Below are positions 1 to 38,385 of a stretch of 38,385 nucleotides of DNA, piece by piece. The notes below the pieces were generated by a model, which did not search any database, was not told the DNA's origin, and saw only the letters and a program-made list of their open reading frames with translations. This DNA comes from Balneolia bacterium. GTDB taxonomy: Bacteria; Bacteroidota; Rhodothermia; Balneolales; Cyclonatronaceae. The stretch spans positions 1-38,385 of the forward strand of contig PXCK01000079.1 of NCBI GenBank assembly GCA_003566635.1. The letters run 5' to 3'. Made by a program: the position numbers and the translations under genes. Positions within the stretch are counted from its first letter, which is position 1, and each line of letters opens with the position of its first letter.

Positions 1-2
1 GG

Positions 3-680
3 GGCTTTTTGCAACGTCCGAACCCTACCCTTGACGGTGGGTTGACCAACCGGTTTTATGCAGAGTTTTCTGCCGGTGACGAGAATATTCCCTTTGGCGT
101 TGTTGGCAGTACGAATATGAAACTCAGGGTTGATTTTAGTGATGATTCCATCATTCCAACAGATCACAATTTCGCGAAACTATCCGGTGAAATAAATCTG
201 CGAGTTAACACCTTCCTTCAAAGAAGATTCTTCCCAAATACGCTTGATGTCAAACTTGTCGGATTTGTATCGGATGGATTTTTACCGAATTATTTATACG
301 GTGCATTAGACGGCAGCTTTAGCTATTTCACTCCTTTCGGTGGATTCAAAAGTCTGCAAAACAGACAACTTGAGGGCGAACATGGAGTCGGAATTTTTTG
401 GGAACATAATTTCAGAACCGTACCCTTCGAGTTACTCGGTATGCGAGGTTTAGCACGACAAGGAACCGGTATTATTATATTTGGCGGAAGCGGAAGAACA
501 TGGATAGACGAAAACCGCTTCACCCCCGAAATACCCTTTTTCGGTCGTTATCAAGATTCATGGCGCCATGAAGTAGGGCTGAGCATCAATAATCTTTTTG
601 GCCTCCTTCGGTTTGATGCCGCCTTTAGAGTTGATGAACCGGGTTTTCACTTCGGGGTGAGTGTGCCGAGGATTTTTTAG
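3..680 (+). CDS. Outer-membrane beta-barrel protein, C-terminal part (DUF5686-like), 5' truncated
   Basis: The reading frame is open from the window edge, so this is the 3' end of a longer gene; a TTG at 9 is in frame but there is no reason to think it is the true start. About 225 residues are visible. They show alternating polar/aromatic strands, many Gly/Phe/Tyr turns, and a final strand ending in Phe (...SVPRIF), as expected for an outer-membrane barrel. The segment with 'FWEHNFRTVPFELLG' resembles the C-terminal barrel of DUF5686/carboxypeptidase-regulatory-like proteins of Bacteroidota, which are surface proteins of unknown role. The family call rests on memory of that motif and is tentative; the barrel call is firmer. 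A 323-bp gap separates it from the next gene. Confidence 0.55.
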   Translation, partial: GFLQRPNPTLDGGLTNRFYAEFSAGDENIPFGVVGSTNMKLRVDFSDDSIIPTDHNFAKLSGEINLRVNTFLQRRFFPNTLDVKLVGFVSDGFLPNYLYGALDGSFSYFTPFGGFKSLQNRQLEGEHGVGIFWEHNFRTVPFELLGMRGLARQGTGIIIFGGSGRTWIDENRFTPEIPFFGRYQDSWRHEVGLSINNLFGLLRFDAAFRVDEPGFHFGVSVPRIF

Positions 681-720
681 CATTCAGATAAATGATGTGC
701 TCTGTTCAAAAGGAATAATA

Positions 721-755
721 CTTACAAACTCAAAATTGGATTTTGAATTTGTAAG
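721..755 (+). terminator. Hairpin after barrel gene, possible terminator
   Basis: CTTACAAA (721-728) pairs with TTTGTAAG (748-755), and after one C/A mismatch TCAAAA (730-735) pairs with TTTTGA (741-746) around a 5-nt loop. The stem is long but AT-rich and is followed only by CATTTAACC, so a weak terminator or a 3' stabilising hairpin are both possible. Confidence 0.35.
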
Positions 756-941
756 CATTTAACCAAGTATGACAGCAAAGTTTATTGTCGGTTTCAACAA
801 CATAAAACTATTGAAATCCCAAATGATTAATGGATGTTAAATCCTCTCCTAATCATTTTTTTTGGAATTAAGGTCAAAATAAGCTCACATTTCAACTCAA
901 TTTCAATTACAAATTTTTCCCAATCTATAAAAGTTAATCAT

Positions 942-970
942 TTGCTTAATTCCACCTTTATATCTATAAT
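942..970 (+). promoter_or_regulatory. Sigma-70-like promoter for fadI-fadJ
   Basis: TTGCTT (942-947), a 17-bp spacer and a perfect TATAAT (965-970), placed 33 bp before the fadI ATG. Transcription would start near 977, giving a leader of under 30 nt. No clear FadR-type palindrome overlaps it. The layout follows the general bacterial consensus rather than the TTTG/TAnnTTTG pattern described for Bacteroides. Confidence 0.55.
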
Positions 971-1003
971 CGATTAAAATAAATCAATTAAACAGATTCG
1001 ATT

Positions 1004-2320
1004 ATGGGAACAAAAAACAACGACCCGGCACTAACTCCTGTTGTCATTGACGGAGTTCGAACTCCTTTTTTAAAATCAGGCACGGAGTTTAAAGAGTATA
1101 TCGCCTATGACCTTGCCCGATTTGCTATCTCCGGACTTATTTCAAAAACGGGTATCAACCCAAATGAAATTGACCGTACGATTTTAGGCACAGTAATTCA
1201 GGAATCCAAGACTTCAAACATTGCCCGCGAAGCAGCTCTCGCAGCCGGAATCCCTGATACCAAACCGGCACACACGGTAACATTAGCCTGTATTTCAGCC
1301 AATTTGGCAATTTCCCAGGCTGCTGATCAAATTCGATTGGGTGAAGCCGAAGTAGTTGTTGCCGGGGGTACCGAAACAATGAGCGATGTTCCCATTCGTG
1401 TTTCCCGGAGATTACGTAAAAAGCTTTTGGAATCTCAAAAGTATAAGTCACCTCTTGAGTTTTTTAAATTGTTGAAAGGATTCAAATTCTCCGACCTTAA
1501 ACCGGAGCTACCTGCTATTGCTGAATTTTCTACAAATGAGACCATGGGGCAAAGTTGCGACAAACTTGCTGCCATGTTTAATGTAAGTCGGGAGGCGCAG
1601 GATGACTATGCCGTTAAGTCTCACCAAAAAGCTGCAAAAGCGTGGGAAAGCGGCACTTTTGATTCTGAAGTTATAACCCTTCCAAATTCACGCGGAGAAG
1701 GAAGCATCAAACAAGATAATGGCATTCGCGGGGATTCTTCTCACGAAAAACTCGCTAAACTCAGACCTGTATTTATCAAACCAAATGGCACGATAACCGC
1801 TGCTAATGCATCATTCTTGACAGATGGAGCCGCTTGTACTCTTCTCGCATCCGAAAAAAAAGCCAAAGAGTTGGGATATCAACCCAAAGCTTACATCCGT
1901 GATTACATTTTCGTATCTCAAGACCCCAAGCGCGAATTATTACTCGGCCCTGCTTATGCCTTACCAAAAATTTTGGAGCGTAATAATCTTAAGCCCGACG
2001 ACATCGATGTGTATGAAATTCACGAAGCGTTTGCAGGACAAATGTTGGCAAACCTCGAAGCTTTGAAACAAAAGGACTTTCTTAAGGATAAGGCTAAAGT
2101 TGACATTGAACCTTTTGAAATTCCTGAGGAAAAGCTGAACCGACATGGCGGGTCTCTTTCCATCGGGCACCCGTTTGGGGCCACAGGCTCGCGATTGGTT
2201 AATACAGCTGCCAACCGATTACATAGCGAAAACGGCAGGTTTGCTATCATCACAGCTTGTGCTGCCGGTGGTCAGGGTAATGCCATGCTACTCGAAATTT
2301 ACCCATCAAACAAAGCTTAA
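1004..2320 (+). CDS. fadI: 3-ketoacyl-CoA thiolase, FadI-like
   Basis: 438 residues, close to the length of E. coli FadI. The thiolase catalytic residues are all visible: the nucleophile Cys96 in 'TLACISAN', His389 in 'SIGHPFGATGSR' and the acid/base Cys419 in 'TACAAGGQG', plus the 'HEAFA' segment. It would cleave 3-ketoacyl-CoA with free CoA to acetyl-CoA and a shortened acyl-CoA, as the beta subunit of a soluble trifunctional complex. The ATG at 1004 starts the family's N-terminal region with no spare sequence. It is followed after 9 bp by the fadJ-like gene, in the same order as the E. coli fadIJ operon. The assignment to long-chain beta-oxidation rather than another thiolase role rests on this pairing. 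Confidence 0.9.
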   Translation: MGTKNNDPALTPVVIDGVRTPFLKSGTEFKEYIAYDLARFAISGLISKTGINPNEIDRTILGTVIQESKTSNIAREAALAAGIPDTKPAHTVTLACISANLAISQAADQIRLGEAEVVVAGGTETMSDVPIRVSRRLRKKLLESQKYKSPLEFFKLLKGFKFSDLKPELPAIAEFSTNETMGQSCDKLAAMFNVSREAQDDYAVKSHQKAAKAWESGTFDSEVITLPNSRGEGSIKQDNGIRGDSSHEKLAKLRPVFIKPNGTITAANASFLTDGAACTLLASEKKAKELGYQPKAYIRDYIFVSQDPKRELLLGPAYALPKILERNNLKPDDIDVYEIHEAFAGQMLANLEALKQKDFLKDKAKVDIEPFEIPEEKLNRHGGSLSIGHPFGATGSRLVNTAANRLHSENGRFAIITACAAGGQGNAMLLEIYPSNKA

Positions 2321-2329
2321 GAGGTCGTT

Positions 2330-4444
2330 ATGCATCCATATTTAACATTAACTTATCAGGATAACCTCGCGGTCATCACCCTAAACCAACCGGGTGAAAA
2401 AGTAAACACCCTCGATAAAGCTATGGTTGATGAATTTGGTTTCATTTTAGATGAACTCCAATCAAAAAACTCGATAGATGCCATAGTTTTTATCAGTGGT
2501 AAAGAAGACAATTTCATAGCCGGGGCCGACATCAAAATGTTTGACACCTTCAAAAAACGAGAAGATTTTGAAGCTTTTGTTAAACAAGGAACGGATTTAC
2601 TACACAGGATTGAATCTTTCCCAAAACCTGTTATTGCTGCAATTCACGGTGCCTGTATAGGTGGCGGTTTGGAGGTAGCTCTTGCTTGTCGCTATCGGAT
2701 TGCAACCGATGAACCTGCTACAAAGTTTGCCCTTCCAGAGGTGAAACTTGGCCTCCTACCGGGTGCGGGAGGTACTCAACGCTTGCCAAAACGAGTGGGG
2801 CTTCCAAAAGCTCTTGATATTATGCTAACCGGGAAAAACGTGTACCCACGACAAGCAAAACGTATGGGATTGGTACACATGCTCACTCACAGGCATGGAT
2901 TGATGTCGGCGGCAAAAGCTTTGGTTGAGCGACACAAATCCGACAAAGTAAAACAACCAAAACTATCACTGACTGATCGTTTACTTACCTTCTCTCCTTT
3001 AAGAAACGTAGCATTTAGCCAGGCCAAGAAAACGGTCATGCGCATGACCCGTGGAAACTATCCCGCTCCTTTCAAAATAATTGAAAGTGCAAAAGCCGGG
3101 TTAACCATGCCAACTGAAAAAGGATTTGCCACGGAACGTCGTCTCTTTACGGAGCTTGCCTATACACCCGAATCTTTGGCATTGCGTAGTTTATTTTTTG
3201 GGATGCAAGCCGTCAAGAAAAATCCCTGGGCAGATCACACTACTCCCGTTGACAGAATTGGTGTTTTGGGATCAGGATTGATGGGATCAGGAATTGCTGA
3301 TGTGTCGGCTGCTAACGGATACCGGGTTGTTTTGAAGGATCGAAAAGATGAACAAGCCATAAAAGGTTTGAACGGAATCAAATCAGATCTGGATAAAAAA
3401 GTTAAGAAACGAATCGTGCCAACTTTCGAAGCGGATCAGCAACTTGCCCGAATTCATGCTACCGGTTCGTATGAATCTTTCAGAAATATTCCAATCGTAG
3501 TTGAAGCTGTTTTTGAAGACCTCGACATCAAACATGCTGTTTTGAAGGATGTTGAGAAAGAATCTCCTGATGTAATTTTTGCCAGCAATACTTCATCATT
3601 ACCAATTTCAGATATAGCTAAAGGTGCTAAAAAGCCCGAAAACGTAATTGGGATGCATTATTTCAGTCCGGTTCAGAAAATGCCTTTGCTGGAAATCATC
3701 AAAACTCCGCAGACATCGGAGCGTGCACTTGGTATTGCTTATGAAATTGGTTTGAAGCAGGGTAAAACCGTAATTGTAGTAAATGATGGTCCGGGCTTTT
3801 ATACAACGCGCATCTTGGCTCCTTACATGAATGAGGCTCTGTTATTGATGGAAGAAGGCGCAAAAATTGATGCGCTCGATTCTGCCATGAAGGACTTCGG
3901 TTTCCCGGTTGGTCCGGTAGTATTAATGGATGAAGTTGGGATTGATGTAGCTGCGCACGTATCCAGGGTTTTAGGACCGATGTTTGAAAAACGTGGTGTT
4001 AAGCCAACCACTACGGCTCAAAAGCTTTACGAAAACGATTTATTGGGTAGAAAAAACGGGAAAGGTTTTTATCTGTATCAAAAAGGTTCGAAAAAGAAGG
4101 AAGTTAACACGGCGGTTTATAACCTTTTAGGTAGCGGGAAATCCGGTTCTGTATCTAAAGCTGACATTCAGGAGCGCATGAGCATGGTGATGCTGAACGA
4201 AGCTCTATTATGTCTTGAAGAAGGGATTTTGCTTAGCGCGCGGGATGGCGACTTGGGAGCAATTCTCGGTCTTGGATTCCCGCCATTTTTAGGTGGTCCG
4301 TTCCGCTACATTGATGTTACGGGCGCGGGAGAAATCCTCAAACGAATGGAAAACCTTGAAAAAGTTCATGACCAAAGGTTCAAACCAGCCCAAATTCTAA
4401 GAGATTATGCGAAGTCCGGAAAAAAATTCCGGGATGAAGAGTAA
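2330..4444 (+). CDS. fadJ: Multifunctional enoyl-CoA hydratase / 3-hydroxyacyl-CoA dehydrogenase, FadJ-like
   Basis: 704 residues with the standard fusion order. Residues 1-190 form the crotonase domain with the oxyanion-hole segment 'CIGGGLE' and the two catalytic glutamates at Glu115 and Glu137 ('LPEVKLGLLPGAGG'). Residues about 308-490 form the NAD-binding domain ('GVLGSGLMGSG', 311-321) with catalytic His443 in 'IGMHYFSP'. Two C-terminal dehydrogenase repeats follow, including 'NDGPGFYTTRI' and 'GFPPFLGGPFRYID'. It hydrates trans-2-enoyl-CoA and oxidises the 3-hydroxyacyl-CoA, handing product to the FadI partner. A GAGG ribosome-binding site directly after the upstream stop codon precedes the ATG, one of the few clear Shine-Dalgarno sites in the window, so the pair is probably translationally linked. 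Confidence 0.93.
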   Translation: MHPYLTLTYQDNLAVITLNQPGEKVNTLDKAMVDEFGFILDELQSKNSIDAIVFISGKEDNFIAGADIKMFDTFKKREDFEAFVKQGTDLLHRIESFPKPVIAAIHGACIGGGLEVALACRYRIATDEPATKFALPEVKLGLLPGAGGTQRLPKRVGLPKALDIMLTGKNVYPRQAKRMGLVHMLTHRHGLMSAAKALVERHKSDKVKQPKLSLTDRLLTFSPLRNVAFSQAKKTVMRMTRGNYPAPFKIIESAKAGLTMPTEKGFATERRLFTELAYTPESLALRSLFFGMQAVKKNPWADHTTPVDRIGVLGSGLMGSGIADVSAANGYRVVLKDRKDEQAIKGLNGIKSDLDKKVKKRIVPTFEADQQLARIHATGSYESFRNIPIVVEAVFEDLDIKHAVLKDVEKESPDVIFASNTSSLPISDIAKGAKKPENVIGMHYFSPVQKMPLLEIIKTPQTSERALGIAYEIGLKQGKTVIVVNDGPGFYTTRILAPYMNEALLLMEEGAKIDALDSAMKDFGFPVGPVVLMDEVGIDVAAHVSRVLGPMFEKRGVKPTTTAQKLYENDLLGRKNGKGFYLYQKGSKKKEVNTAVYNLLGSGKSGSVSKADIQERMSMVMLNEALLCLEEGILLSARDGDLGAILGLGFPPFLGGPFRYIDVTGAGEILKRMENLEKVHDQRFKPAQILRDYAKSGKKFRDEE

Positions 4445-4887
4445 GTAAATTAACTTTTTTGTTGAAATATGTGCAATCTGTGGTTTAGCAATTACTATCC
4501 AACATTTTTAAACCCAAATTACGCATTAGGGATACATCGTTTTGATTTTATTTGACATAAGCTTTAATCTTTCTATTGCGTAGCATTAGGAAGAGTATGG
4601 GCTATGATATTATTATTTATAGACATGTAGTCACAAAAAGTATTATGAAAGTTTCTAAAGCGTAATTTGGGTTAAATGGACTTTGACAGATATATATAGT
4701 ATATGATTAACACATTTAGATAAATAGGCAATTTCTACATCTAAAAAAACTTTGTATTTACCGAACTTATAAAAACTATTTATCGATTTACAGATTAGAC
4801 TAAACTTCAAATCAAAAATCTAATAATTCAGTCTTAAAAATCTTATCTTTCAACACTTTAAAACATTAACACAAATTTTAAGCATTC
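4445..4887. other. Intergenic region between fadJ and yajC
   Basis: A 443-bp AT-rich gap without a credible gene. It contains a 161-bp sequence bounded by 13-bp inverted repeats (4512-4672), listed separately. The last 200 bp before yajC are poly-A/T rich and presumably hold its promoter; TATCTTTC near 4843 resembles the Bacteroides -7 box TAnnTTTG, but I see no convincing -33 partner. Confidence 0.6.
4512..4672. mobile_element. Candidate miniature inverted-repeat element (161 bp)
   Basis: ACCCAAATTACGC (4512-4524) is matched perfectly by its reverse complement GCGTAATTTGGGT (4660-4672). Outside the repeats, TAA occurs directly on both sides (4509-4511 and 4673-4675), which could be a 3-bp target duplication, though in such AT-rich DNA that is weak evidence. 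The interior has no open reading frame of note and repeats GCATTAGG twice. The form suits a non-autonomous relative of an insertion sequence. No matching transposase or second copy is in the window. Confidence 0.4.
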
Positions 4888-5199
4888 ATGTTGAATCTAT
4901 TATTCTTTGTAGCGGGTGATCCGGAAGCCGGTGGAAATCCATTCGTATCATTTATTTTTATCGGTTTAATTTTTCTAATCTTTTGGTTGTTCATCATTCG
5001 TCCACAAAGCAAGCGCCAAAAAGAAATAGAACGCAAAGTAGGCGAAATGAGAAAAGGCGACAAAATTGTAACAAGCGGTGGTGTAGTTGGAACGTTACAC
5101 ACCACAGATGACGATACAGTATTATTGGAAATCGACAAAGACGTTAAAGTTCGAATTCTAAAAAATGCAATTGTTGACGTAAATCCCAATAAGAAATAA
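4888..5199 (+). CDS. yajC: Sec translocon accessory subunit YajC
   Basis: 103 residues with one N-terminal membrane helix ('FIFIGLIFLIFWLFIIRP', about residues 22-39), then the conserved 'RPQSKRQKE' turn and a soluble domain with 'GDKIVTSGGVVGTLH', the YajC signature. It assists SecDF-SecYEG in protein translocation across the inner membrane. Length is normal for the family. The ATG at 4888 places a short periplasmic stretch before the helix. ribBA begins 18 bp downstream on the same strand, so the two may be cotranscribed, an arrangement with no obvious functional logic. Confidence 0.93.
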   Translation: MLNLLFFVAGDPEAGGNPFVSFIFIGLIFLIFWLFIIRPQSKRQKEIERKVGEMRKGDKIVTSGGVVGTLHTTDDDTVLLEIDKDVKVRILKNAIVDVNPNKK

Positions 5200-5217
5200 C
5201 ACCCCAGTAAGCGCCAA

Positions 5218-6486
5218 ATGGCAGAAATAAAATTCGACACCATAGAGTCGGCCCTCGAGGACATTAAAAATGGAAAGATGGTTATCGTCTGCGATGACGA
5301 AGACCGCGAAAACGAAGGCGACTTTGTAATGGCTGCCGAAATGATAACCCCAGAGGCTGTAAACCTCATGGCAACTCACGGGCGCGGACTTATATGCGCC
5401 CCTATCACCCGCGAACGTGCATTTGAGTTAAAACTCGATAAAATGGTTGCCGATAATACCGATTATCACGAAACAGCCTTTACCGTTTCAATTGATTTAC
5501 GAGACGGTACTACAACCGGTATTTCTGCCTCTGACCGATCAAAAACGTTAAAAGCGCTCATTGATTCCAATGCCAAACCAAACGATTTCCGCAGACCCGG
5601 ACATATTTTTCCCCTCGTAGCTCGTGAAGGCGGTGTACTACGTCGTGCGGGACATACCGAAGCCGCCGTTGATTTAGCAAAACTTGCCGGACTTTATCCC
5701 GCAGGTGTAATCTGCGAAATTATGAATGATGATGGAAGCATGGCGCGCCTTCCGGATTTAGTTCATGTTGCCAAGAAATTCGATATGAAGCTCATCACCA
5801 TCAAAGACTTGATTTCATACCGAATGCACAAAGAAAGTCTGGTTCAGGAAGTTGTATCTATCAACTTACCAACCGTTTATGGTGATTTCAAACTTCATGC
5901 TTTTGAAGAACGCCTTACAGGCGGAAATCACCTTGCTTTAGTTAAGGGCAATATTACCGAAGACGAACCGACCCTCGTTCGGGTTCACTCGCTTTGTGTA
6001 ACCGGCGATATTTTTGGTTCCAAGCGATGCGATTGTGGCGAACAATTGCATCATGCTCTTTTAAGGGTTGAAAAGGAAGGCAAAGGCGTAGTTCTGTATA
6101 TGAATCAGGAGGGGCGCGGTATCGGGCTTGTAAATAAACTAAAAGCCTACAAATTGCAGGAAGAAGGTATGGATACAGTTGAAGCCAACGAAGCTTTAGG
6201 TTTCAAACCCGACCACAGAGATTATGGAGTGGGCGCTCAAATACTTCGATCGCTGAATGTCAAAAAGATGCGCTTAATGACCAACAACCCTACCAAACGC
6301 GTTGGGCTACAAGGGTACGGCTTGGAGATTGTTGAGCGGGTGCCGATTGAAATTGGCATTTACCCCGAAAACCTGCGCTATATGCAAACCAAGCGCGACA
6401 AGATGGGTCACGACTTGAGTAATTTAGATGCACACAATAACCATTCTTTTCTTGCAAGCATCCGCAAAGAAGAAAAAGAGAAATAA
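5218..6486 (+). CDS. ribBA: Bifunctional 3,4-dihydroxy-2-butanone-4-phosphate synthase / GTP cyclohydrolase II
   Basis: 422 residues, the usual RibBA length. The N-terminal half carries '[11 protein letters not shown]' (26-36), the acidic metal- and substrate-binding loop of the DHBP synthase, and 'RRPGHIFPL' (125-133). The C-terminal half carries the GTP cyclohydrolase II zinc cysteines Cys260, Cys271 and Cys273 ('[14 protein letters not shown]') and 'NQEGRGIGL' (296-304). Both active sites look intact, so the protein should supply both precursors of riboflavin from ribulose 5-phosphate and GTP. No other riboflavin gene and no FMN riboswitch is visible here; the 18-bp gap to yajC leaves no room for one. 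Confidence 0.95.
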
Positions 6487-6489
6487 AAA

Positions 6490-6521
6490 CGGCTTGTAAA
6501 GTTGTAACACTCCACAAGCCG
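6490..6521 (-). terminator. Intrinsic terminator of the blaI-M56 operon
   Basis: A perfect 8-bp stem pairs 6490-6497 (CGGCTTGT) with 6514-6521 (ACAAGCCG). Read on the minus strand it is followed by TTTTTATTT, so it suits the M56 gene that ends at 6576. On the plus strand there is no T-run, so it would serve ribBA only weakly. Confidence 0.65.
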
Positions 6522-6575
6522 AATTCAACTAACCGGTTCGGATATCTTAAAGACGAATAAAACTATTCAATAGTT

Positions 6576-8270
6576 CTAGTTGTACCCTCTAACTTGAACT
6601 TCTCCGGGTGTGGACTGCTCGCTACTGGCATTATTTTCACCAAGACTAAACACAATCGGTATTGTCATCTGTACCGGTACCGCTCTGCCTCTTTGAACAC
6701 CGGATTCAAACGATACTGAAGAAATGGCTTCCAATGCAGCATCATCAAGACCGCCGCCTCCGGCGCTACGTACTACTTGTGGATCAATCACCTTGCCATT
6801 TTCATCAACAATAAATTGGATTATTGAGCGCCCTTCAATTCCTGCACGACGAGCAATCTCCGGGTATCTAAGGTGCGCATATAATGCCCGCATTCCTCCA
6901 ATCATTTCCGGCATTTGTTCAACCACCATAAACACTTCTGCATCTGACATTGGTGGAGTCGGCGGTGGCGGGGCAACCGGCGGTGGCGGGGCAACCATAA
7001 GTGCACCATTTTCATCAACGAGCCTGTTAATGTTTCCACTGTTTATTAATACCAACATGTTTTTTAAAGTGTCAACATGGTCTTTCATTGGATCAATCAT
7101 GTTCGATGGCAAGTTTTCAGCCTTCATTTCTGCAAGTTCAGCTTCAATTTTCTTGATATCAGTTTCTATAACGGTTTTAACTTCACCAATAGAAAGTGTT
7201 TGCCCGTTAAAAGTTACTTCAGTTATATCTGATGCGTTTACATTAGGATTTTGGGTTAAATCCGAACATGCCATCATTCCACCAATTAACACTAAAGTGG
7301 CAGTAGCAATTAGGATACTTTTTTTCATGGTTACTTCCTTTTCTTTTTGATTATTTATGAGTTGTAATGCTTTAATTCGTTTAATAAGGTTGTTTTCCTG
7401 AGCCATAGCCGCTTTAAAAACCGGCTTATCATTTGCTTTAATGGCAAATTCATAAAGTAATTGAGCGTAATCGGATGTATGTTCACGTTGGGATTCAAGT
7501 ACTGATCGATCGCAGGAAGCTTCGCGCCAGTAACCCGAATCGTTGTACAAAACATGAACCAGCGGATGCATCCAAAATGTGTGTCGTACAAAAAGTTCTA
7601 ATACATGAATGGCATAATCATAGCGGGAAACATGAATCAATTCGTGATTCAATATCATCCTCAACGATTCATTGGAGTTATTCTCGATTGAAGGGAGAAC
7701 AATTACAGGCTTTAATGTTCCTACAGTAAACGGAACCGATACATGTGAGCTTTGCTTTAAGACTACGCTGTTCGAAATTCCTTTTTCAGTGCGAATTTCA
7801 TCTAATAGTTTTAGTAAACCTGCTTCAGTTACTGTTTGAGCTTTTCTAATCACCCGACTCACTGGCCACAAAATGCTAAGAAAACGAGTCCAGCCTGCAA
7901 GAATGAGTAAACCGAGAACTCCGGTTAAAATCCAACCAAAAGATAAAGTACTCCCGCTGTTTACCTCAGTTACAGTTGGTTCGGCCACACCTTCCGCTCC
8001 AACAATAACAGCCGGAAGCTCAAAAACCGAGATTGCTGTAGTAAGAGCTTGTGCACTCCCGAAAATTGGAAAAGCCGGAAAGGCTATGAACAATGACGCA
8101 ACAATACCTAAAGGAAGGCTAAACAAAGCCGCAGCCGACAAATGATACTTTAAAAGCATACTCGAATTCCTGGAGTATCGAGTCCAAAGAACAACACCGG
8201 TTGCGATAAGCGTCCATGTTAATACGGCAAAAAGCAGACCCGGCAAATAAGGAATTAATGATTCTATCAT
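6576..8270 (-). CDS. M56 (BlaR1-like) membrane metallopeptidase with TonB-like C-terminal domain
   Basis: 564 residues. Membrane helices lie near residues 10-30, 45-70 and 110-135, followed by the cytosolic zinc protease with HELIH (209-213) and a likely third ligand Glu250 in 'GYWREASCD'. A fourth hydrophobic stretch (317-334) reads like a lipoprotein signal ending 'GGMMACS' (330-336). After a helical segment (about 362-415) and a proline run (428-440) comes a TonB-type domain (about 460-543; 'YPEIARRAGIEG'). Known BlaR1/MecR1 proteins sense a ligand outside and cleave the BlaI repressor inside. Here no penicillin-binding sensor domain is present, so the signal is unknown. It overlaps the blaI stop by 4 bp. 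An internal Met315 preceded by AAAGGAAG may allow a separate lipoprotein product. Confidence 0.85.
   Translation of the reverse strand: MIESLIPYLPGLLFAVLTWTLIATGVVLWTRYSRNSSMLLKYHLSAAALFSLPLGIVASLFIAFPAFPIFGSAQALTTAISVFELPAVIVGAEGVAEPTVTEVNSGSTLSFGWILTGVLGLLILAGWTRFLSILWPVSRVIRKAQTVTEAGLLKLLDEIRTEKGISNSVVLKQSSHVSVPFTVGTLKPVIVLPSIENNSNESLRMILNHELIHVSRYDYAIHVLELFVRHTFWMHPLVHVLYNDSGYWREASCDRSVLESQREHTSDYAQLLYEFAIKANDKPVFKAAMAQENNLIKRIKALQLINNQKEKEVTMKKSILIATATLVLIGGMMACSDLTQNPNVNASDITEVTFNGQTLSIGEVKTVIETDIKKIEAELAEMKAENLPSNMIDPMKDHVDTLKNMLVLINSGNINRLVDENGALMVAPPPPVAPPPPTPPMSDAEVFMVVEQMPEMIGGMRALYAHLRYPEIARRAGIEGRSIIQFIVDENGKVIDPQVVRSAGGGGLDDAALEAISSVSFESGVQRGRAVPVQMTIPIVFSLGENNASSEQSTPGEVQVRGYN
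6961..6996 (-). repeat. 18-bp tandem duplication encoding the proline run
   Basis: Two perfect copies of an 18-bp unit (6961-6978 and 6979-6996) encode successive Val-Ala-Pro-Pro-Pro-Pro blocks in the M56/TonB protein. The exact nucleotide identity suggests a recent in-frame duplication, and repeat-length variation between strains is plausible. Confidence 0.8.
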
Positions 8271-8650
8271 TTCTTTGTCCTCAATTTTGAAATAACTTCT
8301 TCAATCTCCATTTTTTCTTTTTCAGAGAGTTTTTGTCCCTCTACCAATGCTTGAACCAACTCACCGGGTGAGCCTTTAAACACTTTAGACATCATGTCCT
8401 TGAGTAAAAAGCCTTTAACTTCTTTTTCTTCTCTTACAGGTTCATAGATATAAGCCATTCCTTCTTTCTCAAATTTCAGATATCCTTTATTCGCAAGGTT
8501 TTTCATTATAGTCATTACAGTTGTGTAGGCTACTTTGCGATAGGTCAAAATTTCATCATGAACTTCGGCGACGGAAGCTTTATGCTTGTCCCAAATGATA
8601 TTCATGATTTCAATTTCGGAATCGCCAAGTGATTTAAGATCATGTTTCAT
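8267..8650 (-). CDS. BlaI/MecI-family transcriptional repressor
   Basis: 127 residues, the normal BlaI/MecI/CopY length. The N-terminal winged helix begins 'LGDSEIEIMNIIWDKHKASVAEV' style and includes 'AYTTVMTIMKNLANKGYL' (about 41-58), typical of the recognition helix and wing in this family. The C-terminal part is helical and should dimerise. It overlaps the M56 peptidase gene by 4 bp (ATGA), so regulator and anti-repressor protease are co-translated, the standard blaI-blaR1 arrangement. A 16-18 bp palindrome of BlaI type sits on its promoter, so autoregulation is likely. No beta-lactamase is nearby; the target genes besides its own operon are unknown. Confidence 0.93.
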   Translation of the reverse strand: MKHDLKSLGDSEIEIMNIIWDKHKASVAEVHDEILTYRKVAYTTVMTIMKNLANKGYLKFEKEGMAYIYEPVREEKEVKGFLLKDMMSKVFKGSPGELVQALVEGQKLSEKEKMEIEEVISKLRTKK

Positions 8651-8669
8651 ACATTCTATTATTTATTTA

Positions 8670-8687
8670 ATACTATGCAGTTAGTAT
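8670..8687. promoter_or_regulatory. Predicted BlaI operator
   Basis: A palindrome ATACTA-N6-TAGTAT. The inner 16 bp have the same arms and spacing (TACTA-N6-TAGTA) as the operators known for BlaI/MecI repressors. It overlaps the -10 box of the minus-strand promoter at 8683-8711, so bound repressor would block the polymerase. Confidence 0.65.
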
Positions 8688-8711
8688 ATGGATAAATTCA
8701 ATAGCTGTAAA
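8683..8711 (-). promoter_or_regulatory. Promoter of the blaI-M56 operon
   Basis: On the minus strand TTTACA (8706-8711), a 17-bp spacer and TATACT (8683-8688), about 33 bp before the blaI start. The spacing is optimal and the operator covers the -10 box. Confidence 0.55.
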
Positions 8712-8788
8712 GTTTTTTTTGTAAAACGGATCCAAAAAGTTGCCAAATAGCTCAAAATCATCATGTAAAACACACTTTTTCTCAGCTT

Positions 8789-8817
8789 TTAACAATTTTT
8801 TTTCAAAATTATAAAAT
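8789..8817 (+). promoter_or_regulatory. Promoter of candidate small RNA
   Basis: TTAACA (8789-8794), a 17-bp spacer and TAAAAT (8812-8817), each one base from consensus. Initiation would fall near 8824, just ahead of a structured sequence that ends in an intrinsic terminator. Confidence 0.5.
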
Positions 8818-8823
8818 AATATG

Positions 8824-8907
8824 TAGATTGATGTACGCTCAAGTAGCGTCTCTCTTGATGAATAGTTTAAGGCATCGTTTCTGACAGATCCGATGCCTTA
8901 TTTTTTT
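8824..8907 (+). ncRNA. Candidate orphan small RNA, about 84 nt
   Basis: Between two divergent genes lies a unit with its own promoter and a strong plus-strand terminator but no open reading frame. A hairpin ACGCT-CAAGT-AGCGT (8835-8849) is followed by a 10-bp perfect terminator stem (8868-8877 with 8891-8900) and seven T. The TCAAG at 8839-8843 can alternatively pair with CTTGA at 8854-8858, which excludes the first hairpin. I do not recognise an RNA family. It could also be an attenuated leader of the STAS gene, although the terminator ends 195 bp before that gene. Confidence 0.45.
8868..8907 (+). terminator. Strong intrinsic terminator of the candidate small RNA
   Basis: TAAGGCATCG (8868-8877) pairs perfectly with CGATGCCTTA (8891-8900), then T7 (8901-8907). 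No plus-strand gene lies upstream of it, and in the minus direction there is no T-run after the stem, so it must end an independent plus-strand transcript. Confidence 0.8.
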
Positions 8908-9102
8908 GAAACCTTTTCAAAATGCGATCGTAATGCAGTTTTCAACCAGCATTCACTATGTTTTAGCAATTCATGATGAGCATTCTTTCGCCTGTTTTGT
9001 ACAATTCAGTTGATTTTATTCAACTCAATATTTCGTGCTATCATAAGATTGTAGTAAATTCAGCCAAAACAATACACAATCTAACAATCTGAGAACAAAA
9101 CC

Positions 9103-9453
9103 ATGAGCGGATTCGAAATCAAACTAAGAAATGATAGCGATGTGCATGTACTTGAAATCAAAGGTGAACTTGATGCACATACAGCTCCAACCCTTGAAGA
9201 TGAAATTACCGCCTTAATAGATCAGGGAAATCATCAAATTGTTGTGAATTTTGCCGGATTAAATTATATCTCAAGTGCCGGCTTAGGTGTTTTTATGGCC
9301 TACATTGAAGTTGTTCGTGATCTTGGCGGGGATATTAAGTTCTCGAATATGCAGCCAAACATCTATAATGTATGCGATTTATTGGGCTTTCCTACACTAT
9401 ACGATATTGTTGATGAAGAACTGGAAGCCATCCAAAAATTTAATAATCAATAA
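9103..9453 (+). CDS. STAS-domain anti-anti-sigma factor (RsbV/SpoIIAA-like)
   Basis: 116 residues forming one STAS domain. The segment 'NYISSAGLGVFMAYI' (54-68) is the phosphorylation loop; by alignment with SpoIIAA/RsbV ('DSSGLG'), Ser58 is the phospho-acceptor and the usual preceding Asp is replaced by Ser57. In known systems the unphosphorylated protein binds the kinase and frees its partner, and the kinase inactivates it by phosphorylation. It leads a three-gene cluster with a HATPase kinase (5-bp gap) and a PP2C phosphatase, which supports the role. The ATG at 9103 fits the start of the domain. No sigma factor is next to it, so the final target may be something other than a sigma factor. 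Confidence 0.9.
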   Translation: MSGFEIKLRNDSDVHVLEIKGELDAHTAPTLEDEITALIDQGNHQIVVNFAGLNYISSAGLGVFMAYIEVVRDLGGDIKFSNMQPNIYNVCDLLGFPTLYDIVDEELEAIQKFNNQ

Positions 9454-9458
9454 TCCCC

Positions 9459-9878
9459 TTGGATAACTCAACGACATATCAGATAGAAATCCCTGCATCC
9501 ACATCAAACCTTGCCGATGTTCGCAAGTTTGTTGGTGTTCATGCAACGGGCTTTGGTTTTAAAGAAAATGAAGTTGAGGAAATTAAACTGGCTGTTGACG
9601 AAGCACTAACGAACGTTATAAAACATGCCTATAAGTTCGACGATTCGAAAACTATATATATAAGTGTAGGTCTTCAAGGAAGAGAATTTTGGGTTGCCAT
9701 ACAAGATACCGGTGCCCCTTTTGAACCTCAAAATTATACTGAGCCTAACATTCCCGAAAGAGTGAAAAAAGGTTTGAAAGGCGGTGTTGGCGTTTATCTG
9801 ATTAAACGACTCGTAGACAAAGTAGAATACAACAAGAAGAGCCAACACAACGAAATAAAGCTCATTAAAAAGCTCTAG
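9459..9878 (+). CDS. HATPase-type serine kinase / anti-sigma factor (RsbW/SpoIIAB-like)
   Basis: 139 residues, a single GHKL ATPase domain. The N-box 'AVDEALTNVIKHAY' (about 47-60), the G1 box 'QDTGAPFEP' and the glycine-rich 'GGVGVYLIKRL' (about 108-118) are all present. It should bind ATP, phosphorylate the STAS protein and sequester a target in turn. The frame is closed by a stop at 9444-9446, and TTG at 9459 is the only usual start codon after it, so a TTG start is forced. There is no clear ribosome-binding site; coupling to the STAS gene 5 bp upstream is likely. Confidence 0.87.
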   Translation: MDNSTTYQIEIPASTSNLADVRKFVGVHATGFGFKENEVEEIKLAVDEALTNVIKHAYKFDDSKTIYISVGLQGREFWVAIQDTGAPFEPQNYTEPNIPERVKKGLKGGVGVYLIKRLVDKVEYNKKSQHNEIKLIKKL

Positions 9879-9880
9879 CA

Positions 9881-11605
9881 TTGGCTGATTCAACAAAAAA
9901 TACCGCCGACTTAAGAAGTCGTTTCGAGCTCAAAACACTTCTGGATACGAGCAGGTTACTAATTGAATCGTACGATCCCGATTTTATTCTAAACAACCTC
10001 CTGCTCATTACTATGGGCAAGCTATTTACCACGAAGGGTGCCATCTTGCTTAGGGAGAATGATGATTATTTCAAGGTTGCCAAATCGAAAGGACTAAAAG
10101 GAATAAAAGAAGATCAATTAATTGAGTGCATAGCCGATACCTGTAAGACCGATAAACCTATTTCCAATTTAGATGACTTTGGTGACAACCTCCCCCCTGT
10201 TTTTGAAGCAAATGGCATAAATACGTTTTTCAATATTAAAACAAGTTCCAGGCATTTAGGTTTTCTATGTATAGGAGCAAAAGTCAATAAAAATCCTTAC
10301 ACACCTGATGAGCTTAACTTTATTGAAAATCTGGTGATTATTTCGGCTGTCGCAATTTCAAATTCATTGCTTATATCTGATTTGAAAGAAACAAACCGCG
10401 AATTGGATAAAAAAATCCAGGAACTTAATACCTTATTTGATATCAGTAAGGAATTAAATGCAACAGTTGATCGTGCCCAAATGCTGAACATTTTTCGGTT
10501 TGCTCTTTTGGGCCAAATGCTCATTCGCAAATTTTTCTTTATTATGATGATGGACGGTAAACCCATTGTAGCAACCAAACATGGAGTTACCGATGAGCCA
10601 ACAGATGAGCAGATGGAAGAACTGCTAAAACTTGACCGTGATTTTATATTTTGTAGTGATTTACCGGTAGAAGTTCCTTTTTTAGTAGATAATGAAATTG
10701 CCGCTTTGGTTCGTTTAAAGTTTCAAAATGAAACCGCCATTTTAGGTGTAGGTAAACGAGCTAATAAAAAACCGTTCTCATCTTCCGACTTTGCGTATTT
10801 GGTTTCTTTAGGTAGTTTGGCTTTTCTTTCACTCCAAAAATCGTTCTTGCTGGAATCTCGAATTGAGCAGGAACGTATGCAAGAAGAATTAAATATTGCC
10901 CGAACAATTCAAACTACGCTGTTCCCTAACCCGCTACCCAAAGCCACAGGTTATGATATAGCGGCTTTGAATGTTCCCTCGCGTGAAGTTGGGGGCGATT
11001 ATTACGATGTCCTTAAACCAAACGAGAACCAACTTTATCTTGCCATTGCAGATGTAACAGGTAAAGGAGTTCCGGCGTCTCTGCTTATGGCTAATTTACA
11101 GGCAATATTGCATATTTTAGCACCTCTTAACATGGATATTGCAGAGTCAACGGCTAAAGTAAACGATATTATTTTTAACAATACCCCTAGCGACAAGTTT
11201 ATAAGCTTCTTTTGGGGATGGCTTGATTTAGATACCGATGAGTTTCATTATTGCAATGCAGGTCATAATCCACCTGTACTGGCAAATTCTAAATCAAAGA
11301 AAGTCGAACTTTTAAGTGATGGTGGAATGCTGTTGGGTGCTTTACCCACACTAACACCCTATACCGCGGGCAGGGTAAAACTTGAAATTGGCGAAGTTGT
11401 GGTGATGTTTACTGATGGAATTAGCGAGGCAATGGACGCAGATGAAAACGAATATGGGGAAGAGCGCCTTGCCGATTGTGTTGCAAAGCATGTAGAAAAA
11501 AGTGCATCAGAAATACTTGATGCACTGGTAAAGGAGGTCACCACATTTTGCAATGGAAACTATGGTGACGACCTTACCCTGCTTGTTATAAAGAAAACGG
11601 CTTAG
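9881..11605 (+). CDS. GAF-domain PP2C phosphatase (RsbU/SpoIIE-like)
   Basis: 574 residues. Two GAF-like sensor regions (about 15-165 and 185-320) precede a linker with 'IEQERMQEELNIARTIQ' and the phosphatase domain (about 345-574). Metal-binding aspartates are visible in 'GGDYYD' (Asp373, Asp376), 'ADVTGKG' (Asp391), 'FTDGISEA' and 'GDDLTLL'. It should dephosphorylate the STAS protein in response to a signal sensed by the GAF domains. An in-frame stop at 9866-9868 leaves TTG 9881 as the only usual start, 2 bp after the kinase gene. Its stop overlaps the end of the convergent MltF-like gene by 4 bp. Confidence 0.88.
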   Translation: MADSTKNTADLRSRFELKTLLDTSRLLIESYDPDFILNNLLLITMGKLFTTKGAILLRENDDYFKVAKSKGLKGIKEDQLIECIADTCKTDKPISNLDDFGDNLPPVFEANGINTFFNIKTSSRHLGFLCIGAKVNKNPYTPDELNFIENLVIISAVAISNSLLISDLKETNRELDKKIQELNTLFDISKELNATVDRAQMLNIFRFALLGQMLIRKFFFIMMMDGKPIVATKHGVTDEPTDEQMEELLKLDRDFIFCSDLPVEVPFLVDNEIAALVRLKFQNETAILGVGKRANKKPFSSSDFAYLVSLGSLAFLSLQKSFLLESRIEQERMQEELNIARTIQTTLFPNPLPKATGYDIAALNVPSREVGGDYYDVLKPNENQLYLAIADVTGKGVPASLLMANLQAILHILAPLNMDIAESTAKVNDIIFNNTPSDKFISFFWGWLDLDTDEFHYCNAGHNPPVLANSKSKKVELLSDGGMLLGALPTLTPYTAGRVKLEIGEVVVMFTDGISEAMDADENEYGEERLADCVAKHVEKSASEILDALVKEVTTFCNGNYGDDLTLLVIKKTA

Positions 11606-13131
11606 CGATTAACAGAGATAATCTCTGCCACAGTATCTCTTATAGGATCTTCTTCGGCAAACATCATCAGGCTTTTGTACATATTAAGCCTGCTTACCAC
11701 TGCACTTACATAGTTTACCGTTTCAATACCTCTTTTGTACCCGAATCTGGATTTTTGATAATATTCAGGTTCCATCAATAGTAAAAGAGATTCTGCAACA
11801 TCATTCCATTCGTTTGGATTTCTGTTACGGTCTATGGTTAATCTGCGTGCATCGGCCATGTGTCCCATACCAAGGTTATACGCCGCTAAAGCAAAAGCGA
11901 TATTATTATCATAATCCATATACGAATAGTGACGAATATGCTGGTTTAATATGCGAATTCCCTCACGAATGTTTATTTCCGGATCGTATAAATCATCGTA
12001 AGAAACATCTGAAAAGCGAGGAATAATCTGCATCAATCCTACAGCACCGGCCCAGCTTTTAGCATTAGGATCGAATCTTGATTCCTGTGCCATAACAGAT
12101 AATACCAATTTCCAATCTATACCGGCCGAATCGGCTAAAGCTTGAACAAGTTCATCATATTTGGAGAAAACACCATCAAAACCACTTCCAAGGGCGTATT
12201 GCCTAACATTATACACACTTGGACGGTTATTATAGTAGCGATTCAATAATATGTTCATAAACTCAGATCGAGCTACAGTTCCGTTATTTCTAACTCTTAC
12301 ATGATTAGAAACAAAAGCATCCATTTCCTTCTTAAGCTTTGGAGCGTTTGAACGGATACCCCAGGCAATTTCGTCATTTTCAATGACCATAGATCCTGTT
12401 TGAAGGCTTCGCCCCATTGGTCCTATAGCTTGCAGTAAGTTTTCATCTATAATTGTAGCCTGGAAACGATCTTCGATCAATCCATAAAGAATAGCTTCGG
12501 TATCCCACACTTCGGGTAGCTTTTCAATTTCGAAGCTTAGATTCTTTTCATTCTTTAGTTTTTGAAGCGTTTCGATGTAAGAACTTCCCTCGCGAACAGA
12601 GAAAACCATTCCATCAAAGTCTGATGAATCTGTGGGTACTTCAACTCCGGGTGCGAACACCATAAGTTGGTCTACAAAATTATAAGGAGTAGAAAACTTT
12701 ATATGCTGTTTTCTTTGGGGTGTAATGCTAAAGTTAGCAGCTATAAAATCTGCCTGACCGGAGTTAAGTAACTCAATAGGGTCTTCCCCATTTTGAGGAA
12801 CAACAACTTCGAGTCTTAAACCTTTTTGACCGGCAAAAGCCTTTGCAAATTCATATTCAAAGCCTTTTGGTTCGCCGAAATGAATAAAATAAATGGAAGA
12901 ATTAAATCTCGTAGCCATTCTGATGACACCTTCTTCCATTATGGCATCAAAATCTCTTTGAATAGGCTGCAAGAATTCTGATTTCTCTAATAATTGCTTG
13001 TCATTATCACTGTCATCCTTGTGTGTAAGTGCCAATATAAAAATGGCCAGATAAACAGCAATAATTAAAAAAATACTAAATTTTGTATAGTTAGGGCTAA
13101 GTGTTGGTATAATTTGTGCATTAAGTACCAT
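11602..13131 (-). CDS. mltF: MltF-like membrane-bound lytic transglycosylase
   Basis: 509 residues, near the usual MltF length. One N-terminal membrane anchor (about 17-36) is followed by a solute-binding-protein family 3 domain (about 65-285) and a soluble-lytic-transglycosylase domain (about 325-470). The catalytic Glu350 sits in 'VMAQESRFDP', with 'AGAVGLMQI' (361-369) and 'AAYNLGMGHM' following. It should cleave the MurNAc-GlcNAc bond in peptidoglycan, with the periplasmic binding domain as a regulatory module. It has no lipobox, in contrast to the lipoprotein Mlts. ATG at 13131 is used; a later start would still keep the anchor intact. It is convergent with the phosphatase gene. Confidence 0.9.
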   Translation of the reverse strand: MVLNAQIIPTLSPNYTKFSIFLIIAVYLAIFILALTHKDDSDNDKQLLEKSEFLQPIQRDFDAIMEEGVIRMATRFNSSIYFIHFGEPKGFEYEFAKAFAGQKGLRLEVVVPQNGEDPIELLNSGQADFIAANFSITPQRKQHIKFSTPYNFVDQLMVFAPGVEVPTDSSDFDGMVFSVREGSSYIETLQKLKNEKNLSFEIEKLPEVWDTEAILYGLIEDRFQATIIDENLLQAIGPMGRSLQTGSMVIENDEIAWGIRSNAPKLKKEMDAFVSNHVRVRNNGTVARSEFMNILLNRYYNNRPSVYNVRQYALGSGFDGVFSKYDELVQALADSAGIDWKLVLSVMAQESRFDPNAKSWAGAVGLMQIIPRFSDVSYDDLYDPEINIREGIRILNQHIRHYSYMDYDNNIAFALAAYNLGMGHMADARRLTIDRNRNPNEWNDVAESLLLLMEPEYYQKSRFGYKRGIETVNYVSAVVSRLNMYKSLMMFAEEDPIRDTVAEIISVNR

Positions 13132-13518
13132 ATGCGTTGGATTTATCCCAAATGCTAAAGTATTGTTCCAGATAGGTTAGCAACACACAAATAGCTTGTT
13201 TGCTTATGTGGGGGATGTTAATAGGGAATGCGATATTTGAATCAGGGATTCATGTTTGAATCAAGGGTTAAAATTCCAATAGAGAATTGAGATTTTAAAA
13301 TATCTGAAACGATTTCCAATGTTTTGTTATTGTTTAGCTTTATATAATAAGGACTATTTTTAAATAAGTCAATAAAAAAATAACGGAATTGAATTGTTTT
13401 TATTATTCTTGCATCATGCAGGACTACCCAATCCAAAAGAATACCCCATACATATTCCAAGCTTTTCAATCATGGGTTATTTATCTTCCAATTTTTAGAA
13501 ACTTATATATTCGTCATT
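13132..13518. other. Intergenic region between divergent mltF-like gene and ridA
   Basis: A 387-bp AT-rich gap that must hold both promoters, neither of which I can place well; TATATT near 13505 could be a -10 box for ridA. Small features are TGAATC-AGG-GATTCA (13238-13252), a repeated TTTGAATCA around it, and the palindrome TGCATCATGCA near 13410. A 75-codon minus-strand frame at 13242-13469 is probably chance. Confidence 0.5.
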
Positions 13519-13902
13519 ATGAAGAAAGAAATTATTAAAACTCCAAATGCACCGGCTGCAATTGGTCCTTATTCTCAGGCAGTTAAAGCCGGTGGTATGC
13601 TCTATTGCTCGGGACAAATCGCCCTTGATCCAAAAACAGGCGAGTTTGCCGGAAATGATATTACTTCCCAGACTGAACAGGTAATGAAAAACATCAGCGC
13701 TATTTTAGAAGAAGCCGGTTGCACGTTCTCGGATGTAGTTAAATGCCATATATTTCTTGCCACTATGGGTGACTTCGCTGTTGTAAATGAGATTTACGGC
13801 AGATATTTCACCGAAAACCCCCCAGCCAGAGAGACAGTAGCCGTAAAAACACTACCTAAAAATGCGTTAGTTGAAATAAGCTGTATTGCAATTGCAGATT
13901 AG
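13519..13902 (+). CDS. ridA: RidA-family enamine/imine deaminase
   Basis: 127 residues, a full-length YjgF/YER057c/UK114 protein. It begins 'PNAPAAIGPYSQAV', the conserved N-terminal signature, has 'YCSGQIALDP', and keeps the substrate-binding Arg104 in 'PPARETVAVKTLP' and Glu119 in 'VEIS', as in active RidA. It hydrolyses the reactive 2-aminoacrylate made by PLP enzymes to pyruvate and ammonia, in the cytoplasm. The ATG at 13519 is the only plausible start. It stands alone on the plus strand between two minus-strand genes and overlaps the end of the M23 peptidase gene by 4 bp. Confidence 0.93.
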   Translation: MKKEIIKTPNAPAAIGPYSQAVKAGGMLYCSGQIALDPKTGEFAGNDITSQTEQVMKNISAILEEAGCTFSDVVKCHIFLATMGDFAVVNEIYGRYFTENPPARETVAVKTLPKNALVEISCIAIAD

Positions 13903-15857
13903 CGATTGACCGTAAATGAGTGACTGGCCACATTCCCGGCCCGGTCGGGCACTACAACTTCAATTTGATTAGCTCCGCGCCTTGGTGTCCAACCCGGCAG
14001 ATCAAAGCGTAGCTGATTATTATCCGGAACGTATGCGGGTAATCCACGCTCGCCATTTACATAAAACTCGGCATTATCAAAGTCGAGACCCGTTTGCAAG
14101 TCAACTGCTCTAACCGAGGCAAACCATCGTCCATCTGCTCTTCTTTGCCAAATTGCCGGCCTCGAAACCAATGGCGGTGCATTATCAACCCGCAATTCAA
14201 ACATGCCTGTATGGCGTGTATTCACGATAAGCGTATCACCCCTTACAACCCCGGTTTGATAATCATAACGATTTCGTCTTTCGTTAAATGCATATAAACC
14301 GACACCATCAACGCCCCTGAGCCAAACAGGCAGTAAAACTTTTATAGTATAATCTCTTTGAAGCGGTTGCAAACCGGGGGTTACATAAATTCGGTCTCTA
14401 TTGGGCAGTAACTCTCTGTTAATTACCACATGGGTTGTATCAAAAACCGACATTGGCCGAAATGTTACCTCAACGCCCGAATCAGGCAAATTTATGGTTG
14501 AATATTTCCCCGGATGTATTCGATGCACGTATGCATGTTCGGTTTCATTCACTACAAAACGAAATACATCGGCATCGGGCAGGATAATACCTTCATTTGG
14601 ACGTAGGTTGATGTAATAATCGACCGGGAGAGGACTTCCGATTGGTTGAATTGCCAAAGATTGAACACCTGTATTGCGGGGAGCAATCCATGCGGAATCC
14701 CAGTGAAATAATGAAGTAATTTCATGATTTTGCCCTTGAAACTGTTTAACCTTGCTGTCTGCCCATCTATTATTAAACTGTTTGGGTTGTTTTAGTAGTC
14801 GCGGCTCTTCAACTTGTAGTCTACCATAAGCAAACGTTGTATTTCCGGCAAAATCTTTGGCTGTGATCCTAAAATTATGGGTACCAGACGGCAGAGAAAC
14901 CACTCCCGATCTTCCTGTATCTTTATAAAAGTAAAGTTGATTACCATCTGCAATATACATTCGTTGATATCCACCTCTGCCGGCAACAAGTAAGGGATAT
15001 ACTCTATCGATGAGCATTTGCCTGGTCGTTTCATAACTAAAACTATCTACCCTACTGTGAAAGTAGAGTTCGTCATTAATTTCGAGTTTTAGTTCATAAA
15101 CGGCATAAACATTCCTGCCGGAATCAGCCCTATCACTTACATTAACTGCAAGACCCACATCGCCGCTAACACGAATAGTGCCAAAATTAGGGTGACGACC
15201 ACCGGGGGAATTTCTGGTGAAAATATTTTTGGAACCATTTACCAACGCATCGGCAGATAAAGGCTCAACAGCAATGGCACTAAAAACCGGTGGAACAGAA
15301 TCCGGAATATCTACGCCAACAAGTTTTGGGTTGAAGGGTTTATTTGTCGGAGTTCTTAACTCAAAGTGCAGATGGGGTGGTCCGATTCCTGTTGAACCGG
15401 TACGTCCGAGAAAGTCTCCCTGTCGATAGCGAATATTCTTATGTTCTAAAACTTCATCAAAAGTATAGACATAGTTATTATTAAACCGAACAGAATCTGC
15501 AATTGCGCGGATTTCATCATTCACCTCCTGCATATGTGCGTAGAGCGAATATGAGCCATCATCATGCTTTAGATAAATTACGGTACCGTATCCATACGGG
15601 CTAATAGTGACGCGATACAAAATACCATCGCGAGTGGCATAAACATCATAGCCCTCACGAGCCCATGTTCCAATGTCGGCCGCTGCATGAAAGTGAGCTG
15701 AGCGGGTTTCTGCAAATGTAGCTGAAAAATAATTACTCGCATTGGTAGGCCATAGATATGTAGTACCCTCAGGAATGAAATCAGGTGTGTTTTGAGCATT
15801 CAGAGATGATAATGACGCAATTAAAAATAAGATAACTACCGGCAGGCAGAAACGCAT
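13899..15857 (-). CDS. Secreted M23-family peptidoglycan endopeptidase
   Basis: 652 residues. An N-terminal signal peptide (1-21, ending 'SLNAQ') is followed by an M23 (LytM) domain at about 30-170 with the zinc motifs intact: His57-x3-Asp61 ('FHAAAD'), 'YAHM' with His108, and His162/His164 in 'PPHLHFELR'. About 480 residues follow that look like beta-sandwich repeats with no motif I recognise; they may bind the cell wall or a partner. The family hydrolyses peptide cross-links in peptidoglycan. It begins 5 bp after the FAH-family gene ends, so the two are likely cotranscribed although functionally unrelated. Its 3' end overlaps ridA by 4 bp. Confidence 0.87.
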   Translation of the reverse strand: MRFCLPVVILFLIASLSSLNAQNTPDFIPEGTTYLWPTNASNYFSATFAETRSAHFHAAADIGTWAREGYDVYATRDGILYRVTISPYGYGTVIYLKHDDGSYSLYAHMQEVNDEIRAIADSVRFNNNYVYTFDEVLEHKNIRYRQGDFLGRTGSTGIGPPHLHFELRTPTNKPFNPKLVGVDIPDSVPPVFSAIAVEPLSADALVNGSKNIFTRNSPGGRHPNFGTIRVSGDVGLAVNVSDRADSGRNVYAVYELKLEINDELYFHSRVDSFSYETTRQMLIDRVYPLLVAGRGGYQRMYIADGNQLYFYKDTGRSGVVSLPSGTHNFRITAKDFAGNTTFAYGRLQVEEPRLLKQPKQFNNRWADSKVKQFQGQNHEITSLFHWDSAWIAPRNTGVQSLAIQPIGSPLPVDYYINLRPNEGIILPDADVFRFVVNETEHAYVHRIHPGKYSTINLPDSGVEVTFRPMSVFDTTHVVINRELLPNRDRIYVTPGLQPLQRDYTIKVLLPVWLRGVDGVGLYAFNERRNRYDYQTGVVRGDTLIVNTRHTGMFELRVDNAPPLVSRPAIWQRRADGRWFASVRAVDLQTGLDFDNAEFYVNGERGLPAYVPDNNQLRFDLPGWTPRRGANQIEVVVPDRAGNVASHSFTVNR

Positions 15858-15862
15858 GGATT

Positions 15863-16531
15863 TTAAATCTCCTTCACACTAACATCCAGAATTGACAAAT
15901 TCCCGCCCAGGGAAGCGACTACATGATCGCCGTGCTGCAGTTTCCCGACACCACTTGGGGTTCCGGTAAAAATCAAATCACCCTCATTCAAAGAAAACCA
16001 TGTTGAAAGAAAACTTATGAGGTATGGTAATTTAAACATCATATCTGCGGTATTTCCGCTCTGGCGAACTTCACCATTTACAGATAATTTTACAGTTAAG
16101 TCATCGGGGTTTGGGACTTGCTCAGGTTCAACGAAATTTCCTATGGGTGCAAAAGTGTCCAATCCTTTAGCAAGATCCCAGGGTTGCGACTTAGACTTTA
16201 AGTCGGACTGTACATCACGGGCGGTAACATCAACCCCAATACCGTAACCCGAAATATAATCCATAGCATCTTCCGGTTTAATAAACTTGCCATATTTGCC
16301 AATAGCCACAACCATTTCAGCTTCATGATGAACATCTTTGGTGTGCTCGGATGGGATAATAATTTCGCCCCCGTCAAATGTAATTGAGCTTAGCGGTTTG
16401 GTAAATACAACCGGACGACTTGGAATGGGGTTATTGAGTTCTTTTGCATGTTCAGCGTAATTTCTGCCTATACAAAAGATGGTATTAATAGTGTGGGTAT
16501 GTCTAAGACCCGGGATTTTTGCGTTTTTCAT
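15863..16531 (-). CDS. Fumarylacetoacetate hydrolase-family protein (FAHD1-like)
   Basis: 222 residues, the length of the short FAH-family enzymes (acylpyruvases, oxaloacetate decarboxylases, hydratase-isomerases). 'FCIGRNYAEHAKE' near the N-terminus, metal ligands Glu70 and Glu72 in 'HHEAEMVVAIG', Asp101 in 'GYGIGVDVTARD', and 'FTGTPSGVGKL' near the end are all typical. The substrate cannot be told from sequence; cytosolic hydrolysis or decarboxylation of a 2,4-diketo acid is likely. Its ATG lies only 15 bp beyond the terminator hairpin of rplU-rpmA, leaving little room for its own promoter, so read-through from the ribosomal genes is a likely source of transcript. Confidence 0.85.
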   Translation of the reverse strand: MKNAKIPGLRHTHTINTIFCIGRNYAEHAKELNNPIPSRPVVFTKPLSSITFDGGEIIIPSEHTKDVHHEAEMVVAIGKYGKFIKPEDAMDYISGYGIGVDVTARDVQSDLKSKSQPWDLAKGLDTFAPIGNFVEPEQVPNPDDLTVKLSVNGEVRQSGNTADMMFKLPYLISFLSTWFSLNEGDLIFTGTPSGVGKLQHGDHVVASLGGNLSILDVSVKEI

Positions 16532-16546
16532 AACTGCAAAATAAAA

Positions 16547-16575
16547 AAGCCCTGATGAAAAAACATCAGGGCTTT
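16547..16575 (-). terminator. Intrinsic terminator after rpmA
   Basis: A perfect 12-bp stem (16547-16558 with 16564-16575; AAAGCCCTGATG on the minus strand) around a 5-nt loop, followed on the minus strand by TTTATTTT. It would end the rplU-rpmA transcript just before the FAH-family gene. Confidence 0.85.
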
Positions 16576-16595
16576 GAAAAAACTCAACAAAAAAA

Positions 16596-16850
16596 TTAGT
16601 TTGCTTCTACAGAAACATATTTTCTGTTGTTGCGGCCTGTGCGGAAAGATACAGTACCGTCTTCGGTAGCAAAAATGGTGTAGTCTTTACCAATTCCTAC
16701 GTTATCACCAGGATGAAATTTTGTGCCGCGCTGGCGAACTATAATGTTGCCGGCCATCACAAACTGACCACCAAAACGCTTAATACCAAGACGTTTACTT
16801 TCTGAATCGCGACCGTTTTTACTTGAACCTTGACCTTTTTTATGTGCCAT
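16596..16850 (-). CDS. rpmA: 50S ribosomal protein L27
   Basis: 84 residues beginning '[22 protein letters not shown]', the standard bacterial L27 N-terminus that reaches towards the peptidyl-transferase centre. There is no cleavable N-terminal extension of the kind processed by Prp in Firmicutes. '[22 protein letters not shown]' is the conserved core. It follows rplU by 19 bp, the near-universal rplU-rpmA order, and ends before a strong terminator. Confidence 0.97.
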
Positions 16851-16869
16851 TGTTGTATCCTATTTTAAA

Positions 16870-17181
16870 TTAAACGGTTATTTTTTCGATTTTTACCTGG
16901 GTTAAATGCTGGCGATGGCCATTGCGTTTTTGATACCCTTTACGGCGTTTTTTCTTGAAGACAATAACTTTATCGCCTTTAAGATGTTGAACAACAGAGC
17001 CTTCTACAGCTGCACCGTCAACTACAGGAGTTCCAACCTGAACGGAATCACCATTTGCAACCAAAAGAACGCGATCTGCATTAACTTTTTCATCAACATC
17101 TGCACTTAAACGGTCAACATAAATAGTTTCATTTTCCTGAACCTTATATTGGTGACCACCAAATTGAACTACTGCGTACAT
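16870..17181 (-). CDS. rplU: 50S ribosomal protein L21
   Basis: 103 residues, exactly the usual L21 length. It begins 'MYAVVQFGGHQYKVQENE' and ends with the basic 'FKKKRRKGYQKRNGHRQHLTQVKI' region, which binds 23S rRNA. It is the first gene of the rplU-rpmA pair. A sigma-70-like promoter lies 40-70 bp upstream. No obg gene follows rpmA here, unlike in many other phyla. Confidence 0.97.
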   Translation of the reverse strand: MYAVVQFGGHQYKVQENETIYVDRLSADVDEKVNADRVLLVANGDSVQVGTPVVDGAAVEGSVVQHLKGDKVIVFKKKRRKGYQKRNGHRQHLTQVKIEKITV

Positions 17182-17222
17182 AAAAATTTTATTTCTCTGG
17201 ACATTTTATTAATTAGCTTTTA

Positions 17223-17251
17223 AAGATAGACTTTTTATAAATATATTTCAA
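17223..17251 (-). promoter_or_regulatory. Promoter for rplU-rpmA
   Basis: On the minus strand TTGAAA (17246-17251), a 17-bp spacer and TATCTT (17223-17228), giving a leader of about 35 nt before rplU. The -35 is one base off consensus, the -10 two bases off. Confidence 0.45.
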
Positions 17252-17313
17252 GCAAAATAAACCATAAAAGAGTTTTTATATTTCATCAATTCAAAAACAA
17301 AATTTAGCTTAAA

Positions 17314-17478
17314 ATGGACAAACAATTACCCAAGTTGCATACTCAGGCAAAAAACTTAAAAAATCGTCATCGGTTAAAGTTTGATGGTGGCAGAGCATGG
17401 ATTAAAAACGGCCAGCTTCATGATGCTGTAAAGTTTGAAAAGCCTAATAGCAAAGGTAAGGAAACGGCTAAGGCCTAA
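17314..17478 (+). CDS. Small basic protein of unknown function (54 residues)
   Basis: An ATG frame of 54 codons between the divergent rplU and the convergent CnoX-like gene. It begins 'MDKQLPKLHTQAKNLKNRH', is rich in Lys/His/Asn, and has a compact middle 'LKFDGGRAWIKNGQLHD' before a charged tail. It has no signal peptide or membrane helix. The gap is otherwise just large enough for a small gene, the frame fills most of it, and the amino-acid mix is that of a real soluble protein rather than of translated AT-rich spacer. I do not recognise a family. It ends 8 bp before the end of the convergent gene. Confidence 0.5.
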   Translation: MDKQLPKLHTQAKNLKNRHRLKFDGGRAWIKNGQLHDAVKFEKPNSKGKETAKA

Positions 17479-17486
17479 TCCTCTAT

Positions 17487-18320
17487 TTAATACAACGCCA
17501 TCGAAAAGCGTCTTCGGTACTTAACCGTAACGGGATGCTTTTCTCCCAACAATTTAAATAATGCTACGCAAACCTTTCTTGCGGCATCATCTCCAACACT
17601 TCTACTAAGCATCATGGATTGGACTAGTAAATCAGCTGCTTCATCAAAACTACCCACCAACAATTTATTCTTTCCTGCTTCGTAAAGTTCAGCAGCTTTA
17701 CTATTGTCGTCCAGAGCATCTTCTTTTTTTAGAGACTGAATAGTTAAGACGGCTTCTTTTTCAATTTCATACTTTCCTTCTGCTTTTAAAGTTTGCATCA
17801 ACTTTAAGGCTGTTTCGTCATCTCCGGGAAGCAAGAGCATTGCTAAACGAACTTTTTGTTCATCACTTTCCATATCTGCCTGATATGCTTTTTTTGCAAA
17901 TTCAAGTGCTTCTTCCCTTTTCCCTTCCGAAATTAACTTGAGGATAAGCGCATCTATATCATCCTCATCATCAGTTGCTGAAGCTTTAAACTCGTCGGGT
18001 AAATGTTTATCAAGCCATTCCTTAACAGCGTGTTCAGGCAATGCGCCATCAAAATAGCCCAGCATCTTTCCTTTATATATCATTCTGACAGCCGGGATGC
18101 TACGAATCTGAAATTGAGATGCTAACGGTTGATTTTCTTCTTTTTCTAAATCAACCTTTACAAATTTCCACTTTCCATTTGCTTTTGAGGCAAGCTTTTC
18201 CAAAATCGGACCTAAGGTTTTACAAGGCCCGCACCAATCAGCCCAAAAATCCAGAACTACAGGAATACTAGCGTTGGCATCAATAATATCTTTTTGAATG
18301 TCTTTTAATTCGTAATCCAT
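17487..18320 (-). CDS. cnoX: Thioredoxin-TPR protein, CnoX (YbbN)-like
   Basis: 277 residues, close to E. coli CnoX/YbbN (284). The thioredoxin fold (1-110) has the active pair Cys30/Cys33 in 'WADWCGPCK' and the cis-proline at 77 in 'RSIPAV'. After an acidic linker ('ATDDEDDID') comes a helical TPR-like region (about 125-277) of the type that lets CnoX hold unfolded clients and pass them to GroEL. E. coli CnoX lost the CxxC pair while many other bacteria keep it, so this version should also act as an oxidoreductase. The ATG at 18320 starts directly at the fold. Confidence 0.85.
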   Translation of the reverse strand: MDYELKDIQKDIIDANASIPVVLDFWADWCGPCKTLGPILEKLASKANGKWKFVKVDLEKEENQPLASQFQIRSIPAVRMIYKGKMLGYFDGALPEHAVKEWLDKHLPDEFKASATDDEDDIDALILKLISEGKREEALEFAKKAYQADMESDEQKVRLAMLLLPGDDETALKLMQTLKAEGKYEIEKEAVLTIQSLKKEDALDDNSKAAELYEAGKNKLLVGSFDEAADLLVQSMMLSRSVGDDAARKVCVALFKLLGEKHPVTVKYRRRFSMALY

Positions 18321-18348
18321 TAATGTCTCTTTAATTAAATAGTTTGTT

Positions 18349-18356
18349 CAAATATA
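18349..18356 (-). promoter_or_regulatory. Bacteroides-type -7 box before the CnoX-like gene
   Basis: TATATTTG on the minus strand matches the Bacteroides consensus TAnnTTTG and lies 28 bp before the ATG. The expected TTTG about 19 bp further upstream is not clearly present; an ATTG is 23 bp away. Confidence 0.35.
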
Positions 18357-18542
18357 GCATAAATTCGGCTGATTTTTTTCAATGGAGATTGTCTCGAACA
18401 CTTTCTATACAAATAGCTATTTCAAATAAATCTATAAATTAATCCGTTATTTAATTCGTGTAAGTACCTGACCCGGATTATTCACCAAAAAATTTTCTTG
18501 ATAGCAAGGCGAAGGTGGAAAATCAGCGGAGGGGTACCTTAG

Positions 18543-18570
18543 CCAGCCATGGGTTTAAACCCATGGCTGG
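18543..18570. repeat. Perfect 28-bp palindrome
   Basis: The arm CCAGCCATGGGTTT (18543-18556) is followed without a loop by its exact reverse complement (18557-18570). It lies inside repeat copy 1 and is absent from the corresponding place in the copy at 21933. It has no T-run and no gene immediately upstream, so it is not an ordinary terminator. Confidence 0.85.
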
Positions 18571-18684
18571 ACAAATCTGTTATAGTCTGAATTAAACGTG
18601 CAAGGAAGCCATAGGTTTAGATCAAGATCTAATTCATTAATAGACAGTACTTTAGCTTCGTTATCTATCCATGGGTTTCACTGC

Positions 18685-18740
18685 GTGGGAATCACTTCGT
18701 TCGGTGCACTTCGTGGGAATCGCTTCGCTCGGAGTGTAGC
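18685..18740. repeat. 28-bp imperfect tandem repeat with GCTTCGCTCGG core
   Basis: Two adjacent 28-bp units (18685-18712, 18713-18740) both begin GTGGGAATC and share the (A/G)CTTCG(T/C)TCGG core. A third related unit lies at 21643-21670. From memory, similar GGAATCGCTTCGCTCGG-like sequences are scattered between genes in many unrelated bacterial genomes. Confidence 0.6.
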
Positions 18741-18931
18741 ATCCTAACCACACCCAAATTTGAGTGAGTGTAGTATTTTCTATATAGAATATTTTTAATC
18801 GTAGAAGATTTAAATTTCATGCTTTCGTGAATAATTCGGGCTAATCTAATGTGTACATGCCTATTGCAGATGCTTTTAGCTATCAGTACCTTACACTTGT
18901 TAAAAAAACAATTACCTATAAGACTTGAGTT

Positions 18932-20257
18932 ATGAAAAACTATTATTTAAAACTATCTGCCGTAATCGCTATTTTAGCGGGTGTTTTAATGGGTTGTGGT
19001 GGTGATCCGAATATTGAAACCGCCAAATTGAATCTTAGAAATGCCGATTATGATGGCGTTATTGAAGCTACACAGCGTGCAATGGATGAAAATCCGGAAA
19101 ATGCCGATGCTTATTTTTATATGGGGTCTGCTTATCTTGACAGGTCTGAAGACTTGCCGCCTTCTGAGAGAAATGAAGACTTAGCCAAAGCAAGAGAATT
19201 ACTTCTTGAAGCAGACAGGCTTTATCGTGAGCAAGAAATTTCTTCTAATGAAGCACAAGTAGCTGAGTTATTAGTGACTAACGCATGGTCAGCTGCCTAT
19301 ACCGAAGGTGTATCTCGTATAGATTTTGAAGGCGAGAATGATCCTGAACAGGTTTCGATGGCCATAGAATATATGCACAATGCCATTGCTCTTGCCCCTG
19401 ACAGCCTTATCAACTACGAAGCACTTTCTGAAATATATTATGTAGCAGATGATATTGATAATGCGATTAATTACATGATGAAAAGCATTGACCGATCTCC
19501 GGAGCCTGATGTAAATGCTTATCAGCGTGTAGTTTTCTTCTATCAAGTTGCTGACAGACCCGATGAGTCTTTTGATTTACTCCAAAGAGCACGTGCTGAA
19601 TTTCCTGAAGAAATTTTCTTTACACAAGAAATTGCTAATGTTTATTTCCGACGTGGCCAAAGAGACGAAGCCCTTGAGGTACTTCAGGAGTTAATTGAGC
19701 TGGATCCGGAAAATGCCGAATATCGCTTAGTGTTTGGTACCCAAATTTATCAGGAATACATTAATCTAAATAATGATATAAATGAACTCTATGATGTAAT
19801 TTTTGATCTTAATGCAGAATATCGTGAAGTTGCCCGAAACCCTCAAGCTGATGCTAATAGATTGACTGAGATTTTGGATGAAATTGAAGCTGCTGAAACT
19901 CAAATTGTGGAGTTGGATGAATTCCGATTCGAAATTGCTGTGCGTGCAGAAGAGCAGTTGATGGCTGCGTATGAGATTGATCCTGATCATTCAGATATCA
20001 CCTATACTTTGGGTGCTATTAATGAAAATAAAGGCATTGCTCTTGCCGATCAACGAAACTTAATAGATGACATGGATGAATTGGCCGAACTTGATGCCCG
20101 CTCAAGAGAATACTTTGAAAGAGCCTTGCCTTTTTACATTAGAACGGCCGAACTAGAGCCCGATGAGCCGGAAAACTGGTTGAAGCTTTTTCAGATTTAT
20201 ACTCGTTTAGGTATGGAAGAAGAAGCAATGGATGCCGCTGAACGCGCCGGTATTTAA
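18932..20257 (+). CDS. TPR lipoprotein (first of a pair)
   Basis: 441 residues. The N-terminal signal ends in the lipobox 'LMGC' with Cys22, so the protein should be lipid-anchored, probably in the outer membrane facing the periplasm. Several tetratricopeptide repeats are visible: 'VIEATQRAMDENPENADAYFYMGSAYLD' (about 41-68), 'EYMHNAIALAPDSLINYEALSEIYY', 'QRDEALEVLQELIELDPENAEY' and a C-terminal one around 400-435. A long acidic helical stretch (about 275-335) may form a coiled coil. The role is unknown; TPRs usually bind partner proteins. The next gene, 33 bp downstream, is a relative, so the pair probably arose by duplication. Repeat elements bracket the two. Confidence 0.85.
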   Translation: MKNYYLKLSAVIAILAGVLMGCGGDPNIETAKLNLRNADYDGVIEATQRAMDENPENADAYFYMGSAYLDRSEDLPPSERNEDLAKARELLLEADRLYREQEISSNEAQVAELLVTNAWSAAYTEGVSRIDFEGENDPEQVSMAIEYMHNAIALAPDSLINYEALSEIYYVADDIDNAINYMMKSIDRSPEPDVNAYQRVVFFYQVADRPDESFDLLQRARAEFPEEIFFTQEIANVYFRRGQRDEALEVLQELIELDPENAEYRLVFGTQIYQEYINLNNDINELYDVIFDLNAEYREVARNPQADANRLTEILDEIEAAETQIVELDEFRFEIAVRAEEQLMAAYEIDPDHSDITYTLGAINENKGIALADQRNLIDDMDELAELDARSREYFERALPFYIRTAELEPDEPENWLKLFQIYTRLGMEEEAMDAAERAGI

Positions 20258-20290
20258 TATCAAAACAGCTATTTAATTACATTAAACCGT

Positions 20291-21520
20291 ATGATTAATC
20301 TTATCACCCGAAGTACTGCATTAATTGCGGTACTCGGGTTTCTTTTTGGGTGCAGCTTAATTAATCAATCAGATGATCTCAATGCTGCTAAAACCTTAAA
20401 CGAACAGCGTAACACAAATGAAGCGCTTATTTCAGCTCAAAGAGCCATTAATGCTGATCCAACAAATTATGAAGCCCACTTCTTAAAAGGCGAAATAATT
20501 TATCAGCTTTCTAAAAGCTACATCCCTGCTGAACGTAAGCCTCTTTATATAGACATGGTTAATGCATTTGATGCTGCTATTTTAAACGCTCCTGCTTTAG
20601 AAACCGAAACACTCGCCCAGCAAGCTTCCAATTATATCGATAGCGCTTTTGAATTTGAGTTTCAAAATGCAAATAACATATTATCAGGAACCGGAGAAGA
20701 TAACGGAGATGCTGCCATCAGTAATGCTATTGTACATTTGGAAAATGCCGCTGTAATTGAAAAGTCAAATACAGAGGTATACGAAATGCTCTTTGATTTA
20801 TATATCGCATCAGGTGATATGACGAAAGCAGCTAAACAATTGAATAACCTTTCTTCTTACACTACCTTATCTCTTCAACAACATGAAATACTCGGGTTTA
20901 TGATGTATGAGCAAGGCAACTTTCCACTTGCACGCACGCACCTGGAAGAAGCATGGCAAAATGGTCAAGGAAGCGTAAATGCTGCCAGAGGCTTGGTAAA
21001 TACATACAACAGTTTAGAAATGGAAGACGAGGCTTTAGACTTGGTGATGCAGCTGGTAGAAGTTGATTCCAATGACATAACGGTGCTTTTAGCTTATGCA
21101 AATATCCTAATCACCAAAACAATGGATTCCCTTGATGAAGTTTCTATTTCCAGAACCAATGATTTAGCTGCCTTGCAATATAATGTTGCAAAACTTAATA
21201 AAGACGAAGCCACCGAGAACCTGAATAATGCTTTAGGAATTAATCCTCAAGACTTGAAAGCAAATTATCTTAAAGGATACTTTCTTATGAAGTTAGGATA
21301 TTGGTATGATAGCATACCTACATCTCAACCGGGCTTGTATTCTACTTCGCAAGCTGCTGATCTTTCAAACGATTTTTTTTATCAAAGTGTAAATCACTTG
21401 GAAACCGTTGTTGAACAAGATGACTCATTTAGAGATGCCTGGCTCATTTTAAGTTCCGTTTATGAACAATTGGGAATGACCGAAGAAGCTCAACGTGCAA
21501 GACAACGAATTTCATCTTAA
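20291..21520 (+). CDS. TPR lipoprotein (second of a pair)
   Basis: 409 residues. Lipobox 'LFGC' with Cys21. The N-terminal TPR region ('EQRNTNEALISAQRAINADPTNYEAHFLKGEIIYQLS', about 38-74) matches the same place in the upstream lipoprotein, including the inserted 'AERKPLY' type loop, and both proteins end in a TPR with 'EQLGMTEEAQRARQRI' or 'TRLGMEEEAMDAAERA'. Hence they are paralogues. They are probably cotranscribed and may form one complex at the outer membrane. Function is unknown. A strong terminator follows 8 bp after the stop codon. Confidence 0.83.
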   Translation: MINLITRSTALIAVLGFLFGCSLINQSDDLNAAKTLNEQRNTNEALISAQRAINADPTNYEAHFLKGEIIYQLSKSYIPAERKPLYIDMVNAFDAAILNAPALETETLAQQASNYIDSAFEFEFQNANNILSGTGEDNGDAAISNAIVHLENAAVIEKSNTEVYEMLFDLYIASGDMTKAAKQLNNLSSYTTLSLQQHEILGFMMYEQGNFPLARTHLEEAWQNGQGSVNAARGLVNTYNSLEMEDEALDLVMQLVEVDSNDITVLLAYANILITKTMDSLDEVSISRTNDLAALQYNVAKLNKDEATENLNNALGINPQDLKANYLKGYFLMKLGYWYDSIPTSQPGLYSTSQAADLSNDFFYQSVNHLETVVEQDDSFRDAWLILSSVYEQLGMTEEAQRARQRISS

Positions 21521-21527
21521 TCTTCTT

Positions 21528-21553
21528 AAGGCTGCTTAATCGCAGCCTTTTTT
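21528..21553 (+). terminator. Intrinsic terminator after the TPR pair
   Basis: AAGGCTGC (21528-21535) pairs with GCAGCCTT (21542-21549) around a 6-nt loop, followed by further T to 21553. Confidence 0.9.
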
Positions 21554-21635
21554 GTTACTGACTGCTATTCAGTTGGGTTTGAAAAGCGTTTATATATGAG
21601 CTAACCAACTGTATGAAGTACCCACCAAGTAAGTA

Positions 21636-21777
21636 GCACTTCGTGAGAATCGCTTCGCTCGGCGTGCAGCATTTAAACCACATCCAAATTTGAGCGAGTA
21701 TGATATTTTTTTTATATACAATAATTTAAATAGCATAAGATTCAAACTTCATACTTCCGTAATTGATTCGTGCTAAA
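21636..21777. repeat. Intergenic repeat, truncated copy (right part only)
   Basis: Aligns with 18706-18847 of copy 1, including the GCACTTCGTG-AGAATCGCTTCGCTCGG block, the CCAAATTTGAG block and a degenerate right end (CGTAATTGATTCGTGCTAA). The left end is missing. It is more diverged than the other copies. Confidence 0.65.
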
Positions 21778-21932
21778 CCGCAACGCTCCCGACGAATGGA
21801 CAAAGGCTACAAGACCGGATAATTGCAAAGTCAAAATCAAAATTAGTGATCGTTGTGCCTTCTTTGTGTACGTTGTGGTTAGGAAATACAAAGCGCATGA
21901 GTGGTTCTCATTTACACTCAAAACTAATCTAA

Positions 21933-22159
21933 CTCGGATTATTCACCAAAAAATTTTCTTGGTAGCAAGACGAAGGTGGAAAATCAGCGGAAGGGTACCT
22001 TAGTACCCTGAGCATTACTTTTTCAACTTCAACGCAGCTAACACGGAAATTTTGCAGCATTTAAACCACACCCAAATTTGAGTGAGTGCATAATTTGGAT
22101 GAAATTCTAAAAATTAATAATGTAAAAGATGTCTTTCATACTTATGTGAATAATTCGGG
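21933..22159. repeat. Intergenic repeat element, copy 2 (227 bp)
   Basis: Left end CTCGGATTATTCAC (21933-21946) and right end GTGAATAATTCGGG (22146-22159) match copy 1 in the same orientation. The left 69 bp are 66/69 identical to copy 1. The middle differs: in place of the 28-bp palindrome there is a small hairpin AGGGTAC-CTTA-GTACCCT (21992-22009). Confidence 0.7.
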
Positions 22160-22349
22160 CTAAAGTCATTCTTCAATCAGGTTTATGAAATCCATAAAAG
22201 CAACGTATTGCCTCCTGCACTTCAAAATAAAAACCTTCTGCATATAATTTGAATTTATTACAATCTACAATCAGACCGTTTTATTCATATCATCAAATTG
22301 ACTATTTTCAAAACATATATTCATTCTTTAACTACAACTATCGACTGTA

Positions 22350-23495
22350 ATGAGATTTAATTCTAAAGTGATTCACGCAGGTCAGGCACCTGAAGAAACA
22401 TCCGGCGCTGTGATGCCTCCAATTTTTCAAACATCTACTTATGCACAAGAAGCTCCCGGTGTAAATAAGGGTCATGACTACGCCAGGGTTACAAACCCAA
22501 CTCGAACTGCCCTTGAAAAGTTACTTGCCGGTTTGGAAGGTGGAACTGACTGTGCCTGCTTTGCAAGCGGCTGTGCTGCTATGGATGCTGTTATTAAAAT
22601 GTTTAGACCAGGTGATCATATTGTTGCAAGTAACGACCTTTATGGAGGTACCTACCGTTTATTCACCAAAGTTTTTGAGCCTATGGGAATCTCATTCTCT
22701 TTTGTGGATATGAGCCGATTCGAAAACGTAGAGAAATCTGTAAACTCATCAACCAAATTAATTTGGATTGAAACACCCACAAATCCCCTTTTGAATATTG
22801 TTGACGTCAAAAAAGTTACCTCTTTTGCCAAAACTAAAGGCATACTCACCATCGTAGATAACACCTTCGCATCGCCCTACCTGCAAAAACCACTTGAATT
22901 AGGAGCTGATGCCGTGTTACACTCTACTACCAAATACATTGGCGGTCATTCCGATGTTATCGGGGGTGCAGTAATTTCATCTCATCCGGACATAATTGAG
23001 AATATGCGTTTTCAGGTAAAAACTTCAGGTGGAGTACCCGGACCGATGGATTGCTACTTAACGCTTCGAGGTGTTAAAACCTTATCAATACGCGTGCAAC
23101 GTTCTTGCGAAAATGCAAAAATCATAGCCGAATACCTTGTAAGTCATCCTAAAGTTGCTCATGTTCGATATCCCGGTTTCAAAAACCACCCCGGACATAA
23201 AATCGCTGCTGAACAAATGGCAGATTTTGGTGCAATGGTATCATTCACCCTGAAAAAAGACGATGTACCTACTGCACACAAATTTATGAGCTCGACTCAC
23301 TATTTTACACTTGCAGAAAGTCTTGGAGGGGTGGAATCCTTAATTAGTCACCCCGCTAGTATGACTCACGGCTCAATTCCTGCAGAAGTTCGACATAAAG
23401 CAGGGCTCAACGATTCCCTCATTCGTTTATCGGTTGGAATTGAAGATTTTCAGGATTTAATCGAAGATCTGGAAAAGGCTTTTTCCTCAATTTAA
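22350..23495 (+). CDS. Cystathionine gamma-synthase/lyase-family PLP enzyme
   Basis: 381 residues, the normal length for the Cys/Met-metabolism PLP family. 'DYARVTNPTR' (43-52) binds the cofactor phosphate of the neighbouring subunit, 'IVDNTFASPYLQKPLELGAD' (168-187) carries the PLP-binding Asp170, and Lys195 in 'HSTTKYIGGHSD' forms the Schiff base. 'LAESLGGVESLISHPASMTH' near residue 320 is typical of cystathionine gamma-synthase and gamma-lyase rather than O-acetylhomoserine sulfhydrylase. Which of the two reactions dominates cannot be decided here. A small lipoprotein gene begins 4 bp downstream, so the two are cotranscribed. Confidence 0.9.
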   Translation: MRFNSKVIHAGQAPEETSGAVMPPIFQTSTYAQEAPGVNKGHDYARVTNPTRTALEKLLAGLEGGTDCACFASGCAAMDAVIKMFRPGDHIVASNDLYGGTYRLFTKVFEPMGISFSFVDMSRFENVEKSVNSSTKLIWIETPTNPLLNIVDVKKVTSFAKTKGILTIVDNTFASPYLQKPLELGADAVLHSTTKYIGGHSDVIGGAVISSHPDIIENMRFQVKTSGGVPGPMDCYLTLRGVKTLSIRVQRSCENAKIIAEYLVSHPKVAHVRYPGFKNHPGHKIAAEQMADFGAMVSFTLKKDDVPTAHKFMSSTHYFTLAESLGGVESLISHPASMTHGSIPAEVRHKAGLNDSLIRLSVGIEDFQDLIEDLEKAFSSI

Positions 23496-23499
23496 TAAA

Positions 23500-24033
23500 A
23501 TGAAAACATACAACCGAAATAAAATCCTGTTATTATTCGGCTCTGCAGTCGTTTTAACAGGATTAGCCGGTTGTTTAAATCCATTTGCGCCAGGGCTTGA
23601 AGACGGCGACCCTTTTGGCGATTTTCTAGGTGACCCAACAACCATTGAGGGTTTCTTTACCCGCTTCCAAAATGCTTATCAGTTCCGGGACACTACTCTT
23701 TACGGCCCGTTGATTCATCCAAATTTTACATTTACGTTCAGAGATGAGGATAATAATGTAGATGTAAGCTGGGGTAGAAACGATGAAATGAACAGTACGT
23801 ATCGTTTATTTATCAACAGTTCGGATATTAGAATACAATGGAATAACATTATATCACTGGAAACTAATTTTGAGCAAACCCAGGCTCAGGTTCTACGAAG
23901 GTTTGATTTAACCGTGGTTTTGGAAGCTTCGGATGTGATTAGAACGGATGGAGCCGTCAATTTTGTAATGACTCGCCCGGATTCTACAGAAAGTTGGCAA
24001 TTGCTATCATGGCGAGACGAATCGGATTTGTAG
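23500..24033 (+). CDS. Small lipoprotein, possibly NTF2-like fold
   Basis: 177 residues. The signal ends in lipobox 'LAGC' with Cys25. The mature part contains 'EGFFTRFQNAYQFRDTTLYGPLIHPNFTFTF' style sequence and ends with 'ESWQLLSWRDESDL', a pattern of one or two helices followed by a curved sheet that recalls NTF2/SnoaL-like domains, but I do not recognise a named family. It starts 4 bp after the PLP-enzyme gene, so expression should be linked, although no functional link is obvious. No metal or catalytic motif is evident. Confidence 0.75.
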   Translation: MKTYNRNKILLLFGSAVVLTGLAGCLNPFAPGLEDGDPFGDFLGDPTTIEGFFTRFQNAYQFRDTTLYGPLIHPNFTFTFRDEDNNVDVSWGRNDEMNSTYRLFINSSDIRIQWNNIISLETNFEQTQAQVLRRFDLTVVLEASDVIRTDGAVNFVMTRPDSTESWQLLSWRDESDL

Positions 24034-24242
24034 GTAAGATTACCAATTATGCCGAGGGCGCTTAAACTGGATTCTTAGTTAAATGGTAATAAAACCTCTG
24101 AGTCTCCGAATATCTATGGTTAACAATCTTTGATTTTTGAAACCATATTTTAGGTGATTTAAGGGTGATTATTTCCGATATTACTACCATCAAAATTATT
24201 AATCTTTCCATCTAACTGAGATGGACTAACGTAAATATTATT

Positions 24243-25421
24243 ATGAAAAAAGCTGTTATCGTAGAGGCGTCAAGAACGCCAATTGGATCATTCGGAGGAA
24301 GTCTATCATCATTTTCGGCACCTGAACTTGGTGCTGCTGCAATCACATCTGTACTTAAAAAGTCGGGTGTATCTCCTGATGAGGTTCAGGAAGTTATTAT
24401 GGGTTGTGTTCTAACTGCCGGTATGGGGCAGGCTCCGGCTAGACAAGCTGCATTAAAGGCGGGGCTAAGTAATCGCGTGCCTTGTACCACCATTAACAAA
24501 GTATGTGCATCAGGAATGAAATCCGTTATGTATGCTGCTCAGCAAATCGAAACAGGTGATGCTGATGTAATTATTGCCGGTGGAATGGAAAGCATGAGCA
24601 ATGTACCATATTACCTCGATAAGCAACGCTTCGGCTCCAAGTTAGGCCACGCTCAAGCTTATGACGGTATTATCAAAGATGGTCTTTGGGATGTTTACAA
24701 AGATTACCACATGGGTAATGCCGGAGAAGTATGTGCACGGGAAATGAACATCAGCCGTGAAATGCAGGATGAATTTGCCATTTCTTCTTACAAGCGAGCT
24801 CAGGAAGCTCAAAAAAACGGGTGGTTTAAGGACGAAATAACCAAAATTAAAATCAAAGATCGTAAGGGCAATGTAACTGAGGTTGAGGAAGACGAAGAAG
24901 TGAATCGTGTAAACTTCGATAAAATTCCATCACTACGACCGGTTTTTGACAGAGAAGGTACCATTACAGCTGCCAACGCCAGCTCTATCAATGATGGCGC
25001 CGCTGCTCTTTTAATCATGAGTGATGAAAAAGCTAAAAAACTAGGACTTACTCCAATTGCAGAAATTACATCACAGGCAAGTGCTGCTAAAGAACCGGAA
25101 TGGTTTACAACAGCACCGGCCGATGCTATTCCACGCGCAATAGACCGTGCCGGAATAACTTTAGATGATGTGGATTTATTCGAAATAAATGAAGCCTTCT
25201 CGGTTGTATCTATCGCTAATAACCAATTGTTAAAGCTTGATCCCCAAAAAGTAAATATACATGGTGGGGCCGTAAGTATCGGTCACCCAATTGGATGTTC
25301 AGGTGCCAGAATTTTAGTTACACTTGTACATGCGTTAAAGCGTACAGGTGGCAAGGTCGGTTGTGCTGGTATTTGTAACGGTGGCGGCGGTGCTTCTGCA
25401 GTTATATTAAAGATGCTGTAA
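24243..25421 (+). CDS. atoB: Acetyl-CoA acetyltransferase (acetoacetyl-CoA thiolase)
   Basis: 392 residues, the usual length of biosynthetic/AtoB-type thiolases. The nucleophile Cys88 is in 'NKVCASGMKS', His348 in 'SIGHPIGCSGAR' and Cys378 in 'CAGICNGGGGAS', the last being the signature of the short-chain thiolases. It interconverts two acetyl-CoA with acetoacetyl-CoA and CoA. It differs from the FadI-like thiolase at 1004-2320 (438 residues) in length and active-site surroundings, so the two likely divide short- and long-chain substrates. It stands alone with its own terminator. Confidence 0.92.
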   Translation: MKKAVIVEASRTPIGSFGGSLSSFSAPELGAAAITSVLKKSGVSPDEVQEVIMGCVLTAGMGQAPARQAALKAGLSNRVPCTTINKVCASGMKSVMYAAQQIETGDADVIIAGGMESMSNVPYYLDKQRFGSKLGHAQAYDGIIKDGLWDVYKDYHMGNAGEVCAREMNISREMQDEFAISSYKRAQEAQKNGWFKDEITKIKIKDRKGNVTEVEEDEEVNRVNFDKIPSLRPVFDREGTITAANASSINDGAAALLIMSDEKAKKLGLTPIAEITSQASAAKEPEWFTTAPADAIPRAIDRAGITLDDVDLFEINEAFSVVSIANNQLLKLDPQKVNIHGGAVSIGHPIGCSGARILVTLVHALKRTGGKVGCAGICNGGGGASAVILKML

Positions 25422-25426
25422 TTGAC

Positions 25427-25475
25427 AATAGGTTCCCGGTTTATCTTTTTCAAATTTATCGGGAACCTATTCTTT
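25427..25475 (+). terminator. Intrinsic terminator after the acetoacetyl-CoA thiolase
   Basis: AATAGGTTCCCG (25427-25438) pairs perfectly with CGGGAACCTATT (25460-25471) across a 21-nt loop, followed by CTTTT. Confidence 0.75.
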
Positions 25476-25502
25476 TGAATAAGGTTAAAATAAACATTAG
25501 TG

Positions 25503-25531
25503 TTGCTTTTAACGCAGAGTCACGCTATTTT
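25503..25531 (+). promoter_or_regulatory. Possible promoter of the T9SS cluster
   Basis: TTGCTT (25503-25508), a 17-bp spacer and TATTTT (25526-25531), 111 bp before the porU start and downstream of the thiolase terminator. The -35 hexamer is identical to that of the fadI promoter. Confidence 0.35.
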
Positions 25532-25642
25532 TATGAAATACTCATTCAAAAACACAAAAGAGCCTTTATTGCGAAACTGATACGATTTTCCACAACTTTA
25601 ATTCAAATAGCTGTTTAGCAGCATTCGCAACAACATTCCATC

Positions 25643-28600
25643 TTGAGCTCTGATTTCCTAAAATTTCTGTCAGGATTTATTTTAATTGCATTTTTTGCAA
25701 TTGTTTTATCCGATTCGGTTTTCGGTCAGGATTTTCGAATTGTATCCCAAACCTCTGAGTTTACGGATTATGAATTCCGAAATGATAGCCTTTTTGTACA
25801 AGCTCCTCTATTGCTTTCCGTGCCTGTAAGAGATGGTTCCCCCCGCTACACTATTTTGGAACAAGAGTTCGCTACCGTTTCGAATCCTGCCCTCCGTTCT
25901 TTTGGTAATACTGAAGATTACCTTGAATTAATCCAAAATACAGATACTCCATTTACAGTAGTAGGCGCTACTGTTGAAATTCGTAAACAATGGAAGAGTA
26001 CGGTAGCTTTTCATGTAGCCAGAAAAAGTATCAATAGCGAAGATTCTTATTTGATAAACAGAAAGTTGCGTGTTCGTGTATATAACGAACCAACATGGGT
26101 TTCCTCCTACAGTAATAATGATGCCGGTTTATTTGATACTCAAAATCACCCATTAACTTCCGGAACATGGTACAAAATCCCGATTTCTGAAAATGGGATT
26201 CACCGAATCGACGCAGCTTATTTAGAATCACTTGGTGTTAATGTAAGTTCTGTCGATCCTCGTAATATTCAAATTTGGGGTACAAATGGCTACGAATTGC
26301 CAAAGCCTAATGCAGAAGCTCGTCCTGAATGGTCAGAATTACCAATTATTGTACAAGGTGAAGGTAATGGGCAATTTAATTCTAATGACGCCATCCTGTT
26401 TTATGGAAATGATGCGAACAGAATAATTTTCAATTCTGTAACTCAGGATTGGGATCATGAAGTGCATAGTTATTCGAATAATAACTACGTTTTTTTAACC
26501 GTGGCCGATACTCCCGGTAGAAGGTTAAACACGGTATCTCTAACCAATCCCACTGAGGATATTACAACATTCAGAGATTTCATTTGGAAAGAAGAAGAAC
26601 TTTTTAAGCCTGAATCTCGATTACGATCAGGCACCCAATGGTTTGGACAACAGTTCACTCCTGAGTTTGCCAGTCAAACCATATTTGAAGAATCCATTCC
26701 CGGTTTTATTCAAGGAAGCTCTATAGAATTTCGTGCAAGAATGGGTGCAAGAGCTCGAACTAATACCGGATTTACGTTCACCTTTAACAACGAAAATATC
26801 GGCCAAATATCAATAACAGGTCTTTCCTCTTTGACGGGTGACACAGGACAGGCTGCTCGCTTTGGGAATATTGTTCGCCAGGTAAATAACGTTAACCTTA
26901 ATGACAATCAGCTGAGAATTAGCGCATTGCTTGGTTCAAACTCAGGTGACACACGTGGTTGGGTTGATTTCATCCAATTGCGTGTTAATCGAGCATTAGT
27001 AGCTGATAATGACAGGTTACACTTTCTTTCACCGGATGATATTACCGGTCAGGTTATAGCCCGTTATCGTATGTCTGGCTTTAGTAGCCCGCCAATTGTA
27101 ATGGATGTAACTAACCCTGTTGAACCTGTACAAATTGCTGTTCAAGAAAACGGCAATAACTGGGATGTAGTCTATCACGCTAATAATGGTCGTCAGTTCA
27201 TCGCACAGACTTCATTCATTACCCCGGAAGCAGGACAACAAGTAGCAAATCAAAACCTGACAGGAACTAACTTTTATCCTGACTACATCATTGTAACAGC
27301 CGAACCCTTTTTAGAAGCGGCAAATCAGTTAGCAGACTATCGTGCTCAAAGAAACAATTTGCGACCACTTGTGGTAACTCAAAATCAGATATTTAATGAA
27401 TTCTCCGGCGGTGTCCCTGATCCTGTTGCTATTCGTGATTTTATGCGCCACCTATATCTAAAAGCAGGTTTAGACGACGACTTATTGCCTAAATATTTGT
27501 TATTGTTTGGTGATACAACGTACGATTATAAAGGAATTGAATCAGCTCCACTAACCAATCACGTATTTACTTTTCAGCATTACATTGACAGTGACAACCT
27601 GATTCGTTCTGTAACATATGGCAGTGATGACTTTTTTACTTTTATGGGTGAAGATGAAGGTTCCTGGCTCATTTCTGACAGGAATAACCGACTTGATTTT
27701 GGTGTGGGTCGACTTCCGGTTCAAACCTTATCAGAAGCAAATTTAATGGTTGATAAAATCAAGACCTTCGAAAACCAGGATGTATCAGGTGATTGGCGTA
27801 CACTTTTTACGTTCACTGCAGACGATGCTATTAACGGTTCTTCAAACGACAGGGATTTACACACCTTCAATGCAGACTTTACCGCAGAACAAATAGACGA
27901 ACAAGAAACAGGAATTCGTGTTCGTAAAATCTATCAATTCAGTTATCCGGTAGAAACTACGCCTGCCGGTCAACGAGTTCCGGCTGCAACATCCGATTTT
28001 ATTTCAGCCATAAATAATGGTACGCTCACCATCCATTTTTCAGGTCATGGAAATGAGCAACAATTAACGGCTCAACGACTTTTCCAAAGCTCCGATATAC
28101 CAAGATTAAATAATAGCGAACGTCTCACCATACTCGTAACAGCTACCTGTTCATTTGGTCGTTTTGATGATAATAATGAGCAATCCGGAGCAGAAAAGTT
28201 AATGTTGCATCCTAATGGAGGCTCCGTTGCTACCTTTACAACAACGCGTGTTGTATATACCAGTTCAACGCCTACATCCGATAACAATTTTGGTCTGCAT
28301 ATTGAACTAACCCGCGAAATGATACGCCGTGACCAAAACGGACGCCCTCAAACGTTGGGTGATATTTACATGAATTCCAAAAACAACATTTTGGAAATCA
28401 GTACGGGTATTAATAACCGAAAATTTACGTTGCTTGGTGATCCGGCAATGACCATTGGGTTACCCGAAGCTAAGATTGAAATTACCGATGTAAATGGTAT
28501 TTCAGACTTAGAACAAACACCTCTCCAACTTCGTGCTTTAGACCGTGTGGTAATCAATGGGCACGTAAGTGATGGTAACGGCGGTGTAAATACTTCTTTT

Positions 28601-29584
28601 AATGGTGAAGCCTCCGTACGTGTATTTGATGCAAGAAGATTTGAATTATTACCACAACCCGATTTGTATTGTTTAAATATGCCGGGGTGTGGTTTCTTTG
28701 TTCGTAATGATGTTCTGTTTAACGGAAGAGTAAGTGTTGTGAACGGACGTTTTTCAAGTGAATTTATCGTTCCTAAAGACATTGCCTATTCATCAGATTT
28801 AGGAAAAATTCATGTTTATGCGAAAAACCCAAATACTATGGACGCTGTTGGAGCATTTAACAACTTTTTCCTAAATGGCACTAATGAAGATGCAGAGAAC
28901 ATTTTTTCAGGACCTGAACTCGATGTTTTTCTGAATGATGATACCTTTATGAATGGCTCGCTAGTGAATAATTCTCCAAATTTAATTGTAGATATTTTTA
29001 GTGAAGCAGGTATCAACACAACAGGTTCCGGTGTTGGACACGAATTAGTTGCTACCCTAACCAATGAAGATCAAGGTGGAAGCAGTAAAGATATCATTCT
29101 AAACAGTTTTTATTCCAGTGCATTAGATGATTTTACACGTGGTAGAATTGAGTATCCTCTCGACCGATTAGAAGATGGTACCTATTCCTTAACAGTGCGT
29201 GCATGGGATGTTTTTAATAATGTAGGTGAAGAAGTAATCTTCTTTGAGGTTTCCGGTGGTGATAACCTTACACTCCGTAATGTATATAATTACCCCAACC
29301 CAATGAATAACTTCACTCGTTTTGCCTTTGAGCATAACACACCCGTTGGCGAGTCTATGGATATTTTTATCCGTATATTTACGTTATCGGGTCGTCCGGT
29401 TGCACAGATTCGTGATAATCGAATTGCTACCGGAAATTTAGAGCTTATTGAATGGAATGGTAGAGACGATGATGGAAATCGTCTTGCTTCCGGCACATAT
29501 TTATACCATGTAAGAGTAAGAACCGATGGTGCCGCAGGGCGCCAAAATGTTGAAGAAATTGAACGTTTGGTTATTATTCGCTAG
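25643..29584 (+). CDS. porU: Type IX secretion system C25 sortase PorU
   Basis: 1313 residues. A signal peptide (1-29, ending 'DSVFGQ') precedes a long beta-rich N-terminal region (to about 540). The gingipain-like C25 protease domain (about 545-930) has His802 in 'HFSGHG' and Cys836 in 'VTATCSFG', 34 residues apart as in gingipains. The last 100 residues (from 'NYPNPMNNFTRF', 1216-1313) are a C-terminal domain of the T9SS/FlgD type. PorU cleaves the sorting domain from T9SS cargo and attaches it to surface glycolipid. An in-frame stop at 25616-25618 leaves TTG 25643 as the only usual start. porV follows after 32 bp, which supports the assignment. Confidence 0.92.
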   Translation: MSSDFLKFLSGFILIAFFAIVLSDSVFGQDFRIVSQTSEFTDYEFRNDSLFVQAPLLLSVPVRDGSPRYTILEQEFATVSNPALRSFGNTEDYLELIQNTDTPFTVVGATVEIRKQWKSTVAFHVARKSINSEDSYLINRKLRVRVYNEPTWVSSYSNNDAGLFDTQNHPLTSGTWYKIPISENGIHRIDAAYLESLGVNVSSVDPRNIQIWGTNGYELPKPNAEARPEWSELPIIVQGEGNGQFNSNDAILFYGNDANRIIFNSVTQDWDHEVHSYSNNNYVFLTVADTPGRRLNTVSLTNPTEDITTFRDFIWKEEELFKPESRLRSGTQWFGQQFTPEFASQTIFEESIPGFIQGSSIEFRARMGARARTNTGFTFTFNNENIGQISITGLSSLTGDTGQAARFGNIVRQVNNVNLNDNQLRISALLGSNSGDTRGWVDFIQLRVNRALVADNDRLHFLSPDDITGQVIARYRMSGFSSPPIVMDVTNPVEPVQIAVQENGNNWDVVYHANNGRQFIAQTSFITPEAGQQVANQNLTGTNFYPDYIIVTAEPFLEAANQLADYRAQRNNLRPLVVTQNQIFNEFSGGVPDPVAIRDFMRHLYLKAGLDDDLLPKYLLLFGDTTYDYKGIESAPLTNHVFTFQHYIDSDNLIRSVTYGSDDFFTFMGEDEGSWLISDRNNRLDFGVGRLPVQTLSEANLMVDKIKTFENQDVSGDWRTLFTFTADDAINGSSNDRDLHTFNADFTAEQIDEQETGIRVRKIYQFSYPVETTPAGQRVPAATSDFISAINNGTLTIHFSGHGNEQQLTAQRLFQSSDIPRLNNSERLTILVTATCSFGRFDDNNEQSGAEKLMLHPNGGSVATFTTTRVVYTSSTPTSDNNFGLHIELTREMIRRDQNGRPQTLGDIYMNSKNNILEISTGINNRKFTLLGDPAMTIGLPEAKIEITDVNGISDLEQTPLQLRALDRVVINGHVSDGNGGVNTSFNGEASVRVFDARRFELLPQPDLYCLNMPGCGFFVRNDVLFNGRVSVVNGRFSSEFIVPKDIAYSSDLGKIHVYAKNPNTMDAVGAFNNFFLNGTNEDAENIFSGPELDVFLNDDTFMNGSLVNNSPNLIVDIFSEAGINTTGSGVGHELVATLTNEDQGGSSKDIILNSFYSSALDDFTRGRIEYPLDRLEDGTYSLTVRAWDVFNNVGEEVIFFEVSGGDNLTLRNVYNYPNPMNNFTRFAFEHNTPVGESMDIFIRIFTLSGRPVAQIRDNRIATGNLELIEWNGRDDDGNRLASGTYLYHVRVRTDGAAGRQNVEEIERLVIIR

Positions 29585-29616
29585 TTTTTATCACTAATCA
29601 TAATAAAAAGAACACT

Positions 29617-30732
29617 ATGAAGCAGTTAACAAGATCTGCCTTGCTATTAGCCATTATTTTAGGTTTTAGCACTTTAACAGCACACGCACAGGTAGGTATC
29701 ACAGCGGTACCTTTCTTGCAAATTGAACCTGATTCCAGGGCTCCTGGTATGGGAAACACAGGAGTGGCAATTGCAGATAATGCATCTGCAGTTTTCTGGA
29801 ATCCTGCAGGACTGGCATTTCAGGATGGAACACAGATTTCATTTACTCATGCTAATTGGCTCCCAAACTTCAATACAGATTTATTCTACGATTATTTAGT
29901 TGGGCGTCACTATATTGACGGAATTGGTACTTTTGGCGCTCATATCACTTTTTTAAACCTCGGCGAACAAGTTCAAACTGATGAAACAGGTCGAGAGATT
30001 CGTACATTTAGCAGTTACGAAATTGCCTCCGGTATCAGTTATGGTTTTAAACTAAATGATAATTGGGCTTTAGGAACCGGACTTCGTTTTATTTATAGTC
30101 GCCTTGTTCCATCCGGAATTGACGTTGGTGGCCAAACAGCCAGAAACGGAACGAGCGTAGGCCTTGACTTAGCGGCTTTATATCGTTCAAATTATTTCGA
30201 CTCATTTGGGTTTAATTCAAGGTTTAGTGCGGGAATGAACCTCTCTAATATCGGACCTGCTGTACAATACACCGATAACCCTCAAAAAGATCCATTGCCA
30301 ACGCTTTTACGTTTAGGCATTGCGTATGAATTAGAGTTAGATAACGATGGTATTAACACCGTCACTTTAGCCTCAGACGTATCTAAAATTATGGCAAGAA
30401 ACGATACCACAGGTCGTGCTATGGGCGTAGTTGAGGCATTATTTAGCTCGTGGGATACCTATACTCGTTTTGATGGGCAGGATTTTGTAGATGTTCCTCT
30501 AGCAGAGCAATTTATGTACTCTGTTGGTTTGGAATACTGGTACGCAAGCCAATTTGCTATTCGTACCGGTTACTTCTACGAAGCACCTAATAATGGTGAC
30601 CGCCAGTTTATATCTTTTGGTGCAGGTCTGCGCTATAACATTTTTGGTGTAGATTTCAGTTATCTGTACACCATTAAAGAAGACTCGCCTCTGGCGAATA
30701 CAATTCGAATATCAGTACTTGTAGATTTCTGA
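29617..30732 (+). CDS. porV: Type IX secretion outer-membrane protein PorV
   Basis: 371 residues. Signal peptide ending 'TAHAQ' (residue 25), then 'FLQIEPDSRAPGMGNTGVAIADNASAVFWNPAGLAF' style sequence, which is characteristic of PorV/LptO, a FadL-like barrel with 'NPAGL' near its N-terminus. The rest is alternating barrel strands ending in 'RISVLVDF'. PorV binds cargo leaving the translocon and delivers it to the PorU sortase. Position directly after porU, as in several Bacteroidota, agrees with this. The ATG at 29617 gives a normal signal peptide. Confidence 0.92.
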   Translation: MKQLTRSALLLAIILGFSTLTAHAQVGITAVPFLQIEPDSRAPGMGNTGVAIADNASAVFWNPAGLAFQDGTQISFTHANWLPNFNTDLFYDYLVGRHYIDGIGTFGAHITFLNLGEQVQTDETGREIRTFSSYEIASGISYGFKLNDNWALGTGLRFIYSRLVPSGIDVGGQTARNGTSVGLDLAALYRSNYFDSFGFNSRFSAGMNLSNIGPAVQYTDNPQKDPLPTLLRLGIAYELELDNDGINTVTLASDVSKIMARNDTTGRAMGVVEALFSSWDTYTRFDGQDFVDVPLAEQFMYSVGLEYWYASQFAIRTGYFYEAPNNGDRQFISFGAGLRYNIFGVDFSYLYTIKEDSPLANTIRISVLVDF

Positions 30733-30773
30733 CACCCATCCCGTTAATTCGCATTACTGAATATTAAGACTGA

Positions 30774-33700
30774 ATGAAATTCAATCTCAAATCGAGCAGG
30801 AAAATGGTTTTTCCGCCATTTTTCCTGCTCTTCTTTTTATCATTAAATCTATTTTCGGCACCATTTGTAAATCAGGCTATTGCCCAACAGTATAACCGCC
30901 CGGTTATTAGTGATGGCACGATTTATATCGTAGCGGTTATGGCTGAATTTGTACCTGATGACAACCGCTTCACTTCAGGGAATGGAACATTTGAGATTGA
31001 TTTTTTAGCGAATAACGATATAACCATTTCACCTCTCCCACACGATAAAGCTTATTTTGAAAGTCACCTACAGTTTGCCCAAAATTATTTTCAAGCGGCT
31101 TCTTTTGGGAAATTAGATATAGAATACATCGTACTACCGGAAATCATTCAATTGCCGAATGAAATGAAAGCCTATTCACCAACCGGACCTGACGACTCCG
31201 AAAATTTTAAACTTGGTAACCTGGCAAAAGATGTATGGACGCTTGTGGCAGAACAGAATTTTTCCGGTTTGGAGCACCTCCCGCAAGATCGTACCATGTT
31301 TATTATCTTCCATGCAGGTGTGGGGCGCGACATTGAACTTACCGGTACTACTTTAGATAAAACACCTCAGGATATTCCATCAGTATTTTTAACCCAAGAT
31401 GCAATCGGAAGGTTAATTGACGAACCAACATTTGATGGCTTTCCCATCACAGAAAACCTGCGTGTTACCAATACTGCTATTCTGCCACAAACCCAATCCC
31501 GCCGTGGCGAAGATGTTACCGGTGCTGAATTTGTACTTGAACTTTCCATCAACGGAATCTTAACTGCCAACATTGGAAGCTTCATTGGACTACCTGATTT
31601 GTTTAATACAGATAGCGGAGCATCGGGAATCGGTAGATTTGGCTTGATGGACGGTGCCGGTATTTTTTCTTATTTCGGTCTATTTCCACCTTTGCCCTCC
31701 GCTTGGGAGCGTTATTTTATGGGTTGGAGCACCCCTTTCGATATCGACTTAGATAGTGAAGAACCCATAGAATTAGAAGCCGTTTCTCAAAATGGGGCCT
31801 TTTCTCTTGCACGTCATTTTATATCATCTGATGAGTTTTTTCTTGTTGAAAACAGGCATCGTGATCCGCTTGATGAAGGCGTTACTTTAACGATTCGTAC
31901 ACCGGAAGGTACTATCGAAACGGTTACATTTGACAATACAGAAGATCGTTTTGATCCTTTTGATCAGCGTTTTTATGACGAAATATTACCGCCCGGCGTA
32001 TTAATTAACGTATCCAATTTCGACTGGAGTTTACCCGGTGGTCTTGATGCAGGCGAAGACGGTCAGGTTGGTACGGATGACGACCGAATATTAAACGGCG
32101 GAATGTTAATATGGCATATTGATGATGCCGTAATTCGATCCACTATCGATGATAATGCCATCAACAATAACCCTGACCGACCCGGCATTGCGCTTCAGGA
32201 AGCCGATGGTGCACAGGATATTGGTCGACCCGGAACTACAATTACTAACTTCGCTAATGGAGGCCCGTTTGATTTTTGGTGGTCGGGTAATGATTTTACC
32301 GTAATCACCCCGGGTGGAGGAAGAATTGTTTTATATAAAAATCGTTTTGGGGATGATACATTCCCTAACAATAGAAGCAATAGTGGTGGCAGAACTTATT
32401 TCGAGTTTTATGATTTTTCTGATAATATTGCCACATCAACCTTTTTTGCCCGAAGAGTTCTTTCTGAGGATATTAACCTAATCGCAGAACTTGATTTAGA
32501 TGGTAACTTCTTTACCGAAAGTAACGAATGGCCCCTTGCTATTTCTGCCCATAACTTCGGCGATGACACCATCGTTTTTGTTCAATCATCGGAGCATCTT
32601 TACACTATACCACTTGACGAGAATTCACAACCGGTTTCTGATTTCATTTCAGTTTTTGATGATGTCACTCCTCTTCAACATTTAGTTTTTGACAATACCT
32701 TATACCTCGCATTTTCCTTGTCAGGAGAAACAATTGTAGGTTCATATTCTCTGAATTACTCTGATTTCTCATGGACTGAGAGCTGGAACACAACCCTTCC
32801 TGAAAACACCCAAACAGGAATTATAAGTACACTTGGCATTGACTTTATTGACATTGATGGAACCCCATTCCGTTTAAATATACAAGATGGCGCATTAACT
32901 ACCGAATCAACGAATTACCAGACGAGTGGGATTATCGGCAATGCTCAGGTAATTATTCGTGATGATTTACTGGAATTTTTCCCATCGCAATTTTCTTTCG
33001 TGATTCCTGGAATTGAAAAAAGTAAAAAAAACTATGGTGGACTAACAGAAATTGAAGTTGATCAAGTAGCTGTACCTTTTTTACTAAGAGACCAATCATT
33101 GTCATTATTCCCTAATGATAGAGAAGTAGAAATTCAAAACGGTCGCTTAAGTTTGCCTGCTATTGTCGATTTCGATAATAATAATTATATGGATTTTCTA
33201 TTTACAGATTATTCCAATAATGAGTTGATAGGTAAAAACCGAAACGGTGGTGTTTTGTGGAACTTTCCGGTTTCAGCTATCGATGGAAAACAGTTTAACG
33301 GAACTCCTTTGATTGTTCAGGATACTATTGATGAAACGGAACGCATCATTTTTACCCCTGTAACCGATAGTTTATCATATACATTAGAAGCATTCGATTC
33401 CCGTTTGCGCTCTGTTGATGGCTATCCCTTATATCTTGGTTCACTTGGTGAATTTCCTATTGATGGGGTTCCTGTACAGCCGCTATTCTTTGATGGGCGA
33501 TTATTTACAGTCAGCCCTACTGGGGAATTTAGAATCTGGGAATTTGAAGACCCCGGTACAATTTTATGGAGTAATGCTTATGGTAATAGTGCCGGGAACA
33601 AAATTCTTGGGTTGAATTCAGGTCAAACCCCTGCCCTTCCAATGTTTTCCATCTTGAATAAAGATGAGACCTACAATTGGCCTAATCCTGCATCAACCGA

Positions 33701-33929
33701 AACTAATATTCGGTTTGAAACACAGGGCGAAGCCGAAATAGAAATTACCGTTTTGAATATGAGCGGCTCACGAATTTACCGGGAGTCAACAACCTCAAGA
33801 GGGTTTGGTCCTCAGGAAACATTAGTTAGTACAGCAGGCTGGCCAAACGGGGTTTATTACGCAAGAGTTCAGGCAACTCAAAATGGAAGCCGTGAAACCA
33901 AAGTGATAAAAATAGTAGTAATGCGATAG
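30774..33929 (+). CDS. M6-like metalloprotease homologue without zinc motif, T9SS cargo
   Basis: 1051 residues. Signal peptide (1-38, ending 'AIAQQ'). Residues about 45-330 follow the layout of M6 (immune inhibitor A-like) proteases, including 'LPDLFNTDSGASGIGRFGLMDGAG' after the active site. At the place of HExxHxxGLPD the protein reads 'ANIGSFIGLPD' (265-275), so both zinc histidines and the catalytic glutamate are replaced by Ala, Ser and Asn. It is therefore probably inactive as a protease. The middle is a large beta-rich region; residues 968-1051 ('NWPNPASTETNIRF' to the end) are a T9SS type-A sorting domain. It should be exported to the surface by the neighbouring PorUV. The reading frame is intact and long, so it is not a decayed gene. 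Confidence 0.83.
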   Translation: MKFNLKSSRKMVFPPFFLLFFLSLNLFSAPFVNQAIAQQYNRPVISDGTIYIVAVMAEFVPDDNRFTSGNGTFEIDFLANNDITISPLPHDKAYFESHLQFAQNYFQAASFGKLDIEYIVLPEIIQLPNEMKAYSPTGPDDSENFKLGNLAKDVWTLVAEQNFSGLEHLPQDRTMFIIFHAGVGRDIELTGTTLDKTPQDIPSVFLTQDAIGRLIDEPTFDGFPITENLRVTNTAILPQTQSRRGEDVTGAEFVLELSINGILTANIGSFIGLPDLFNTDSGASGIGRFGLMDGAGIFSYFGLFPPLPSAWERYFMGWSTPFDIDLDSEEPIELEAVSQNGAFSLARHFISSDEFFLVENRHRDPLDEGVTLTIRTPEGTIETVTFDNTEDRFDPFDQRFYDEILPPGVLINVSNFDWSLPGGLDAGEDGQVGTDDDRILNGGMLIWHIDDAVIRSTIDDNAINNNPDRPGIALQEADGAQDIGRPGTTITNFANGGPFDFWWSGNDFTVITPGGGRIVLYKNRFGDDTFPNNRSNSGGRTYFEFYDFSDNIATSTFFARRVLSEDINLIAELDLDGNFFTESNEWPLAISAHNFGDDTIVFVQSSEHLYTIPLDENSQPVSDFISVFDDVTPLQHLVFDNTLYLAFSLSGETIVGSYSLNYSDFSWTESWNTTLPENTQTGIISTLGIDFIDIDGTPFRLNIQDGALTTESTNYQTSGIIGNAQVIIRDDLLEFFPSQFSFVIPGIEKSKKNYGGLTEIEVDQVAVPFLLRDQSLSLFPNDREVEIQNGRLSLPAIVDFDNNNYMDFLFTDYSNNELIGKNRNGGVLWNFPVSAIDGKQFNGTPLIVQDTIDETERIIFTPVTDSLSYTLEAFDSRLRSVDGYPLYLGSLGEFPIDGVPVQPLFFDGRLFTVSPTGEFRIWEFEDPGTILWSNAYGNSAGNKILGLNSGQTPALPMFSILNKDETYNWPNPASTETNIRFETQGEAEIEITVLNMSGSRIYRESTTSRGFGPQETLVSTAGWPNGVYYARVQATQNGSRETKVIKIVVMR

Positions 33930-33936
33930 GTTGTAT

Positions 33937-36900
33937 ATGCGTAATCAAATAACATTTTATTTAGCAGCGCTGTTTATTTCGCTTGGTGTGGCTTTTCAGG
34001 CCTCGGCTCAGCAAAATCCGGCCTTCTTTTCTTTTCCTCAAAATCACTTGGATTGGTACACCGTTGAAAGCGAGCATTTCTTGATTCATTTCCAGGAAGG
34101 CAACGACCGACCTGCTCAAGTCATTTCCGTAATTGCTGAAGAAGTTTGGGATGAAATCACCACGTTTTACGAATTCACTCCTGATATTCAAATCAGTATC
34201 ATCCTCATTGACCGTCTGGATTATGCCAATGGTGCAGCTTTCTTTTTTGATAACAAAATTGAAATATGGCTTCCTGCACTACACACTTCCTTGAGAGGGA
34301 CAAACGATTGGCTTCGAAACGTAATTACGCACGAATTTGCTCATATCGTACAAATTCAGGCTTCTATGAGTGGAAGCCGTCGTTGGCCCGTATCATACCT
34401 ACAGTGGCTTTCATACGAAGATGTACGACGCCCTGACGTACTTTACGGATACCCATCGGGTGTAATTAGTTATCCGTTCTCCATTGCCAGCGTGCCTGCA
34501 TGGTTTGCAGAGGGAACCGCTCAATACATGACCGGAAGCCTGCATTACGATTATTGGGATACTCATAACGATATGTTTTTACGAACCCGCATTCTCGATA
34601 ACAAAGAACTCGGTCTGGTTGAAATGGGTCATTTCGCTTCAAAAACCAGCATGGAGCGGGAACAAGCTTACAATCAGGGGTTTTCATTTACAACCTACCT
34701 TGCCAATCGTTTCGGGGAAGATTCCATTCGTGAAATTACTGTCGGATTGAAGCGTACGAGTGACATAAGGCGTTCAATTCGTCGTGTAACCGGCATCGAT
34801 GGCGAGCAAGTTTACCAAGATTGGGTTGACAGCCTCAGAACAAACTATCGGGACTTTACTGAGAATATTCGACCATTTGAGGCACAACCTGTAAACGAAC
34901 TCGGCTTCTTTAACTTTAATCCGGTTTTTACTCCTGACGGTAAAATTGCGTACCTCAGCAATTCGTTTTTTGATGGCGCCCGACTTCAGTTGTTTCTACA
35001 AGATGAGCCTTCATCAAATAAAACTTCTTTAATCAATCTTAGAGATTCGCATGCACCAATTACCGGAGGGTTTCAACATAGTTGCGGGATGTATGCTGAG
35101 CCGGTCATCAACCGAATAGAATCAGGCTTTAGCTTTTCACCTGATGGAAATTTGATAGCCTATAACCGCACGCGTTTAAACAGGTTTGGGGAAACTTACA
35201 ACGATCTTTATGTATTCAATCGCGAAACCGAAGATACCGAACGTCTTTCGTTTAGTGCGCGCCTAACAGAACCTGCATGGAGTCCGGACGGTGATAAATT
35301 AGCTGCGCTCCAACAAACCGACGGGACCCTAAATTTAGTTCTGGTAAATCCAGAAAACGGTGACATATCGCCATTAACTTCATTTACACAAGGTGAACAA
35401 CTTTTAAAGCCCGTTTGGTCACCCGATGGGAATTTCATCTATGCCGCTAAAGCCGAGCGAAAAGGACGAAAAATTGTCCGGATTGATGTTAACGCTACAC
35501 ATTCTATTGATACTGTTCTCCGGTTTGATGACACCGATATTCGCGATCCGTTTTTGACCAATGATGGTGCATGGATGTATTTTTCGGCTGATTTTGGCGG
35601 TAAATTTGATGTTTATCGGCTGAATCTTGAGACAGAAGAAATCGAGAAACTAACCGATGTTATTGGCGGTGCATTTATGCCGTTTGTTTCGGATGATGGC
35701 GTCTTGCTGTATTCCGAGTTCACTTCCGACGGATACAAAATTCGTAAAGCACCAATTCATGAACTGAAACAACACCAACTTGATAACCAACGATTGGCCG
35801 TTACCGAAGTAATTCCATCACCCCGACCAAACGAAAGTTTGAATCCTCTCAATCAATTTGATGATGCTTCGATTTTATCCTTTGATCCGTCAAGATACGC
35901 TATAGCCGATACATCTATTTACGAGTTTACACTTACTACAAGAGGTCAGTCTGATTTCAGGCAGTTTTACTCCTATCAGGATACCTTTCTTGATTTCAGT
36001 TTTTATCCGGTAATTCGTTTCGATAATTACTCCAAAGAGTTCGGTAGTAATCGGGAATTGATGAAAGCCGGCCGAATCGGAGATATCGGTCGAAATATCG
36101 GTCGTGATATGAAAGTGGGCTTTTATATGAGTTCTCGTGAAGTTCTTGAACGATTTAACATCTTTGGAGGATTATTGGTAGCCCCTGCTTCTCTCGATGC
36201 CGGAAACCTGAGCGAGTTTATGCGTCCTGCAAGGCTCATAGATCTGGACCGTGACCTATTTTTTATTGCAGAGTACACGGGCTTGCCATTCATTGAAAGG
36301 CATTGGTCTCCTACAATTCAGGTAGCCTTGTACAACCTCCGCAGAAACGTTAGCAATGGGCTGGAAATTGAAGATTTTTCTTGTACAGCCTGTTTACCCG
36401 ATACACTTTCGGTAAATATTGCATACGATATTTGGCAGGCAGAGGTAAATCTCATCAGCAAGTTAAATAACTTTAGTTTGCTAGAACTTGGGTATCAGTA
36501 TACTCCTTACAGAGTTTCAACATCTTCATTTTTCTCTCGTGAATTTGATCAATTTGTTCCGGGTTCTACCCAACGATATTTTATTGGTTCTGCCCTATCT
36601 GCTACATATAACGTTGATTTTCAAATGCCATACCGTCATGGAGATATTGCCCCGGTTGGGGTTAGAGGACACGTAAGATACAGTTATTCTCCCGGCCGAC
36701 TTTTAGACTCCTTCGAGATACGTGACGGTACACTCATACCTATTTACGAGAATTTCCAAAACCATTCCCTTGAGTTAGACTCGAGGATAGGATTTCCACT
36801 ATTCGGACCAAATGTTTTCCAATTACGAACACGCTTTTTTACCTATTTCAATAATCCCGATGAATTCTTTTTTCTTGATTATATAGGTGGCTTCGATGGC

Positions 36901-37296
36901 ATGCGCAGCTATCCGTTTTTTTCTCTTGGAGGCGAAACTACGGCTTTTGGTACGTTATCATACTATCAACCAATTCTCACGAATATTAACCGCCAATCAG
37001 GTCGTTTAATCCTCGATAAAATTTTTGCCCGCTTCTTCTTTGAAGCAGGTAATGGGTGGGGCGGCCCGCTTGGAATTGGTGACGATATCAAAACAGGTAT
37101 TGGTGCCGAATTAAGGATAAACTTACTTACAAGTTACCTCTTTCCTACACGTTTCTTTGTTAGTGGAGCCTATGGCTTAAACCGTTTTGACCTTAACATT
37201 CCTGAAGGATTTGTTTCGGCAGCGGGACGCGAAAGCGTTTCTTTTGGTCGTGAAGTTCTAATCAATTTTGGAGTTTTATTCGATTTTGAATTTTAA
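33937..37296 (+). CDS. Gluzincin-like peptidase fused to beta-propeller and outer-membrane barrel
   Basis: 1119 residues from ATG 33937; an in-frame TTG two codons earlier is possible, but ATG gives a normal signal peptide (1-25, ending 'QASAQ'). A peptidase-MA-like domain has HEFAH at 132-136 and a likely third ligand Glu192 in 'WFAEGTAQYM'. Then come TolB/WD40-like propeller repeats (about 310-600; 'SFSPDGNLIAY', 'AWSPDGDKLAAL', 'VWSPDGNFIYAA') and a C-terminal barrel ending '...FGVLFDFEF'. It is likely an outer-membrane protein with a periplasmic or surface protease and propeller. It begins 7 bp after the M6-like gene. Substrate unknown. Confidence 0.85.
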   Translation: MRNQITFYLAALFISLGVAFQASAQQNPAFFSFPQNHLDWYTVESEHFLIHFQEGNDRPAQVISVIAEEVWDEITTFYEFTPDIQISIILIDRLDYANGAAFFFDNKIEIWLPALHTSLRGTNDWLRNVITHEFAHIVQIQASMSGSRRWPVSYLQWLSYEDVRRPDVLYGYPSGVISYPFSIASVPAWFAEGTAQYMTGSLHYDYWDTHNDMFLRTRILDNKELGLVEMGHFASKTSMEREQAYNQGFSFTTYLANRFGEDSIREITVGLKRTSDIRRSIRRVTGIDGEQVYQDWVDSLRTNYRDFTENIRPFEAQPVNELGFFNFNPVFTPDGKIAYLSNSFFDGARLQLFLQDEPSSNKTSLINLRDSHAPITGGFQHSCGMYAEPVINRIESGFSFSPDGNLIAYNRTRLNRFGETYNDLYVFNRETEDTERLSFSARLTEPAWSPDGDKLAALQQTDGTLNLVLVNPENGDISPLTSFTQGEQLLKPVWSPDGNFIYAAKAERKGRKIVRIDVNATHSIDTVLRFDDTDIRDPFLTNDGAWMYFSADFGGKFDVYRLNLETEEIEKLTDVIGGAFMPFVSDDGVLLYSEFTSDGYKIRKAPIHELKQHQLDNQRLAVTEVIPSPRPNESLNPLNQFDDASILSFDPSRYAIADTSIYEFTLTTRGQSDFRQFYSYQDTFLDFSFYPVIRFDNYSKEFGSNRELMKAGRIGDIGRNIGRDMKVGFYMSSREVLERFNIFGGLLVAPASLDAGNLSEFMRPARLIDLDRDLFFIAEYTGLPFIERHWSPTIQVALYNLRRNVSNGLEIEDFSCTACLPDTLSVNIAYDIWQAEVNLISKLNNFSLLELGYQYTPYRVSTSSFFSREFDQFVPGSTQRYFIGSALSATYNVDFQMPYRHGDIAPVGVRGHVRYSYSPGRLLDSFEIRDGTLIPIYENFQNHSLELDSRIGFPLFGPNVFQLRTRFFTYFNNPDEFFFLDYIGGFDGMRSYPFFSLGGETTAFGTLSYYQPILTNINRQSGRLILDKIFARFFFEAGNGWGGPLGIGDDIKTGIGAELRINLLTSYLFPTRFFVSGAYGLNRFDLNIPEGFVSAAGRESVSFGREVLINFGVLFDFEF

Positions 37297-37374
37297 TAAC
37301 CATCCTTGCTAACTAATTTGATTTGATATATCAGGTTTGAAGTTTGTTGGATGTAATACTAAATTTTAATCACT

Positions 37375-38319
37375 ATGCGATACTTTTTGTTTTTGTTGAT
37401 GGTGACTGTTGGTCTGGCATTGGCTGAATCAAGCCATGCACAATTATGGTCGGATGTAGAAGAAATTGATCAGATTTCCATACAGGATTTCCGATATAAC
37501 TCATCTTCATCAACTTTTGGGATGGTGAACACATCAACAGATGGCTCATCAGGATTTTTAGGTACTATAGCTGAACGTCCCGGTTTGGCCTTGTTATCAT
37601 CTGCTATTATACCCGGTTTGGGACAAGCGGCTAACGGACAGTGGTGGAAAACAGCAATTTTTGCCGGAATAGAAATTGGCGCGATTGCTCTTATGATTGA
37701 AAGAAGGAATCATGCCCAAAAAGTTGAGCGTCAGTACAATCAAATGGCCGACGAAAACTGGAGCGTGGTACAATACACCCAATTCCTTATCGAATATTCC
37801 AACCTTGATTTAAGAATTGAGGACTTTTTAACACCTGAGGGTATGGAGCGATTTTTGAATGATGGCTTTATTAACCCGGCTTTTAACAATGATATAGATT
37901 GGGCTACGATTAACCTTTCAGCTTTAAATGAAGCCGAAGCTGCTACAATTTACCGTTCAACCGGCATGTTTTTCTCCCATGTTGTTCCCGCTTACGGTTC
38001 ACAACAATATTATGAGTTGGTAAGTAAGTATTTTCAATACGGCCCGGGTTGGATAGACTGGAATGGAGATATATCCATAGTTGATGGTGGCATTGAAGAT
38101 ATGTCGGAAATGTGGAGAGAACACGCACGAATTGAATCGGAATTCAATGAAGCCTATCGTTTTTCAAATAATATGATAATGGTTTTATTGGTAAATCACG
38201 TTTTTTCCGCATTCGATGCGTTTATTACTTCACGCCTTCGTTTACACAGAAATGCTATTCAATCAGAAGCAATTTTGCATGGTTCGGGTTTAGGTTTTAA
38301 CTTAAAGGTTGGATTCTAA
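37375..38319 (+). CDS. DUF5683-like membrane protein
   Basis: 314 residues. Signal peptide (1-23, ending 'SSHAQ'), then 'LALLSSAIIPGLGQAANGQWWKTAIFAGIEIGAIAL' (about 71-106), the core of DUF5683-type proteins: a proline-glycine turn and a hydrophobic hairpin. A second hydrophobic stretch near the end ('MIMVLLVNHVFSAFDAFIT', about 260-278) completes the pattern. The middle (120-255) is a soluble, acidic helical insertion. The molecular role of the family is not known to me. It lies 78 bp behind the peptidase-propeller-barrel gene on the same strand and may belong to the same operon. Confidence 0.75.
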   Translation: MRYFLFLLMVTVGLALAESSHAQLWSDVEEIDQISIQDFRYNSSSSTFGMVNTSTDGSSGFLGTIAERPGLALLSSAIIPGLGQAANGQWWKTAIFAGIEIGAIALMIERRNHAQKVERQYNQMADENWSVVQYTQFLIEYSNLDLRIEDFLTPEGMERFLNDGFINPAFNNDIDWATINLSALNEAEAATIYRSTGMFFSHVVPAYGSQQYYELVSKYFQYGPGWIDWNGDISIVDGGIEDMSEMWREHARIESEFNEAYRFSNNMIMVLLVNHVFSAFDAFITSRLRLHRNAIQSEAILHGSGLGFNLKVGF

Positions 38320-38331
38320 TAACTCCTTTAT

Positions 38332-38385
38332 ATGATTAAAGTTTTTTTGGATAAACGACTCTACATTGGTACAGCAATATTAATA
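38332..38385 (+). CDS. Start of a further gene, cut by the window edge
   Basis: ATG at 38332, 12 bp after the preceding stop, opens a frame of 18 codons to the window end: 'MIKVFLDKRLYIGTAILI'. The beginning looks like a short positively charged region followed by a hydrophobic segment (signal peptide or membrane anchor). The tight spacing suggests it is the next gene of the same operon. No function can be inferred. Confidence 0.5.
   Translation, partial: MIKVFLDKRLYIGTAILI

Follow-up and report, generated by a model that had tools for sequence, protein, structure and literature searches.

A conserved M6-like pseudoprotease of the T9SS cargo type, encoded between PorV and a zinc peptidase in Balneolia

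PorZ, a protein of the T9SS attachment complex, has an architecture that includes a second propeller. Regarding surface attachment in P. gingivalis, PorV holds proteins with type-A C-terminal sorting domains (CTDs) at the surface (PMC5562754; type-A CTDs and PorV also in PMC12618676), PorU and PorZ are CTD proteins anchored via PorV and PorQ, and porU mutants build up PorV-bound substrates (PMC5562754). The M6 peptidases, represented by immune inhibitor A2 (PDB 4yu5 and 4yu6) and the domain profile TIGR03296, are metalloproteases with an HExxH motif, and the NCBIfam model NF052323 (T9SSA_dep_M6i) names a T9SS-dependent M6-like inactivated metalloprotease, hereafter M6i; the name carries no mechanism, and a literature search of limited extent found no paper describing the family. 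Elsewhere, active proteases are served by inactive homologues, as in the iRhom-ADAM17 pseudoprotease/protease pair discussed in PMC7916773.

The window, that is, the whole stretch of 38,385 nucleotides from a Balneolia bacterium (contig PXCK01000079.1) that was analysed, encodes an M6i directly behind porU and porV, the position reported in the initial annotation, followed by a zinc peptidase, here called MA2, and a DUF5683 protein:

25643..29584, + strand: PorU sortase (C25), a neighbour in many, not all, loci (NF033707, 1026 bits)
29617..30732, + strand: PorV, T9SS outer-membrane shuttle and 5' neighbour of M6i (NF033710, 275 bits; cut-off 250)
30774..33929, + strand: M6i ORF, ATG start, 1051 aa (NF052323, 1081 bits)
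30774..30887, + strand: N-terminal signal peptide region of M6i, residues 1-38, read from sequence; low-confidence and poorly conserved
30909..31763, + strand: M6-like core domain of M6i, residues 46-330, immune inhibitor A fold (domain model pLDDT 92; 4yu6, E 2.6e-16)
31545..31727, + strand: former active-site region of M6i, residues 258-318 (A265, N266, S269; GLPDLF; GRFGLMDG), its best-conserved part
31764..32453, + strand: residues 331-560 of M6i, beta-rich and accessory to the core within the M6-like half, with ENR and WHID motifs
32454..33638, + strand: beta-propeller of M6i, residues ~561-955, sequence-variable, nearest solved folds BamB
33666..33926, + strand: T9SS type-A C-terminal sorting domain of M6i, residues 965-1051
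33931..37296, + strand: MA2, found together with M6i; it has a signal peptide, a zinc peptidase of the MA superfamily (HEFAH at residue 134, PAWFAEG), a TolB-like propeller and probably an outer-membrane barrel at its C-terminus
34330..34344, + strand: HEFAH zinc motif of MA2
37375..38319, + strand: DUF5683 protein, with which the conserved cluster ends

The reading frame of M6i is intact, and NF052323 matches it full-length (profile positions 8-1043 of 1043; curated cut-off 600 bits) with an identical architecture and no difference found. The protein type is not new as a kind, because NCBIfam NF052323 already names a T9SS-dependent M6-like inactivated metalloprotease, and the description in the initial annotation is correct for this protein, whose zinc-binding and catalytic residues are gone. 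Residues A265, N266 and S269 stand at the positions of H, E and H in HExxH, and GLPDLF (272-277) and GRFGLMDG (287-294) are in place, exactly as first claimed. Structure prediction gave a full-length model with pLDDT 90 and pTM 0.87; when the N-terminal half was modelled by itself (pLDDT 92), its best Foldseek match was the Bacillus immune inhibitor A2 (InhA2) zymogen 4yu6 (probability 1.00, E 2.6e-16), the M6 peptidases 4yu5 and 4yu6 being the top fold matches. The N-terminal half has an M6 fold, and among solved structures this relationship came out of the fold search only; a sequence search of them with M6i as query returned no M6 relative. M6i shares with the M6 peptidases the GLPDL and LM/AW motifs as well as this fold, but lacks HExxH, has an added propeller and T9SS tail, and scores under the curated cut-off of TIGR03296, although this profile match (3e-13 over residues 271-369) supports a genuine M6 relationship; relative to the active metallopeptidases of MEROPS family M6 it has the fold without the motif. 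Model-based fold comparison places a propeller in the variable middle (about 561-955), with BamB as the nearest fold. The C-terminus matches Pfam PF18962 (2e-8, residues 969-1044) and TIGR04183 (2.6e-8), and the N-terminus is signal-like; judged from this sequence evidence, M6i is probably T9SS cargo of type A, in agreement with the initial annotation.

M6i is found well beyond this genome. NF052323 was detected in 60/60 near relatives, with a tail-only match in a few genomes, and above its cut-off in 90 of the 248 genomes of a phylum sample. None of the 66 distinct homologues inspected has HExxH, the most divergent group (f17) included; the first-His position is almost always Ala, the catalytic Glu position is N, S, T or Q, and the second-His position is mostly Ser or Asn. 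Residues 258-318 form the most conserved stretch of the protein (mean majority-residue fraction 0.81, compared with 0.33 in the propeller), and no HExxH-bearing M6 was found at the corresponding place in PorU-PorV loci without M6i. Local decay of this one copy is ruled out, since all 66 homologues lack HExxH and 258-318 is conserved most. By sequence comparison, M6i belongs to a secreted pseudoprotease family that is both old and conserved and in which catalysis was lost long ago under selection, which bears out the earlier suggestion that the loss was selected and not a decay.

Regarding the gene neighbourhood, counts were made over 80 named Balneolia loci, with testable cases as denominators. 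PorV lies immediately 5' of M6i in 73/73 loci, MA2 3' of it in 71/71, and DUF5683 belongs to the cluster in 57/57, whereas PorU stands beside PorV-M6i in only 41/61. Of the porU-porV-M6 order that was to be checked, the PorV-M6i part therefore holds throughout and the adjacency of PorU does not; seven changes of PorU adjacency are needed on the tree, some of which, in f36, are relocations, not losses. One locus (L084, 10681-12144) has a 488-codon opposite-strand ORF that overlaps PorV and masks it in a longest-ORF listing, and PorV is present there.

MA2 begins 1 nt from the stop of M6i. With orthologues called at E below 1e-50, MA2 was present in 18/18 M6i-containing genomes and 0/10 genomes without M6i, seven of the latter having PorU; the chance of this pattern is 8e-8 with shared ancestry ignored, and as the 28 genomes are not independent the true value is weaker. 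The two genes lie apart in 7 of the 18 genomes (G128, G165, G172 and G176 of f36, G064 and G135 of f20, and G072 of f7). HExxH is retained in 97/97 full-length MA2 copies and a downstream PAWFAEG-type motif is found in all sampled rows, so that MA2 has the conserved HExxH and downstream Glu motif of an active MA-clan peptidase. Its C-terminus carries a terminal aromatic-rich strand motif, and a Pfam search for a barrel gave no match. Neither NCBIfam nor Pfam has a model dedicated to the full architecture of MA2 (MA peptidase, TolB-like propeller, probable barrel), despite its conservation across many families.

A deletion fossil is present between PorV and DUF5683 in the Fodinibius relative G055 (L172, 9710-10232), where a single contiguous deletion spared ~70 residues at the N-terminus of M6i and ~115 at the C-terminus of MA2; this joint removal is one event that needs no functional link and does not prove coupling independently. 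Correlating gene-tree distances failed to tell the candidate partners of M6i apart, and the outcome changed with the control used. Judged by co-occurrence, MA2 appears to be the best-matching partner of M6i.

The most likely reading, though a tentative one, is that PorV delivers M6i to the surface, where it acts as a pseudoprotease subunit of MA2. The SprA translocon would export M6i and pass it to PorV, and M6i would stay at the cell surface as a non-catalytic subunit that uses the conserved cleft of its former active site to bind, and not cut, a peptide or protein, recruiting or regulating substrates for MA2, the putative intact outer-membrane metallopeptidase; PorU would not be needed by M6i for serving MA2. 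Export and holding by PorV, suggested by the tail and by synteny, are probable because PorV acts in this way on type-A CTD proteins in P. gingivalis, and co-occurrence suggests that the cleft most likely serves MA2. The proposed pair would resemble iRhom-ADAM17 (PMC7916773) in that an inactive homologue is proposed to serve an active metalloprotease; the two pairs share no homology and the likeness is one of analogy. Against the pairing, the N-terminal peptidase of MA2 could be periplasmic, across the membrane from exported M6i, and PorV without M6i is common.

The constancy of PorV could also be taken to mean that M6i works as a cofactor dedicated to PorV, residing at the surface bound to it and aiding the loading or release of type-A cargo, with MA2 coupled only via the operon. 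No neighbour is more constant than PorV, which stays beside M6i after PorU loss and also in three f36 genomes where MA2 is unlinked. However, PorV occurs without M6i in the Fodinibius genomes G055 and G258 and in many PorU-containing genomes, and MA2 is present with M6i even when unlinked, which leaves this a somewhat unlikely account.

M6i could also be ordinary surface cargo, an adhesin or a glycan or peptide binder, with no part in secretion or in the function of MA2, as it has a propeller fold and its type-A CTD is a normal one, of a kind carried by about 70 further proteins encoded in this genome. This is unlikely for a single-copy gene kept in a fixed position over many families, with its conservation centred on the former active site.

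The initial annotation had proposed M6i as a cluster-specific partner of the sortase. On that view M6i would join the PorU-PorV attachment complex as an accessory subunit; a related idea is that it stands in for PorZ. The order PorU-PorV-M6i is kept across many families, distant ones included, and PorV and PorQ hold PorU and PorZ, which also have CTDs (PMC5562754). M6i is nevertheless missing from many PorU-containing genomes and is present in seven genomes (G028, G036, G044, G047, G058, G235 and G266; L069-L075), comprising Rhodohalobacter, a Fodinibius relative and G028, in which PorU, PorZ, PorU2 and any C25 peptidase are absent. PorV-M6i-MA2 is retained in these lineages after PorU loss, as are SprA, PorV (read from synteny) and CTD cargo, with 7-31 CTD proteins vs 61-73 in three PorU-containing genomes and 12 in one PorU-containing genome without PorZ; the gap at the PorU site, 189-444 bp in five PorU-less loci, holds no PorU remnant. 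M6i therefore does not follow PorU in occurrence as a component of the attachment complex would, the constant neighbours being PorV and MA2, and the sortase-partner proposal has become decidedly unlikely.

PorZ (PDB 5m11) resembles M6i in being a surface protein that contains a propeller and retains its CTD, although the CTD similarity is distant and M6i has the M6 half in place of the second propeller; replacement of PorZ by M6i is ruled out, as true PorZ is found together with M6i both in the genome of the window and in most other genomes. PorU2/PorV2 (NF052324/NF052325, adjoining model numbers) were likewise rejected as partners, both being absent from the PorU-less genomes with M6i.

It is very improbable that T9SS cargo is released without a sortase in the lineages lacking PorU and C25 peptidases, with PorV-M6i-MA2 handling PorV-bound cargo such that MA2 cuts what the pseudo-M6 presents to it, the CTD or the cargo. 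That M6i remains an enzyme, through another metal site or another chemistry drawing on the metal- or acid/base-capable H180, D200, D275, E359, H448 and E476 that are invariant or nearly so in its M6-like half, is just as improbable, the zinc-helix positions being A, N/S/T/Q and S/N across the family.

Reading M6i as a subunit of MA2 supplies a partner that can be tested for a T9SS pseudoprotease that had a name and no explanation, and sets this protein apart from the sortase. Halophilic Balneolota (Rhodohalobacter, Fodinibius) with the T9SS translocon, PorV and CTD cargo and no PorU offer a natural test of the role of PorV and M6i without the sortase. Elsewhere in the window, positions 6576-8270 on the - strand encode a fusion of an M56 BlaR1-type peptidase with a TonB C-terminal domain.
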